Under the pieces are notes generated by a model that saw nothing but the letters and a program-made list of their open reading frames with translations, had not been told where the DNA came from and searched no databases. A stretch of 58,236 nucleotides of DNA from assembly GCA_019115945.1 (NCBI GenBank), contig DXCO01000005.1, forward strand, positions 1 to 58,236, in the 5' to 3' direction. Of the stretch, positions 1 through 58,236 are shown piece by piece. The translations under genes were made by a program, and so were the position numbers. The stretch is from Candidatus Borkfalkia excrementavium. GTDB taxonomy: Bacteria; Bacillota; Clostridia; Christensenellales; Borkfalkiaceae. The stretch's first letter is position 1. Every line of letters starts with the position of its first letter.

Positions 1-35
1 ATCCTATGCGTGAAAGCACGGTTATATGAAAAAAT

Positions 36-64
36 TCCGCGCGGAAAAATTTTTTCCGCGCGGA
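36..64 (-). terminator. Intrinsic terminator of the SpoIIQ-like gene
   Basis: Two copies of the self-complementary octamer CCGCGCGG flank A5/T5 tracts, giving a long perfect hairpin. On the minus strand it is followed by AATTTTTTC. It lies about 40 bases past the stop of the minus-strand gene at 103-732. Confidence 0.75.
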
Positions 65-102
65 TAAAAAGGAAGGGAGAAAAATAAGGATGATTGGCTG
101 AA

Positions 103-732
103 TTACTTTTCGTCGATGTCCAGATAAGTCGTGGGATCGATCGCTTTTTCGTCCTGACGGACTTCAAAATGCAGATGCGTGCCCTCGTCGTACTCGTTGC
201 CCATCACGTCCGCCGCCGCAGACACGGTGCCGATAATGTCGCCGCGTTCGACGGTGTCGCCCACTTTCAGAGAGGCCTCCGCATCGACGGACGCATAGAC
301 GGTTTCAAGCCCGTCGCCGTGGTCGATGACGATGCAGCCGCCTTCGAGCAGCGTGTCGGAAATGCTTTTGACGGTGCCGGCGTATGCGGCCGCCACGTTG
401 GTCCCCGCTTCCGCCTTGAAATCGATGCCTTCGTGCAGGTTATACCTGTCGAGCGTGGAATTATACCAGAAAGTAAAGGTCGTGCCGACGGTCGCGTCGT
501 TTACGGGCATGGAAAAGACGGGGTCCGCGTCGGTGGGTTCGTCAGGATCATCGGGATCGTCCGGATCGTCCGGCGCTTCGATCTTCGTGCCGCTGTCGCG
601 CGTTACCATCACCACGGTAAACGTGATCGCCGCCACCAGAACGAGCGCGCACGCCGCGAGCAGAATAAAATACAGGTTCCTTTTTTTCGCCTTTTCGGGC
701 ACGCCCGATTCGGTGTTTTTCTTTTCTTTCAT
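103..732 (-). CDS. Membrane-anchored M23 (LytM) family protein, SpoIIQ-like
   Basis: The 209-residue product has a short basic cytoplasmic start, one transmembrane segment at about residues 20-43, an acidic DPDD-repeat linker, and an M23/LytM domain from about residue 75 to the end. The zinc-binding pattern looks intact: HEGID (HxxxD) and HLHFE (HxH). The run PVNDATVG followed by WYNSTLDRYNLHEGID resembles the SpoIIQ family, the forespore engulfment partner of SpoIIIAH; some clostridial SpoIIQ proteins keep the zinc site, as here. A GGAGG ribosome site precedes the ATG. The neighbouring gene resembles YwmB, which sits near spoIIQ in several Bacillota, and that supports the reading. A generic envelope endopeptidase is the alternative. 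Gene certain, family certain, SpoIIQ role inferred. Confidence 0.72.
   Translation of the reverse strand: MKEKKNTESGVPEKAKKRNLYFILLAACALVLVAAITFTVVMVTRDSGTKIEAPDDPDDPDDPDEPTDADPVFSMPVNDATVGTTFTFWYNSTLDRYNLHEGIDFKAEAGTNVAAAYAGTVKSISDTLLEGGCIVIDHGDGLETVYASVDAEASLKVGDTVERGDIIGTVSAAADVMGNEYDEGTHLHFEVRQDEKAIDPTTYLDIDEK
545..571 (-). repeat. Nine-base tandem repeat coding the DPD linker
   Basis: Three near-identical 9-mers (ggatcatcg, ggatcgtcc, ggatcgtcc on the plus strand) encode the acidic Asp-Pro-Asp linker between the membrane segment and the M23 domain. A repeat of this kind can change in copy number and so alter linker length. Confidence 0.6.
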
Positions 733-808
733 AACAGTCCTCCGAAAAAGAATATGTTTCGATTATTGACGCCTTTCGGCGTTTTATACAGCACTTTCAA
801 AAAAATTT

Positions 809-1243
809 TTAATATCCGCCGAATATGACGGGGCTGCCGATTGCGCAGCCGCCTTCTTTGACGGCGATATGCAGATTGATCAACTCTCCGAACAGTTCTA
901 TGCCGCCGCCGAGGCGGGGCGAATAATAATAGTAACTGTCCGTCCCCGCGGCGCTTTCCCGAAAGATCAGGCGCGCGCCGTATTTTTCAGCCTGCGCGAA
1001 CGCCCTTTCCGCATCGCCGTACACGGTGCTCTCCCCCGTAAGGGAGGAAAGAGAACGCTTGATCTTCGCCGCGTCGGAGGGCTCTGCGATCGTGATCTGC
1101 GCATCCGACCCCGCGCGCAGAGAATAAAATATGTAATATTCGCCCGTTTCGAATAACAGCCCCTCGCCCAGAAACTGCGGGATCGCGACCGCTGCAAAAC
1201 ACAGAAGAAGGGTCATCAGCGCGGCGAGACATTTTTTCAGCAT
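809..1243 (-). CDS. Exported protein, possibly YwmB-like
   Basis: Starting at the ATG at 1243 the product has 144 residues: a signal-like hydrophobic segment (LAALMTLLLCFAAVA) and a small secreted domain ending in a conserved-looking stretch, YYYYSPRL..., NLHIAV..., GSPVIFGGY. That C-terminal pattern recalls the YwmB (TATA-box-binding-like fold) family of Bacillota, but I recognise it from memory of the motif only. I chose this start rather than the one 14 codons upstream because GGAGG lies 9 bases before it and the upstream stretch is part of a terminator hairpin. The position next to the SpoIIQ-like gene fits. Function unknown. Confidence 0.6.
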   Translation of the reverse strand: MLKKCLAALMTLLLCFAAVAIPQFLGEGLLFETGEYYIFYSLRAGSDAQITIAEPSDAAKIKRSLSSLTGESTVYGDAERAFAQAEKYGARLIFRESAAGTDSYYYYSPRLGGGIELFGELINLHIAVKEGGCAIGSPVIFGGY

Positions 1244-1276
1244 AAAAAACCGCCTCCGTTCGTTTACGGAGACGGT
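1244..1276 (-). terminator. Terminator-like hairpin containing the next gene's ribosome site
   Basis: Arms at 1249-1259 and 1266-1276 pair over 11 bases with one G-T, and on the minus strand are followed by TTTTTT and then directly by the ATG at 1243. The right arm contains the GGAGG of the downstream gene, so the hairpin may both end upstream transcripts and hide the ribosome site. Confidence 0.65.
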
Positions 1277-1302
1277 TATTGACACATTTGCCCGTTTTTA
1301 TA

Positions 1303-1338
1303 CAAATTTTATTTTTTCAACAAATTTTATTTTTTCAA
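1303..1338 (-). repeat. Perfect 18-base tandem duplication
   Basis: CAAATTTTATTTTTTCAA occurs twice back to back on the plus strand. It lies between the tsaD stop and the YwmB-like gene. On the minus strand it supplies an A-rich stretch upstream of TTTGTT-16-TATAAA, a possible promoter for the YwmB-like gene. Confidence 0.7.
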
Positions 1339-1365
1339 TGAAACGGATCTTGCCGGAATTTGCTT

Positions 1366-2421
1366 CTATTGTTTCCCCTTTTTGCCCAAAGGGATATGCG
1401 CCGATGCGTTCAGGGAAAGGTCGGAAAAATTGCCCGCCCGATACTGCACCAGCCCCTCCGCGGCGATCATGGCGGCGTTGTCGGTACAATATTTTTTTTC
1501 GGGCAGGACGAGGCGGATCCCCTCTTTTGCGCAAACCTCAATCAGTTTTTCGCGCAGATAGCCGTTCGCGATCACGCCGCCGCCCGCGGCGATCGTACGG
1601 CAACGCTTTTCCTTTGCCGCGCGGACGGCGCGTTCGGCAAGCACGTCGCATGCGGCGCTTTGAAAGGATGCCGCGACATCTGCACGGCTGAACGGTTCCC
1701 CTTTCTGTTCTTTATTATGGCAGTAATTTACCACGGCCGTCTTTAATCCGCTGTACGAAAAATCGTATCCCGCGCCCGAAAACATTTTGGGGAAAGCGAT
1801 GCAGTTTTTCCCCTCCCGCGCGAGTTTTTCCACGTTCGGCCCACCGGGATAGGGAAGGCCGAGAACGCGGGCCGCCTTGTCGAAGGCTTCCCCTGCGGCA
1901 TCGTCGCGCGTGGAACCGAGGATCTCGAATTCTTCGGCGGTACGCGTATACAAAATCGCCGTGTGACCGCCGCTCGCGAGCAAGGTGATAAAGGGCGGCT
2001 CAAGCGAAGGGTCGGCAAGATATGCGGCCGCCATATGTCCGCGGATATGATTGACGCCGATGAGCGGCACCCCCAGCGCAAATGCGTACGCTTTTGCGAA
2101 GGACAGCCCGACGAGCAGCGCCCCGACGAGCCCCGCGCCGTATGTAACGGCGACCGCATCGAGATCGGAGGCGAGCACCCCCGCCTCTTTCACGGCGCGC
2201 CCGACAGCCTCGCCGATCGCCTCGGTATGCGCGCGGGAAGCGATTTCGGGCACGACGCCGCCGTATTTTGCCTGTTCCGCCGCAGAGGACAGCACGACGT
2301 TGGAAAGGAGCGCTCGGCCGCGGACGACGGCCGCCGCCGTCTCGTCGCAGGAACTTTCTATCCCCAAAATCAGAGGCTCTTCTTTGCGCGGCAACGCAAA
2401 GACCTGATCCGTATACTTCAT
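1366..2421 (-). CDS. tsaD: tRNA N6-adenosine threonylcarbamoyltransferase TsaD
   Basis: The 351-residue product is full length for TsaD (Kae1/YgjD family), which transfers the threonylcarbamoyl group to A37 of ANN-decoding tRNAs. It begins with LILGIESSCDETAAAVV and has the metal-binding pair in NHIRGHMAAA, the ASGGHT loop and SYSGLKTAV. The partners TsaB and TsaE are at the other end of this window. The ATG is preceded by AGGTG. It appears to be a separate unit, ending before the 18-base repeat and the hairpin at 1244-1276. Confidence 0.97.
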   Translation of the reverse strand: MKYTDQVFALPRKEEPLILGIESSCDETAAAVVRGRALLSNVVLSSAAEQAKYGGVVPEIASRAHTEAIGEAVGRAVKEAGVLASDLDAVAVTYGAGLVGALLVGLSFAKAYAFALGVPLIGVNHIRGHMAAAYLADPSLEPPFITLLASGGHTAILYTRTAEEFEILGSTRDDAAGEAFDKAARVLGLPYPGGPNVEKLAREGKNCIAFPKMFSGAGYDFSYSGLKTAVVNYCHNKEQKGEPFSRADVAASFQSAACDVLAERAVRAAKEKRCRTIAAGGGVIANGYLREKLIEVCAKEGIRLVLPEKKYCTDNAAMIAAEGLVQYRAGNFSDLSLNASAHIPLGKKGKQ

Positions 2422-2503
2422 GATACACCTGTAAAAAGAGAAAACGCACGCGACGGGCAGACGCCCGAAAGGTGCGCGACAATACGTTTGCAGAAGCCGA
2501 AGG

Positions 2504-3130
2504 TCATCTGTTTTTCAGCATCTCTTTCGCGCGCAGGGGCACGCGGTCAAAAACGACGATCTTTTCGCCGAATATCTTTTTCAGCGCCTCGCCGAAAAAG
2601 GCGAACACTGCGTCGGACACGTACACGGTGCCCTCAAAAACGCGCGCAAAATCGCGGGCAAAGTCAAAATCGAAGGGCGCGTCAAACAAAAACTCTTTCT
2701 TGTACGTGAGCCGAGCGCGCGTTCTGGTATCGCACAGATCCAGATCGGCGGGATCGATCTTTGTGAAAAAGGAAACGGACGGCACGGGGCAGGATTCTCC
2801 GCCCTCCGTCGTGAACCGTTCGACGACAAAACCCTTCCACCGCCGATAGCAGTCGTATGCGGTGATGACGACCGCCTCCACTTCTGAAACGTCCATCTTT
2901 TTTGCAAAGGGCGCCGTCCAGCGGAGGATCGTGCCGTCCAGGCGATACCCTTCATGCACAAAAAACTGCGGCACCGCGGCGATGACGGCGCCCAGCGCGC
3001 ACAGCACGATCGCCCAAACGGGACTGACCAAAAAATATGCCGCTATGCCCAAGCCGACAAGGATGCCGCCGAACACGGCAAAAAAGACGGTATTGCCCTT
3101 GCGGCGGAAATTTCTAGGATATCTTTTCAT
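2504..3130 (-). CDS. Two-helix membrane protein with a PH-like cytosolic domain
   Basis: This 208-residue protein has a basic start (MKRYPRNFRRKGN), two close transmembrane helices at about residues 13-34 and 38-57, and a soluble domain of about 150 residues with alternating strands. The plan resembles bacterial membrane proteins with a PH-like (bPH2/YdbT-type) domain, but I cannot assign a family. It starts just after the prfB stop at 3137, so it is likely cotranscribed with prfB. No strong ribosome site is visible before the ATG. Confidence 0.7.
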   Translation of the reverse strand: MKRYPRNFRRKGNTVFFAVFGGILVGLGIAAYFLVSPVWAIVLCALGAVIAAVPQFFVHEGYRLDGTILRWTAPFAKKMDVSEVEAVVITAYDCYRRWKGFVVERFTTEGGESCPVPSVSFFTKIDPADLDLCDTRTRARLTYKKEFLFDAPFDFDFARDFARVFEGTVYVSDAVFAFFGEALKKIFGEKIVVFDRVPLRAKEMLKNR

Positions 3131-3136
3131 AAAAAC

Positions 3137-4234
3137 TTACGTCTTTTTGAGGTAGTCGATGATAAACGGCTGGATATCGCCGTCCATGACTGCCTGGATA
3201 TTGCCCGTTTCGTACCCCGTGCGGTGGTCCTTTACGAGCGTATAGGGGCAGAAAACGTAACTTCTGATCTGGCTGCCCCATTCGATCTTTTTGATCTCGC
3301 CCTTGATGCTCTGCTCCTTTTCCATGCGCTCGCTCTCTTTCAGTTCGATGAGTTTGCTGCGGAGCATTTTCATCGCCATCTCGCGGTTCTGTATCTGCGA
3401 ACGCTCGTTCTGACAGGAGACGACGATGCCCGTGGGAATGTGCTGGATGCGGATCGCCGATTCCGTCTTGTTGATATGCTGACCGCCCGCGCCCGAGGAA
3501 CGGAAAGTGGTCACTTTCAGATCTTCGCTCCGGATCTCCACGTCCCCTTCGTCTTCGATTTCGGGCATGACCTCGAGAGAGGCAAACGAGGTATGGCGGC
3601 GCTTGTTCGCGTCGAAGGGAGAAATGCGCACCAATCTGTGCACGCCCTTTTCCGCTTTGAGATAGCCGTAGGCGTTTTCGCCCTCGATGCGGAAATCCAC
3701 GCTCTTGATGCCCGCCTCGTCTCCGTCCAAACGGTCGAGTTCGGTCACCTTATACCCGTTTTGTTCCGCATAGCGGGTATACATGCGGTACAGCATGGAC
3801 ACCCAGTCGCAACTTTCCGTGCCGCCCGCGCCCGAATGCAGTGTCAAAAGGGCGTTGTAGCCGTCGTATTTTCCGCGCAGAAGGGAACGGATGCGCATAT
3901 CCTCGATATCCTTTTCGGCGGAGGAAATGAGCGCGTCGAGTTCCCCGATCAGGTCCTCTTCGCCCGTTTCCTCGATCAGGTCGATCACCTCTCCCACTTC
4001 TTTGATCGCCTTTTCGCCCTTTTCATATGCGTTGATCTTGCTCTCTACCGCAGAGACCTCGCGCGCGAGTTTTTTCGACTTTTCAAGGTCCTGCCAGACC
4101 TCCGGCTTTTCCTGTTCGGCTTTCAGTTCCGCCAGTTTTCCGCCCAATTCCCGAATGTCGAGCGCTTCCGCCGTCTCTTCGAGGCTGTCTGAAAGGGCCT
4201 TCATTTTTAATCTGTAATCGTCTGCTTTGAACAT
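3137..4234 (-). CDS. prfB: Peptide chain release factor 2
   Basis: The 365-residue product recognises UGA and UAA stop codons. It carries the SPF tripeptide of RF2 in ISPFDANKRRHTS and the catalytic GGQ loop in SSGAGGQHINKTESAIRIQH. In many bacteria prfB is read through a programmed +1 frameshift near codon 25 (CUU UGA). Here the same stretch reads ALDIRELGG continuously, with codons GCG CTC GAC ATT and no internal stop, so autoregulatory frameshifting is absent. A strong promoter lies just upstream. The length and domain order are normal. Confidence 0.97.
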   Translation of the reverse strand: MFKADDYRLKMKALSDSLEETAEALDIRELGGKLAELKAEQEKPEVWQDLEKSKKLAREVSAVESKINAYEKGEKAIKEVGEVIDLIEETGEEDLIGELDALISSAEKDIEDMRIRSLLRGKYDGYNALLTLHSGAGGTESCDWVSMLYRMYTRYAEQNGYKVTELDRLDGDEAGIKSVDFRIEGENAYGYLKAEKGVHRLVRISPFDANKRRHTSFASLEVMPEIEDEGDVEIRSEDLKVTTFRSSGAGGQHINKTESAIRIQHIPTGIVVSCQNERSQIQNREMAMKMLRSKLIELKESERMEKEQSIKGEIKKIEWGSQIRSYVFCPYTLVKDHRTGYETGNIQAVMDGDIQPFIIDYLKKT

Positions 4235-4268
4235 ATTGCTCCTGTTTTTTGCTTACATTCTGCCTTTC

Positions 4269-4298
4269 ATTATAACATAGGCGTGCGCGGCTTGTCAA
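4269..4298 (-). promoter_or_regulatory. Sigma-A promoter for prfB
   Basis: On the minus strand TTGACA (4298-4293) is followed after 18 bases by TATAAT (4274-4269), about 35 bases before the prfB start. Both hexamers match consensus. Confidence 0.85.
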
Positions 4299-4344
4299 CA
4301 AAACCCGTAAGGCAAAGACCGCCGCTGGGACAGCCCGCCCCGTT

Positions 4345-4863
4345 TCAGGCGTTTTGCCCCGCGATAAAATATTCGTAATAATAATCGTCCATCACGTACC
4401 CTTGCCCGATATCCGAAACGCCTTCGCCCGAACGGACGAAGCCGAATTTTTCGTATGCGCGCACGGCGCGGGCGTTCCCCTTGTTCACCGTCAGCCAAAC
4501 GCTCTTCGCACCCGTGCGCTCAGCCGCCGAGATCACTTCGCCCAACGCGCGCTGACCCAGCCCCTTACCGCGCGCTGACGCCTTCAGATACAGTTTGGAA
4601 AGAAACAGCCTTTCACCCTGCGGCTGCAGCGCGCAATACCCGACTTTTTCTCCCGCATCCACCAAAAAGAAATAAATGTAACCGTCCTCTCTGACCTGCT
4701 TTTCCATTGCCGACGCCGTCTGAAACAGATTGAGCATATAATCGACGTTTTCGCGCGTAAGCAGCGTATCGTCGTAAGCGGAATGCCAGCATTCCCTTGC
4801 AAGGGCTTCCAGTTCCGCAAACGTCTGCGGAGGGGCATATTGCATCATTCGTTTTTCTTCCAT
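4345..4863 (-). CDS. GNAT family N-acetyltransferase
   Basis: The 172-residue product has the GNAT fold signature. The acetyl-CoA pyrophosphate loop is visible as ARGKGLGQRAL near residue 97, preceded by LFLSKLYL and followed by the late-strand motif VWLTVNKGNARAVRAYEKFGF, where the N and the Y are typical. The substrate is unknown; small GNATs like this acetylate amino groups of small molecules or protein N termini. It stands alone with its own consensus promoter and a GGGAGG ribosome site. Confidence 0.9.
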   Translation of the reverse strand: MEEKRMMQYAPPQTFAELEALARECWHSAYDDTLLTRENVDYMLNLFQTASAMEKQVREDGYIYFFLVDAGEKVGYCALQPQGERLFLSKLYLKASARGKGLGQRALGEVISAAERTGAKSVWLTVNKGNARAVRAYEKFGFVRSGEGVSDIGQGYVMDDYYYEYFIAGQNA

Positions 4864-4899
4864 AACGGCCTCCCTGCCGAATCATCGGCGTTACCGATT

Positions 4900-4928
4900 A
4901 TTATAAACTCTTTTTCGCGCCTTGTCAA
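4900..4928 (-). promoter_or_regulatory. Perfect consensus promoter for the GNAT gene
   Basis: On the minus strand TTGACA (4928-4923), exactly 17 bases, then TATAAT (4905-4900). It ends about 37 bases before the ATG at 4863. Confidence 0.9.
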
Positions 4929-5043
4929 ACGGGCTTTTCGACAAAACATCTGCCGCATCGACAAAGGAAGCGCGCCCCCGAATGTTCTTTTCCGCACCTT
5001 TCCGTTATACAATAAATTAAAAAGCAGGCGAGGTAACAAAAAT

Positions 5044-5757
5044 ATGCAGAATCTGAGCGAGATCATCGGGAAACCCGCGTATACGTCGGGCGGAGAATAC
5101 GCGGGCACCGTCAAAAACGCGCGGCTTTCCAAAAATTTGAAAAAACTGCGGGGATTCGAATGTTTCGACGAGCAGGAAGAGGAATTTGAACTGCCCGTCA
5201 CGGCAGTCGCGTCCGTCGGCGACGCCCTGCTCATCAAATCGCTGTCCGCAAAACCGTATAAAGAGACGGTGCCGGCGCCGTTCGGCATCTCCGTATTTTC
5301 CGAAACGGGGGAAAACCTGGGACTGGTCAGCGATTTCCGGCTGGAAGAAAAGGAGGTGATCGCCGTCGTTTTGGAGGACGGGAAAGAGATCGAACTGTCG
5401 CGCATGGAGGCTTTTTCCGATGCCCTGATCGTAAACCTGACGGGAGAACCGGTAAAAAAGCCCGTATGCAAACGGCCGCCCCGCACCCGGGAAACGGGGG
5501 CCGCCGAAAGCGCAAGACAGGAAAAAACGGCGGAAAAAGCGGAAACTCCTCCCGCCGCGGCGGGCACCGCAAAGGGCAACGCATTGCGGGCGGGGTCGAA
5601 TCTGCTGACGGGAAAGCGCGCGACCGCAGACATTTTTGACGTGCGCGGAAACCTGGTCGTCGCAAAGGGCGCAGTCATCACGCCCGAGATCATCCGCCGC
5701 GCACTGGCGCACAATAAACTTTTTGAACTGACGGTGAGCGTTCTGCCCCTCGCCTGA
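5044..5757 (+). CDS. PRC-barrel domain protein
   Basis: From the ATG at 5044 (ribosome site GAGGT about 10 bases upstream) the product has 237 residues. Residues 1-75 and 75-140 look like two PRC-barrel modules: MQNLSEIIGKPAYTSGGEYAGTVKNA and then FGISVFSETGENLGLVSDF. A charged Ala/Glu/Lys linker follows, then a C-terminal segment of about 60 residues (RATADIFDVRGNLVVAKGAV). PRC barrels occur in photosynthetic reaction centre H subunits, RimM and Bacillota YlmC/YmxH-like proteins, some linked to sporulation. The specific role is unknown. The open frame extends upstream, but codon use and the ribosome site favour 5044. Confidence 0.85.
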   Translation: MQNLSEIIGKPAYTSGGEYAGTVKNARLSKNLKKLRGFECFDEQEEEFELPVTAVASVGDALLIKSLSAKPYKETVPAPFGISVFSETGENLGLVSDFRLEEKEVIAVVLEDGKEIELSRMEAFSDALIVNLTGEPVKKPVCKRPPRTRETGAAESARQEKTAEKAETPPAAAGTAKGNALRAGSNLLTGKRATADIFDVRGNLVVAKGAVITPEIIRRALAHNKLFELTVSVLPLA

Positions 5758-5771
5758 CGCCAAACGGCAGA

Positions 5772-5817
5772 GAGCGCGCCGCCGAAATCAAATTCGGCGG
5801 CGCGCTCTTCTTTTCTG
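5772..5817 (+). terminator. Intrinsic terminator after the PRC-barrel gene
   Basis: A perfect 15-base stem (GAGCGCGCCGCCGAA and its complement) with a six-base loop is followed by TTCTTTTCT on the plus strand. Confidence 0.9.
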
Positions 5818-5831
5818 CCCCGTCGCGGGAC

Positions 5832-6545
5832 TCAGATATCGTATTTTGCCATCATTTTGAGAAGAGAAGCGAGAATATCGTTGAGCGTTTCCGACTCTTT
5901 CGGGCTCAAATCCCCTTTGTTTTTATAGACGGAGAGAAGTTCGTTCATCTTCTCCGCTTCCAGGCGGTCCCCTGCGCCGAGCGGAAGAGACCGAAGCCTT
6001 TCCGCGACGGAAAAAACGTAATCGAGCCGCACGTCGTTCGGGGCGGGCGGCGGCACGGCCCTTTCCGCCAAAAAAGACGGGGCGGGAGGCTCGGAAGTCT
6101 CCTCCGCAAAACAGCATACTTTTTTCGGCTTGCCCGAGCGGGAGAAATCATTTTCCTCCGCCGCCTCTTCCAAATATTTTTTTGCACGCTCTGCCCTGCG
6201 GCACTTTTTCTGCTTTTTTTCGCGCGACAGCGGTACGTACAGACAGCCGAGCGCGAGGCAGACCGCCTTGCCCGCAAGCATAAACGCGCAGACGGAAAGG
6301 ACCCCTTCGAGATCTTCGCCCTGCCAAAGGATCCCGAACGCACAAAAAGCGATCAGAAAAATATCCGAAGCGAGATAAAAGGAATTGCGCGCCGGACAGG
6401 CCGCGCGGCGGCGAAAGAGAGCGACGAGAAAAGAAAGGACAAACCAAAGCGCGGGCGCGGCAAACAGGCAGAGCGCGGCGATCTCCGCTCCCTCTCCCAA
6501 TTCTTTTGCCGCGTCCGAAGCCGTGCGCATGAAATCCGAAAACAT
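5832..6545 (-). CDS. Membrane protein of unknown function
   Basis: The 237-residue product has three or four hydrophobic helices in its first 115 residues (IAALCLFAAPALWFVLSFLVALF; FYLASDIFLIAFCAFGILW; LSVCAFMLAGKAVCLALGCLYV). A basic stretch follows, then a hydrophilic C-terminal half that ends in a helical, leucine-rich segment. I do not recognise the family. It faces the PRC-barrel gene convergently. Codon use matches the neighbours, so I take it as real. Confidence 0.7.
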   Translation of the reverse strand: MFSDFMRTASDAAKELGEGAEIAALCLFAAPALWFVLSFLVALFRRRAACPARNSFYLASDIFLIAFCAFGILWQGEDLEGVLSVCAFMLAGKAVCLALGCLYVPLSREKKQKKCRRAERAKKYLEEAAEENDFSRSGKPKKVCCFAEETSEPPAPSFLAERAVPPPAPNDVRLDYVFSVAERLRSLPLGAGDRLEAEKMNELLSVYKNKGDLSPKESETLNDILASLLKMMAKYDI

Positions 6546-6647
6546 ACAAACACCCCGTAAAATTTCCTGTCTCGATTATACCCGAACGCAGGAAAAATAT
6601 TACGGGGTATTCTGTCGCATTGTGCCGAATCAGTTACATTTTTGCAG

Positions 6648-9600
6648 TCAGATCGCGCGAACGACCTCCTCGCGCAGGATATTCACGAGATACGCTTCCA
6701 CATTTTCAAACCCTGCGCGCCGCGCCGCCGCCGCATAAATTTTCAGTTGCAGGGCATAATCGGCGCTCAGCCGCTCTTTCGTGTGGGAGGAATATTTGTA
6801 ATCGAGAATGACGCACCGATCCCCTTTGACGGCCATCAGATCGATCACGCCCTGCAACAGGATCTCGTCTTCCGCGGAGCTGACGGACACTTCGTTCGCA
6901 GGCAGGCTGAGCAGAAACTCGCGCTCGCGGAAAAGTTCAAATCCCTGCAAAGACGCGAAAACGGGCATAGACAGCACGGAGCGGGCCTTGTTTTCGTCTA
7001 TGCGCGCCGCAAGATCGGGCCTCTGCAAAGAAAGGCGGTGCAGGGCGCCCGCGCACGCCTCTGCGGGCGGCGCGGAAAAATCCGCAAGTTCCAAAAACGC
7101 ATGGTATGCCGTGCCCGTTTCCTTATCGGCCGCGGGAAGGTTTTGCACGAGTTCGTGCTCGGGATAATACGGCTCTCCCCTTTCGCGCAGCAGTTCCGAG
7201 GCGGAAGTTTTGACGGGCAGCCCCAGGCTGGCCGCATGCGCGTACGGCATGCGATAGCGCTTTCTGACCTCTCTGGCCGCCTCCTCGTCCGGCGCGCCGA
7301 GAATGAGATCCCGTTCCGCAAAGGAGGAAAATTCCCCTTCCTGCGCGTCCGCATAGAGATCTTTGAATTTTTCGAAACGGATAAAGTCGGCAAAACAGGC
7401 CGCCTCGGCGACGTGCTCGCCGTCAAAGGGCCGTTCGGACGAAAAGATCAAATGCAGGCTTTCCTGCGCGCGGGTGAGCGCCACGTAGAGAAGGCGCATC
7501 TCCTCTTCCGAACGCTTTTTCTGCAGACGGTTCTTCACGACCGAGCGCAGGAGCGTCTCGAAAGAACGGAAGGTCTCCGTATCGTACGCATGCATGGCAA
7601 AACCCCATTCGCGGTCGTATAGGATGTCTCCCTTCATGTCCTCTGCGGAAAAACGGTCGTTCATGCCCGCGACGATGACGACGGGAAACTCCAGCCCCTT
7701 CGATGCGTGCATGGTCATCACGCGCACGGCGTTTTCTCCCCCGCTCTCCGAAAAGCCGACGCGATATCCGCCGTTTTTGAGTTTTTCCAGAAATTCCGGC
7801 ACCGTCAGATCTCCGCTCTCGGCGATCAGCCGCATCACGCGCCGCAGTTTTTCTTCTCCGCACGGGCTTGCGAGCAGGCGGATCTGCATATCCGTCTCCG
7901 CGAGCACGGCGGCCATGATTTCGGCCGCGGAACGCACGCCGGCGATCAGGCGCAACTTTTCGGCAAACGCAGAGAATTTATGCAGTTTTTCGGACAGCCC
8001 GTCCGATACCTCACGCCCGTACCGTTCGCACGCGGAAACAAAATCCCCGTCGGGAGTATACAGGCGGATCTTTGCAAGATCTTCGTCGTCCAGCCCGCCC
8101 ACAGCGCTCTTCAAAGAGGCGGCGAGCGGAATATCCTGCGCGGCGTTGTCGATAAACTTGAGGATCTCGATCATCGTTTTCACTTCGGGATAATCGCAGA
8201 TATTGTATTCGGCGGAGGAGGTAACGGGGATGCCGCGCCGGACGAGTTCGTCCACGATGCGTTCGGCGCGGGCAGTCTTGTTGCGGGTGAGCACCGCGAT
8301 GTCTTTGAACTGCGTTTTGACTGTCTCGCCCGTGGCAAGATCGAAGCGGTTTTTCGAAAGTTCGGAAAAAACGATCTCGGCAATTTTCGCGCCTTCGGCA
8401 TTTTCCCCGCGCGGGTCTCCGCCGAGATGCTCGATCACCGAATACACGTCCCGCTCCTTTTTCTCCTGCGCCTCTTTTTCGGGCAGGAAATGAAAGCGCA
8501 CCCGACCCGATCCTTCGGGATAACCGCCCAAAGCCTGCATCACGGAAGTCGAGCGATAGTCCACCGACGCGGTCTCTTCCGTCATCGCCTCGCAGAAGAT
8601 CGCATTGACGGCGGCAAGCACGCCGGGCGCGCTTCTGAAATTGCCGTTGAGAAGGAGCGCCCGCCCCTCTTTGCTCAGCCGCGCGTACTTTCGGGAGAAA
8701 AATTCGGCACTGCAGCCCCGGAAACCGTAGATGGACTGCTTTGCGTCTCCCACCATGAACACGTTTTTGCCCGCGACGAGGCTGAGGATCTCTTCCTGTA
8801 CGGGATTCACGTCCTGATATTCGTCGACGAAAAGATAATCGTAACGGGAACGCACCTCCTCGCGCACTTCGGGGATGCGCAGAAGTTCGAGGCACTTGCG
8901 CTCGAGGTCGGAAAAGTCGAGCACGCCCGCGCGGCGCTTGCGCGCTTCGTACGCTTCGTCGAATGCCGAAACAAGATTCGCGAGCGCGCAGGCGACCTCC
9001 CCCGACGAAAGAAATTTTGCGAACTCTTCCCCTTCGTCCCCGAGCCCCGCCACAAGTTTTCTGATGCCGTCCACCTCCTCTTTGAAGGAGGAAAATTTTT
9101 CGTCCAATGCGGCGATCTCCCGATCCTCGTTCTCGCGCAGGCGCGTCGACGCGGGTTTGTTGGGAAGTTTTGCCCCCGCGACCAGCCGCGCACAGGCGAA
9201 TACGTTTTCCGCCTGCAAGACCTCTTCCCCGAACAGTATGCGCGAAGCGCAGAATTCGGAAAATTTTTCGGGCAAAACGCCCATCAGCGCAAATGCGTCG
9301 CATTTTTCTTTCGTCTCCCGCGCGAGGCCGACCAGCCGCCGCGCACGGCGCCTGACCGGTTCGAACGCCTCTTCGGCAAGGCGCGCAAAGCCCTCTTGGG
9401 TATATTTCGCGCGCAGCCCCGTCAGAAACGCGGAAAAATCTCCGCTTTCCGCCGCGCGCGCATGCGCCTCGGTCACGAGCGCTTCCAGTTTGGAAAAGCC
9501 GCGGCTGCCCGCAAACAGCCCGGACAGCAGGGAAAAATCCGCCGAACCGTTTTCCAACTGCTCGGCAAATACCCCTTCGGCGGCGCGTTTTTTCAGTTTT

Positions 9601-10001
9601 TCCGCCTCTTCCTCTTCCGCTATGCGGAAATTTGCGTCTACGCCCGCGCGGTAAAAATATCTGCGCACGACGCCCGAACAGAAGGAATGCAGGGTGCAGA
9701 TATCCGACGCGCCGATCTCGGAAAGTTGCGCCTTCAGAAAAGAACGCCTTGCGCCGTCCGTTTCGGAGTTGACGGCGGATGCCACCGCCTTTTTCAGCCG
9801 CTCTTTCATCTCCTCTGCCGCGAGATTGGTAAAGGTCACCGCCAGAAGGGACGAGACTTCCGCCTCTCCCGAAAGGATGAGGGAGATGATCTTTTCGATC
9901 ATGACAAACGTCTTGCCGCTCCCCGCAGAGGCGGATACGAGAATTTCTCCGCGCGCTTCGATCGCGGCGCGCTGCTGCGCCGTGGGCCCTCTTTTGCTCA
10001 T
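6648..10001 (-). CDS. addA: AddAB helicase-nuclease, subunit A
   Basis: The 1,117-residue product is the UvrD-like helicase and nuclease subunit of AddAB, which resects double-strand breaks for RecA. Visible motifs in order: Walker A in SASAGSGKTFVM near residue 32; DEYQDVNPVQEE (motif II); GDAKQSIYGFRG (motif III); MTMHASKGLEFPVV (motif V); LLYVALTRAQESLHL (motif VI). The C-terminal RecB-type nuclease has LDYKYSS, with the catalytic Asp-x-Lys. The ATG overlaps the addB stop by four bases, so the pair is translationally coupled. Length is close to the family norm. Confidence 0.97.
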   Translation of the reverse strand: MSKRGPTAQQRAAIEARGEILVSASAGSGKTFVMIEKIISLILSGEAEVSSLLAVTFTNLAAEEMKERLKKAVASAVNSETDGARRSFLKAQLSEIGASDICTLHSFCSGVVRRYFYRAGVDANFRIAEEEEAEKLKKRAAEGVFAEQLENGSADFSLLSGLFAGSRGFSKLEALVTEAHARAAESGDFSAFLTGLRAKYTQEGFARLAEEAFEPVRRRARRLVGLARETKEKCDAFALMGVLPEKFSEFCASRILFGEEVLQAENVFACARLVAGAKLPNKPASTRLRENEDREIAALDEKFSSFKEEVDGIRKLVAGLGDEGEEFAKFLSSGEVACALANLVSAFDEAYEARKRRAGVLDFSDLERKCLELLRIPEVREEVRSRYDYLFVDEYQDVNPVQEEILSLVAGKNVFMVGDAKQSIYGFRGCSAEFFSRKYARLSKEGRALLLNGNFRSAPGVLAAVNAIFCEAMTEETASVDYRSTSVMQALGGYPEGSGRVRFHFLPEKEAQEKKERDVYSVIEHLGGDPRGENAEGAKIAEIVFSELSKNRFDLATGETVKTQFKDIAVLTRNKTARAERIVDELVRRGIPVTSSAEYNICDYPEVKTMIEILKFIDNAAQDIPLAASLKSAVGGLDDEDLAKIRLYTPDGDFVSACERYGREVSDGLSEKLHKFSAFAEKLRLIAGVRSAAEIMAAVLAETDMQIRLLASPCGEEKLRRVMRLIAESGDLTVPEFLEKLKNGGYRVGFSESGGENAVRVMTMHASKGLEFPVVIVAGMNDRFSAEDMKGDILYDREWGFAMHAYDTETFRSFETLLRSVVKNRLQKKRSEEEMRLLYVALTRAQESLHLIFSSERPFDGEHVAEAACFADFIRFEKFKDLYADAQEGEFSSFAERDLILGAPDEEAAREVRKRYRMPYAHAASLGLPVKTSASELLRERGEPYYPEHELVQNLPAADKETGTAYHAFLELADFSAPPAEACAGALHRLSLQRPDLAARIDENKARSVLSMPVFASLQGFELFREREFLLSLPANEVSVSSAEDEILLQGVIDLMAVKGDRCVILDYKYSSHTKERLSADYALQLKIYAAAARRAGFENVEAYLVNILREEVVRAI

Positions 10002-13000
10002 AGTCCGCGCCTCCTCTTTACGATGTCGGCGATCTCCGCCATATCCACCTGTTTTTCCTCGCGGAAACTCTTTCCGTCAAATCCGCACATGCCTCCGTAG
10101 GGACAGTAAGAACAGGAATCTGCATAGGGGGAGGCGGCGATGCATCCCCTCTGCGTTTCGCTCACGAAACGGCGCGCGGCGAGTGCGGAATAGGCAATAA
10201 ACGCGCCGAAATCCTCTTCTTCGAGCAGTTTTTTCGACTTTTTGCCGAAATATGCATCGATATATCTGCTCTTTTTTCCCTTTTCGATCCCGCGCTCGCT
10301 CATGGCAACGACGCGGTCGTCCCCCACGGTGAACCCCTGCATGCGGAAGGGGTTGTCCTTCCCCTCTGCCGAATAGGAGACACGGGCGGGGAAATAATAC
10401 GCCCCCGCCGGTTTTCCGCCGGAAGACGCGGCATGCAGATACAGTTCGAGTTGCAGTTTTCGGCCGGTATAGTAACTTTCGGCACTCACCTCGAACCTGC
10501 CCGTCTTATAATCGACGACGCGCGTATACTCGCCGCACCGGTCGACGCGGTCGATCTTGCCGGCGAGACGGAAGGGCTTTTCTCCCGAAGAAAGATATAC
10601 GTTGGCAAAGGGAGAATCGGGATATCCGAACGTCTGTTCCGCCCCGAATACGGTAAAATCGGAATTTTTCAGTTGTTCGCACACGTTCAGCCCCACGAGC
10701 ACGGCCTCGCGAACCAGCGCGGACGCGGAATATCCCCCCTGCGCCGTATCCTTCAGATAGCAATAGGGCGGCTTTTCGGCGAGGGCGCGCGCCTTTTCTT
10801 CGAGAAATTCCGCGCAGGCGCGCTCGTCGTCGATCAGGTCTATATTCAGGGCGAGATCTTTGAGGACGTCGTGCATGAAATCCCCCGTATCGGCGGGCTG
10901 CACGCTGCCCTCTCTGCGCTCTTCCAGGTTCAGCCCGCGCGAGGCAAAATTCGCATACGGGCAGCGGAAATACCCCTCCGCAAGCGTGGGCGAAACGGTG
11001 TTTTTGCCCTTGAACACCACCTCTGCCGCCGACGGTATGAAGCGCCCGTCTTTCTGTTCGGGAAAAAGGAGAGAATCCACCTCTTCGCCCGATTCTTTGA
11101 GCGCGGCGTACAGTCCGGAATGGGCGGAAAAATCGCTCTTGCCCCTCCTGTAATTGTCCGCGCGGGTGAGAATTTCGCGCAGCGCGGGAACTTTTTCCCC
11201 CGCGACGCACGCGAGATAGCGCGTGAAAGCGGCGGCGTTATAGCGCTCGCTCCGTTCGAGCGCGCCGCGGGAAAGGATGCCCAGCCCCCTGCCGTTTTCC
11301 GCGCAAAAGGCGGTAAGGGCGGTATCGATAACCTCGCTCCTGCGGCATTCCTTGCCCGCGGACGAGAGCGGATAGGACAGATACAGCCGCTCCGTAAACC
11401 CGCACAGAGAGACGGCAGCGCTTTCCCTCGCGCGCGCATTGACTTCGCGGATCTTCGGCTGGATCTCTACGCTGAGCGAGCGCAGCCTGTCGATATCGCG
11501 GTCGGACACCAGCGCCGTATCCTGACCCGTCCTCGGAAGGTCGGAGGTGAGCCGCGCCGCAAACAGCACCTTTGCCGCCGGCTTTTTGCTGTCGGTGATA
11601 TCCCCCACGAAAACCGCGTCCACCGTCTGCGGGATCAGAGAGATGCTCATGCTTTCAAACCCCTGCAGAAGAAGGGCCGCAAATTCTTCCGCGCGGACGG
11701 GCGCGGGCGAAGCGAGCGCTTCCGCCTCGTCCAGAACGCGCAGACAGCACTCCAGCCCGCGGGACATGAATTCACTCTCCTCCGCAAACCCCTCTTTTTT
11801 CAGTTTTTCCGCAAGGTACGCCTGCGTCTTTTCCGCCCCGAAATTTTCCAGCAGGCGGCGCAGAAGCGCACAGTAGCGGGCGCCTTCCGCACGTTCGGGC
11901 GCTTCGGAAAAGGCGGAAAGAAACTTTTCGCGCAGAGAATAGACGAGCAGCGTGTCCCGCCCGGCCGATTCGACGACCTTGCGCCTGACTCCGCCACGGT
12001 AATTTCCGTAGCGGACGAGATAATTTCTGTAAAGATCGCGCGAAGCCCGCGGCTCGCCGAAAAATTCGTTGCCGATGAATGCGTCCGTCTCTTCCGGCGC
12101 AAACGATTCGGAGATGACTTTCAGCCAGGAAACGAGAAAACGGCACAGCGGATGGCGCGCCGCGCTCCGCTTGACGTCCGCGTAATAAGGGATCTTGTAT
12201 TCGGAAAACACTTTGCTCAGCGGAACGGAATATTCGTTCACGTCGGAAAGCAGAAGGGCGATATCGCGGTAGCGCATGCCTCTGTCGGCGATCTCGCTCT
12301 TGATCATTGCGGCGATAAAAGTCAGTTCGTCGTCCGCATCCGCCGCCTCGTACACGTGCACGGCGCCCGTCTGCAGGGGCGGACGGGAGAGACGTTCGGC
12401 ATCGAACAGGCTTTCCCTGAATTTTTCCGCCGCTGGCGGAAGAGAAGAGGACAGCGTTTCGCGCACGCACTCGGCTCCCGCCGCGCGCACATACCTTTCG
12501 AACGCATCCGCCGCTTCGAGCGTGTAAAATTCCTCCCTGCCGCCGATAAAGATGCCCGTTACGCTCTTTGCCGACCGCACCGCCGCCGCGATCCCCTCCG
12601 CCGCCTGTTTGGTAAAGGAGGAAAAGCCCGCAAAATATACGTTTGTACCAGCGATTTTGCCGCTCTGCTCCATCGCGGCGGGCAAAAGTTCCAAAACGCC
12701 GCTTTCGTCGAGATATCCGCGGGACAGAAAGTCGAGATATTCGCGGTAGACAAGGGAAATATCTTTCAGTTTATCGGACAGCATGCCCTCCGTTTCGGCG
12801 GCGGCCGCGTCCAGCATCTGCGGCGTCACGAGCGCGGCGCGCAGTTGCGCGATCGTCTCGTACAAACTGAGTGCCGCTCCTGCGGGATTTTTTCCGAAAC
12901 ACCGCAGCCTGTCGGCATTTTTTGCCGCGATCCCCCCGACCGCCAGCACGGAACCCTGCTTGGACAGTGCCTTTTTTCCGCCGTAACCGCTCAAAAAGCG

Positions 13001-13183
13001 CGCAAAAGTGGTCACGCCCGTGGCAAAGGTCACCTTTTTGCGGGATGCGATGGCGCGCTCCGCTTCGAGCGTCAGCCTGTCTTCGCAGAAGATCAGATTT
13101 TTTTCATTTGTCCCTTCCGGAACGCCCGCAAGAAAGCCGATCAGTTCGGTCACGGTGGGCGCCAGAATCAATTTTACCGTCAT
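9998..13183 (-). CDS. addB: AddAB helicase-nuclease, subunit B
   Basis: Starting at the ATG at 13183 the product has about 1,061 residues. It begins MTVKLILAPTVTELIGFLAG. It is a degenerate helicase with a C-terminal RecB-like nuclease: VVDYKTGRFEVS has the catalytic Asp-x-Lys, and CSYCPYGGMCGFD, together with an upstream Cys, forms the iron-sulfur cluster typical of AddB. An in-frame start 22 codons upstream (13249) would lie inside a divergent promoter region and is unlikely. The order addB-addA is standard. Confidence 0.95.
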   Translation of the reverse strand: MTVKLILAPTVTELIGFLAGVPEGTNEKNLIFCEDRLTLEAERAIASRKKVTFATGVTTFARFLSGYGGKKALSKQGSVLAVGGIAAKNADRLRCFGKNPAGAALSLYETIAQLRAALVTPQMLDAAAAETEGMLSDKLKDISLVYREYLDFLSRGYLDESGVLELLPAAMEQSGKIAGTNVYFAGFSSFTKQAAEGIAAAVRSAKSVTGIFIGGREEFYTLEAADAFERYVRAAGAECVRETLSSSLPPAAEKFRESLFDAERLSRPPLQTGAVHVYEAADADDELTFIAAMIKSEIADRGMRYRDIALLLSDVNEYSVPLSKVFSEYKIPYYADVKRSAARHPLCRFLVSWLKVISESFAPEETDAFIGNEFFGEPRASRDLYRNYLVRYGNYRGGVRRKVVESAGRDTLLVYSLREKFLSAFSEAPERAEGARYCALLRRLLENFGAEKTQAYLAEKLKKEGFAEESEFMSRGLECCLRVLDEAEALASPAPVRAEEFAALLLQGFESMSISLIPQTVDAVFVGDITDSKKPAAKVLFAARLTSDLPRTGQDTALVSDRDIDRLRSLSVEIQPKIREVNARARESAAVSLCGFTERLYLSYPLSSAGKECRRSEVIDTALTAFCAENGRGLGILSRGALERSERYNAAAFTRYLACVAGEKVPALREILTRADNYRRGKSDFSAHSGLYAALKESGEEVDSLLFPEQKDGRFIPSAAEVVFKGKNTVSPTLAEGYFRCPYANFASRGLNLEERREGSVQPADTGDFMHDVLKDLALNIDLIDDERACAEFLEEKARALAEKPPYCYLKDTAQGGYSASALVREAVLVGLNVCEQLKNSDFTVFGAEQTFGYPDSPFANVYLSSGEKPFRLAGKIDRVDRCGEYTRVVDYKTGRFEVSAESYYTGRKLQLELYLHAASSGGKPAGAYYFPARVSYSAEGKDNPFRMQGFTVGDDRVVAMSERGIEKGKKSRYIDAYFGKKSKKLLEEEDFGAFIAYSALAARRFVSETQRGCIAASPYADSCSYCPYGGMCGFDGKSFREEKQVDMAEIADIVKRRRGL

Positions 13184-13288
13184 ACCCTTTTTTCTCTCGG
13201 CGCCCGCATAAAGAGAGCGCCCTTTCGTCGATTTTATACAGTATAGCACATTTTCGCGGATTTTTTAAGTAAATTTCACTGTTTTCGA

Positions 13289-13318
13289 TTGTACAAAACG
13301 CGCAAATTGTGTTATACT
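13289..13318 (+). promoter_or_regulatory. Sigma-A promoter for the lipoprotein at 13359
   Basis: TTGTAC, 18 bases, TATACT, ending about 40 bases before the start codon at 13359. Confidence 0.75.
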
Positions 13319-13358
13319 GTATTGAAAACAGACAAAAATTTCCCCAACGGAGTATACC

Positions 13359-14408
13359 ATGAAAAAGAAACTTGCCGCCATAGCGCTGATGCTGTGCGCG
13401 CTGATCGGGCTTTCCGCCTGTTCGTCGAGAACGCTGGTAAGCGTCGACCCGAACTGGCAGACGAATACCACCACTCCTTATCAGAACGATTTTTACGAAC
13501 GGACGGTGTATGACGTCCGTTTCGAGGCGGACGAAGACGCGACCAACGGCATGATCTACAAAGAATTTTCAGGCACCTATGAGGTCATCGTAGAAACGAT
13601 TAAGTCTCCTTATACGCAGCCAGAAAACAATTTCACGGTCAGCGAAGCGTACAAACTTACCTCCACGCTGACGGTGAGCGCCACCATCGCGAAAAAGGGA
13701 AGCGAAGAGACGCTCGTTTCCTTCGGCGGCGACTCGGGCAATCCCGAAGATAAGATCGTGACGACGGTGTGGTTCCGCCCGGCCAGCGAAAGATTGCAGC
13801 CCATCCGCACGGAAGTCGACCTCTATACCCATACGCCGAATGCAAATCAGACGGTGACCGTGTACAGTTATGCGTCCGTTACCGCCTATAACGAGGGATG
13901 TACCCGCGCGCAGGTCACCGTGACCGACCGTTCCGAAGAGATCACGGAAGAGGAGACGGATGCCCTCAGCATCGGTCAGGTCCGTTCGGGCGGTTCGTAC
14001 AGCGATTTACAGGACGATTATTCCTGCTTCGACAACGCGCAGTTGTACTTTGCGGGAAGAGGATTTACCTTTGACAAGAACACGTCGCATACGGTGACGG
14101 TGCTCGACGACACCGCCGGAAAACACAACGTCAACTATTCTTGCAGTGAAGTTGTTACGGTGGACAACCTCGATTTCACGTTCAACGGCCCATCTTTGCC
14201 AGACGGAACAGAAATCACCGTGAGCAACGTAAACATCTCCCTTTCGGGAGCCGGAAACAACACGGGCACGACGAATTCGGTGCAATATATCCGCACAGGC
14301 AACGAAACGAACAACACGTATCACAACCTGCTCGTACGCATCGAAGAACCTCTGCCCTACCTGATGGGTTCTTATGTATTTACCCTTCGTTCCGCTTCGG
14401 TAAATTAA
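13359..14408 (+). CDS. Lipoprotein of unknown function
   Basis: The 349-residue product has a lipoprotein signal peptide (MKKKLAAIALMLCALIGLSAC) with the lipobox LSAC, so it is probably anchored outside the membrane. The rest is beta-rich, with many Thr, Val and Ser residues and no recognised catalytic motif. The pattern of alternating strands resembles immunoglobulin-like surface domains. It has its own promoter and ends at a strong bidirectional terminator. No functional neighbours. Fast-evolving surface lipoprotein is the best description. Confidence 0.8.
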   Translation: MKKKLAAIALMLCALIGLSACSSRTLVSVDPNWQTNTTTPYQNDFYERTVYDVRFEADEDATNGMIYKEFSGTYEVIVETIKSPYTQPENNFTVSEAYKLTSTLTVSATIAKKGSEETLVSFGGDSGNPEDKIVTTVWFRPASERLQPIRTEVDLYTHTPNANQTVTVYSYASVTAYNEGCTRAQVTVTDRSEEITEEETDALSIGQVRSGGSYSDLQDDYSCFDNAQLYFAGRGFTFDKNTSHTVTVLDDTAGKHNVNYSCSEVVTVDNLDFTFNGPSLPDGTEITVSNVNISLSGAGNNTGTTNSVQYIRTGNETNNTYHNLLVRIEEPLPYLMGSYVFTLRSASVN

Positions 14409-14481
14409 ACGGTCGCACTTTGATCTGCAAATTCCCCGACATTTTTAAAATTATATTTTAACGGCGAAATCAAAAAAGCAG

Positions 14482-14516
14482 ACAGGCCGCCGCCCGGTTC
14501 GGGCGGCGGCCTGTTT
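14482..14516. terminator. Bidirectional terminator between the lipoprotein gene and hpt
   Basis: A perfect GC stem (ACAGGCCGCCGCCCG with its complement, loop gttc) is flanked by TTTT on the plus side and by a T-rich run on the minus side. It serves two convergent genes. Confidence 0.9.
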
Positions 14517-14530
14517 TACGGTATCATGGA

Positions 14531-15070
14531 TTATTTTTCGTATACCGATCTTTTCAGGATACCTATGTAAGGGAGATTGCGGAATCTGCCCGCATAATCG
14601 AGGCCGTAGCCGATGACGAATTCGTCTTCGATTTCAAACCCTTTGTAATCGGTATCGATCGGGGCGACGCGGCGCTCGGGTTTGTCGAGCAGCGCACACA
14701 GCCTGATCGACGCGGGGCGGCGTGCGGAAAGCAGCTTTTTAAGATATGCGAGGGTGTGGCCGGAGTCGATGATATCTTCGACGATCAGCACGTGACGGCC
14801 CTCGATCTTCGTATCCAAATCTTTGACGAGTTTTACCTCTCCCGACGAGCGCGCACCCGCGCCGTACGACGAGATCGCCATAAAATCCATCTCTACGGGT
14901 TCGCTGATCGCGCGCACGAGATCGGCATAAAAGATGACGCTGCCCTTAAGAATGCCCACCGCAAGCGGATGTTTGCCCGCGTAATCTCTGCTCAACTGCG
15001 CACCCAGTTCTTTGATCCTGTTTTTGATCTGCTCTTCGGAAAGAAGCACTCTTTCCACATCCTGATGCAT
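14531..15070 (-). CDS. hpt: Hypoxanthine phosphoribosyltransferase
   Basis: The 179-residue product salvages hypoxanthine (and usually guanine) with PRPP. The PRPP-binding motif is [18 protein letters not shown] near residue 94. Other family marks are [15 protein letters not shown] and the C-terminal [22 protein letters not shown]. The ATG follows AAGGAG. It is just downstream of tilS, the usual tilS-hpt arrangement of Bacillota; ftsH, the usual third member, is absent here. Confidence 0.96.
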
Positions 15071-15098
15071 ATCCGTTCTCCTTGGTTTTTCTTCGGTA

Positions 15099-16397
15099 TC
15101 AAAAATCCATCCGCAGTACGCGGACGGTATTGCCGTCCAGTTTTACAAGATCGGAGATCTCTGCCCCGCACACGGCGTAGACCTCCTGCCCCTTCGCCAC
15201 GAGCGGATAGAAATCCCGCTCCCGTTCGGGGATCTTTTTATCGATGAAATATTCTTTGAGTTTCTTTTTTCCGCCGCCGAATTTGAAAAAGACGTCCCCC
15301 TCTTTCCTTTTGCGGATCACGCAGCCTTCAGGAAATTTATCCGCATCCGCGTACAGCGCCCCGCCGAAATGCGCGGGCAAGGGCACCTGTTCAATGCGGA
15401 GGATCCTGTTCCCGAACAAAAACTCCCCTTCCCCGAACGGATATTCGGGCAATTCCGCCTTTTCCGCACGGTAAACGGCGATCTTGCCGCCGTCTTTGAC
15501 AGCGGTAAGGCCGAACGGCAGGCTGACCTTTTTGCCGTTATCCGCCTTTTCCAGCGAAAAAAGCGCGGGCAGCGCGGCGGAAGTATAATCTTTCTCTCTT
15601 CCGAGTTTTCTGATCGCGAGAAAGACGCACCGCCGAAAAACCGGAGCGGGCAATCCGACGGGGATATACGCCTCGTTTCCCCTGAAAGAGATCTCTTTTG
15701 CCGCAAGCGCGGTGAGATAATCGTCGTCTTCGCGCGCGGCGCGGGAAAAATCGTATATCCGCTTTTGATATTGCGGAAACATGCGCTCTGCGGGCGCAAG
15801 CACCTCGTGCCTGATAAAATTGCGCGCATAAGAGATATCGTCGTTCGTCTCGTCGTTGCGGTATGCGAGCGCGCGCTCTTGCAGATAATCGAGTATCTCC
15901 CCCTTGCCGATGCCCAGCATGGGCCGTACGATCTGCTTGTTTTCGGATACGAAGACGCATCCGCGGATCCCGCCCGCTCCCGCGCCGGCAGTGCCGCGGA
16001 AGAGATTGAAAAGCACGCTTTCCGCATTGTCGCCCGCGTGATGGGCGGTAAACACGAAATCCGCCCTGTCTTCAGAAAGGATTTCGCGGAAAATGCGCAG
16101 CCGTTCGGCGCGCGCACGCTCTTCGATCCCTTCCCCCGCAAGGGCGGCCGTTTCGGGCACGCGCACCTCGTAAAAAAGCAAGGGCACGCCCGCCGACGCG
16201 CACAGATCGCGCACGAAATCGGAATCGGCGCGCGAACTTTCGCCGCGGATCCCGTGTTCCACGTTGACGGCGGAAACAGTAATGCCGTATTCGCCCGCAT
16301 GCGCCAAAAGATAATCGAACAGGGCGACGGAATCGCCCCCGCCCGACAGGGCGACGCAGACGCGCTTGTTGCGGTAAGGAGTAAGATCGATATACAT
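15099..16397 (-). CDS. tilS: tRNA(Ile)-lysidine synthase
   Basis: The 432-residue product converts cytidine 34 of tRNA(Ile2) to lysidine, essential for AUA decoding. The PP-loop is [17 protein letters not shown] at about residue 14, followed by VNVEHGIRG and the motif [20 protein letters not shown]. The C-terminal part carries the TilS-specific domain ([23 protein letters not shown]). The start must be the ATG at 16397, since the next Met is beyond the PP-loop. A promoter places transcription start within 0-2 bases of this ATG, so the message looks leaderless. Confidence 0.95.
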
Positions 16398-16405
16398 TTG
16401 TAAAC

Positions 16406-16434
16406 AGTATACCGCAAAACGGAAAAGAAAGCAA
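16406..16434 (-). promoter_or_regulatory. Promoter giving an apparently leaderless tilS message
   Basis: On the minus strand TTGCTT (16434-16429), 17 bases, TATACT (16411-16406). The tilS ATG begins nine bases past the -10 box, about where transcription should start, and there is no ribosome binding site. Confidence 0.7.
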
Positions 16435-16445
16435 ACAAAAAAGGG

Positions 16446-16471
16446 AAAGAGGCGGCCTTTGCCCCCTCTTT
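16446..16471 (-). terminator. Terminator of the GT2-TagF operon
   Basis: Arms AAAGAGG/CCTCTTT with an inner GGC/GCC pair are followed on the minus strand by CCCTTTTTTGTTTG. The T-run merges into the tilS -35 box. Confidence 0.65.
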
Positions 16472-16485
16472 TTTATAATTTTATC

Positions 16486-19149
16486 TCATTTTTCAAAGAT
16501 CGCATCGAATACTCTGTCACAATTTTTTCTGTCGCGGTAGGCAAACGTGCGGTCAATGCGCTCCGCATACTCTTTTTTCAGAGCACAGCCCCCCTGCATA
16601 TACCCGACGACCGTTTCGACGGCACTGTCAAGGTCTAAGCACACCTCTCCGAATCCGTCCGTTCTCTCGTCAAAATATCCATGCTTACCGACATGCCCGC
16701 CCGAATAAAATCGGTCGCGGTCGAATTGGCAGTAAACGATAGGTTTTTTCAGATAGGCAAAATCAAACATGACCGAAGAATAATCTGTAATCATCAGATC
16801 GCTTTCGGCAAACACGTCTCTGTAACGGCTGTCCGTAGGCAGAAATTTTACGCGGGGATCCTTTTCAAACGCTTCTATATATGCATTATACGTGTTGGGA
16901 TGCGGCAAAAACGCGACGGTATAACCGTACTGTTCGGCCGCGGACAGCAGCCTTTCGTCATTGATGAGCGCGTTGTAAAAGCGGAAATATTCGCTGTTTT
17001 CAAAATTTTCGCTTTTGCTCCATACGCCGTTTACTAACCGTCCGACAAGATATTTGCGCCAGGTCGGCATGATGACGATCTGCTTTTTCGGAGCGTTATA
17101 CAGCCGGTCGTATCGGCAGAGCCCCGTTAAAATAATTTCTTTTTCACTGTAAAAATATTTACCTTCTAAAATTGATTGTCTCTCATAATCTGTAGAAGTA
17201 ATAAAACGAAAAATATTTTTACTATACTTATTCAGCCAATCGGATAAATCACCTTTTATAATTCCGTGCTGTAAAAATACAAACTTCTTCTCCGCCGTTA
17301 TATCGCGGAAGGCTTTGGATTTCATGATCGGGAACATAAAATATTCTTCTGCGGCGGATGAAACGACTTTATCGCAAATCAAATAATGCAGTTTGTGCCG
17401 AACGCTGCAAAAAGGAAGAACTTTGCCGATCTTTTTGATCCGCTTATAATCTTTGCAGTCTTTGCGGATGAGAAAGGCGGCCTTCGCCTGCCCCCGTTTA
17501 TTCTTCCTCAGGTACTCGAAAAACGCCTCGCCGTTGTCGTCCGCTTTGTTCGCACGATCGGATAAAAGCCAGTATTCCCGCCGGCCTCTGTTTCTGAACA
17601 GATGATAATACAATCTGCATGCGAGATTTTTCCATTCGCGGCGGAAAAACAATTCCGCCAAAAATTTTATTTCGCGTTCCAAATGCCCGCGGCGCCCGGC
17701 ATTGCGCACGGAAAGGCCGCCGCCGTGCGCCTGTACCGCCCAATGCTCCGCATGAAAGTATCCGTGCCTGTATTCCGTTCCCACGGAGGAAAAAATGCCG
17801 TAGGTCAAGCGCTGACGGACGACGCGCGTATCCCTTACCGTGCAGGCAATGCGGACCGTCGTTCCCCACCCTTCCAAGGGAATATCGGCGGAAAAACCGA
17901 CGTCGCGGTAAAGCGGAACGCCGAAAGTATAACGCGATTGCGTATTTCTGTCGATCAGGGTACACGGAAAAGCCCTTTCGCCGGAAAGGATCTCTATGCC
18001 GACGGGTTCCTCTTCCGAAAGCCCCACAAAACGAAGGAATCCCTCTATATGCAGCGTATCCCCCTCGATCTTTACAAATTCGACGCGCGCGGCCTGCACG
18101 GAAATTTTTGAGACCGTTCTGTCCGCAAAGACGAGCGCGACTTCATTCCTGCCGGAAACAAGGTCGGGCATGGCACCGTATTTTTGCATCAACAGGAAAA
18201 CTTTATGTTCGGTAAAGATCATCCTCTGCCCGAGGATCACGTCGTCGTCGAACAGTTTGAAAAGCCCGAGCAGAAGGCTGATATATCTCTCTTTTTCCTC
18301 CTCGTTCAAAAGGGCAAAATCGTCCGTTCCGCGAAGCCGCCACTGCAGATCCGCCAAAACCACGTATTGGATATATTTATGAAAAAAACCGAATTTTTCG
18401 AGGCTGAACCGATATGCCCAAAGGGCGAAATGTTCCAGATAATCGAGATACCATCCCTTCTTTTTTCTGCTCGTCTGAATCAGGCTCTGTTCTCCGGCCG
18501 CGCGCCTGCGGTAGTAATATCTGCAAGTATCCAAAACGCCCAGCCGCATCTTGCGGGATAAAAATTTGATGATCTCTTTTGCGTCCTCTCCGCAAACGAG
18601 GCTTGCGTCCTGACAGAAAGTCTGCCTGATATCCGCCGTAAAAAAACTTGCCGCATGCGTCATGAGAATATTGTCCGGCTCTTCGTTCAGATCGATGACA
18701 CGCGAGCCGTTCGCAAATTTATAATTCTGCCAGTGCGGGCCGCTCTGCGCTTCAAAAAAACACATCGGGATCGTCACGACGTCCGTTTCTCCGCCGTGCT
18801 CTTGAAAAAAACGATGGACTTCGGCAAAGGCATTCTTCGACATTTTGTCGTCCGGGTCCATGAAATTGACGTATCTTCCCTCGGCAAGGGCAAGCCCCGC
18901 ATTGCGCGCGGAGGATACGCCTCCGTTTTCCTTATGCACGACGACAACGTTGCGCGGATATTTTGCGGCAAACGCATCGCAGAGCGCACCGCTGCCGTCT
19001 GTGGAACCGTCGTCGACAAGTATCAACTGGATTTTACCGAAGCCGAACGTCTGCCTCGCCAGGCTGCGCACCGCCTCTTTCAGAAAGGGGGCCACGTTAT
19101 AGACCGCCATCACGACGGAAAATTCAAATTTTCGTTCTGTCTTTCGCAT
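16486..19149 (-). CDS. Bifunctional GT2 glycosyltransferase / CDP-glycerol glycerophosphotransferase
   Basis: The 887-residue product joins two enzymes. Residues about 10-250 are a GT-A family 2 glycosyltransferase (VVMAVYNVAPFLKEAV, LVDDGSTDGSG, GGVSSARNAGL, MDPDDK). A middle region of about 250 residues is of unknown role. Residues about 530-887 are a TagF-like CDP-glycerol:polyglycerophosphate transferase (QHGIIKGDLSDWLNK, MPTWRKYLVG, LMITDYSSVMFDFAYLKKP). Such fusions build teichoic-acid-like or capsular polymers on the inner membrane face. It follows a second GT2 gene by 23 bases and is probably in the same operon. Confidence 0.92.
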   Translation of the reverse strand: MRKTERKFEFSVVMAVYNVAPFLKEAVRSLARQTFGFGKIQLILVDDGSTDGSGALCDAFAAKYPRNVVVVHKENGGVSSARNAGLALAEGRYVNFMDPDDKMSKNAFAEVHRFFQEHGGETDVVTIPMCFFEAQSGPHWQNYKFANGSRVIDLNEEPDNILMTHAASFFTADIRQTFCQDASLVCGEDAKEIIKFLSRKMRLGVLDTCRYYYRRRAAGEQSLIQTSRKKKGWYLDYLEHFALWAYRFSLEKFGFFHKYIQYVVLADLQWRLRGTDDFALLNEEEKERYISLLLGLFKLFDDDVILGQRMIFTEHKVFLLMQKYGAMPDLVSGRNEVALVFADRTVSKISVQAARVEFVKIEGDTLHIEGFLRFVGLSEEEPVGIEILSGERAFPCTLIDRNTQSRYTFGVPLYRDVGFSADIPLEGWGTTVRIACTVRDTRVVRQRLTYGIFSSVGTEYRHGYFHAEHWAVQAHGGGLSVRNAGRRGHLEREIKFLAELFFRREWKNLACRLYYHLFRNRGRREYWLLSDRANKADDNGEAFFEYLRKNKRGQAKAAFLIRKDCKDYKRIKKIGKVLPFCSVRHKLHYLICDKVVSSAAEEYFMFPIMKSKAFRDITAEKKFVFLQHGIIKGDLSDWLNKYSKNIFRFITSTDYERQSILEGKYFYSEKEIILTGLCRYDRLYNAPKKQIVIMPTWRKYLVGRLVNGVWSKSENFENSEYFRFYNALINDERLLSAAEQYGYTVAFLPHPNTYNAYIEAFEKDPRVKFLPTDSRYRDVFAESDLMITDYSSVMFDFAYLKKPIVYCQFDRDRFYSGGHVGKHGYFDERTDGFGEVCLDLDSAVETVVGYMQGGCALKKEYAERIDRTFAYRDRKNCDRVFDAIFEK

Positions 19150-19172
19150 GCGTTCCTATCCTTACAAAAATT

Positions 19173-20372
19173 TTACCAAAGAAGTTTCAGCCGTTCGCGC
19201 GCCCTGCCGCCGGGAGGAAAAAGCACGTCCGCCGCAACGCAAAGCGCCTTGTTGTGGCGCAGCCTGTTTTTCAAACTGATCTTCGGCGCGGGGACGGAAA
19301 AAACCCCGTCTCGCTTCACCCGTTCGGCCGTGATCCCACGCTCCTTTTGCAGGCGCGCTAGTTCTTGCTCGAAATATGCGCAACCGCCGCCGGAAAGGGT
19401 GCCGCCGCCCTGCACGGCAATTTCGTGCAGCAACTCGTCGTATTCGAACAGATTGTCCGGAAAAAGAGCGTGCACGGTGGAAACGAATCCCCGCCTTGCC
19501 GCGCGGCCGTGCCCGAACGCCTCGGCCTCGCGCAGAAGTTCGGGCGAAACCTTTTCCGCCCGGGCGCAAAAGTCTTTTGCAAGCAGCGCACGCCATGCCC
19601 GAAGCGCCTTTGCGCGGCGTTCGCCGAGCGGGCTTTTTTCGATCTCGTCGAACACAAAGCAGGCGCAGCGCAGATTGTCGGCAAGTTTTTCCGCCGTATC
19701 CGCACGCACCATCTGCCCGCCGTGCAATCTGTAAAAATACCAGCCGCCCTGTACGACTTCAAGGCTATTTGCGCGGCGGAGCGCAAAATGGGAGAGCAAT
19801 ACGTCCTCCGCATAGCCGAGCGGAAAGTCGGGAAGGCATGCCTTCATCTCTCCGACCGCGCCTTTGAGAAGATCGGCGGCAAACATTTTGTTCCACGCCA
19901 CGTAGCGCGAATGTTCGCGGCCCGCACGCTCGAAGAAAAAATCGTAGACGTTTTCCGTAAGAACGCGCGGTTTGCGCATGGTCCCGTCGAGCGAAAAGCG
20001 GTAGATGCTGTTTTCCGTAAGACAGGCCCAGCCGCCCACCGCGACGTCCCGCCCCCGCCGCATCGCTTCCAACAGGCGGGAATAATAGGAAAAGGACACC
20101 TTGTCGTCCGAATCCGCAAACGCGATGTATTTCCCCTCGGCGCTTTGAGCGCCCGCAACGCGCGCCGCGGAAAGTCCCCTGTGTTCCAGTTTCAGATAAC
20201 GCACCGCGGGAAACGCGGCCAAAAGGGCGGAATAATCCTTATGCGAGCCGTCGTCCGCGATCACGATCTCGTAATCGGAAAGATCGGAACGGACAATGCT
20301 CCCGAGGCATTCCTTCAGATATGATTCCTCCGTGTCGTACACGCAGACGACGATGGAAAGTTCCGGACGCAA
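19173..20372 (-). CDS. Family 2 glycosyltransferase
   Basis: The product has a GT-A fold: ELSIVVCVYDTEESYLKECL, IVIADDGSHKDYSAL, LSAARVAGAQSAEGKYIAFADSDDK (the DxD-like metal site). The C-terminal half of about 200 residues is variable and basic. I prefer a TTG start at 20372 with GGGAGG eight bases upstream, giving 399 residues; a GTG at 20393 would place the ribosome site inside the gene. It leads the cell-surface polymer operon with the GT2-TagF gene. Confidence 0.9.
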   Translation of the reverse strand: MRPELSIVVCVYDTEESYLKECLGSIVRSDLSDYEIVIADDGSHKDYSALLAAFPAVRYLKLEHRGLSAARVAGAQSAEGKYIAFADSDDKVSFSYYSRLLEAMRRGRDVAVGGWACLTENSIYRFSLDGTMRKPRVLTENVYDFFFERAGREHSRYVAWNKMFAADLLKGAVGEMKACLPDFPLGYAEDVLLSHFALRRANSLEVVQGGWYFYRLHGGQMVRADTAEKLADNLRCACFVFDEIEKSPLGERRAKALRAWRALLAKDFCARAEKVSPELLREAEAFGHGRAARRGFVSTVHALFPDNLFEYDELLHEIAVQGGGTLSGGGCAYFEQELARLQKERGITAERVKRDGVFSVPAPKISLKNRLRHNKALCVAADVLFPPGGRARERLKLLW

Positions 20373-20454
20373 ATGCGATACCCTCCCGCGCACTTCGGCG
20401 CTCTCTTTCGCTCAAAAACATGCCCGTCCCGCAGAAGCGGGAGGCGTTTTATCC

Positions 20455-20483
20455 AGTATAGCACACGACGCGCGGCGTGGCAA
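20455..20483 (-). promoter_or_regulatory. Promoter of the glycosyltransferase operon
   Basis: On the minus strand TTGCCA (20483-20478), 17 bases, TATACT (20460-20455). The roughly 80-base leader holds a small CCCGC/GCGGG hairpin. Confidence 0.7.
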
Positions 20484-20554
20484 AGCATGAAACTTGCAAA
20501 AAGAGAGTTTCACGAATTTTCCCCTCCCTTTTCACAACAAACCGACAAAGGCTG

Positions 20555-21022
20555 TCAAAATTCGGCAATCGCGGCAAATTTTGCACCGACAAAGGCGGCG
20601 AGTGCGGAAACGGAAACCCTGATCTGGCAGCCCACCCTGCCCGCGCTCACGTAAATTTCCTCCGCATCGTTCGCGCTTTCGTCTATAAACGTCGGAAACC
20701 GCTTTTTCATGCCCACCGGAGAACAGCCGCCGTGTATGTATCCGGTTAGCGGCTCGAGTTCCTTTTGCCTGATCATCGAAACGGATTTTACGCCCGCGGC
20801 CCGCGCCGCGCTCTTCAGGTCGAGCGAGGCGCATACGGGCACGCAGAATACGAAATGTTCGCCCTTGTCCGATACGGTCACGAGCGTTTTGAATACCCTG
20901 CGCTCGTCCTCTCCGAGAAGTTGCGCGACCTTTTGCCCGTCCGTAATCTCCGGCGCGTAGGCAAAACTTTCGTATGCGATCTTTTTCGCGTCCAGAAGGC
21001 GCATCGCGTTGGTTTTCGTCAT
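20555..21022 (-). CDS. ybaK: Cys-tRNA(Pro) deacylase, YbaK family
   Basis: The 155-residue product is a full-length YbaK/EbsC protein that hydrolyses mischarged Cys-tRNA(Pro). It starts MTKTNAMRLLDAKKIAYESFAY and shows VFKTLVTVSDKGEHFVFCVPV, the Lys in KSVSMIRQKELEPLTGYIHGGCSPVG and the GCSPVGMKK loop typical of the family. The ATG follows GGAGAGTT. It stands between the glycosyltransferase operon and the divergent MATE gene. Confidence 0.94.
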   Translation of the reverse strand: MTKTNAMRLLDAKKIAYESFAYAPEITDGQKVAQLLGEDERRVFKTLVTVSDKGEHFVFCVPVCASLDLKSAARAAGVKSVSMIRQKELEPLTGYIHGGCSPVGMKKRFPTFIDESANDAEEIYVSAGRVGCQIRVSVSALAAFVGAKFAAIAEF

Positions 21023-21110
21023 TTTATGTAACTCTCCTTTCCGTTAAAACGATTTTGCAAAGCCGCGCAAAAACCGCGGCAAAATTCTGCGGATTTCTCC
21101 GCGTTTTCCG

Positions 21111-21139
21111 TTGACATGCGGCGCGTGAAATGATAAGAT
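21111..21139 (+). promoter_or_regulatory. Promoter for the MATE exporter
   Basis: TTGACA, 17 bases, TAAGAT. It ends 36 bases before the ATG at 21176. The stretch just upstream is rich in CCGCG/CGCGG half-sites that could pair. Confidence 0.8.
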
Positions 21140-21175
21140 ACCCTTGTCAAAAAACCATTCAAAGAAGCGCCTTTT

Positions 21176-22546
21176 ATGAAAGCACTCGACTTGGGAAACA
21201 GCCGCGTATTCAGCACCGTGATCAAACTGACCATCCCCGCGATGGTCGCGCAATTTATTAACGTGCTCTATTCCATCGTGGACAGGATGTACGTCGGCAA
21301 CATCCCCGAAATCGGCGGAAAAGCGCTCGCCGGACTGGGCGTATGCGCCCCGATTGCGACGCTCATCTCCTCTTTCGCCTTTCTGATCGGGCTGGGCGGA
21401 GCACCCCTTTTTGCCATGTCTTTGGGCGAAAACAATCAGGAGGGCGCCAAAAAGATCCTGTCCAATGCCTTTCTCGCACTGATCGGGCTTGCGGCGGTCG
21501 TGACGGCCCTCACCCTTTCCCTGCTCCGCCCGCTGCTGATGACCTTCGGCGCGAGCGAAGAGACGTACGGCTACGCGAGGACGTATCTTATGATCTATGC
21601 CGCGGGCTCCGTCTTTTCCATCGTGGGAACGGGGCTCAACCAGTATATCATTGCGCAGGGATATTCGGGCATCGGCATGGCGACCACCGTGATCGGCGCG
21701 ATCGCGAACATCGCCCTCGACCCCCTGTTTATCTTCGTTTTCGGCATGGACGTGGCGGGCGCGGCGATCGCGACCGTCATTTCGCAGTTCCTCTCTTTCG
21801 CGTTCGTCATCGTATTTCTGCGACTGAAAAGCACGAAAGTGCGGCTCACACTCGGCGGCTATTCCTTCAAGATCATCGGCAAAACGGTCAAACTCGGCAT
21901 TTCGCCCTTTCTGATAACGGCCACGGACAGCGCGATCATCATCGTATCCAACGCCGTGCTGCAGCGCTACGGCGGCGCGGAGGGAGACATGTGGATCACC
22001 GTCTCTACCGTGGTGCAGGCGTTCATGTCCCTGATCACGTATCCCATGCTGGGCATTTCCACCGGTTCTCAGCCCGTAATCAGTTATAACTACGGAGCAA
22101 AAAACTTTGCGCTCATCAAAAAGGCGGAAAAAATCATACTGAGCATGTGCCTCATCTTTACGACGCTCATGTTCTGCCTTTCCTTCGTCATCTCAGAGCC
22201 GTTCACCGCGCTGTTTACGAAGGATGCGCAGATCATAAAAGAGAGCGTGCGCGGCATACGCGTCTTTATGATCGGCATCATCCCCCTGTCCTTTGCCTAC
22301 GCTTTCGTGGACGGGCTTACGGCGCTCGGGCAGCCGCAGTATGCGATCAGCATCTCTTTCGGCAGAAAACTTGTCGTTTATCTCGGGAGCCTTCTTTTGC
22401 TGCCCGCCTTTTTCGGGGTGCGCGCCGCCTTTTATGCGGAACCCATCGCGGACATCGTTGCGGCAATCGTCTCGACGACTATTTTCCTGATCGCCTACCC
22501 GAAAATCAAACGGAAAAGGGAGCGCGCGCAGGGCAACCTGCTCTGA
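21176..22546 (+). CDS. MATE family efflux transporter
   Basis: The 456-residue polytopic protein has twelve hydrophobic segments and the MATE halves: PAMVAQFINVLYSIVDRMYVG near residue 20 and the repeat-half ATDSAIIIVSNAVLQRYGG. The NorM/DinF superfamily exports drugs or metabolites against Na+ or H+. The sequence resembles Bacillota MATE proteins of the MepA branch. Substrate unknown. The stop is directly followed by the convergent stop of the M16 gene, with no spacer for a terminator. Confidence 0.93.
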   Translation: MKALDLGNSRVFSTVIKLTIPAMVAQFINVLYSIVDRMYVGNIPEIGGKALAGLGVCAPIATLISSFAFLIGLGGAPLFAMSLGENNQEGAKKILSNAFLALIGLAAVVTALTLSLLRPLLMTFGASEETYGYARTYLMIYAAGSVFSIVGTGLNQYIIAQGYSGIGMATTVIGAIANIALDPLFIFVFGMDVAGAAIATVISQFLSFAFVIVFLRLKSTKVRLTLGGYSFKIIGKTVKLGISPFLITATDSAIIIVSNAVLQRYGGAEGDMWITVSTVVQAFMSLITYPMLGISTGSQPVISYNYGAKNFALIKKAEKIILSMCLIFTTLMFCLSFVISEPFTALFTKDAQIIKESVRGIRVFMIGIIPLSFAYAFVDGLTALGQPQYAISISFGRKLVVYLGSLLLLPAFFGVRAAFYAEPIADIVAAIVSTTIFLIAYPKIKRKRERAQGNLL

Positions 22547-23761
22547 TCATCCTCCGATATAATACATCTTCCGCCCGGCGGACGCGATCTTTCTCCAGCA
22601 GGCGGAAAGTTTTTCATCGGTGAAGCGGGAAAAGATCTCCCGCTCTTCCCGCAGCGTGACCGCCCTGCCAACATCCGCCCACGTATCCGCATAATGGGAG
22701 CACAGGCGCTCAGGATTATCGTACAAAAAGACCATGTTATCGAAAAGAAACGGCCTGACCAGCCGGGAAAAAGGCGTATATTCCGCCGCCCACTCGAATT
22801 CCGAGGCGAGGGCGGCAAATTTTTTCTTTTCTTTCCGCTTGATGTACGCCAGCCAGGAAAAGACGATCTCGTCTCCCTGCACGGAATAATTTCCTTCCAC
22901 AGAATAAAAACGGAATCCGTGTTCGTCGAAAAATTTCAGAAACGCCGCGTCCATGCCGTCGAACAGCGCGCTTTTCAGCCAATAGGCGGCAAATTTGAGT
23001 TCTTCGGACGCGCCCGTAACGTGATAGACCGCCAGCGCCTGCAAATTTCTGCCGCCGCCCAGTTTGTTGACGGGCTTGTCTTCCCGCAATTCCGCCTTGC
23101 TCTCATATTCGTATTTTTGCAGCGGAAGGCGGCCGAAAGAAGAGGCGACTTTCGCAAAATCTTCTTCCGAAAATGCGCCCGCCAGAAAAATTCTGATCCC
23201 GTCCGTAAACAGGCTCTCGCGCGCGGCGGCAAGTTCTTCGCGGGTGAGCGTTTCAAGTTCACCGATCTCTCCCAACACGGAAGACGTGAAGCGTTCGTCG
23301 TACCATTCCTTGCGGAGGATCTCCGCGGAACGGTTGTCGTAAAACTCATACTCGTAAATTTCGTTTCGGATGACGGCGAGCACGGACTCAAATTCCTCTT
23401 CGCCGTATTCCTTTTGCGTGAGCATGGAAAAGAGAAGCCCCAACTGATCGGCAAAGACCTCTTTCCGGCAGACAAAGTTGAAACACATGTAATTTTTTGT
23501 GGTATAGCCCATGATCTCGGAGCCGCGCGAAGTCATTTCCGCATTGATCTCGGCGGCGCGCTTTTCCCCTGCCCGCTCGAAAAACATGTGCTCCGTGAAA
23601 TGATAGACGCCCGCCTTTTGCCCGGGAATAAAGGGCATGACGACAGAAAAGGCGACGGCGCTCAACGCGGGCGCCGAAAAACACACCGTTTCCGCGCCGT
23701 TTTCCAAAATCACTTTCTTTTCTTCCCCTCCGGCGGGGAAAACCGCTTCAAATTCCTTCAT
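22547..23761 (-). CDS. M16 (pitrilysin) family metallopeptidase
   Basis: The 404-residue product has the inverted zinc motif HFTEH (HxxEH) at about residue 54 and the downstream glutamate in AVIRNEIYEYEFYDN, so its catalytic site looks complete. It is about the size of bacterial single-half M16B peptidases, which work in pairs or as homodimers; there is no second M16 gene next to it. The last 120 residues are aromatic-rich and less conserved. A cytosolic peptidase is expected; no signal peptide is seen. Its own promoter lies 30 bases upstream. Confidence 0.85.
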   Translation of the reverse strand: MKEFEAVFPAGGEEKKVILENGAETVCFSAPALSAVAFSVVMPFIPGQKAGVYHFTEHMFFERAGEKRAAEINAEMTSRGSEIMGYTTKNYMCFNFVCRKEVFADQLGLLFSMLTQKEYGEEEFESVLAVIRNEIYEYEFYDNRSAEILRKEWYDERFTSSVLGEIGELETLTREELAAARESLFTDGIRIFLAGAFSEEDFAKVASSFGRLPLQKYEYESKAELREDKPVNKLGGGRNLQALAVYHVTGASEELKFAAYWLKSALFDGMDAAFLKFFDEHGFRFYSVEGNYSVQGDEIVFSWLAYIKRKEKKKFAALASEFEWAAEYTPFSRLVRPFLFDNMVFLYDNPERLCSHYADTWADVGRAVTLREEREIFSRFTDEKLSACWRKIASAGRKMYYIGG

Positions 23762-23790
23762 AAATCACCCGCGGCAAACCGTACCGCCGC

Positions 23791-23820
23791 ATTTTACCAT
23801 AATAAAATACCGTATGTCAA
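23791..23820 (-). promoter_or_regulatory. Promoter for the M16 peptidase
   Basis: On the minus strand TTGACA (23820-23815), 18 bases, TAAAAT (23796-23791). Confidence 0.8.
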
Positions 23821-23848
23821 TTTTATCCGTTTCAAAAAAACTGCCTTA

Positions 23849-23987
23849 TTTTCCACAAAATAACATACAATTTTACTGAAATAGGTTTATTTTTACAGAC
23901 TATGCCGTTCTTTTACAAATTTTATACAACCTTTCGACAACTTTATCCACAGCCGAAAACAAAAATGTGGACAACTCAGGTGGACAA
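23849..23987. other. Cluster of DnaA-box-like 9-mers in an AT-rich gap
   Basis: Within the AT-rich region past the lysR stop are TTTTCCACA (23849-23857), the perfect DnaA box TTATCCACA (23943-23951), TGTGGACAA (23966-23974, opposite strand) and the weaker GGTGGACAA (23979-23987, inside the lysR 3' end). No dnaA or dnaN is nearby. Chance is possible in an AT-rich gap. Confidence 0.4.
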
Positions 23988-24848
23988 CGATTGCGTTTTA
24001 CCGACGGCCGCCAACCCCTCCGCAAGCGGATCGCCCTTGCGGAAAGCGCAGTAACTGACCAGTTCGGGGAGCGAAAAGTCCAGCGTGGGAACGATTTCCA
24101 ACTCTCCCGCAGCGATCTCTTTTTCCGCCATTTTGTAAGGCAGGAAGGAGATGCCGATGCCGTCTTTGAGATAATCTTTGACTTTGCCGCTGTTGTCGAT
24201 CTCCAGCCCGAACGCATGGCGGGGCGGAAAGAGAGAGCGGACGAACTCGCCCGCGTCGCCGAAGGCAAAATTGCACATGAGATAGTCTGCCGATGCAAGT
24301 TCCGCCTTCGCGATGCCCCGTTTATACTTGTTCTTATCCGGCCGTGCAAGCAAGACCAGCCTGTCCGAAGAAAACTTTTTGCACACAAACCCCGCCTTTT
24401 TGAGCGGCAGATAGGAAAAGGCAACGTCGATGATCCCGTCCTGCAGCATGCGCAACAGATCCAGCGAATGCCCCAGCGTGATCTTGAGCGCGACGCCCGG
24501 ATGTGTGCGGTAAAATCCGCTGAGAACGGGATAAAGATCGCTCTCGTAAACGGCGTTGATCGTGCCGACGCGCAATTTTTCCTTGAAGCGCGCGGAGGCG
24601 TTCACCTCTTGTATGAACGTCTCTTCCAATTCGTCGATGCGGAGCGCGTACGAAAGAAAAAGCGCGCCTTCATCCGTCAGTTCCACGCCGCCCTGCTTTC
24701 TGACGAACAGTTTTTTGCCCGTCTCGTTTTCCAGTTCAAGGATCCTGTTCGTGACGGTGGACTGCGCGACGTACAGCCTTTCCGCCGTGCGCGTGAAATT
24801 TTTCAGTTTTGAAAGCATGATGAATGTTTTGATCCCTTCCGAATTCAC
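23976..24848 (-). CDS. LysR-type transcriptional regulator
   Basis: The 290-residue product has an N-terminal winged helix-turn-helix (GIKTFIMLSKLKNFTRTAERL, YVAQSTVTNRILELENETGKKLFVR) and a periplasmic-binding-like effector domain from about residue 90. The start is a GTG at 24848 with GGGAG upstream. It is divergent from leuC, and the shared gap holds a LysR-style operator, so it probably activates the leucine genes. The effector may be 2-isopropylmalate or another leucine-pathway intermediate, by analogy with LeuO/LeuB-type regulators; that is inference. Confidence 0.92.
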   Translation of the reverse strand: MNSEGIKTFIMLSKLKNFTRTAERLYVAQSTVTNRILELENETGKKLFVRKQGGVELTDEGALFLSYALRIDELEETFIQEVNASARFKEKLRVGTINAVYESDLYPVLSGFYRTHPGVALKITLGHSLDLLRMLQDGIIDVAFSYLPLKKAGFVCKKFSSDRLVLLARPDKNKYKRGIAKAELASADYLMCNFAFGDAGEFVRSLFPPRHAFGLEIDNSGKVKDYLKDGIGISFLPYKMAEKEIAAGELEIVPTLDFSLPELVSYCAFRKGDPLAEGLAAVGKTQSLST

Positions 24849-24890
24849 TGTCTTCTCCCTTTTCCGATGCGCGGAAACGATTCGTTTTTC

Positions 24891-24918
24891 AAATAGATAT
24901 AATTAAAATTATCTATTT
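24891..24918. promoter_or_regulatory. LysR operator upstream of leuC
   Basis: AAATAGATA and TATCTATTT form perfect nine-base arms around a ten-base AT spacer that itself contains ATAATT/AATTAT. The dyad lies just upstream of the leuC -35 box, the usual place for a LysR activator recognition site. Confidence 0.7.
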
Positions 24919-24927
24919 TATAAATCG

Positions 24928-24956
24928 TTTACAAATTATATCATATGTGCTATAAT
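24928..24956 (+). promoter_or_regulatory. Strong promoter for leuC
   Basis: TTTACA, 17 bases, TATAAT, with TG two bases before the -10 box. Transcription should start near 24963, about 50 bases before the leuC ATG, too short for a T-box leader. Confidence 0.85.
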
Positions 24957-25013
24957 AAAGCAACCGAAACGAAAAGAAAGTTTTATTCTTAAATTATCAA
25001 GGAGAAGGTTATT

Positions 25014-26273
25014 ATGGGAATGACAATGTCTCAGAAAATTCTTGCGGCGCACGCAGGGCTTCCCTCCGTCAAGGCGGGGCAGTTGATCAATGCGGAACTG
25101 GACATGGTGCTCGGCAACGACATCACCTCCCCCGTCGCGGTAAAAGAATTCGAAAAGGCGGGATTTTCCTGCATCAAATGTCCGGAAAAGGTCAGCATGG
25201 TCATGGATCACTTTACGCCGAACAAGGACATCAAGGCGGCGGAACAGGTCAAAACGGTGCGCGGCTTTGCGAACAAATACGGAGTGGACAATTTCTTCGA
25301 CGTGGGCAGAATGGGCATCGAACACGCGCTTTTGCCCGAACAGGGACTTGTGGGCGCGGGCGATCTCGTGATCGGCGCGGACAGCCACACCTGTACGTAC
25401 GGCGCACTCGGCGCTTTTTCGACGGGCGTAGGCTCGACGGATATGGCAGCCGGCATGATGAGCAATAAATGCTGGTTCAAGGTCCCTGCGGCGATCAAAT
25501 TCGTACTGAAAAACAAACCCGCGAAATATATCTGCGGCAAGGACGTGATCCTGCACATCATCGGCCTGATCGGCGTGGACGGCGCGCTGTACAAATCGAT
25601 GGAATTTACGGGGGACGGCGTGCAGTATCTTTCCATTGACGACCGCTTCACCATCTGCAACATGGCGATCGAAGCGGGCGCCAAAAACGGCATTTTCCCC
25701 GTGGACGACGTGACGCGCGAATATCTGAACGGCAGGTTCAAACGCGAGATCCGCGTGTTCGAGGCTGACCCCGACGCGGAATACGAGCGCACGATCGAAG
25801 TGGATCTGAGCGCACTCAAACCTACCGTGGCTTTCCCGCACCTGCCCGAAAACACGAGAACGCCCGAAGCGTGGGGAGAGGTGAAGATCGATCAGGTCGT
25901 CATCGGCTCGTGCACGAACGGACATATTTCCGACCTTCGCATCGCGGCGGAGATCCTTAAAGGAAAGCACGTTGCCAAAGGCGTGCGCTGCATCGTGATC
26001 CCCGCGACCAACACCATTTGGAAACAGGCGATGCACGAAGGCCTGTTCGATATATTCATCGACGCGGGCGCGGTCGTTTCCACCCCCACCTGCGGGCCCT
26101 GCCTGGGCGGACACATGGGCATTCTTGCCGCGGGAGAAAGGGCGGTCGCCACGACGAACCGCAACTTCGTAGGGCGTATGGGACACGTGGACAGCGAAGT
26201 GTACCTCGCATCCCCTTACGTCGCGGCGGCAAGCGCCGTTGCGGGCAAGATCGCGACGCCGGACGAAATTTAA
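25014..26273 (+). CDS. leuC: 3-isopropylmalate dehydratase large subunit
   Basis: The 419-residue product isomerises 2- to 3-isopropylmalate with LeuD, using a 4Fe-4S cluster. The cluster cysteines are in [16 protein letters not shown] and [11 protein letters not shown]; substrate residues lie in [22 protein letters not shown]. At about 420 residues it belongs to the shorter LeuC/homoaconitase-like type found in archaea and Clostridia, not the 470-residue E. coli type. The ATG follows AAGGAG. It is the first gene of the leu cluster; an unusual 250-base spacer separates it from leuD. Confidence 0.95.
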
Positions 26274-26275
26274 TT

Positions 26276-26468
26276 CACGCAAATCTCGGCGGGCTGCCGC
26301 CTGCGATTTGCCGTGATAGAAAAGAAAACCCAATGTTCGCATTGCGAGCAATGCTCTGCATCGTGTTTTCTCTCTGCGGCGATATGTTACGGCTCTCTTA
26401 TTTTTGAATCGCCGCATTCACTCTTTCCCCTTAAGCCGTATGTATGCGGCAACTTGGGTGCGCTTGCC
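26276..26468 (+). other. Chain of hairpins between leuC and leuD
   Basis: The 250-base spacer holds successive inverted repeats: CACG-CAAATC/GATTTG-CCGTG enclosing GGCGG/CCGCC (26276-26315); GAAAAC/GTTTTC (26324-26329 with 26365-26370) enclosing a GCATTG/CAATGC hairpin with a CGAG loop (26339-26354); TGCGGCGAT/ATCGCCGCA (26375-26383 with 26408-26416); GCCG/CGGC (26435-26450); and GGCAA/TTGCC (26448-26468). No ORF and no clear terminator T-run. It may be an RNA processing or attenuation element, or a degenerate repeat element. Confidence 0.55.
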
Positions 26469-26523
26469 AAAAATATAATTTAGGGCCGCGCATTTGATTC
26501 TATAAAATAAAACGAGGTTTACC

Positions 26524-27012
26524 ATGAAAGTTAAAGGAACTGTTTTCAGATATAAAAGCGACGTCGATACGGACGTCATTATCCCGGCACGCTACCTGAA
26601 CACCACTTCGGAAGCGGAACTTGCCTCGCACTGCATGGAAGATATCGACAAAGATTTCGTCAAAAAGGTAAAGAAGGGAGACATCATCGTGGCGGAAGAC
26701 AACTTCGGCTGCGGCTCCTCGCGCGAGCATGCACCCATCGCCATCAAGGCGAGCGGCATTTCGCTCGTGATCGCCAATTCGTTCGCGCGCATCTTTTACC
26801 GCAATTCCATCAACATCGGGCTTCCCATTCTCGAATGCCCCGAAGCGGTGAAAAATATCAAGGCGGGCGATATCGTTTCCTGCGATCTTTCCAAAGGAGA
26901 AATCGTGAACGAAACGACGGGACAGAAATTCCAGGCAGAGCCTTTCCCCGAATTTATTCAGAACATCATCGACAAAGGCGGCCTGATCGCCTCCATTAAG
27001 GCGGAGAAGTAA
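26524..27012 (+). CDS. leuD: 3-isopropylmalate dehydratase small subunit
   Basis: The 162-residue product is the swivelling domain partner of LeuC. It starts [25 protein letters not shown] and has the active-site segment [17 protein letters not shown] and [17 protein letters not shown]. The length fits the short archaeal/clostridial LeuD type. A weak TATAAA lies about 25 bases upstream. LeuD normally follows leuC within a few bases; here the gap is 250 bases. Confidence 0.95.
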
Positions 27013-27049
27013 AAGCGCGGCGTTTTTCCTGCGCGTGTCTGAGGGGGAT

Positions 27050-27637
27050 ATGCAAAAAGTCAAAAAGCACACTCTGGCTTTTGAAACAAAACTCATTTAT
27101 CTGCTCTGCGTTGCCGTGTTGCTCGTCTTTGCGGCCGCTGCCGTTGCGGGATGGCTTTTTGCGCCCTTCCCCATTGGCGCGGTGCTGACGGGTGTTTGCG
27201 GCTTTGCCGTACTGTTTCTCGCGCTTCTTGCCTGCGGCTGGACAAAATACAGCACCCAATACTACCGCATAGCGTGCTCCGGAGAATATCCCGCCGTACA
27301 CTTTACGGATAACGCGGGAATTGTATTTTACGCGGCAAACGCCGAAACGGTTGGCGGTTATCTGCGCGAACTCGGCCGCATCCCTCCCCTGCCCGAACGC
27401 TATACGCGCGAAGAATGGCTTATGCGGGAACAAACAACCGACGAACTGCGCAGACGCACACTCGGAAACTGTGTCGTTGCTTCATATCCGCCCCTCTGTC
27501 TTGCAGACCTCGTGCTTTTACAAAGCAAAACAATTTTTCTTTCGCGCAAGACATACGGAACATATCGCGCGTTTTTTGACTGTTCAGGCATAAAAAACAC
27601 AAACACGTTTATTTTTATAAACGGCGGACAGGAATAA
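27050..27637 (+). CDS. Two-helix membrane protein inside the leu cluster
   Basis: From the ATG at 27050 the product has 195 residues: two adjacent transmembrane helices at about residues 15-38 and 45-65, then a soluble domain of about 130 residues with no recognised motif. A GTG at 27035 is possible, but GAGGGGG directly precedes the 27050 start. It lies between leuD and leuB and is not a known leucine enzyme. It could be a membrane accessory protein or an unrelated insertion; its codon use is like the neighbours except for a more AT-rich last 100 bases. Confidence 0.7.
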   Translation: MQKVKKHTLAFETKLIYLLCVAVLLVFAAAAVAGWLFAPFPIGAVLTGVCGFAVLFLALLACGWTKYSTQYYRIACSGEYPAVHFTDNAGIVFYAANAETVGGYLRELGRIPPLPERYTREEWLMREQTTDELRRRTLGNCVVASYPPLCLADLVLLQSKTIFLSRKTYGTYRAFFDCSGIKNTNTFIFINGGQE

Positions 27638-27706
27638 AAAATCGTTCCTGTTCCGGACCGCAAATTAGTTTAAATTGATAAAATATTAAAAAAGAGGTAC
27701 ATTCTC

Positions 27707-28789
27707 ATGAAAAAACATATAGCGGTGCTCGCGGGCGACGGCATCGGCCCCGAGATCACGGACGGCGCGATCGCCGTCCTCAACAAAATCGGCGAAAAAT
27801 TCGGACACGAATTTGAATTCGAACACCTTCTGATGGGCGTTTGCGCCATCGAAGAGACGGGCGAACCCCTGCCCCAGTATACCATTGACCGCTGTCTTGC
27901 ATCCGACAGCGTGCTTTTGGGCGCGGTGGGCGGCGCGGTCGGCGACAAGCGCATCGAAAAACTGCCCGGGCATCTTCGCCCCGAAGCGGGACTTCTGAAG
28001 ATCCGCTCGGCGCTGGGGCTGTATTCAAACCTGCGCCCCGCAAAACTCTTCCCCGCCCTGGCGGGCGCGTGCCCCCTGCGCAAGGATATCGCGGACAAGG
28101 GCATCGACCTGGTGGTCGTGCGCGAACTGATCGGCGGCATCTATTTCGGCGAGCGCGGCAGAGGCACCGAAGAAAGCGGCGAATTCGCCTATGATACCGA
28201 AAAATATAATGTAGAAGAGGTCACCCGCATTGCAAAGATCGCCTTCGAACTTGCAAGAAAGAGAAGAAAACACGTGACTTCCATCGATAAAGCGAATGTT
28301 TTGGAATCTTCCCGCCTGTGGAGAGAAGTCGTGCACGACGTCGCCAAAGACTATCCCGACGTGGAACTTACGGACATGCTCGTAGACAATACGGCGATGC
28401 AACTGGTCAAAAACCCTTCGCAGTTTGACGTAGTGCTCACTTCCAACATCTTCGGCGACATCCTTTCCGACGAGGCGGCGCAGATCACAGGCAGCATCGG
28501 CATGCTCGCCTCCTCCTCGCTCGGTGCGACCAAACGGGGGCTTTACGAACCCATCCACGGCTCTGCTCCCGATATTGCGGGCAAGGACATTGCAAACCCC
28601 ATCGCGACCATACTTTCGGCGGCGATGATGCTCCGCGATTCTTTCGATATGACGGAAGAGGCGAAGGCCGTGGAAAACGCCGTCAACAAAGTGCTCGACG
28701 AGGGCTACCGCACGGCGGACATCATGAGCGAAGGCATGAAGCAAGTCAAGGGCAGCGAAATGACAAAACTCATCGTTGAAAGGATATGA
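27707..28789 (+). CDS. leuB: 3-isopropylmalate dehydrogenase
   Basis: The 360-residue product oxidises and decarboxylates 3-isopropylmalate to 2-oxoisocaproate with NAD+. Visible marks: [17 protein letters not shown] at the N terminus, [16 protein letters not shown], the substrate arginines in [18 protein letters not shown], the metal aspartates in [24 protein letters not shown], and [21 protein letters not shown] for NAD. It has normal length and is followed by a strong terminator. LeuA is not in the window. Confidence 0.97.
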
Positions 28790-28803
28790 AACTTTTGAAC
28801 GAT

Positions 28804-28831
28804 AAAGAGCGGCGAAAACGCCGCTCTTTTT
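28804..28831. terminator. Terminator after leuB
   Basis: AAAGAGCGGCG, loop aaaa, CGCCGCTCTTTTT. Symmetric, so it may also work for the minus-strand gene at 28926-29189. Confidence 0.9.
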
Positions 28832-28837
28832 GTTTTA

Positions 28838-28874
28838 CGGGCGTGGGCTGCGCATTTTGCACCGCCCACGCCCG
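28838..28874. repeat. Second large inverted repeat after leuB
   Basis: Perfect 11-base arms CGGGCGTGGGC/GCCCACGCCCG with a 15-base loop, and no T-run on either side. It may stabilise RNA 3' ends of the convergent genes. Confidence 0.6.
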
Positions 28875-28925
28875 ATTATCCGCCTGTTTTTAATTTTATT
28901 CCACAGAATCGGCGGACTTCTCTTC

Positions 28926-29189
28926 CTATTCTTCTTTTTTCTTTTCCTCCGCCCTTTTCAAACGCCTGCTCCGAACGAGGAAAACCATGGAAAATACAAA
29001 CAATACAATTTCCACCGCCAAGGAAACAGCCATTATACACGCAAACGTGAGCCGCATCGGTTCCAAATCTTCTGAAAATATGGAGAAAGTTAAGTTTATC
29101 CCCCCACAAACTAAATTGCATAGGGCAAAGCACAAGAAAAATATCCGGTACAGCCTGTCTAACCGCGCAATTTTTTCTTTCTTTTCCAT
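28926..29189 (-). CDS. Small two-helix membrane protein
   Basis: The 87-residue protein has helices at about residues 13-36 and 48-72, with a positively charged start (MEKKEKIARLDRLYR) and a Lys/Glu-rich end. A GGGGGAG ribosome site and a well-formed promoter (TTTACG-17-TATACT) precede it, which supports a real gene despite its size. No family recognised. Confidence 0.65.
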   Translation of the reverse strand: MEKKEKIARLDRLYRIFFLCFALCNLVCGGINLTFSIFSEDLEPMRLTFACIMAVSLAVEIVLFVFSMVFLVRSRRLKRAEEKKKEE

Positions 29190-29221
29190 AACTCTCCCCC
29201 TGATCTGAAAGTTACGATTTC

Positions 29222-29250
29222 AGTATAACATATATAATGGCCGCCGTAAA
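29222..29250 (-). promoter_or_regulatory. Promoter for the small membrane protein
   Basis: On the minus strand TTTACG (29250-29245), 17 bases, TATACT (29227-29222), 33 bases before the start codon. Confidence 0.7.
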
Positions 29251-29288
29251 GTAATTTTGAAAAATATCCCGCCGAAAAAACGCAGGCA

Positions 29289-29317
29289 TTGACAAAACGC
29301 CGTGCAGGTATTATAAT
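29289..29317 (+). promoter_or_regulatory. Perfect consensus promoter for yggS-sepF
   Basis: TTGACA, exactly 17 bases, TATAAT; both hexamers are consensus. Confidence 0.92.
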
Positions 29318-29355
29318 AGAGTCTGCATAAAAACGGACGCGGGAGGAGGACTCTA

Positions 29356-30030
29356 TTGATTGCCGAAAACGTAAAAAAAATATTGTCCGAAATTTCGGGA
29401 GGCAACCCGTTCGGGGAAAAAATAACGCTGGTGGCCGCCACCAAAACGCGCACGCCCGACGAGATCAACGAGGCGATCGCCGCGGGCGTGAACGACATAG
29501 GCGAAAACAAGGTGCAGGAATTTACGGAAAAATACGACGCCGTGCGGGGCGCGAACAGGCACTTTATCGGGCACTTGCAGACGAACAAAGTGAAATACCT
29601 GATCGGAAAGACGTACCTCATCCACTCGCTCGACCGCATGGAACTTGCAGACGAACTGCAAAAACGCGCCGAAAAGGCGGATTGGGTGTGCGACGCGCTC
29701 ATAGAGATCAATATGGGCAGCGAACTATCAAAGAGCGGCTTTTCCGTCGAAGAAGCCTACGATGCGTACCGCGCGCTGAAAAAATATCCGAACATACGGC
29801 TCAAGGGGCTGATGGGAATGCTTCCCATTTCGGAAAATTGCGAATATTTGCGTTCATTATGCTTGTCTGTACGAAAAATTTATGATAAAATAAGAGAGAA
29901 GGACGATTTGTTCGAACATCTTTCGATGGGCATGAGCCAGGATTGGAGACTGTGCGTAGAATGCGGCAGCAACATGATACGCCTCGGCACCACCCTGTTC
30001 GGCCCGCGCAATTACCCGCAGACTCTCTGA
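29356..30030 (+). CDS. yggS: YggS/YlmE family PLP-binding protein
   Basis: The 224-residue product is a fold-type III PLP protein without enzyme activity that buffers pyridoxal phosphate (COG0325). The PLP lysine is in LVAATKTRTPDEINEAI; other marks are IGENKVQE, HFIGHLQTNKVKYLIG, LMGMLPI and the phosphate-binding LSMGMSQDW...GSNMIRLGTTLFG. The start is a TTG at 29356 with a strong GGAGGAGG six bases before it. It precedes sepF, the classic ylmE-sepF order of Gram-positive division clusters. Confidence 0.95.
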   Translation: MIAENVKKILSEISGGNPFGEKITLVAATKTRTPDEINEAIAAGVNDIGENKVQEFTEKYDAVRGANRHFIGHLQTNKVKYLIGKTYLIHSLDRMELADELQKRAEKADWVCDALIEINMGSELSKSGFSVEEAYDAYRALKKYPNIRLKGLMGMLPISENCEYLRSLCLSVRKIYDKIREKDDLFEHLSMGMSQDWRLCVECGSNMIRLGTTLFGPRNYPQTL

Positions 30031-30055
30031 AAGAGAGGGCGGCAGAGGGGGCTGT

Positions 30056-30397
30056 ATGGCATTTTTCGATTTTTTCAGACAGAAAGACGAAAACGGCGTA
30101 AAGCGCCGCACTGCCGACGGGCGCGCGCCCCTGCCCGAAAAGGCGCGCTTTGAAAAGCCCGCGGAGGGCCAGCCCATGCAGATCAGGCACCCGCGTTCGT
30201 ATGCGGACGTTGAGGAGATCATCGACCGCATGAAGGACAAACTGACCGTGATCGTCTACCTGAACGAACTGAGCGCGGCAACGGCGCAAAGGGTCAGGGA
30301 TATCCTGAGCGGGGCGGTATATGCCTTGGGCGGCGGCATGGCGGAACTGGAAAAAGATATGTACGTATTTACGCCCGACGGCGTGAACGCACAGTAA
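30056..30397 (+). CDS. sepF: Cell division protein SepF
   Basis: The 113-residue product is a small SepF, which binds FtsZ and tethers the Z-ring to the membrane. It has an amphipathic N terminus (MAFFDFFRQK), a short linker, and the SepF domain from about residue 42: HPRSYADVEEIIDRMKD, VIVYLNELSAATAQRVRDIL, SGAVYALGGGMAEL. In most SepF proteins the second motif reads NL or NLE; here YLNEL. It is cotranscribed with yggS. Confidence 0.95.
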   Translation: MAFFDFFRQKDENGVKRRTADGRAPLPEKARFEKPAEGQPMQIRHPRSYADVEEIIDRMKDKLTVIVYLNELSAATAQRVRDILSGAVYALGGGMAELEKDMYVFTPDGVNAQ

Positions 30398-30454
30398 CAG
30401 CGAATCATTTTACACGGTTTCTTTCGAAACCGATGCGAGATAACAGAACTTTAA

Positions 30455-30494
30455 CCGGAAGAACGGCTGGTCTATGGACCGGCCGTTCTTTCCG
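30455..30494 (+). terminator. Terminator after sepF
   Basis: AAGAACGGCTGGTC, loop tatg, GACCGGCCGTTCTT with one G-T pair, followed by a short pyrimidine run. Confidence 0.75.
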
Positions 30495-30562
30495 TTATGA
30501 TCTGTTTTTTGCGCCGCGCCTGCCGAAGCGTGGCGCGCCCCTGCACATCGCTCCACAGCCGA

Positions 30563-32143
30563 TCACTTTGCGACCATCTGCTCCATCGTCCGATCGACGA
30601 GGTCGGAAATTTTTACCTTCCCCACCCCGAACACGGAGGTATCGAGCGTTCCGCAAAGGGGCGCCGTCCATTCCTTTTTGATGCCCTGAATGCCGTTCAT
30701 CATGCCGAGTACGGAACCGACCGTAGCGCCGTTGCAGTCGGTATCGAAGCCCGCCTCCACCGCCATGCAGACGGATCTTGCAAAATCCCCTTCTCCGTAA
30801 AGCAGTGCGGCGCAGACAATCATCGCGTTCGGAATGGTATGCGTCCAGCCGTATCCGTCCGCGTCGTCCCAGCGCGCATAAATTTTATCGAAGCAGGCCT
30901 TTTGCGAAAGCCCCGCTTTATGCCACGCAAGCACGTCGGACAGGGCGGCGTACAGGCGGGAGGCCGCGGGGATCTGTTCCGCCGCGCTCGCAACGATCTG
31001 CCGCACATCGCCCGAAACCGCGGCGGCGGCAACGGCGGCGGCCGCAAACATTTCGCCGTAAATGCCGTTTTTTACGTGCGAGATGCACGCATCTTTCCAC
31101 GCCGCTTCTGCCGCGCGGCACGGATCGCCCGCATAGAGATAGCCGAAATAATCGCCGCGGATCTGCGCACCGATCCACTCTCTGTACGGATTTTTATAGA
31201 CTGCCGAATCGGGCGGTTCGTATCCGTTGACGAAATTCAGAAACGCGACCCGTTCCGCCGTGCAATAGGCGTCTTTCGGCTGACAGGACAGCCACAGGCG
31301 GGAAACGTCGTGCGGCGTAAAACCGATGCCGAAGCGGGAAACGAGAAGTTGCGCCATTACGGTGTAATTCGTATCGTCGTCTGCCGGCGCGCAGCCCGCC
31401 TCGGCCGCCCTGTCGGCAAGCGCCCCTTCCTGTATACGGAAGCGCAGTTGCGAACGAACCTCTTCCGTCAGATCGGACGAGAGGATATACCGCCGCATCG
31501 GCAGATTACCGCTCGATTTCAGCAAAAATTTCAGTTCTTCTTTGGAAATACCCTCGACGGGTTTTCCGAGCAGGCAGCCGCAGATCCTGCCCGTCCACGC
31601 GCCTTCGATCTTTTCGCGTGCAGGCCGGACGGGAGAAAAGCGATCGGCCTTTCCCTTCCTCGTCCTGCGGATCCCTTCCAGGTCGGACGGCTCGTCGAAG
31701 GGATAATCCTGCCTCAGCGGCGCTTCGCAGACCATTTCGTAGAGAACGTCCGCGATCTTTTCCTTATGCTCGCCTGCAGGAAGGAGAGACGCGGCGCGAA
31801 AAAGATCTTTGAAGGCGGCCACGTCTTTCCCCTCGTCCTCCGCCTGCCTGTATTCGTGCATGAGCGCGGAAGAGTAGGATTCCCAGACGTGGATCGCCGC
31901 ATATTTTGGCTTGACTTTTTTGTCAAAGGCAAGTTCTTCTGCGACCCTTCTGCCGCCGCCGAACACGAGCGCGTCGAGAGATACGCCGAATTTTTCGGAT
32001 ATTCTGATCAGGTGTTCGAGGTCGGGGAACGCGGCGCCGCTCTCCCATTTTTGCACCGCCTGCCGGGAAACGCCGATCAGTTCGGCAAATTTCTCCTGCG
32101 AAAGTTTGGCTTCGTATCGGATCTTACCGAGAATTTCGTTCAT
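30563..32143 (-). CDS. XRE helix-turn-helix fused to ADP-ribosylglycohydrolase
   Basis: The 526-residue product starts with an XRE/Cro HTH at residues 1-62 (LSQEKFAELIGVSRQAVQKW is the HTH core). A helical linker at about 65-175 follows, then an ADP-ribosylglycohydrolase (DraG/ARH family) from about 178. The ARH metal-binding marks are present: GAWTGRICGCLLGKPVEG, DDDTNYT at 255-261, and GFDTDCNGATVG at 465-476. The enzyme part should remove ADP-ribose from proteins, nucleic acids or small molecules, and the HTH suggests DNA binding. GGAGG precedes the ATG. It is a single gene with its own promoter inside a palindrome. Substrate unknown. Confidence 0.9.
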   Translation of the reverse strand: MNEILGKIRYEAKLSQEKFAELIGVSRQAVQKWESGAAFPDLEHLIRISEKFGVSLDALVFGGGRRVAEELAFDKKVKPKYAAIHVWESYSSALMHEYRQAEDEGKDVAAFKDLFRAASLLPAGEHKEKIADVLYEMVCEAPLRQDYPFDEPSDLEGIRRTRKGKADRFSPVRPAREKIEGAWTGRICGCLLGKPVEGISKEELKFLLKSSGNLPMRRYILSSDLTEEVRSQLRFRIQEGALADRAAEAGCAPADDDTNYTVMAQLLVSRFGIGFTPHDVSRLWLSCQPKDAYCTAERVAFLNFVNGYEPPDSAVYKNPYREWIGAQIRGDYFGYLYAGDPCRAAEAAWKDACISHVKNGIYGEMFAAAAVAAAAVSGDVRQIVASAAEQIPAASRLYAALSDVLAWHKAGLSQKACFDKIYARWDDADGYGWTHTIPNAMIVCAALLYGEGDFARSVCMAVEAGFDTDCNGATVGSVLGMMNGIQGIKKEWTAPLCGTLDTSVFGVGKVKISDLVDRTMEQMVAK

Positions 32144-32161
32144 GTCCTTTTTCCTCCCGCA

Positions 32162-32193
32162 TGTATCATATCATACACCGCCGAAAATTTCAA
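32162..32193 (-). promoter_or_regulatory. Promoter and candidate operator of the HTH-ARH gene
   Basis: On the minus strand TTGAAA (32193-32188), 17 bases, TATGAT (32170-32165). The -10 box lies inside TGTATGATATGATACA (32177-32162), a 16-base dyad imperfect at only one mirrored position. This is a natural autoregulatory site for the HTH domain. Confidence 0.6.
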
Positions 32194-32232
32194 CCGTCCC
32201 GCGTTGACGGATTTGCGCAACCTGCGGTTGCA

Positions 32233-32262
32233 AAACGGGGCGCCCGTATGGGTGCCCCGTTT
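32233..32262. terminator. Terminator of the ribonuclease E/G gene
   Basis: AAACGGGGCGCCC, loop gtat, GGGTGCCCCGTTT: a 13-base stem with one G-T, just past the rng stop. The T-run is stronger on the plus side, so it is probably bidirectional. Confidence 0.7.
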
Positions 32263-32275
32263 ATCTTTTTATTTT

Positions 32276-33751
32276 TTAATAGAGAAGTTGCGCCGTATCG
32301 GGCAAAGTCAGTACGGAATTGTTGTCTCCGCGCACGGTAAAATGTTCTTCGTGAAAAGTCTTGTGCGGGATCATGTAAACGCGCTTGTTTCGCCACTCCC
32401 CCGTCACCGCGTGGGAAAACATCCTTTTTGAAAGGATCTGCGCAAAAATGCCGGCATTGAGTTCCACGATCGCGTTTTCATATCCGTTTGCAAAACAGTT
32501 TTTCAGTGCGATCTTGATCTTGAATGCGATATACGTATCCGACAAAACGACGCCCGAACCCTTGCAATAGGGGCAAGATTTGGTGAGCATCACCTTGTTG
32601 TCGTCTTTGTATTTGCGGCGGGTGAAGGAAACGAGCCCCAGCCCGCTGATCCCTTCGATATTGCATTTTGCGCGGTCTTCCCTGAGGCAGCGTTCCAGTT
32701 CTTCGAGAAGTTTGGCCCTGTGTTCCTCTTTGACCATGTCGATAAAATCGACCACGACGATGCCGCCCACGTTTCGCAGGCGCACCTGCCGCGCGATCTC
32801 TTTGGCGGCAAGCAGATTGGTCTCGAACACCGTCTCTTCCAGCGCGGACTCCCCCGTAAATTTCCCCGTGTTCACGTCGATCACCGTCAGCGCTTCCGTC
32901 TTGTCGAAAATGAGATACGCACCGCTCTCCAACTCGACGCGCGTGCTCAAAAGTTCGTATACCTGCTTTTCCAGCCCGAATGCGTCGAACATCTCTCTCG
33001 GCCCGTCGTACAGGACCAGTTTGTTCTTCTGATTGGCCTTTTTGAACATCTTTTCGATGCGCTTGTATACGGTGGACGAACCGACGTATATTTTGTTGAC
33101 GGAGGAAATGTCGATGTCCCTGAGCAGCCGGATATGCACGTCCGCATCGCGATAGATGAGGTCGCCCACCTTCGCCTCTTTATACGTCTCGAGCACGGAA
33201 AGATACAGCCCCTTAAGATAGCGTACTTCCTCTTTCAGAATGCGCAATTCGGCATTGCGCGCGTTCGTACGCATGATCAGGCCGTCGCCCGCAAAGCGGA
33301 CCTTTTCCGCAACCGATAAAAGGTGCGCACGCTCGTTTTCGTCGGTGATCTTGCGCGACACGCCCAAAAAGGGAAGATTCGGCAGATAAATGAGATTTTT
33401 TCCGACAAACGAAAGGTTCATGGAAACGCGGGCGCCCTTGGTGCCTATGGGAGATTTGGAAACCTGGACCATGACCTCGTCGCCCACTTTGACGTTGAGT
33501 TTTTCCGATAAGGGCACGTCTACGCCCGCGGGGATATCGCCCGCGTACAGATACCCGTTTTTCGGCTGCCCGAATGCGACGAACGCCGCCTGCATACCGC
33601 CGACGACGTTTACGACTCTGCCCTTATAAATATTGCCCGAAATGTCGCTCGCCCCCGCCGAATCGAGGTGGAATTCGACAAGTCTGTCCCCTTCGGTGAC
33701 CGCCGCAAAGCAGTCTCCTCCGAAGTAATCGAAATACATATTCTTTTGCAT
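32276..33751 (-). CDS. rng: Ribonuclease E/G family endoribonuclease
   Basis: The 491-residue product cuts single-stranded AU-rich RNA and matures rRNA ends. It has an S1-like RNA-binding domain at about 35-125 (SGNIYKGRVVNVVGGMQAAFV, GYLYAGDI), the catalytic metal aspartates in TVIDVNTGKFTGES and VVVDFIDMVKEEHR, and the zinc-link CPYCKGSG. The length is that of RNase G, without the RNase E scaffold tail. It lies downstream of the spoIVFA-FB pair. In many Clostridia rplU-rpmA would follow; here they do not. Confidence 0.95.
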   Translation of the reverse strand: MQKNMYFDYFGGDCFAAVTEGDRLVEFHLDSAGASDISGNIYKGRVVNVVGGMQAAFVAFGQPKNGYLYAGDIPAGVDVPLSEKLNVKVGDEVMVQVSKSPIGTKGARVSMNLSFVGKNLIYLPNLPFLGVSRKITDENERAHLLSVAEKVRFAGDGLIMRTNARNAELRILKEEVRYLKGLYLSVLETYKEAKVGDLIYRDADVHIRLLRDIDISSVNKIYVGSSTVYKRIEKMFKKANQKNKLVLYDGPREMFDAFGLEKQVYELLSTRVELESGAYLIFDKTEALTVIDVNTGKFTGESALEETVFETNLLAAKEIARQVRLRNVGGIVVVDFIDMVKEEHRAKLLEELERCLREDRAKCNIEGISGLGLVSFTRRKYKDDNKVMLTKSCPYCKGSGVVLSDTYIAFKIKIALKNCFANGYENAIVELNAGIFAQILSKRMFSHAVTGEWRNKRVYMIPHKTFHEEHFTVRGDNNSVLTLPDTAQLLY

Positions 33752-33825
33752 TTATATATAAAACCCGTCGCCCGCAAAAACCTGCGTTTTTACGGACAAA
33801 ATTATTACCGAAATTTCCTTTCATC

Positions 33826-33854
33826 ATTTTACCATAAAACGCTCACATTTGCAA
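33826..33854 (-). promoter_or_regulatory. Promoter for rng
   Basis: On the minus strand TTGCAA (33854-33849), 17 bases, TAAAAT (33831-33826). It leaves a leader of about 70 bases with no obvious strong ribosome site. Confidence 0.7.
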
Positions 33855-33903
33855 GCGCAAACCCCAAAAAAGCAAGCGGAAGCGGAATTTTTATTGTAAA
33901 AAT

Positions 33904-34770
33904 TTAATATTCCTGCACAAATTCGCCGACCGGGGCGTAAAGTTCCGCCGTTTCGAGTATTTTTACGAGTTCTCCCTGTGTGATCTCACCGAAAAACCGC
34001 CCGTCTTCGTCGTAAACGGTGATTTCAAGATATTTTCCCCGCTCCATGAATGAGAGCAGCCGTTTGATTTTGCAATCTTTGCCCACGGCGACGCGCTTGA
34101 TCTCCATGCCGCGCCGCATCTCTTTTGCGTAATCGTAACGGATCCTGTCGTACGAACAGTTTTTGCCGCCCACAGCGCCCGCAAGCAAAAAGAGGGAGAA
34201 AAAGAGCATGGTAAAATTGACTTGTACGAAACAGCCGTACACGAACATTGCAAAAAGAACGATGCCGAAAAACAGGCCTGCGCCGCGCGCGATCCTGCCC
34301 GCAAGTTTTTCCCCTTTTGCCTTGGCGATCGCGCAATAGAGGATCCTTCCCCCGTCGAGCGGCCATGCGGGGATCAGATTGACGAGCGCGATCGCCGCGC
34401 TCGAATAGGCTGCCACGTCCGTATACGGATACGTATCCGGAAAGCACCACCACAGCGCCACGAAGAGCACTGCGCAGGCGGCGTTGACGAGCGGTCCGGC
34501 GAGCGCGATGAAGATCTCGTCTTTCAAACTGACGCCGTCGATGTCCCCTTTCACCAGCGCGCCGTAGGGCATGAGCACGATACGGTTGAGCCGATACCCT
34601 ATCTTCGCCGCGGCAAAGGCGTGGCCGCACTCGTGCAAAAGGGCGACGACGGTGCAGTTGAGAAAGAGAAACAGTTTTCCCGTGGCGGCAAAGTACGCCC
34701 CGAACAGCAGAAAGAGCGGATGGACGAAAAATCGCAGCCGCTCTCCTTTGCGAACTTTTTTGTCAGGCAT
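33904..34770 (-). CDS. M50 site-2 protease, SpoIVFB-like
   Basis: The 288-residue membrane protein has the zinc motif HECGH at residues 46-50 and the second motif NLIPAWPLDGGR, with the metal-ligand Asp at about 139. At least four hydrophobic segments are visible. A CBS-like C-terminal domain follows (about 215-288), as in SpoIVFB, the intramembrane protease that activates pro-sigma-K in the mother cell. Its start overlaps the end of the degenerate M23 gene, which fits SpoIVFA, the SpoIVFB inhibitor. Strong context, so the sporulation role is likely. Confidence 0.88.
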   Translation of the reverse strand: MPDKKVRKGERLRFFVHPLFLLFGAYFAATGKLFLFLNCTVVALLHECGHAFAAAKIGYRLNRIVLMPYGALVKGDIDGVSLKDEIFIALAGPLVNAACAVLFVALWWCFPDTYPYTDVAAYSSAAIALVNLIPAWPLDGGRILYCAIAKAKGEKLAGRIARGAGLFFGIVLFAMFVYGCFVQVNFTMLFFSLFLLAGAVGGKNCSYDRIRYDYAKEMRRGMEIKRVAVGKDCKIKRLLSFMERGKYLEITVYDEDGRFFGEITQGELVKILETAELYAPVGEFVQEY

Positions 34771-35566
34771 TCCAGACGATATCGTTGTCCTCGTTGACGG
34801 AATAGGATGCGATGATGGAATCGCCGTCGTACATAGAGACGCTCACCTCGCTGTCCCCCGTGCTGTAACCGACGGGGATCGTGGCGTACACGGTGTCTCC
34901 CGCCGCAAGATATGCGGAAGAGAGCCCCGAAATGACGGACGAAAAGGAAGTGGTGTGTTCGATCTCTATCGTATACAGACCCTCTTGTTCGGCCACGTTC
35001 ACGACCGTTCCGCCGTAGGGAGCGTATACGCTGCACTCGCCCGTAAAGGTGAGGATTCCCGTGTCGGACACGGTGCATTCGATGCTCGTGTCGGAGACGA
35101 CGGAGCCGAGGGTCAGTTCGGAATAAGACCTGTCGTCCACCTGCGCGGCGGCCGGTTCGCCCGCCGTAAGGTTGGAAAAGAAGGTATTGATCGCGCTGTT
35201 GGGCATGAATATATTGGTGAGCAGAATGGTGGCGCACAGCGCAAGGACGGCCGCAAATTCGACGACGAGCAGTTTGCCCTCGAAAAATTTCTTTTTCGGT
35301 TTTTCTTCGGCAGGAGGGTCGGCGACATACTCGGTCACGTCTTCGCTGTACGCGATCCTGCCCGCCTCCCCCTCTTCTTCCTGCGGCCGAACGTCGGCTT
35401 TCGCATCGCCGATCGCTTCGTCGTAGGCAGTCATCCGCTCGTTGACCGCATCGACGACGCGGTCTTTGAGTTCATCGTTCTTCTTTTTTCTGCTCTTCTT
35501 TTTTACCACGTTCAGAGTATTGACGGGTATTTCGAGCATTTCCGCGTAATCGATTGTTTCGCTCAT
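34763..35566 (-). CDS. SpoIVFA-like degenerate M23 membrane protein
   Basis: The 267-residue product has a long charged cytosolic part (KKKSRKKKNDELKDRV and an acidic stretch), one transmembrane helix at about residues 100-122, and an extracytoplasmic M23/LytM-like domain of about 130 residues. The zinc ligands are missing: the usual HxxxD and HxH are not present (the last strand reads VSVSMYDGDSII). An inactive LytM domain upstream of an overlapping SpoIVFB-like gene matches SpoIVFA, which holds SpoIVFB inactive until it is cut. Family assignment rests on context and shape. Confidence 0.8.
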   Translation of the reverse strand: MSETIDYAEMLEIPVNTLNVVKKKSRKKKNDELKDRVVDAVNERMTAYDEAIGDAKADVRPQEEEGEAGRIAYSEDVTEYVADPPAEEKPKKKFFEGKLLVVEFAAVLALCATILLTNIFMPNSAINTFFSNLTAGEPAAAQVDDRSYSELTLGSVVSDTSIECTVSDTGILTFTGECSVYAPYGGTVVNVAEQEGLYTIEIEHTTSFSSVISGLSSAYLAAGDTVYATIPVGYSTGDSEVSVSMYDGDSIIASYSVNEDNDIVWNA

Positions 35567-35656
35567 AAAAATTTCCTCCGCGTTTTTGAGATATACTCTA
35601 ATTTATGCGGCCGTTTTTCGATTCAGAACGCTTTTTTTCAGCACCCGAAAAAATGT

Positions 35657-35685
35657 TTGCACCTTTTCGACAAATTTAGTATAAT
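35657..35685 (+). promoter_or_regulatory. Promoter for the metF operon
   Basis: TTGCAC, 17 bases, TATAAT, about 45 bases before metF. The short leader holds only a CGCCCG/CGGGCG hairpin, too small for a SAM or B12 riboswitch. Confidence 0.8.
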
Positions 35686-35729
35686 TACTGTATCTTTCGC
35701 CCGTTATCGCGGGCGCAGGGAGGCAATGC

Positions 35730-36605
35730 ATGCATATAACGCAACTTTTCGGCCGCAAAAAAGCGGTGTATTCCTTTGAAATTTTTCCGCCCAAACCCAC
35801 GGCGGACATCGCGGGGATTTCGCAGGCAGTGGAAAGGCTTTCCCGCCTCGGGCCCGATTATATCTCCGTGACCTGCAGCGCGGGCGGATCGGGAAACTCG
35901 CGCACGGCGGAGATCGCAAAACTCGTGCGTGCCTGCGGCATAGAGCCGCTCGCGCACGTGACCTGCATCAATTCTACCAAAGACGAAGTCAGAGCGACGC
36001 TCGAAGAACTGAACGCCGACGGCATTCAGAATGTGCTTGCCCTGCGCGGAGACCGCGTGGAGGGCAAGCAGAAAGACGACTTTTCGTATGCGAGCGAACT
36101 CGTTTCTTTTATAAAGGAAACGGGGCTCCCCTTCGATATCGGCGGGGCGTGCTACCCCGAATGCCACCCCGAATGCGCGGATATTTTGACGGATATCCGC
36201 AACCTTAAAAAGAAGGTGGACGCGGGGGTGACCCATCTGAACACGCAACTGTTTTTCGACAACGAAGACTTTTTCCGCTTCCGCGACATGCTCTCGCTTG
36301 CGGGCATCGACGTTCCCGTACAGGCGGGGATCATGCCCCTTGTCAAAAAGAGCCACGTCGACCGCATCATCAGCCTGTCGGGCGCGAAGATCCCCGCGAA
36401 AATTTCGCGCATGATCTCGCGCTTTTACGAAAAACCGGACGCCCTGATGGAAGCGGGCATCGCCTACGCGACCGATCAGATCATCGATCTATTATCGGCG
36501 GGCGCGGACGGCATACATCTGTACGTGATGAACAACGCATACGTGGCGGAACGGATCACGGAAAACGTAACGAATATCTTGAAGGAGATCAACGGACAAA
36601 ACTAA
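35730..36605 (+). CDS. metF: Methylenetetrahydrofolate reductase
   Basis: The 291-residue TIM-barrel flavoprotein reduces 5,10-methylene-THF to 5-methyl-THF. Marks: YSFEIFPPKPTADIAGI at the N terminus with the catalytic Glu, SVTCSAGGSG, HVTCINSTKDEVRATLEEL, NVLALRGDRVEG, and MPLVKKSHVDRI. The ATG used follows GGGAGG; an overlapping out-of-frame ATG lies four bases upstream. Its stop codon directly abuts the next start (TAA ATG), so the three met genes form one operon. Confidence 0.96.
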   Translation: MHITQLFGRKKAVYSFEIFPPKPTADIAGISQAVERLSRLGPDYISVTCSAGGSGNSRTAEIAKLVRACGIEPLAHVTCINSTKDEVRATLEELNADGIQNVLALRGDRVEGKQKDDFSYASELVSFIKETGLPFDIGGACYPECHPECADILTDIRNLKKKVDAGVTHLNTQLFFDNEDFFRFRDMLSLAGIDVPVQAGIMPLVKKSHVDRIISLSGAKIPAKISRMISRFYEKPDALMEAGIAYATDQIIDLLSAGADGIHLYVMNNAYVAERITENVTNILKEINGQN

Positions 36606-37265
36606 ATGGAAATCGACCGCACGGAATTACTGCGCTACCTTGGCTGGCGCGGGCAGGAACTGGACGGGACAATGCTTGAAAAACTGGACGGGGCGGCAAA
36701 ACGCTGCCTCGGGATCGCCGAACCGCGTTCGGTGATGCGCCGTTTTGCCCTGAACGAAGATCTTTCGCTGGGCGAGACGGGGTTCCGCCTTGAGGGCGAA
36801 GACATAAAAAAACATCTTGCGGGATGCAGAGAGGTCTACCTTATCGCCGCGACGATCGGACTTGCGGCGGAACGGGAACTTGCAAAACTGTCCGCGGTGA
36901 GCATGGAACAGGCCCTGCTTTTCGATACGGCCGCTTCCTGCGCCGTGGAAAGTTATTGCGACGATATCTGCGAAGATCTGGAAAATCACTGCCAAAGGGC
37001 CCTGACCTCCCGCTTTTCCTGCGGATACGGGGACTTTCCTCTGACCGCGCAGAAAGAGATCTGCCGCATCCTCGATACGGAAAAAAAGATCGGGCTGTAC
37101 GCGGACAAAAATTATCTTCTGACTCCCCGCAAATCGGTGACGGCGGTAGCGGGGATCACGGACGCGCCCGCGCAGGCGCGCGCACAAAAAAACTGCGGAA
37201 ACGGCTGCAGCAACCGATGCGGCAGTTGCGGAAAAACCGACTGCTCTTTCCGCAAAACGGAGTAA
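36606..37265 (+). CDS. Stand-alone methionine synthase reactivation protein
   Basis: The 219-residue product matches the B12-dependent methionine synthase activation domain (SAM-binding, normally the C-terminal MetH domain): LLRYLGWRGQELDG, VYLIAATIGLAAERELAK, FDTAASCAVESYCDDICEDL, RFSCGYGDFPLTAQKEICRIL. It ends in a Cys-rich tail, CGNGCSNRCGSCGKTDC (CxxxCxxxCxxCxxxxC), that could bind zinc or an iron-sulfur cluster and is not in classical MetH. The neighbouring MetH lacks this domain, so the two proteins act together to remethylate oxidised cob(II)alamin. Confidence 0.9.
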   Translation: MEIDRTELLRYLGWRGQELDGTMLEKLDGAAKRCLGIAEPRSVMRRFALNEDLSLGETGFRLEGEDIKKHLAGCREVYLIAATIGLAAERELAKLSAVSMEQALLFDTAASCAVESYCDDICEDLENHCQRALTSRFSCGYGDFPLTAQKEICRILDTEKKIGLYADKNYLLTPRKSVTAVAGITDAPAQARAQKNCGNGCSNRCGSCGKTDCSFRKTE

Positions 37266-37268
37266 AAT

Positions 37269-39656
37269 ATGGATTTTACCGAATTTTCCAAAGATAAGAT
37301 CGTCGTATTTGACGGCGCGTTCGGCACGGAACTGCAAAAGCGCATAAAAAACGCGGGCACGGTGCCGGAAATGCTCAATCTTGAACGGCCGGAAATCATA
37401 GAACAGATCCACCGCTCGTATGCGGAGGCGGGCGCGGACGTGATCAGCGCGAACACCTTCGGGGCAAACGAGATCAAGGCGGGCGGGCGAGAACTATCGC
37501 AGAAACTCGTGCGCGCGGCCGTTCAGATCGCGCGCAGGGCGGCACCGGGCAAATTCGTGGCGCTGGACGTCGGCCCGCTCGGGAGGCTGCTCGAACCGAT
37601 GGGCAGCCTGACATTTGAGGAGGCGTACGACGCCTTTGCGCACATGATCGAGGACGGGAAAGACGCGGATCTTATCCTGATCGAGACGATGACGGACCTT
37701 GCGGAACTCAAAGCAGCCCTTCTTGCGGCCAAAGAACACAGCGATCTGCCCGTTCTCTGTTCGATGAGTTTCGAAAAGAACGGCCGCACCTTTACGGGAT
37801 GCGACGCGGCCGCATACGCGATGACCGCCTCTCCCCTCGCGGATGCGGTGGGAGCAAACTGTTCGCTCGGCCCCGACGAACTTCTGCCCGTTGCCGAGAA
37901 AATTTTGTCTTATACCGATAAACCCGTCATCGTGCAGGCCAATGCGGGGCTTCCGGACGAAAACGCGCATTACGGCGTGAGCGCGGACGAATTTGCAAAG
38001 ACGTATGAAAAACTGATCGACAGCGGCGTGCGCATAATCGGCGGCTGCTGCGGCACGACGCCCGAATATATCCGAAAACTGCGCGCCCTTGCGGACGGCA
38101 GAAAACCTGCACCTATGCCCTATCGCCCCCGTTCCGCCGTCTGTTCGGCGATGAAAGTGGTCGAAATCGACGGGGTGCGCGTCATCGGCGAGCGGATCAA
38201 CCCCACCGGCAAAAAGGCCATGAAAGCGGCCCTGCTTGCCGGGGATTACGATTACGTTGCGGCGCAGGCGGTCGAACAGACGGAGGCGGGAGCGGACATC
38301 CTCGACGTGAACGCGGGGCTTCCCGAACTGGACGAGGCCGACGTTCTGACCAGAATCGTAAAGAGAGTGCAGCAGGTGAGCGATCTGCCCCTGCAGATCG
38401 ACTGCGGCAAGGCGGACGCCGTCGAGCGCGCACTTCGCCATACGGTCGGAAAAGCGATCGTCAATTCCGTAAACGGCGAAGAGAGGGTGCTCAGCGCGAT
38501 GCTGCCCGTCGTCAAAAAATACGGCGCGGCGGTCGTGGGGCTGACGATCGACGAGCGCGGGCTTCCCAAAACGACGGAAGAACGGCTGCAAATCGCCGAA
38601 AAAATCATTTCCCGAGCCAAAGATTTCGGGATCCCCGAAGAGGATATCTACATCGACTGCCTGACGCTGACCGTGAGCGCGGAACAGGGACAGGCGAAAG
38701 AGACGCTGGAAGCGATACGTCAGATCAAAAAGCGGCACCGCGTCAAAACAGTGCTCGGCGTGAGCAACATCTCCTTCGGGCTGCCCAACCGCCAGATCGT
38801 GAACACCGCCTTTCTGACGGCGGCGATCGCCGCGGGACTGGACCTTCCCATTCTGAACCCGAACGTGCCCGAAAACATGCAGGCGATCGCCGCGATGCGC
38901 GCCCTTTCCGGCGAGGATAAAAACTGCGCCGATTACACGGCAAAATTCGGCGGCGTGACCGTGCAGACGAGCGTTACGGGCGGAACCAAAACACGGGAAA
39001 AGGCGGAAGAGGGAGATATTTTTTACTGTATCCGGAAGGGCCTGCCCGCCGCGGCGGACAGGGCGCGGGAACTTCTGAAAACGGTCTCTCCCCTCGCGCT
39101 GATAGACGAATACCTGATCCCCGCCCTCAACGCCGTGGGAGACGATTACGAAAAGGGCGTACTGTTTCTGCCCCAACTGATCTCCGCGGCAGAGAGCGCG
39201 AAACTCTGTTTTGCGGAAGTAAAAAAACTGCTCAAAGCGGGCGATTCCGCTTCCAAAGGGGAAATCGTGCTCGCGACGGTCAAGGGAGATATCCACGACA
39301 TCGGTAAAAACATCGTAAAGACGGTGCTCGAAAATTACGGCTACACGGTGATCGATTTGGGTAAAAACGTGCCGCCCGAAGAGATCGCCGCGACCTGCAA
39401 ACGCAATCATATAAAATTATGCGGCCTTTCCGCGCTGATGACGACAACGGTGCCTTCGATGGAAGAGACGATCCGCCTTCTGCGCGCAGAATGCCCCGAC
39501 TGCAAGATCATGGTGGGCGGCGCGGTGCTCAACGCGGATTACGCGAAAAAGATCGGCGCCGACTGGTACTGCAAGGATGCAAATGCCGACGTGAAGATCG
39601 CGCAGTACCTTTTCGAGGGCGCAAAAGAAGTGCCGACGTTGCAATCATCCCGTTAA
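37269..39656 (+). CDS. metH: Cobalamin-dependent methionine synthase without reactivation domain
   Basis: The 795-residue product has three MetH modules. The homocysteine domain spans 1-285 with zinc ligands C198, C260 and C261 (ANCSLG, GGCCGTTPEYI). The pterin-binding methyl-THF domain spans about 300-570 (GERINPTGKKAMKAAL, GADILDVNAG). The cap plus B12 domain lies at about 590-795 and contains GDIHDIGKNI, whose His is the cobalt ligand. The SAM-binding activation domain is missing at the C terminus and is supplied by the gene just upstream. This split is common in Clostridia. Confidence 0.96.
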   Translation: MDFTEFSKDKIVVFDGAFGTELQKRIKNAGTVPEMLNLERPEIIEQIHRSYAEAGADVISANTFGANEIKAGGRELSQKLVRAAVQIARRAAPGKFVALDVGPLGRLLEPMGSLTFEEAYDAFAHMIEDGKDADLILIETMTDLAELKAALLAAKEHSDLPVLCSMSFEKNGRTFTGCDAAAYAMTASPLADAVGANCSLGPDELLPVAEKILSYTDKPVIVQANAGLPDENAHYGVSADEFAKTYEKLIDSGVRIIGGCCGTTPEYIRKLRALADGRKPAPMPYRPRSAVCSAMKVVEIDGVRVIGERINPTGKKAMKAALLAGDYDYVAAQAVEQTEAGADILDVNAGLPELDEADVLTRIVKRVQQVSDLPLQIDCGKADAVERALRHTVGKAIVNSVNGEERVLSAMLPVVKKYGAAVVGLTIDERGLPKTTEERLQIAEKIISRAKDFGIPEEDIYIDCLTLTVSAEQGQAKETLEAIRQIKKRHRVKTVLGVSNISFGLPNRQIVNTAFLTAAIAAGLDLPILNPNVPENMQAIAAMRALSGEDKNCADYTAKFGGVTVQTSVTGGTKTREKAEEGDIFYCIRKGLPAAADRARELLKTVSPLALIDEYLIPALNAVGDDYEKGVLFLPQLISAAESAKLCFAEVKKLLKAGDSASKGEIVLATVKGDIHDIGKNIVKTVLENYGYTVIDLGKNVPPEEIAATCKRNHIKLCGLSALMTTTVPSMEETIRLLRAECPDCKIMVGGAVLNADYAKKIGADWYCKDANADVKIAQYLFEGAKEVPTLQSSR

Positions 39657-39658
39657 AC

Positions 39659-39690
39659 AAAAAAGGCGGAGGAAGTTCCTTCGCCTTTTT
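39659..39690. terminator. Terminator between metH and the LRR gene
   Basis: AAAAAGGCG and CGCCTTTTT arms with an inner AGGA/TCCT pair, usable by both convergent genes. Confidence 0.85.
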
Positions 39691-39712
39691 GTTTGCTGTA
39701 TAAGATCAACCG

Positions 39713-41659
39713 TTATGGCGCGAGCGGTACGGGCACGCCCTGCGCGTCGTACTCCCACTCGCCGAGCCAATAAATATGCGGCGATACGTTCGGCGGCGCC
39801 CAATTTACAAAAGCCTTCGCCCAATCATAATAATCGTGTTCTATGCAAGCAAAGACCTCGGTCAGCGCGGAACAGTAGCTAAAAGCATTCAAATAGATGT
39901 CTGTCACGCTTTCGGGAATTACGATCCGATCCAAAGACGTACAACTGTAAAAAGCAAACGCCCCGATCCGTTCGACCCCTTCGCCGAGATCGACGCGCGT
40001 AAGCCCCGTACACGCCTCGAAGGCATACATGCCGATTTCGATGACGCTGTCAGGAATTTTGATCTCCGTAAGGCCGAAATGCCAGCGGAACGCCCCGTTG
40101 CCGATTGCAGTGACGCCCTCCTCGGGTATGACGGAATTTTTGCACCCTGCGATCAGCAGTTTGTGCTCCCGATCGATCAGGCAGTTGCCCTCGGCATAAT
40201 ACCGTTCGTTCCCCTGTTCGACGGTGATGGACGCCAAAGCGTTGCAGCCGGCAAAAACGCCGCCCATTACTTCCGTTGCAGCGCCCGTTCCGATCTCGCC
40301 GATCTCCTGCACCCCTGCGGGGATCTCGATCGCTTCCAATGCCGTGCAGAATTCGAAAGCGCTGTCTCCGATACTTGTAAGGCTGTCAGGCAGAGAGATC
40401 TCTGAAAGAGAAGAACAGCCGGAAAAAGCAAATCTTTCGATCTTTTCCAACCCCGCGGGCAGAGAAACCGTCGCAAGCGAGGTACAATCTTTAAAAGCAG
40501 AACCCCCAACAGAACTTACCCCTGCGGGGATCGCAATTTCGCCGAGGGCAGAACAGCCCGAAAACACGCTGTCCATGATGACGGTCAGCCCCGCGGGCAG
40601 CGAGACCTCTTTCAACCCTTCGCAGTTTTGGAAAAGTTGTGAGGGGAGCGTGCCGACTTTTGCGGGGACGGAAACGCTTTGCAGGGCAGAACACCCGTAA
40701 AACGCGCAGCCGCCGAATGTTTCCAGATTTTCCGGCAGGTCGACAGAGACAAGGGCGGTGCAATTGAAAAACGCATCTCCCTCGACGGATACGATGCTGT
40801 CCGGAAGGATGACTTCTTCGAGCGCGGAACAACTTGTAAACATTCCTTCGGGCACTTTCATCATCCCTGCGGCCAACTCCGCCTTTTTCAGACTTTCACA
40901 GCCGATGAAAACATAGGAACCGTACTCCGCTTTTTGCACAAAAATCTCGCCGAGGGCGGAACAGCCTGCAAAAGCGCGGTTTCCGACAGAGACGATCCCC
41001 TCGGGCAGGTTGACCGTTTGCAGATCGGGGCAACCGGAAAACGCCTGATTTCCGATCGATGTAAGCCCCTCGGGCAGGACGACCTCTTCGATCCCCGCTT
41101 CTTCATAAAACGCGCCTTCGGCGATTTGGGTGACGGGGATCTTTTTGAAACTTTCCGGAATCACGATTTGCGTTCCCAGCGCAGTGCCGATGCCCGTGAC
41201 CATATATTCCTGTTTGCCGGGCACGGCGCGGTATTCCAGCCCCACGGTCGCGCCGTCGGGTATGTCGGGATCGGAAGGATTTTCTCCGCGGATATATCCG
41301 CATACGGAACACTCGCCGTCTTTCAATGCATGCACGCCGCGCGCATCCGTAACGTCATCGTGTCCGCAGACCGCCATGTGCCAATGCTCGGTCGCGCTGT
41401 ACGACCACGCTTCGGAAAACAGGTGTCCCGTTTTCGGAATGCTCTCTTCATCCTTCGCGCCGCATGCGCACGAGCGCTCGCGTTTGCCGTTTTCTGTGCA
41501 CGTCGGCTGCTGTGCGACCGTCCAGCCGCTCCATTCGTGGCTGTGCTGCGGCGTCGCGGCGCCGTTTTCTTCGTCGCAAGCAACTAAAAAAGACAGTACG
41601 ACGAGCATCGAAAGACAGACCGCAAAAACCCTCAGCCCTATCCGTTTTTTTTGTCGCAT
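39713..41659 (-). CDS. BspA-like leucine-rich-repeat lipoprotein
   Basis: Starting at the ATG at 41659 the product has 648 residues: a signal peptide with lipobox (LSFLVAC), a Cys/His segment of about 90 residues (HSHEWSGW, CTENGKRERSCACGAKDEE, CSVCGY), then many LRR_5 (BspA/TpLRR) repeats of about 23 residues with the pattern F..C..L..V.LPEGLTSIG. The last 40 residues are non-repeat. Such proteins sit on the cell surface of gut bacteria and bind host or bacterial ligands. The upstream in-frame extension (to 41821) crosses the promoter and is rejected. Confidence 0.93.
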   Translation of the reverse strand: MRQKKRIGLRVFAVCLSMLVVLSFLVACDEENGAATPQHSHEWSGWTVAQQPTCTENGKRERSCACGAKDEESIPKTGHLFSEAWSYSATEHWHMAVCGHDDVTDARGVHALKDGECSVCGYIRGENPSDPDIPDGATVGLEYRAVPGKQEYMVTGIGTALGTQIVIPESFKKIPVTQIAEGAFYEEAGIEEVVLPEGLTSIGNQAFSGCPDLQTVNLPEGIVSVGNRAFAGCSALGEIFVQKAEYGSYVFIGCESLKKAELAAGMMKVPEGMFTSCSALEEVILPDSIVSVEGDAFFNCTALVSVDLPENLETFGGCAFYGCSALQSVSVPAKVGTLPSQLFQNCEGLKEVSLPAGLTVIMDSVFSGCSALGEIAIPAGVSSVGGSAFKDCTSLATVSLPAGLEKIERFAFSGCSSLSEISLPDSLTSIGDSAFEFCTALEAIEIPAGVQEIGEIGTGAATEVMGGVFAGCNALASITVEQGNERYYAEGNCLIDREHKLLIAGCKNSVIPEEGVTAIGNGAFRWHFGLTEIKIPDSVIEIGMYAFEACTGLTRVDLGEGVERIGAFAFYSCTSLDRIVIPESVTDIYLNAFSYCSALTEVFACIEHDYYDWAKAFVNWAPPNVSPHIYWLGEWEYDAQGVPVPLAP

Positions 41660-41690
41660 AACCCTTTCTCTCCGTTTTGTGATACATATA

Positions 41691-41718
41691 AGTATACCCC
41701 TCCCCCTCGAAAAGTCAA
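41691..41718 (-). promoter_or_regulatory. Promoter for the LRR lipoprotein
   Basis: On the minus strand TTGACT (41718-41713), 16 bases, TATACT (41696-41691), 32 bases before the start codon. Confidence 0.75.
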
Positions 41719-41879
41719 GCAAATGCGCATATAAAATAAAAAAATCGTAATAAAATCGGGACGCGGGCACGGGGGGAGAATGTTTGCCTCGGCAAAAGTA
41801 CCCGTACATGTATGCGGGCACCGGGGACGGCGGAAAACGCCTTTGCCGTCTGTCGCCTCAAAGAAAGGTTTTCTTATTT

Positions 41880-41924
41880 TCGGAAAAATGAATCGGGCGC
41901 AGAACCTTGCGGTTCTGCGCCCGA
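41880..41924 (-). terminator. Terminator of the small RNA
   Basis: TCGGGCGCAGAACC, loop GCAA (minus strand), GGTTCTGCGCCCGA, then TTCATTTTTCC. The 14-base stem is perfect; the T-run is present only on the minus side. Confidence 0.85.
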
Positions 41925-42003
41925 CCCATTATATGATAAGGGGGAAAATGATGAGCACTTTCGGTAACCAAGCGGGAGCCCTTGCGTCTCTCGTTTGATT
42001 ACA
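41880..42003 (-). ncRNA. Putative small RNA with its own promoter and terminator
   Basis: A strong promoter (TTTACA-17-TATAAT, 42037-42009) fires leftward into about 120 bases without an ORF, ending at a perfect 14-base terminator stem (41893-41924). The 5' part can pair GUAAUC with GGUUAC (a six-base helix with one G-U) around AAACGAGAGACGCAAGGGCU. The strings GACGCAA and GGUUACCGA recall c-di-GMP-I riboswitches, but the tetraloop hairpin between AAAC and GACGCAA is missing. It is either an orphan small RNA or a riboswitch-terminator unit upstream of the LRR gene. Confidence 0.55.
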
Positions 42004-42008
42004 CCCTT

Positions 42009-42037
42009 ATTATATTCATTTCTCTATCCCTTGTAAA
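42009..42037 (-). promoter_or_regulatory. Promoter of the small RNA
   Basis: On the minus strand TTTACA (42037-42032), 17 bases, TATAAT (42014-42009). An A-rich stretch just upstream could act as an UP element. Confidence 0.8.
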
Positions 42038-42174
42038 GTATTTATTTTACTTTTTTTTAATTTTTTTTATTTTTTCCCTTTTTCACGATTTTTGTTCATT
42101 ATTCACAAAAATCCCCCTTTTTCTCCCTTTTTTCCCCTTTTTTGTTATTTATTCACAATTATTTCTACCGTTAA
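42038..42174. other. Pyrimidine-rich tract upstream of the small RNA
   Basis: For about 130 bases the plus strand is almost only T and C with some A and almost no G, in runs such as TTTTTTTTAATTTTTTTTAT and CCCCCTTTTTCTCCCTTTTTT. No ORF. On the minus strand it is an A/G-rich tract that may bend DNA or aid the promoter; it also holds the end of the spmAB transcript. Confidence 0.5.
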
Positions 42175-42687
42175 TCAAAGGATTCTGCAAACAAGGCACC
42201 CGATCGCCACCGCGACCAGGTTTGCCGCCAGCGCAATGACGACCGCCCCTGCCGGCGCCTTGTTTTTACTGCCCGCAAAGTAGACGGCGGAGACATAAAA
42301 GACCGTTTCGCCCGACGCATAGACTACGGCGGCGCAGCGGGATATATACGAATCCGCGCCGTATTTTGCAAAAATTTCTGAAAGCACCGCAGTGGAACCG
42401 CTGCCCGAAAAGGGCTTCAAAAGTACGAGTCTGGATATTTCCGGCGGGATACCGAGAAAGGAAAAGGCGGGCGAAAGCGCCTCGTTGAGCCGATCGGACA
42501 GACCGCTCGCGTCGAAAAGTTCGGTCAGGATCAAAATAGCGGCGATATACGGAAAGAGGGAGAGAACAAGCGGGATCGCCCCTTTGATCCCCTCGGCAAA
42601 ACTGTCGTATACGCGCACTTTGCGCAAAGCCGCGATCAGGATCACCCCGATAAAGGCGACAGGAAGAATATATGCCGCCCACGTCAT
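42175..42687 (-). CDS. spmB: Spore maturation protein SpmB
   Basis: The 170-residue membrane protein has five hydrophobic segments and the nucleoside-recognition (Gate) domain signature: KPFSGSGSTAVLSEIFAKYGADS and VYASGETVFYVSAVYFAGSK. SpmB works with SpmA in spore core dehydration. Its start overlaps the spmA stop by four bases. Confidence 0.94.
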   Translation of the reverse strand: MTWAAYILPVAFIGVILIAALRKVRVYDSFAEGIKGAIPLVLSLFPYIAAILILTELFDASGLSDRLNEALSPAFSFLGIPPEISRLVLLKPFSGSGSTAVLSEIFAKYGADSYISRCAAVVYASGETVFYVSAVYFAGSKNKAPAGAVVIALAANLVAVAIGCLVCRIL

Positions 42688-43238
42688 TTTTTTCTCCCGT
42701 AAAACAGGCGCACGAGCAGGACCGCGAACAAAAGGGAGGCGGCGGACGCGATCAGAACGGGGAGGATGACGTCGTACGAAGACGCCGAACCGTATTTTTC
42801 GCGCAGGGATACGACGGTGGTCGGCAAGATCTGAATGCTGACGCAGTTGACGACAAACAGCATCGCCTGCGAATAACCGCTCCCCTTTTCTTCGCCCAAA
42901 AGGCGCATGGCCGAAACCCCCGCGGGCGTTGCGGCGCCGCCCATGCCCAGCATGTTTGCGGACAGATTGACGGCAATTTTTCCGAGCGCGTCCTCTTTTT
43001 TTGTGCCGAACAGGCGGGAAGTGAGCGGCTTTAATCCCCTTGCCATGCCGCGGGTGATGCCGGCGTCTTCCGCGATTTTCAGAAAACCCATCCAGACGGT
43101 ATAGACGGCGGCGAGCGTTACGCCGAGCGCAAGCGCGTTCTGCGCGCCTTCGAGAAGGGCGGGCAGAAATGCCGACGGCGAGCGGATCACGATGAGCACG
43201 GAGGATGCGAGAAAGAGAATGAGAAATGCGATATTCAT
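42684..43238 (-). CDS. spmA: Spore maturation protein SpmA
   Basis: The 184-residue membrane protein is the partner of SpmB: VWMGFLKIAEDAGITRGMAR near residue 48, NLSANMLGMGGAATPAGVSAM, and LFVVNCVSIQILPTTVVSLR. First gene of the spmA-spmB pair. Upstream I see no good sigma-A promoter, as expected for a sporulation gene, but I cannot name the sigma factor site. Confidence 0.94.
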   Translation of the reverse strand: MNIAFLILFLASSVLIVIRSPSAFLPALLEGAQNALALGVTLAAVYTVWMGFLKIAEDAGITRGMARGLKPLTSRLFGTKKEDALGKIAVNLSANMLGMGGAATPAGVSAMRLLGEEKGSGYSQAMLFVVNCVSIQILPTTVVSLREKYGSASSYDVILPVLIASAASLLFAVLLVRLFYGRKK

Positions 43239-43275
43239 AGCGATCTAAAATTCCTGCTGCTTTTTATAAAATCGG

Positions 43276-43304
43276 TTGTTTTTCCCCTCTGCATATGCTA
43301 TAAT
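43276..43304 (+). promoter_or_regulatory. Promoter for the coiled-coil lipoprotein
   Basis: TTGTTT, 17 bases, TATAAT, with TGC before the -10 box. Confidence 0.75.
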
Positions 43305-43327
43305 AAGGCCACCAAAAAAGGGAGAAA

Positions 43328-44134
43328 ATGAAAATGAAAAAGAAACTTTTTAGTTGCATATTACTCGCCGTGTTCGCTTGCGTTGCTTTGTTCTCTTTTG
43401 CCGCTTGCGACAACGGTTCCGGTTACGACGATTCGGCGCTGGTCGATCGCATCGAGGCGCTGGAAGATCAGATCAAAGACCAGCAGGATACTATCAACGA
43501 ACAGGCCGAAACGATCAAAAACCAGGCGACCGCGATCACCGCTTTGCAAACCAGCATAACGGAGTTGCAAACGGCAAAAACCAACTTGGAAGAACAAATC
43601 GCCTCGTTAGAGGATGATAATACCGCAAACAAAACGGAAATCACCACCCTCAAAACAAAAGTTGAGGCCCTTGAAGCCGCAAATGCGAACTTCCAGCAGC
43701 AGATCGACGCTCTGGACACCTCGTCCGACACGTTCGCAGAGAATCTCACTAAACTTACTTCCAACTACAACAGCCTTACCGCCAGCGTTCAGAACGCAAC
43801 ACACATTGAAAGAGTTGTTGTAACAAAAGAAAAATTAAACGAGCAATCTGTTGTAAAGAATGTTTTATTAACACTTACAAAAACAGATAATTTAGCAGTT
43901 ATTGGCTGTAATATTGAATACATTGACTATCCGCCGCTTTTTCAACTGGCCACTTGTGTTACTCAAATTACAGTAAATCAACAGACATCCACTGTAAAAA
44001 TTTCATTAACACGGGCAGATTTAGACACGAGTACTAAAAGTATTACCGGCTCGCAAGTAACAGATATTCTAATGCCTGATGAATCTACCACCAATAAAGA
44101 TTGGAAAGAAATAATCTTTTATACTTTTTATTAA
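43328..44134 (+). CDS. Coiled-coil lipoprotein with an AT-rich C-terminal half
   Basis: The 268-residue product has a lipoprotein signal (LFSCILLAVFACVALFSFAAC) and a long coiled coil at about residues 35-155 with clear heptads (IEALEDQIKDQQDTINEQAE, ITTLKTKVEALEAANANFQQ). The last 110 residues are a compact beta-rich domain with no known motif. From about 43,800 the DNA becomes distinctly AT-rich, unlike the first half and the neighbours. GGGAG suits the second ATG (43334) at least as well as the first. Confidence 0.85.
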   Translation: MKMKKKLFSCILLAVFACVALFSFAACDNGSGYDDSALVDRIEALEDQIKDQQDTINEQAETIKNQATAITALQTSITELQTAKTNLEEQIASLEDDNTANKTEITTLKTKVEALEAANANFQQQIDALDTSSDTFAENLTKLTSNYNSLTASVQNATHIERVVVTKEKLNEQSVVKNVLLTLTKTDNLAVIGCNIEYIDYPPLFQLATCVTQITVNQQTSTVKISLTRADLDTSTKSITGSQVTDILMPDESTTNKDWKEIIFYTFY

Positions 44135-44165
44135 GATATAAATAACTTCCTCATCTTTACGCTTT

Positions 44166-44190
44166 GCCTCACTTTTGTGAGGCTTTTTTA
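44166..44190 (+). terminator. Terminator after the coiled-coil lipoprotein
   Basis: GCCTCAC, loop tttt, GTGAGGC, then TTTTTTA. The rest of the gap to metG holds nothing else except the metG promoter. Confidence 0.9.
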
Positions 44191-44317
44191 TTCTCTAAAA
44201 GCCGAGGCCGTATTGCAGAATTGTATTGCCTTGTCCTCTTTGGGTATTTTATGCGGCGTAAAACTTGTTTAGAACGCCTTTGCGGACTGAAAAACAGTGC
44301 AAAAGGGGGCGAATTTG

Positions 44318-44346
44318 TTTACATAAAAGCAAAAATAGAGTATAAT
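44318..44346 (+). promoter_or_regulatory. Promoter for metG
   Basis: TTTACA, 17 bases, TATAAT, ending 48 bases before the metG ATG. No room for a T-box leader. Confidence 0.82.
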
Positions 44347-44394
44347 TTAAAAGAATATCGGAATGCCCCGAACGAGGCGGGGCGGGAGTACGTT

Positions 44395-46356
44395 ATGAGC
44401 GAAAAAAAACCTTACTACATTACCACGGCCATCGCCTATACTTCGGGCAAGCCGCACATAGGCAACACTTACGAGATCGTGCTGACGGACGCCATTGCGC
44501 GATTCAAGCGCAACCAGGGCTTTGACGTGCGTTTTCAGACGGGAACGGACGAACACGGCCAAAAAATTGAGGAAAAGGCGAAAGCCGCGGGCGTGACCCC
44601 GAAACAGTTTGTGGACGGCGTGGCGGCGGAAATCAAAAGAATCTGGGACCTGATGAACGTGTCGTATGACAAATTCATCCGCACGACGGACGAGGACCAT
44701 ATGGCGCAGGTGCAGAAGATCTTCAAAAAACTGTACGAACAGGGCGATATCTACAAGGGCCACTACGAGGGGCTTTACTGTACCCCCTGCGAATCCTTTT
44801 GGACCCCCTCGCAACTGAAAGACGGAAAATGCCCCGACTGCGGCAGAGAGGTAAAACCCGCAAAGGAAGAGGCTTACTTTTTCCGCATGAACAAATATGC
44901 GGACAGGCTGATGCAGTATTACGACGAACACCCCGAGTTCATCACGCCCGTATCCCGCAAAAACGAGATGGTGAACAACTTTTTGAAGCCGGGGCTGCAG
45001 GATCTGTGCGTTTCGCGCACCTCTTTCAAATGGGGCATCCCCGTCGATTTTGACGATAAACACGTCGTTTACGTATGGCTGGACGCGCTGAGCAATTATA
45101 TTACGGGGCTCGGGTACGACGCGGACGGCAATTCGGGCGAACTTTTCAGAAAATACTGGCCCGCGGACGTGCACGTGATCGGCAAAGATATCATACGCTT
45201 CCACACCGTTTACTGGCCCATCTTTTTAATGGCGCTGGGTCTGCCGCTGCCCAAACGGGTGTTCGGCCACCCCTGGCTGCTGATGGACGGAAGCAAAATG
45301 AGCAAGTCGCGCGGCAACGTCATCTATGCGGACGAACTCGTCAGCGTGTTCGGCGTGGACGCCGTGCGCTACTTTGTGCTGAACGACATGCCCTTCGACA
45401 ACGACGGCAACATCACATGGGAACTGATGACGGACCGCGTGAACGCCGACCTTGCCAACAACCTCGGCAACCTCGTGTCACGCACGGCGGCAATGAGCGC
45501 GAAATATTTCGGCGGAGTGATGCGCGACGCGAAAGCGGCGGCCGGGCCGGATGCGGAACTGCGCGAAAAAGCGGTGTCGCTGTACGCAAAAGTTGCCGCA
45601 AGAATGGACGAATTCAAAATTTCCGACGCTTTGGACGAGATCTTTTCCTTCCTCAGGCGGTGCAACAAATATATCGACGAGACGGCCCCCTGGCTGCTTG
45701 CGAAGGACGAAGGGAAAAAGGACAGGCTCGCGACCGTGCTGTATAACCTTTCGGAAAGCATCATGATCGCGGCGTCTCTTCTGGAGCCCTTCATGCCGGA
45801 AACGGCGCACAAGATCGCGCGGCAGATGAACTGCCCCTTACGCGCTTACGACAGCCTGGACAAATTCGGGCTGATCGCGGACGGCACAAAAGTGAACGAC
45901 GAGACGGAAAAACTTTTTGCCCGACAGAACTATAAAGACGTGGAGGCAAAATACGAACAAATGCACGCCGAAACCGCAAAGGCGGAAAAGCCCGCCCCTG
46001 CCAAAAATACGCACGAGCCGGAATACCCTGCGGAAATCACCATCGACGATTTTGCAAAAGTAAAAATGCAGATCGCGCAGGTGATCGCCTGCGAAAAGGT
46101 GGAAAAATCGGACAAACTGCTCAAATCGACCGTAAAGATCGGCAACGAAACGCGCACGGTGGTCAGCGGCATCGCAAAATATTATTCGCCCGAAGAGATG
46201 GTCGGGAAAAAAGTGGTGATGATCACCAATCTGAAGCCCGCAAAACTGCGCGGCATCGTAAGCGAAGGCATGATCCTCTGCGCGGAAGACGCGGAGGGAA
46301 ACCTGAAACTGATCGCCCCCGAAGCGGACATTGCAGACGGAAGCGGCATTTTCTGA
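44395..46356 (+). CDS. metG: Methionyl-tRNA synthetase
   Basis: From the ATG at 44395 (ribosome site GGGCGGGAG) the product has 653 residues. Class I motifs: TSGKPHIGNTYE near residue 16 and GSKMSKSRGNVI near 300. One zinc knuckle is visible, CTPCESFWTPSQLKDGKCPD. An anticodon domain follows, and the last 110 residues are a tRNA-binding EMAP/Trbp111 domain (FAKVKMQIAQVIACEKVEKS, MITNLKPAKLRGIVSEGM). An upstream open extension crosses the promoter and is not used. It is followed by tatD and rsmA, a classic Bacillota cluster. Confidence 0.97.
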   Translation: MSEKKPYYITTAIAYTSGKPHIGNTYEIVLTDAIARFKRNQGFDVRFQTGTDEHGQKIEEKAKAAGVTPKQFVDGVAAEIKRIWDLMNVSYDKFIRTTDEDHMAQVQKIFKKLYEQGDIYKGHYEGLYCTPCESFWTPSQLKDGKCPDCGREVKPAKEEAYFFRMNKYADRLMQYYDEHPEFITPVSRKNEMVNNFLKPGLQDLCVSRTSFKWGIPVDFDDKHVVYVWLDALSNYITGLGYDADGNSGELFRKYWPADVHVIGKDIIRFHTVYWPIFLMALGLPLPKRVFGHPWLLMDGSKMSKSRGNVIYADELVSVFGVDAVRYFVLNDMPFDNDGNITWELMTDRVNADLANNLGNLVSRTAAMSAKYFGGVMRDAKAAAGPDAELREKAVSLYAKVAARMDEFKISDALDEIFSFLRRCNKYIDETAPWLLAKDEGKKDRLATVLYNLSESIMIAASLLEPFMPETAHKIARQMNCPLRAYDSLDKFGLIADGTKVNDETEKLFARQNYKDVEAKYEQMHAETAKAEKPAPAKNTHEPEYPAEITIDDFAKVKMQIAQVIACEKVEKSDKLLKSTVKIGNETRTVVSGIAKYYSPEEMVGKKVVMITNLKPAKLRGIVSEGMILCAEDAEGNLKLIAPEADIADGSGIF

Positions 46357-46388
46357 TCTTCTATCGCCGAGCGCAAAACGGATCGAAC

Positions 46389-47168
46389 ATGATTTATATC
46401 GACACGCATGCACATCTGAATTACGACAACAAATACGGCGATCGGGAGCAACTGATCGCCGACATTTGCGCCGCGGGAATCGAACGGGTGATCAACGTCG
46501 GCTGGAATTACGAATCTTCCCGTTCCGCCGCACTGCTCGCGCAAAAACACGAGCGCCTTTATTTTGCGGCGGGATTCCACCCTTCCAACCTTTCCGATTT
46601 TTGCGCGGGGGATCACGAGCGCATCGCCGCGCTCCTCTCTTCGCCGAAGGGGGTCGCCGTGGGCGAGATCGGGTTAGACTACCACTACGACGGAGCGGAC
46701 GAGGCGGCGCAGAAAAGAGCGTTTGCCGAACAGTTGGAACTTGCGGACGCGCTGGGTCTTCCCTTTGCGGTGCACAGCCGCGACGCCGCGCAGGATACGC
46801 TGAATATCCTGAAAGACAATAAAGGCAAACTTTCGCACGGCGGGGTGATGCACTGCTTTTCGGGAAGCCCCGAAACGGCGAAAGAATATCTGAAACTGGG
46901 GCTGTATATTTCCTTTGCCGGCCCCGTCACCTTCAAAAACGCGCGAAGGCTGGACGAAGTCGCCAAAATCGTACCCGCCGACCGACTGCTTGCGGAGACG
47001 GATTCCCCCTATCTTGCGCCCGAACCCGTGCGGGGCACGCTGAACACGCCGCTGAACGTGGTGCGCGTGTACGAGAAACTGGCGGCGCTGCGCGGGGAAG
47101 ACGCGGAAGAACTTGCGCTGCAAATACGGAAAAATGCATATACCCTGTTCCCCAAACTGAAAAACTGA
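46389..47168 (+). CDS. tatD: TatD family metal-dependent hydrolase
   Basis: The 259-residue TIM-barrel protein has the TatD metal ligands: DTHAHLNYDNKYG at the N terminus, AVGEIGLDYHYDGAD (Glu ligand), PFAVHSRDAAQDTLNIL, GGVMHCFSGSPETAKEYLKL, and LLAETDSPYLAPEP. Homologues are DNases or RNA 3' exonucleases. It lies between metG and the radical SAM gene, as is usual for this cluster. Confidence 0.95.
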   Translation: MIYIDTHAHLNYDNKYGDREQLIADICAAGIERVINVGWNYESSRSAALLAQKHERLYFAAGFHPSNLSDFCAGDHERIAALLSSPKGVAVGEIGLDYHYDGADEAAQKRAFAEQLELADALGLPFAVHSRDAAQDTLNILKDNKGKLSHGGVMHCFSGSPETAKEYLKLGLYISFAGPVTFKNARRLDEVAKIVPADRLLAETDSPYLAPEPVRGTLNTPLNVVRVYEKLAALRGEDAEELALQIRKNAYTLFPKLKN

Positions 47169-47192
47169 ACGAAAAACCGCAAAAAGGATACC

Positions 47193-47213
47193 GCGCGGCC
47201 CTCGTTGCCGCGC
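47193..47213 (+). other. Intercistronic hairpin between tatD and the radical SAM gene
   Basis: GCGCGG and CCGCGC pair across a nine-base loop, 15 bases before the radical SAM start. It has no T-run, so it is more likely an RNA stability or translation element than a terminator. Confidence 0.4.
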
Positions 47214-47227
47214 ACAGGCGAATTTTT

Positions 47228-47830
47228 ATGAAAAAATCGGACACTTATACTTACGAACTGGACGGAAACCTCTATATCAATCTGACGAACAAATGCTCCA
47301 ACGCGTGCACATTTTGCGTGCGAAACGACAAAGACGCCTATTTCGGCCACGAACTCTGGCTGGAAAAAGAGCCGTCGGCAAAAGAGGTGCTGGCGCGCAT
47401 TCCGGAGGATATCGACCGGTATAAAGAATATGTATTCTGCGGGTTCGGCGAACCTACGTGCCGGCTGGAGGCCATGCTCGAGATCGCGCGGGCGCTCAAA
47501 GCGCGCGGCGCCGTGACCAGGCTGAACACGAACGGACAGGGAAGCCTTATAAACGGCAGAGATATTTCGAAGGACCTTGCGGGGGCGATCGACAAAATCA
47601 ACGTGAGCCTGAACGAGGCGACCGCGGAGGAATACGTAAACTTGTGCAAGCCCGCCTACGGCGAAAAAGCCTTTTACGCCCTGCAGGATTTTGCCAAGGC
47701 GTGCGCAGGGCGGGGCATCGACGTATGGTTCTCCGTTGTGGACTGCATCGGACTGGATAAAATTGAAAAATGCCGCGAAATCGCGGCCGCCTGCGGTGTT
47801 CCCCTGCGCGTGCGCGCCTATATCGGATAA
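47228..47830 (+). CDS. TatD-linked radical SAM protein
   Basis: The 200-residue protein has the radical SAM cluster motif CSNACTFC (CxxxCxxC) at about residues 21-28, then FCGFGEPTCRLEAMLEIAR (GEP substrate/SAM motif) and RLNTNGQG. It matches the family known only by its place beside tatD (tatD-link radical SAM, TIGR04038-like). It is shorter than most radical SAM enzymes. Reaction and substrate are unknown; the position next to tatD and rsmA suggests a nucleic-acid role, but that is inference. Confidence 0.9.
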   Translation: MKKSDTYTYELDGNLYINLTNKCSNACTFCVRNDKDAYFGHELWLEKEPSAKEVLARIPEDIDRYKEYVFCGFGEPTCRLEAMLEIARALKARGAVTRLNTNGQGSLINGRDISKDLAGAIDKINVSLNEATAEEYVNLCKPAYGEKAFYALQDFAKACAGRGIDVWFSVVDCIGLDKIEKCREIAAACGVPLRVRAYIG

Positions 47831-48041
47831 AAAAAGAAAGCCGAACTCACATCATCATACGAAACCGCACAATTTTGTCAGACGACTTTCTCTTTTCATT
47901 TGTACCGCCAACTGTTGATCCGTCCTCATGGCATAACATCTTTATCTTAAAAATAATTCCGTTCGCTCGGATCCGGATTTCGTTGACATTCTCAGTATGT
48001 CCCCGCAGGCGGAGTTTATACTTTCACCGAGGAGACAAAAT

Positions 48042-48890
48042 ATGGAAACTGTAAGGGAGATCCTCGCAAGGCACGGCTTTTCCTTCAAAAAACAATTCGG
48101 GCAGAACTTTATTACGGATACCAACCTTTTAAGGAGCATCGTAGACCTTGCGGGCACGGACAAAGAGACATCCGTTCTGGAAATCGGCTGCGGCGCGGGT
48201 ACGCTGACGCGGGAGATCGCCGCGGCGGCGAAATCCGTGCTCGCCTTCGAGATCGACGAAAAACTTGCTCCGATACTGCGCGAAACGCTGCGCGACTGCC
48301 CCAACGCAAAAGTGGTTTTCCGCGATTTTCTGAAAACCGACCTCAAAACGATTGAACAGCAATTGCCCGATTACACGGTGATCGCCAACCTGCCCTACTA
48401 TATCACTTCACCCCTCGTGATGAAGTTTATAGACGAGAGCGACAAGGCGCAAAAACTTGTGATCATGGTACAGGACGACGTTGCAAAACGCTTTTGCGCG
48501 CGGGAAAACACGCCCGAATACGGCGCAATCACGGCGGCGATCGCACTGAAAGCGGAAGCGGAGATCGTGAAATCCGTCCCGCGGCGCATGTTCTTTCCCG
48601 TGCCCAACGTGGACAGCGCGGTCGTAAAACTCACTTTCAGGCGGGGCCGCCTGCCCGTAAAGAGCGAGGAGTTTTACAAAAAGACGGTGCGCTGTGCCTT
48701 TGCAAACAGGCGCAAAACGCTGGAAAACAACCTCGTCAATTCTTTTTCGCTCACGCGGGAAGAGGCGCGCGGAATCCTTGCCGGGGCGGGCGTTCCGGAT
48801 AAGGCGCGCGGCGAAACGCTCTCCCCCGAATCGCTTGCGAAACTTTCGGATATCCTGTACGAGGCGCTGCGTCGTACGGACAAGGCGTAA
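48042..48890 (+). CDS. rsmA: 16S rRNA dimethyladenosine transferase
   Basis: From the ATG at 48042 with GAGGAGAC upstream, the product has 282 residues. It dimethylates A1518 and A1519 of 16S rRNA. Marks: KKQFGQNFITD at the N terminus, VLEIGCGAGTLTREIA (SAM motif I), VIANLPYYITSPLVMKF (motif IV, NLPY), and MFFPVPNVDSAVVKL. An in-frame ATG 15 codons upstream lacks a ribosome site. The 210-base gap before the gene holds nothing I can name beyond a weak TATACT. Confidence 0.96.
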   Translation: METVREILARHGFSFKKQFGQNFITDTNLLRSIVDLAGTDKETSVLEIGCGAGTLTREIAAAAKSVLAFEIDEKLAPILRETLRDCPNAKVVFRDFLKTDLKTIEQQLPDYTVIANLPYYITSPLVMKFIDESDKAQKLVIMVQDDVAKRFCARENTPEYGAITAAIALKAEAEIVKSVPRRMFFPVPNVDSAVVKLTFRRGRLPVKSEEFYKKTVRCAFANRRKTLENNLVNSFSLTREEARGILAGAGVPDKARGETLSPESLAKLSDILYEALRRTDKA

Positions 48891-48911
48891 ACAGAAATAA
48901 AGCAAAAAAGG

Positions 48912-48947
48912 AACGATCCCTCCGTCAAAACAGGGGGATCGTTTTTG
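48912..48947 (+). terminator. Terminator after rsmA
   Basis: AACGATCCC and GGGATCGTT arms with a 14-base loop, then TTTTG. It ends the metG-tatD-rsmA cluster. Confidence 0.85.
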
Positions 48948-48981
48948 TTTGCAAAGTTTTTCGCATGCCGCAAAAGTCCAA

Positions 48982-50604
48982 TCATGAGTTGATGATCGCG
49001 CTCTGCAGCCAGTTGTTGTAACTCAGGTCCGATCCCTTCTCCGATCCGGGATGAACGGGCAGGATCTCCTCTTCCAGCGGCTCAATCTTAGAAATTTTGC
49101 CGTCACAGTAATCGAGGAGCATCTTTTTGCAGTGTTTCAGCCGCGCGGCCTGCCCGCCGATGCGGACGTCGATCGCCTCGAAGCCGTTTTCCTTGCTCTC
49201 CGTGCGCCACTGCGCCTCGAAACTGTCATAAAACTGCGCGAGCGCTTCCGACGCCGCCGTGTAATCCTTTTCCGCGAGCGCGCGCAAAGCCTTTTTGTCG
49301 CCCTTTCGATACAGTTCGCGCGTATGCACGCCGAGCGTGCATTTCACCGCAAGAAAGCCACACAGATCGGAAAGGGTGCGGAATACGTAACCGTATTCTT
49401 TCATATCCGCTTTCGCTGCAAGGCGGGCGGCAAAATCTTTGTATTTGCCTTCCATTTCACTGCGCATATGCCAGTCGAAAACGCCCATAAAAGGATCTGC
49501 ATAGAGAATATATTTTGCGGGTGTGATGATCCTGAACTCCTCCGAAAGGCGATCGGGCAGATCCAGCAGCATAAAGTCGTCAAACGACTCCCCTACGATC
49601 TCGCGGAAAACGCGCTTGCAGTTTTCCATATCGAAATCTCCGCGGGAGCACTGCGCCGCCCACACGAGAGAGGGCAAAATGCCCCAGATGGAACTTTCGG
49701 CGCCGTTGTCCTTCCAGCAGGTGATAAACGCATTGCGCACGCCGTTTTCGATACAACTGCGGATGGCCAGTTCCGTCGTGCGGATGGAAAAATCGTTGTG
49801 CGGCGTATTGCCCGCCCAGGCCCATGCGCCGCCTGCAAACCAGACTTCGTTTTTGAACTTTTTATGCGCGCGGATCATCTTATCGTATGTACTCTGCTCT
49901 TTGCTGTAGTAATCCCAATAGACGAGCCCCACGTTTTCGGGCACGGCATCGATGACATCCTGCCCCAGATCGGGATCTTCCGCATAATACAGCCCCTTGT
50001 TCGCCAGGCGGAAAAACATATCCGACCACATCATGGGCTTGAAGCCGTATTTTTCTCCGATCGCGATGACTTTTTTCAGATGATCGTACAAAATCTGAAA
50101 ACGGTTGCGGTACCCGTGTTTATCGAGATATTTCCCAAGGCCGACCATATGCGCCTCGTCCATGCCGATGTTGATGCGGCGGCTGGTAAAGCACTCCGCG
50201 CAGGTACTGAACATTTTGTCGATCAGTTCGTAGACGCGGTCTTCCCCCGCAAAGAGGATATCGCCGACGTCGATGATTTCCGCATACGCGGACCAGCGCG
50301 CGATGCCGTTGAGATGGGCGAGCGTCTGGATACAGGGGACCAATTCGATCCCCTTGGAAGCCGCGTACGCATCCAATTCTTTCAATTCTTCCTTCGAATA
50401 CCTGCCGCGCAGATACCCGAAATAGGGCTCTCCGTCCACTTCATAGACGTCTTCCGTATATAACTGGAGCATATTGTACCCGGCCGCAGACAGAAAGTCG
50501 ATAAATTTTTCCACCGTTTCCTTCTTATAGACGGCGCCGCGGGAACAGTCCAGCATCACGCCGAACGTGTCGAAATATTTGCCACTTGCTTTGGTTTGCA
50601 TCAA
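48982..50604 (-). CDS. Glycoside hydrolase family 20 (beta-N-acetylhexosaminidase-like)
   Basis: The 540-residue product has the GH20 catalytic barrel: FGVMLDCSRGAVYKKETVEKF, LQLYTEDVYEVDG, and the Asp-Glu catalytic pair in RINIGMDEAHMVG at about residue 174. GH20 enzymes release terminal GlcNAc or GalNAc by substrate-assisted catalysis. There is no signal peptide, so it is probably cytosolic and acts on imported oligosaccharides. It is a single gene with a LacI-like palindrome over its promoter. Confidence 0.88.
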   Translation of the reverse strand: MMQTKASGKYFDTFGVMLDCSRGAVYKKETVEKFIDFLSAAGYNMLQLYTEDVYEVDGEPYFGYLRGRYSKEELKELDAYAASKGIELVPCIQTLAHLNGIARWSAYAEIIDVGDILFAGEDRVYELIDKMFSTCAECFTSRRINIGMDEAHMVGLGKYLDKHGYRNRFQILYDHLKKVIAIGEKYGFKPMMWSDMFFRLANKGLYYAEDPDLGQDVIDAVPENVGLVYWDYYSKEQSTYDKMIRAHKKFKNEVWFAGGAWAWAGNTPHNDFSIRTTELAIRSCIENGVRNAFITCWKDNGAESSIWGILPSLVWAAQCSRGDFDMENCKRVFREIVGESFDDFMLLDLPDRLSEEFRIITPAKYILYADPFMGVFDWHMRSEMEGKYKDFAARLAAKADMKEYGYVFRTLSDLCGFLAVKCTLGVHTRELYRKGDKKALRALAEKDYTAASEALAQFYDSFEAQWRTESKENGFEAIDVRIGGQAARLKHCKKMLLDYCDGKISKIEPLEEEILPVHPGSEKGSDLSYNNWLQSAIINS

Positions 50605-50656
50605 TTTTTCCTCCGATCCGTCGAATGCGGCGCAAAAAACGGCCGCTCAAGATATT

Positions 50657-50690
50657 ATTATATCAGTATCCGGCAAAAACGCAAGCGTTT
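50657..50690 (-). promoter_or_regulatory. Promoter with operator for the GH20 gene
   Basis: On the minus strand TTGCGT (50684-50679), 16 bases, TATAAT (50662-50657). The -35 box is inside AAACGCTTGCGTTT (50690-50677), a perfect dyad with a two-base centre, like LacI/GalR-family operators and catabolite sites. Repression by a sugar regulator is likely; the regulator is not in the window. Confidence 0.65.
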
Positions 50691-50741
50691 CGCTCAAATT
50701 TCTTTACCGTTTTTTCTCCGCACACAAAACACGGAAAAAAT

Positions 50742-50788
50742 AAAAAAGAAAGGTCTCCCGCCGCTTTGAGCAGAGGGAGCCTTTTCTT
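50742..50788 (-). terminator. Terminator of icd
   Basis: On the minus strand AGAAAAGGCTCCC and GGGAGACCTTTCT arms with a loop of about 15 bases, then TTTTTATTTT, directly after the icd stop. Confidence 0.8.
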
Positions 50789-50793
50789 TCGTT

Positions 50794-52005
50794 TTATGCA
50801 AGTTTTTCGGCAATTGCCTGTAAAAATTCTTTCGAATTGAGTTTTTTCGGCTGAATGCCCTCCGCACGGAAAAGGGAAATCAGATCGCCCGTCATTTTTC
50901 CCTCCTCGATGGTCTGCACCGTCGCCCGCTCCAACTTTTTGGCAAAGTCTGTCAAAGCGGGAATGCCGTCCAACTCTCCCCGTTTGGCGAGCGCGCCCGT
51001 CCAGGCGAAGATGGTCGCCACGGAGTTTGTAGACGTTTCCTCCCCTTTCAGGTATTTATAATAATGGCGCGTAACGGTGCCGTGCGCGGCCTCGAACTCG
51101 TAATTTCCGTCGGGGGAGACGAGCACGGAAGTCATCATCCCCAAAGAGCCGTACGCGGTGGCGACCATGTCGCTCATCACGTCGCCGTCGTAGTTTTTGC
51201 AAGCCCAAAGCACGCCGCCCTCCGAACGGACGATGCGCGCCACGGCGTCGTCGATGAGCGTATACATATACTCGATGCCCGCCGCCGCAAATTTATCCTT
51301 GTATTCCGCCTCGTAAATCTCGTTGAAAATATCTTTGAAGCGGTGGTCATATTTTTTCGAAATGGTGTCTTTGGTGGCAAACCACAGGGGCATTTTCACG
51401 TCGAGCGCGTAATTGAAGCAGGAACGGGCAAAACTTTGTATGCTCTTGTCCGTATTGTGCACGGACTGTACGATGCCGCTGCCCTTCGCAAAATCGTGCA
51501 CGAGCAACTTTTCGCGGACGTTGCCGTCCGCCCCCTCTACGACGAGGTACGCCCTGTCTCCCGCAGACACCTTCGTCTCTACGCCCGAGTAGACGTCGCC
51601 GTATGCGTGACGCGCGAGCACGATGGGTTTTTTCCAGCCGGGGATATAGGGGGTGATGCCCTTTGCCAGAATGGGTGCGCGGAACACCGTTCCGTCCAGG
51701 ATGCGGCGGATGGTCCCGTTCGGGCTCTTCCACATCTCTTTCAGATGATATTCCTCCACCCTCTGCGCGTTGGGCGTGATGGTGGCGCATTTTACGCCTA
51801 CGCCGTACTTTTTATTCGCTTCCGCCGCGTCGATCGTGACCTGATCGTTCGTTTCGTCGCGGTGTTTCAGCCCGAGATCGTAATATTCCGTCTTCAGATC
51901 CACAAACGGGCAGATCAAAATCTCTTTGATCCACTGCCAGAGAACGCGGGTCATCTCGTCCCCGTCCATCTCCACGATGGGCGTCTTCATTTCGATCTTT
52001 TTCAT
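50794..52005 (-). CDS. icd: NADP-dependent isocitrate dehydrogenase, eukaryote-like type
   Basis: The 403-residue product converts isocitrate to 2-oxoglutarate. It belongs to the dimeric type shared with eukaryotic IDH1/2: [20 protein letters not shown] at the start, [19 protein letters not shown] for substrate, [21 protein letters not shown] for metal and NADP, and [21 protein letters not shown]. It is distinct from the E. coli type. No citrate synthase or aconitase lies nearby. Probably supplies 2-oxoglutarate and NADPH in an anaerobe. Confidence 0.96.
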
Positions 52006-52036
52006 TGCACACCTCTCGTTGATTGATTACCGCTTT

Positions 52037-52065
52037 ATTTTATCAGATTTTTCATGAAATTACAA
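52037..52065 (-). promoter_or_regulatory. Promoter for icd
   Basis: On the minus strand TTGTAA (52065-52060), 17 bases, TAAAAT (52042-52037). Confidence 0.75.
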
Positions 52066-52167
52066 GCGTTTGCCGCGGTGCGTAAAAAAGCGGCGTGATT
52101 TGCGCGCGGCGCAGCCCGCTCCATTTGACGCCGTCCGCTTTGTACCGGGGAACCGCGCCTTAAAAAA

Positions 52168-52212
52168 ACGGGCAAAGCCGCGGGCTTTTCCGCCGAAAAC
52201 GCGCTTTGCCGT
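52168..52212 (-). terminator. Second terminator after ddl
   Basis: GGCAAAG/CTTTGCC arms with inner CGCG/CGCG, followed on the minus strand by CCCGTTTTTTT. It lies between the first ddl terminator and the icd promoter. The stretch 52066-52167 shows no other feature. Confidence 0.65.
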
Positions 52213-52225
52213 AAAAAGACGAAAG

Positions 52226-52249
52226 AGCGGGCGCAAAAAAGCGCCCGCT
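52226..52249 (-). terminator. First terminator after ddl
   Basis: AGCGGGCGC, loop of six Ts on the minus strand, GCGCCCGCT, then CTTTCGTCTTTTT. Confidence 0.8.
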
Positions 52250-52286
52250 TCAAAAATCGGCTTTTCGTATTTTCGGCCAAGGCCGT

Positions 52287-53420
52287 TCACCGCTTTTTCC
52301 CGCGCGGAGAAACAGAGGCAAGGACCCCGCAATTTTTCAGCATTTTCCTGCCCTGCGCCTCGATATGATCGGAAATGCCCTGTTCGATGAGCGTGCTCAG
52401 CAGATTGCCGAAATCGGCAAAGCGATCGGAAAACAGGTAATAGGCGAGCGATCCGGGAACGGTGTTCATCTCGTTGAAATACACGTCTTCTCCGCTCACG
52501 AGAAAATCCGCACGCACCACGCCGCGCAGATTCAGCCTGCGGTACAGCAGTTTCGTATATCCTTTGATCAGATCGGACTGCGCCTTGGGAAGATCTGCGG
52601 GAAAATCGTGCACGTGTTCTTTTGCCCCGCCGGAAAGATATTTATCGGAAAAGGTAAGGATCTTGTTGTCCGTTTTCGGCTCTTCGCATTCGGAAAGGAC
52701 GATCTCCGAGCCGCGGCGATAGGCGGCACAGTTGATCTCGCGGCGGTCGCGGATATATTTTTCCGCAATGATCACGCTGTCGAAAGCAAATGCGGACTGA
52801 ATGGCAAAGGTAAGTTTCGCCCTGTCTTCCGCGACGAACACGCCGATGCTCGAGCCCTGCCGCGCAGGTTTGACGACGACGGGATACCCGAGGCGCGCCT
52901 CGATAAATTTGATCGCCATTGCCGAACGCTTCTCATAATCCGCCCTGCAGATCTTGAAATAGGCGGGCGTTTTGACCCCGAGCGCTTTTGCGACCAGTTT
53001 GGTCGCGGCTTTATCCATAAAGACCGCCGAACCGAGAATGTCGGGAGAGGCGTTGGCGATGTCGTTCAGGTCCGCAAGCGCGGCGACGGCGCCGTCTTCT
53101 CCGCAAAGGCCGTGACAGCAATTGACGATACAGTCGATCTTGCATCCGCCGCGCAGGCGACGGCCTTTGAAAGTATACAGTTTCCCTCCCGAAAAAATCG
53201 CCCGTTCCGACCGTTCGCGGAAATTTCCGCGGAATACGGCGACGTCAAAAAGCGCATTGCCCGTGTAAAATTCTCCCTCCTGTGAGAGATATACGGGGAT
53301 CGGATTGTATTTATTCCGATCGATCACGTTCGCCGTCATCGTGCCCGTGATGACGGATATTTCGTTTTCGCACGACCTGCCGCCGAACACGACGGCGACG
53401 TTCCGCTTTTCTGTACGCAT
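52287..53420 (-). CDS. ddl: D-alanine--D-alanine ligase
   Basis: From the ATG at 53420 (ribosome site GGAGGTG) the product has 377 residues. It joins two D-Ala with ATP for cell-wall synthesis. ATP-grasp marks: VAVVFGGRSCENEISVITG (the usual SxEHEVS reads CENEIS), YPVVVKPARQGSSIGVFV, EKYIRDRREINCAA, and VVRADFLVSGEDVYFNEMNT, PGSLAYY. The substitution of the first motif His by Asn is common in this Ddl subgroup. It lies downstream of murF, whose enzyme uses its product. Confidence 0.93.
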   Translation of the reverse strand: MRTEKRNVAVVFGGRSCENEISVITGTMTANVIDRNKYNPIPVYLSQEGEFYTGNALFDVAVFRGNFRERSERAIFSGGKLYTFKGRRLRGGCKIDCIVNCCHGLCGEDGAVAALADLNDIANASPDILGSAVFMDKAATKLVAKALGVKTPAYFKICRADYEKRSAMAIKFIEARLGYPVVVKPARQGSSIGVFVAEDRAKLTFAIQSAFAFDSVIIAEKYIRDRREINCAAYRRGSEIVLSECEEPKTDNKILTFSDKYLSGGAKEHVHDFPADLPKAQSDLIKGYTKLLYRRLNLRGVVRADFLVSGEDVYFNEMNTVPGSLAYYLFSDRFADFGNLLSTLIEQGISDHIEAQGRKMLKNCGVLASVSPRGKKR

Positions 53421-53519
53421 AAAAAACACCTCCGCATTTTTTGTTTCCGCTTCGGTGTTTCGCAACGTATCAGAATTTCACGCGGGGCGCTCTCTGTCCC
53501 GTGCAGTGCTACCCCATTT

Positions 53520-55133
53520 TTAGTTGTATATATCGGGCAGATCGTTCAGAAAGAGCACCGTATCCCCTTCCGCAAGTTCTGCGGAAAGGATCTCCTGCGC
53601 CTTTGCAAGCGTCGGCACGACGACGAGCGCTTCCTCCGTTCCGCCCGCCGCAAGATAGCCGCGCTTTACGCACTGCACCAACGTCGCCCCGACCAAAATC
53701 ACGCGGTCAAGCCCGACAAGGTTTTTCCCGAGCGCCTCGTTTGCCTCCTCTTCCAGAACGCCCAACTCCACGAGCCCCGGGGTAACGACGAATTTTCTGC
53801 CCCCGAAGGTGCGGAGCACTTTGACCGCCTCTTCCGCGCCGCGCACGTTCGCGTTATAACTGTCGTCCAAGATCGTGACCCCGCCCGACCGAGAGGGGCA
53901 AAGCCTGTGCGGGATATAGCCGATACGCTCCACTCCCTCCGCGATCTCTTCCTTCGTCATGCCCAGCCGGTATGCGAGCGCGGCGGCGAGCGCAATGTTT
54001 GCGGCATTGTGTCCGCCCAAAAGTTTGGTGTGCAGGGGCACCTCGATCGCGCCGAGCGCAAGTTTGAACGATACCCCGTCCGCCCCCGCAAAGACGTCGG
54101 AAACGGAAACCTCGCACCGTTCCCCCACGTCCACCCGCACGAGGCGGGAAGCGTCGAGCGAGGCGGTAAAATCGTCTTTGCCGATCACGGCAAAACCGCC
54201 CTCTTTCGTGCCGGAAAGGATCTCTCCCTTCTCGGCGACGATCGCCCCGATACTGCCGAATGTTTCAAGATGCTGCGGACAGATCCCCGTCAGAATACAG
54301 TGATCGGGACGGACGAGATCGCACAGTTCGCGGATATCGCCGGCATGCCGCGCGCCCATTTCCGCGATAAAAAATTCGTAATCGTTCAGATCGTTTTCCG
54401 CTACGGTGCGCGCGATCCCGAGCGGAGTATTGAAGGACGCGGGCGTTTTGAGGACCTTCCAGCGCACGGACAGAATATCCGCGAGCATGTTCTTTACGCT
54501 CGTCTTGCCGAAACTGCCCGTAATGCCGATCTTTACGCAGCGGGAAGCGGAAAGTTTTGCGCGCGCGGATGCGACAAACTTTGCATTTTTCCGCTCGGAA
54601 AAGGGTCGGTCCAGCCTGTTGGCCGCGCGCAGAAGAAGGGGGAGAAGAACGGGGAGCAACGCGAGCGGCAGATAGCGCAGCGCCGTAACCAGCGCAACGT
54701 CCGCATAGTAGGCGGCCGCGTTTCCGCAAAGGACAAGGATCGCCGCGGCGATAAACACGGCGATTGTTTCCAGCGCGTAGATGCGCTGCGCCCTGCGCGT
54801 GCCGGACAAAGGGACTTTCAGAGCGCGTTTGTCCGCATAACAGTAAACGCCGACAAACAGCGGGATCGGGATCAGCGATATGTACGCCGCCCATCTGCCC
54901 GTAAAGGTAAAACACACCGCCAGCACGGCGCCGGAGAGGGCGATCAGAAACGCGAGCAGCGTGAGGCGGGAATACACCATGTTCCCCTTCCTTTTCGCCC
55001 AGGCGGAAAAAGTTTTTCCGTCATAGCCCGCCTGCTGCAGCGCGCCCAGCATTTTGAAGGAGCACAGCGGCATCAGCGCCGCCAGCGCCAAAGATAGGAC
55101 GATATATTCCGCAATGCGGGGAAGTGTAAACAT
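53520..55133 (-). CDS. murF: MurF-like ligase with an N-terminal membrane domain
   Basis: The 537-residue product has five hydrophobic helices in residues 1-168 (about 8-26, 56-78, 80-98, 119-141, 145-168), then a full Mur ligase: P-loop GITGSFGKTSVKNML at 203-217, AEMGARHAGDIRELCDLVRP, HNAANIALAAALAYRLG, DDSYNANVRGAEEAVKVL. MurF adds D-Ala-D-Ala to UDP-MurNAc-tripeptide and is normally soluble with about 450 residues; the usual N-terminal UDP-binding domain is replaced here by the membrane part. The neighbouring ddl fits. Other Mur ligase activity is not excluded. Confidence 0.88.
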   Translation of the reverse strand: MFTLPRIAEYIVLSLALAALMPLCSFKMLGALQQAGYDGKTFSAWAKRKGNMVYSRLTLLAFLIALSGAVLAVCFTFTGRWAAYISLIPIPLFVGVYCYADKRALKVPLSGTRRAQRIYALETIAVFIAAAILVLCGNAAAYYADVALVTALRYLPLALLPVLLPLLLRAANRLDRPFSERKNAKFVASARAKLSASRCVKIGITGSFGKTSVKNMLADILSVRWKVLKTPASFNTPLGIARTVAENDLNDYEFFIAEMGARHAGDIRELCDLVRPDHCILTGICPQHLETFGSIGAIVAEKGEILSGTKEGGFAVIGKDDFTASLDASRLVRVDVGERCEVSVSDVFAGADGVSFKLALGAIEVPLHTKLLGGHNAANIALAAALAYRLGMTKEEIAEGVERIGYIPHRLCPSRSGGVTILDDSYNANVRGAEEAVKVLRTFGGRKFVVTPGLVELGVLEEEANEALGKNLVGLDRVILVGATLVQCVKRGYLAAGGTEEALVVVPTLAKAQEILSAELAEGDTVLFLNDLPDIYN

Positions 55134-55169
55134 CGGCTGTTTTCCTCTTTTCGTTGATTTTATATTGAT

Positions 55170-55880
55170 TCAGCGCAGAAATTCGTGCGCGACGGCATTG
55201 AACGCATCCGGCTGTTCGCAAAAACAAAAATGCGATCCCCCGCGCAGGACGACCAGTTCCGAACCGCGCGTATGGTCGCGGAGCACCTGCCCCATCCAAA
55301 GCGGGGTCGCGGTATCCTTTTCGCCGAAAACGTACAAGACGGGCGCGCGGATCCTGCCCAGACAGGGGATCACGTCTTCGTTGACGATCTTTTTATAACT
55401 TTCGCGCATGACGGGAGAAAGAGTACGGTATTCGGGGGAGCCGAACTTTTTTTCCGCCCAGCGCGGCGCGATCTTTTTTGCGGCGCGGTATGCCCGCACT
55501 TTGAAGCGATAGGAAAATCCGCGTTTGGGCGGCACCCCGGCGCATCCCGTTAAGACCGCCCTGCCGAACAGATCGGGATATCCGGACAAAATGCGCAGCG
55601 CCACCCTGCCGCCGAAGGAATGCGCGATCACGTCTGCCTTTTCTATCCTCCGTTCGCGCAGAAACGCGACGACGTGCTCCGCATATCCGGATGTATCCCA
55701 CGGTTCCGTCAGCGGAGGACTCTTGCCGAACCCCCACATGTCGAAGGCCGTCACGCGGAAATATGCGGAAAAATATTTTATCTGCCAGTAGAAACTCTCC
55801 TTGGAGGACTGATACCCGTGCAAAAACACGAGATCGCGCCCCTTTCCCTCTGAAATGAGGGAGAGCCCGCACTCGGACAA
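55170..55880 (-). CDS. Alpha/beta hydrolase
   Basis: The product has the alpha/beta hydrolase fold: LVFLHGYQSSKESFYWQI (oxyanion loop HGY), the nucleophile in VIAHSFGGRVALRIL, FDMWGFGKS, VLYVFGEKDTATPL (acid Asp) and GGSHFCFCEQPD (catalytic His). I prefer a TTG start at 55880 with GAGGTGG just before it, giving 236 residues; in-frame ATGs at 55943-55988 overlap rimI and lack a ribosome site. The substrate is unknown. It follows rimI closely. Confidence 0.88.
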   Translation of the reverse strand: MSECGLSLISEGKGRDLVFLHGYQSSKESFYWQIKYFSAYFRVTAFDMWGFGKSPPLTEPWDTSGYAEHVVAFLRERRIEKADVIAHSFGGRVALRILSGYPDLFGRAVLTGCAGVPPKRGFSYRFKVRAYRAAKKIAPRWAEKKFGSPEYRTLSPVMRESYKKIVNEDVIPCLGRIRAPVLYVFGEKDTATPLWMGQVLRDHTRGSELVVLRGGSHFCFCEQPDAFNAVAHEFLR

Positions 55881-55914
55881 AACTTCCACCTCGCAGAGCC
55901 GCCCGCAGCGGCAT

Positions 55915-56346
55915 TCAAAGATTTTTGAGCATGACGAGGGCATCCTCGCCGTCTCCGTAATATTTGGGGCGGACATACCTGCCCGCATAGCCCGCTTTCA
56001 GATACAGCGACATCGCGGGGGCGTTGGACACGCGCACTTCCAGAAAAACGCGCTTTACCCCGAGCAACGCCGCGCGCTTTTCCAGGCGCGAGAGCATTTC
56101 TTCCGCAATGCCGCGGCGGCGGAATTTTTCCGCTACGGCTACGTTCGCAAGATCCGCATCTTCTCCTGCCGCGATCAGAAAGGCATATCCCGCCGTTTCC
56201 CCCGCCTCTTCCGCGACGATCGTGACCGTGTTTTCGCTGAAAAAAGTGTCGGCAAGCATCTGAAAGGTCCACGGATCGGAAAAACACTGCTTTTCCAGTT
56301 CCGCGACCGAATAAATATCTTCGTAAACCCACTTGCGGAAGTTCAT
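55915..56346 (-). CDS. rimI: Ribosomal protein S18-alanine N-acetyltransferase
   Basis: The 143-residue GNAT protein has MNFRKWVYEDIYSVAELEKQCF, the strand-beta4 segment LANVAVAEKFRRRGIAEEML with the acetyl-CoA loop, and FLEVRVSNAPAMSLYLKAGY. Its overlap with tsaB, in the order tsaE-tsaB-rimI, is the standard Bacillota arrangement and supports RimI over other GNATs. Confidence 0.93.
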   Translation of the reverse strand: MNFRKWVYEDIYSVAELEKQCFSDPWTFQMLADTFFSENTVTIVAEEAGETAGYAFLIAAGEDADLANVAVAEKFRRRGIAEEMLSRLEKRAALLGVKRVFLEVRVSNAPAMSLYLKAGYAGRYVRPKYYGDGEDALVMLKNL

Positions 56347-56960
56347 ATATTTCCCCTCTTTTCCCGCTCTTCTTCTGCCTGGCTTTTGCGCACGTACAGC
56401 GGGCAGAGGCCGCCGAATGTTCCCGCCCTCGCGCGGGAGCAGACCGCATGCAAAAGCCCTGCGGCAGGGTCCGCTTTCTCATAAGGAAGGGGCAGAGGGG
56501 AATACCCGACGAGGGTATACTTTCCGGCAAGGGCCGAAAGGCGGCGTTTGTCCGCGATTTCTGGAGGGAGCAGGATCTTTTTATCCGCGCCGAACGCCGC
56601 AAGGTAAAACAGCCCGCGGCCCGCGGGGATCGCCGCGAGCGCGCTTTCAGTGGTATTATATGCGAGCGTGTCGAAAGAGGTGACGCCCAGCGCCGGCTTT
56701 GCAAGCGCGGAACAGAACCCTTTGATCGCGGAAATGCCGATGCGGATGCCCGTAAAGGAACCGGGGCCCGTGACCGCGCAGAAAAAATCGCATTCCGAAG
56801 GAGTCAGGCCGATCTCTCCGAGCGTCTCTTCGATCGCCCCCATCAGACGGGAAGAATGGCGCATGGCGCAGTCCGATTCAAAAAGGATCTTTTCCCGTTC
56901 CCCTTTTTTTGCGACGACGGTCAGATAGTCCGCGCTCGTGTCGATGGCAAGAAAATTCAT
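56343..56960 (-). CDS. tsaB: t6A synthesis protein TsaB
   Basis: The 205-residue product is a TsaD paralogue without catalytic metal ligands. It starts MNFLAIDTSADYLTVVA and has DCAMRHSSRLMGAIEETL and FFCAVTGPGSFTGIRIGISAIKGF. It dimerises with TsaD in the t6A complex. It overlaps tsaE by four bases and rimI by four bases. Confidence 0.94.
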   Translation of the reverse strand: MNFLAIDTSADYLTVVAKKGEREKILFESDCAMRHSSRLMGAIEETLGEIGLTPSECDFFCAVTGPGSFTGIRIGISAIKGFCSALAKPALGVTSFDTLAYNTTESALAAIPAGRGLFYLAAFGADKKILLPPEIADKRRLSALAGKYTLVGYSPLPLPYEKADPAAGLLHAVCSRARAGTFGGLCPLYVRKSQAEEEREKRGNI

Positions 56961-57352
56961 TCTGTCACAATCTCCCTCTCGTTTTCTCCGAGTTTCGCGA
57001 TGCGCACGATCTTACAGCCGTCGGGGAGAACGTCCGCAATGTTCTGCGGCCACTCCACCATACAGATGCCGCCCGCATAAAAATAGTCGGTCAGCCCCAG
57101 CGCCTCTGCCTGCGCGCCGCAGGAAAGGCGGTAGCAGTCGAAATGGTACAGGATCCCGCCGTAATCGTTCATATAGGCATACGTCGGGCTCGTGATCTCG
57201 TCGCCGATGCCGAGGCCGCGCGCGACGCCCTTGACAAACGCCGTTTTCCCCGCGCCGAGATCGCCGTACAAAAGCACGACGTCTCCCTTTTGCAGGGTTT
57301 TCGCATATTGTTCGGCAAAGCCGAGCGTTTCCGATTCGCTTTTCGTAATCAT
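56957..57352 (-). CDS. tsaE: t6A synthesis ATPase TsaE
   Basis: The product of about 131 residues has the P-loop LLYGDLGAGKTAFVKGVARGL, a switch region TSPTYAYMNDY, the Walker B-like HFDCYRL and CMVEWPQNI. It binds the TsaBD complex and turns over ATP. The ATG at 57352 is favoured; a TTG at 57361 is possible, with GGAG closer to it. The gene is directly behind a hairpin terminator and a promoter. Confidence 0.93.
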   Translation of the reverse strand: MITKSESETLGFAEQYAKTLQKGDVVLLYGDLGAGKTAFVKGVARGLGIGDEITSPTYAYMNDYGGILYHFDCYRLSCGAQAEALGLTDYFYAGGICMVEWPQNIADVLPDGCKIVRIAKLGENEREIVTE

Positions 57353-57378
57353 ACAGTGCAAACGCTCCGAAAAAAAAC

Positions 57379-57408
57379 AGAGCCGCCGCCAAATCCGGCG
57401 GCAACTCT
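57379..57408 (-). terminator. Terminator of the ECF gene, overlapping the tsaE promoter start
   Basis: AGAGTTGCCGCC, loop of six, GGCGGCGGCTCT, then eight Ts on the minus strand. A promoter just before it starts transcription inside the first arm. Confidence 0.8.
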
Positions 57409-57437
57409 ATTATATTATATTTCCGTTGAGATTGCAA
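57409..57437 (-). promoter_or_regulatory. Promoter for tsaE-tsaB-rimI
   Basis: On the minus strand TTGCAA (57437-57432), 17 bases, TATAAT (57414-57409). The predicted start near 57402 lies in the left arm of the terminator hairpin. Confidence 0.7.
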
Positions 57438-58145
57438 TTAAAACTTGTTCAAAAGCCATGAAATTCTCTTATACAGCAGCACCGTGACGAGGCTGACCGC
57501 CACGCCTTTGATGAGGTTGAAGAGAATGATATACCACCACAAAACCGCAAACTGTGCCGCCGCGCCCGCACCCATGTAGAGGGGAAAATTGATAAAACGG
57601 TTGGTCAGAAGCCCCGCGCCGATCTGCAGGATACACCCGACGGCGAGCGTTACCGCCACCGTTTTGATCCCCTTTTTGCGGCGGTACACCGCCGTAGGCA
57701 CGATGACAAAAGAAAACGTGATCAGAAAATTTGCGATCTCCCCCACGCCGCCCGTAGACGTATCGATCAGGCTGAGGCACTCTTTGACGCCGCTGACGAC
57801 GAGCGCCGCGACGGGGCCGTACATAAAGCCGGCAAGGAGCACGAAAACGCCGGAAAAATCCAACTGCAAAAAGGGCGCCGCCGGAAAAACGGGAAATTCC
57901 AGAAAAGTCACAACGTACGCCAGGGCGGCAAACATTGCCAGTTTGGCGATCAGCGAGGCGGAAAAATACGCTTTGCCCCGCTTTTTTTTCGCAGGGATCT
58001 TCTCCGCGCTTTGCCCGACGCTTTGCTCTGCGGGGTTCAGTTCCCCTTCCGCAGGTCCCTGCGCATCGGGCCCGCACTTGCCGATCAGATCTTTCCGTTC
58101 CGCATCCGATCGCGCGGATGCGCTTTTGCATGCCTGTTCCTTCAT
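57438..58145 (-). CDS. ECF transporter S component, RibU-like
   Basis: From the ATG at 58145 (ribosome site GAGGTG) the product has 235 residues: a hydrophilic N-terminal part of about 55 residues, then six membrane helices. LAMFAALAYVVTFLEFPVFP, LQLDFSGVFVLLAGFMYGP and VVSGVKECLSLIDTSTGGVGEIANF resemble the riboflavin-type S components (RibU/ECF-RibX2). It needs the shared EcfAA'T module, not in this window. The cytosolic N-terminal extension is longer than usual. Substrate call is tentative. Confidence 0.88.
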   Translation of the reverse strand: MKEQACKSASARSDAERKDLIGKCGPDAQGPAEGELNPAEQSVGQSAEKIPAKKKRGKAYFSASLIAKLAMFAALAYVVTFLEFPVFPAAPFLQLDFSGVFVLLAGFMYGPVAALVVSGVKECLSLIDTSTGGVGEIANFLITFSFVIVPTAVYRRKKGIKTVAVTLAVGCILQIGAGLLTNRFINFPLYMGAGAAAQFAVLWWYIILFNLIKGVAVSLVTVLLYKRISWLLNKF

Positions 58146-58185
58146 AAAACACCTCGAAAAAATATTTTCCAAGGGGGTGAAAAAT

Positions 58186-58207
58186 GCCCCGTTCCGAAGA
58201 ACGGGGC
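58186..58207. terminator. Terminator hairpin upstream of the ECF gene
   Basis: GCCCCGTTC, loop CGAA, GAACGGGGC, with ATTTTTCAC on the minus side and GGTTTTTTG on the plus side. It lies 40 bases before the ECF gene and may be the expression platform of a riboswitch whose aptamer is beyond the window edge, or simply the end of an upstream gene. Confidence 0.75.
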
Positions 58208-58236
58208 GGTTTTTTGAGTTCGCGCCGCAACACAGG

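Follow-up and report, generated by a model that had tools for sequence, protein, structure and literature searches.

A family of stand-alone small RNAs with a near-invariant complement of translation start sites, widespread in one order of gut Clostridia

The streptococcal csRNAs and the C-rich small RNAs RoxS/RsaE and FsrA of Bacilli and Staphylococci are the closest described systems to the small RNA (sRNA) examined here. As PMC3091779, PMC8186281 and PMC4507080 describe them, csRNAs are encoded by free-standing promoter-to-terminator genes, have two stem-loops or only a terminator, occur as sibling copies, and carry an unpaired stretch complementary to the Shine–Dalgarno (SD) sequence and the AUG. 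In the account of PMC4507080, mutation and compensation in comC support direct pairing. For RoxS/RsaE and FsrA, PMC8216469 describes a C-rich unpaired region that pairs with the SD, in hosts in which Hfq has no global role.

The subject of this article is an orphan class of stand-alone sRNA. Its family is new, belongs to a type of regulator already known, and is widespread in one order of gut Clostridia. It is described from a contig of Candidatus Borkfalkia excrementavium (DXCO01000005.1; the whole stretch of 58,236 nucleotides that was analysed is called the window). The gene is a promoter-to-terminator unit on the minus strand, at 42037-41884, with a predicted transcript of about 120 nt. 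The features of the locus, all on the minus strand, are the following.

42175..43238, minus strand: upstream pair of Gate/nucleoside-recognition genes (Pfam PF07670, the first above the cut-off and the second 1.2 bits below it), which we take to be SpmB- and SpmA-like
42085..42096, minus strand: AACAAAAATCGT box, a possible regulator site, kept at 57-58 nt before the -35 hexamer in aligned genus copies
42041..42084, minus strand: A/T-rich stretch, putatively acting like an UP element; the same place is A/T-rich in genus copies
42032..42037, minus strand: -35 hexamer TTTACA, retained in most genus copies
42009..42014, minus strand: -10 hexamer TATAAT, retained in most genus copies
41964..42002, minus strand: 5' hairpin GUAAUCAAACG...CGCUUGGUUAC, from the predicted fold and consensus pairs in 37 genus copies; the transcript probably starts near 42002
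41930..41956, minus strand: box GCUCAUCAUUUUCCCCCUUAUCAUAUA, unpaired, conserved across copies and complementary to a translation initiation region
41951..41953, minus strand: anti-AUG (CAU), from sequence and conservation
41938..41944, minus strand: anti-SD (CCCCCUU), 6 nt from the anti-AUG, from sequence and conservation
41884..41930, minus strand: intrinsic terminator with GCAA loop, stem 41924-41911/41906-41893 and T-rich tail 41892-41884
39713..41659, minus strand: downstream gene for a BspA-type LRR lipoprotein (Pfam LRR_5) with its own promoter-like site, outside the system and not conserved as a neighbour

The AACAAAAATCGT box fits a strict pattern in 14 of 34 genus copies, with variants visible in the alignment in the remainder; in some relatives it is almost palindromic (ACAAAATTTGT). 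On the plus strand of the window, 43328-44134 holds a lipoprotein-like ORF with a long coiled coil, whose Pfam matches are to coiled-coil families only.

An earlier note on this DNA had read a promoter, a terminator and a second promoter ahead of the LRR gene, and all three are present. The promoter has two hexamers 17 nt apart, with 11 of 12 consensus bases; the terminator has a perfect 14-bp stem, the GCAA loop and, on the minus strand only, TTCATTTTT; the second promoter is TTGACT-16-TATACT (41718-41691). A scan of 4.6 kb found four promoter-like sites where 3.3 are expected by chance, so that the promoter match proves little by itself. In the predicted fold of the 121-nt transcript (-55.4 kcal/mol, z -6.3 against shuffles), a largely unpaired middle part separates the 5' hairpin from the terminator. 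The unit is confirmed as real, and the main evidence is its conservation. A 156-bp query matches 35 of 36 relatives in the same genus, with E values from 1.5e-48 to 1.4e-19, G021 being the sole one without a match; two of the 35 matches are partial (G002, query 21-106, terminator lost; G003, query 88-156, 5' part different). Among 37 genus copies chosen for an exact box, 12 of 27 predicted pairs vary on both sides with pairing kept, and 10 of these 12 are located in the terminator. In copies recovered by BLAST with the whole unit, the 18-mer CATMATTTTCCCCCTTAT is exact in 39/39 and the 25-mer GCTCATMATTTTCCCCCTTATCATA in 37/39 within the genus; the corresponding figures for distant copies are 6/9 and 5/9.

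The family spans much of the order. With at most one mismatch, the 18-mer is found in 160 of 396 order genomes and its reversed control in 2; 22 of 30 loci read from this search have promoter and terminator, and in the other 8 the match is the start of a gene on the other strand, so that 160 carriers is an overcount, made up in part of chance matches. Eight genomes of other families retain 20-43 bases of the 156-bp query (E < 0.01), and nine distant loci mostly combine a promoter and the C-rich box with a leader and a terminator whose sequences differ from those of the window. In the wider class, the 25-mer with up to three mismatches occurs in 10 of 391 genomes, 19 of the 391 being from this order; six of these ten matches lie outside the order, each with three mismatches, five of the six are gene starts, and by eye the full unit is absent from all six. 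When named genomes are searched with an exact 24-mer, promoter and terminator are found at 120 of 122 sites among the matches listed. The carriers include Pumilibacter intestinalis CLA-AA-M10, a named, strain-designated isolate record; NCBI places Pumilibacter under Eubacteriales, and Candidatus Borkfalkia under Christensenellales. An exact 24-mer also stands in a record titled Roseburia sp. (L090), which is either a mislabelled bin or a true carrier outside the group. Some matches belong to something else: three of the many in G232 and two in G274 (L466, L467, L468, L474, L475) were rejected as a different repeat, CATAATGTTCCCCCTTAT or similar beside a GGGGG...CCCCC palindrome, which has several copies, some near contig ends. 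One match in G232 (L469) is a real copy of the sRNA.

What unites the copies is the box. An anatomy set of 176 deduplicated copies, a few gene-start matches among them, shows that the unpaired box GCUCAUMAUUUUCCCCCUUAUCAUA is nearly invariant, while promoter position, 5' hairpin and terminator vary. A promoter score of at least 10/12 is found upstream in 132 of 173 copies against 11 of 173 when shuffled. With transcription taken to begin 7 nt past the -10 hexamer, leaders measure 10 to 83 nt. They fold moderately better than shuffled sequence (median z -1.6, n=120); terminators do so strongly (median z -6.1, n=132). The 5' hairpin changes in sequence and length between families, members with short leaders are unable to form it, and hairpin and terminator sequences differ freely in loci where the box is kept. 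The central 18 bases of the box are on average 82% unpaired (132 folds). In the 20 full-unit loci of the 18-mer search, the bases after the 18-mer are CATA in 20/20; before it stands T in 19, next C in 16 and next G in 13. The frequencies of C, A and T in the anti-AUG are 0.99, 0.99 and 1.00 in 174 copies selected by search pattern; the survey searches demanded the core, and its invariance outside the genus is therefore partly selection. The triplet CAU is lost in two copies of family f16 (L081 and L082); among distant copies, L032 has four C and others show single-base changes. The most variable core position (C 72%, A 28%) lies opposite the base that immediately precedes the AUG. The 3' part, UAUCAUA, varies as little as the SD and AUG parts, a constancy that pairing with varied targets leaves unaccounted for.

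The complement of the box, TATGATAAGGGGGAAAATKATGAGC, has the form of a translation start site: SD AAGGGGG, six bases, AUG, and AGC as second codon. Box-like sequences outside the family are consequently expected to be gene starts, and 18 of 23 distinct non-family near-matches have an ORF on the opposite strand that begins precisely at this start codon; random ATGs in viral loci, as a control, open an ORF of at least 50 aa in 254 of 1200 cases (21%). The 23 comprise 10 viral near-matches, 7 from the 18-mer search chosen as lacking the unit, and 6 from the class search; those failing as gene starts are L268, L276, L280, L282 and L308. L069 is an additional gene start outside this count.

Compared with csRNAs as their sources describe them, the new sRNA is alike in size range, free-standing gene, stem-loop layout, anti-SD/anti-AUG stretch and sibling copies; its unpaired complement of SD and start codon stands between stem-loop and terminator, or before the terminator alone. 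Unlike the CiaR-dependent csRNAs, it occurs in other bacteria and has a longer, near-invariant box with a C5 anti-SD. The CiaR-type repeat TTTAAG-N5-TTTAAG is found in 0 of 176 copies (260 nt upstream, exact repeats only), so that its promoter is not that of a csRNA. With RoxS/RsaE and FsrA it shares a C-rich unpaired region aimed at the SD, the CCCCCUU lying in a mostly unpaired box. It differs from them in that one C-rich box also includes the anti-AUG, and in that Hfq is missing in most carriers; the unit has no match to the RsaE/RoxS model of Rfam up to E 10, and the window has none at gathering level.

Matches to Hfq are found in 43 of 396 order genomes, and none in the genome of the window (89.8% complete) or in the other sampled genomes of its family; two of the genomes sampled in that family belong to its genus. 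Across the order, few genomes combine an Hfq match with the sRNA core: of the 160 that have the core, 7 also have an Hfq match (G044, G065, G075, G089, G110, G129, G193), taking the two 396-genome samples as the same, per their handles. The core matches of G075 and G193 are gene starts, that is, chance matches.

A near-invariant middle that is the complement of the signal for protein start makes silencing of mRNAs probable, by covering the site where ribosomes start. We consider it probable that the gene makes a trans-acting sRNA of about 120 nt whose box pairs with the start regions of several mRNAs and denies ribosomes access to them, mostly without Hfq. A housekeeping-type promoter and a terminator, both its own, would start and end its transcription. 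Between 5' hairpin and terminator the RNA would expose its box, whose roughly 25 nt are complementary to an entire translation initiation region; the box would most likely pair with initiation regions of several mRNAs and block ribosomes there, acting without Hfq in most carriers. This mechanism, an antisense cover over translation initiation regions, likely follows from the anatomy. Analogy likewise makes antisense blocking of initiation likely, as proposed for the streptococcal csRNAs and Bacillus RoxS.

As to which mRNAs these may be, a single near-perfect target common to the genus was looked for and not found. AAGGGGG starts are not enriched in the genome of the window (18 against 20 controls). 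Over 21 genus genomes AAGGGGGA starts are enriched, 246 against 106, a count that includes the sRNA's own complement; of the sites read, 70 of 111 with AAGGGGGA open an ORF of at least 70 aa, as do 40 of 49 AAGGAGGA control sites. Several AAGGGGGA starts belong, as named by eye, to sugar ABC permeases, glycerol kinase and nucleotide-metabolism genes, and a dUTPase and a cytidylate-kinase-like gene recurred among the AAGGGGGA starts. Both of the latter were rejected as candidates: GGGGG is present at 11 of 30 dUTPase loci read (34 genomes with matches) and at 13 of 30 cytidylate-kinase-like loci read (38 genomes with matches), and no pairing beyond it is kept at either.

When 917 start sites from the loci retrieved, grouped into 51 gene families, are ranked by their energy of pairing with the box, an EF-G paralogue (NCBIfam NF009381) comes first. 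Its starts have energies of -27.1, -27.0, -26.8, -26.8 and -24.2 kcal/mol, and that of G004 has -20.6, near the 5% mark of -20.4; the family mean includes an entry of -14.1 from a false start, truncated where its locus ends. With energies shuffled, an equally good best family arises in 44 of 2000 permutations. All six true starts of the paralogue have AAGGG before AUGAGC; among 18 further guessed EF-G start regions, none was EF-G. The members are related, and the start in the window's own genome was first spotted through its match, so the ranking is suggestive only, and the EF-G paralogue is the best candidate target in that sense.

Two further readings of the box concern what it would act upon. 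In the first, which we hold to be rather unlikely, the partner of the box is a protein, or the ribosome itself through mimicry of the anti-SD end of 16S rRNA, and the RNA titrates that partner and pairs with no particular mRNA. Seed pairing usually needs less than about 25 fixed nucleotides, and the box is fixed over that length, including the part beyond the start-site complement; the failure to find a shared target points the same way. The spacing within the box, however, is that of an optimal start site, and its most variable base faces the spacer base just before the AUG, both of which speak for pairing with mRNA. The csRNAs, which have the same layout, act by pairing in the account of PMC4507080. 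The second reading extends the mechanism we prefer: the order-wide sRNA, as an idealised start-site complement, would be a general, Hfq-free brake on translation initiation, with the EF-G paralogue among its conserved targets. Simultaneous action on a very large number of mRNAs, or on initiating ribosomes, would then account for the near-invariance of the box. To this, too, we assign a small likelihood.

Since the strand opposite the box offers a good start site, the conserved element could in principle be a small protein gene, read from AAGGGGGAAAATKATGAGC on that strand or from the sRNA strand itself. This is highly improbable, and was rejected for either strand because reading frames are not conserved: frames on the opposite strand vary from 2 to at least 41 codons and share neither length nor sequence, only 27 of 132 transcripts contain a closed sense frame of at least 15 aa, and promoter, terminator and compensatory changes all lie on the sRNA strand.

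Copy number bears on whether the unit is mobile. The genome of the window has a second copy of the sRNA gene (L028, C1), with 94.5% identity over 292 bp to window 41884-42175, a duplication that begins at the end of the upstream gene and reaches the terminator. Some genomes have two to six copies: G065 has five and G173 a tandem pair, all with the full layout by eye, and G028 also has a tandem pair. The unit is carried, moreover, by one record labelled as unverified bacteriophage (MT835718.1 9797-15825, L267). A mobile or phage-borne repeat is nevertheless a very poor explanation. Gate-family genes, the commonest neighbour of the family, stand upstream in 30 of 35 genus copies and in 37 of 127 others, a conserved chromosomal neighbour in 67 of 162 copies; there is no plasmid match, the exact 24-mer was not found in viral contigs, and none of 15 viral contigs with the 18-mer has the unit by eye. 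In the labelled phage stretch the adjoining ORFs are, by eye, a thioredoxin reductase and a spoIIR-like gene; these neighbours look chromosomal, which makes the record probably a mislabelled bacterial contig.

There is next to no case for a riboswitch, in particular the reduced or variant c-di-GMP-I aptamer in control of the LRR surface gene that the earlier note had considered: likeness to the c-di-GMP-I (GEMM) riboswitch is confined to short strings in the 5' hairpin, whose sequence is lost between families, whereas the free-standing unit has no match to a c-di-GMP family up to E 10, the downstream gene is not conserved, and unit and LRR gene have, respectively, a terminator and a promoter-like site of their own. 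All 11 Rfam matches up to E 10 in the unit and its surroundings score below gathering. By tblastn, 4 of 176 copies have an LRR gene like that of the window nearby, and by blastp clusters 7 loci do; such a gene lies downstream in the same orientation only in the window's copy (flanks of 1.5-2.6 kb).

The other suggestion of that note, an orphan sRNA class, has held up in the form of a family across much of the order; the C-rich unpaired segment that the note had not singled out is its conserved part. Rfam 15 gives no gathering-level match in the window, nor for the sRNA in the loci of 10 relatives. The single hit in those loci, a purine riboswitch (RF00167, 38.5 bits, gathering 37), lies away from the sRNA in the locus of one distant relative (L035 7-86, plus strand). 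A limited literature search found no published sRNA work on this group, no paper for four spellings of the box, and none joining Christensenellales, small RNA and Infernal; PMC8040213 describes 3161 candidate RNAs of human microbiomes, among which an entry for this sRNA is possible.

If the mechanism proposed here, antisense cover of start regions by the box, is true, a group of gut Clostridia that is large and for the most part uncultured would have a widespread regulatory RNA with a clear signature, operating mostly without Hfq. The presence of the sRNA in the named isolate record of P. intestinalis CLA-AA-M10 makes its expression and targets directly testable. Beyond this, the near-invariant box raises the question of what fixes a regulatory seed across an order.
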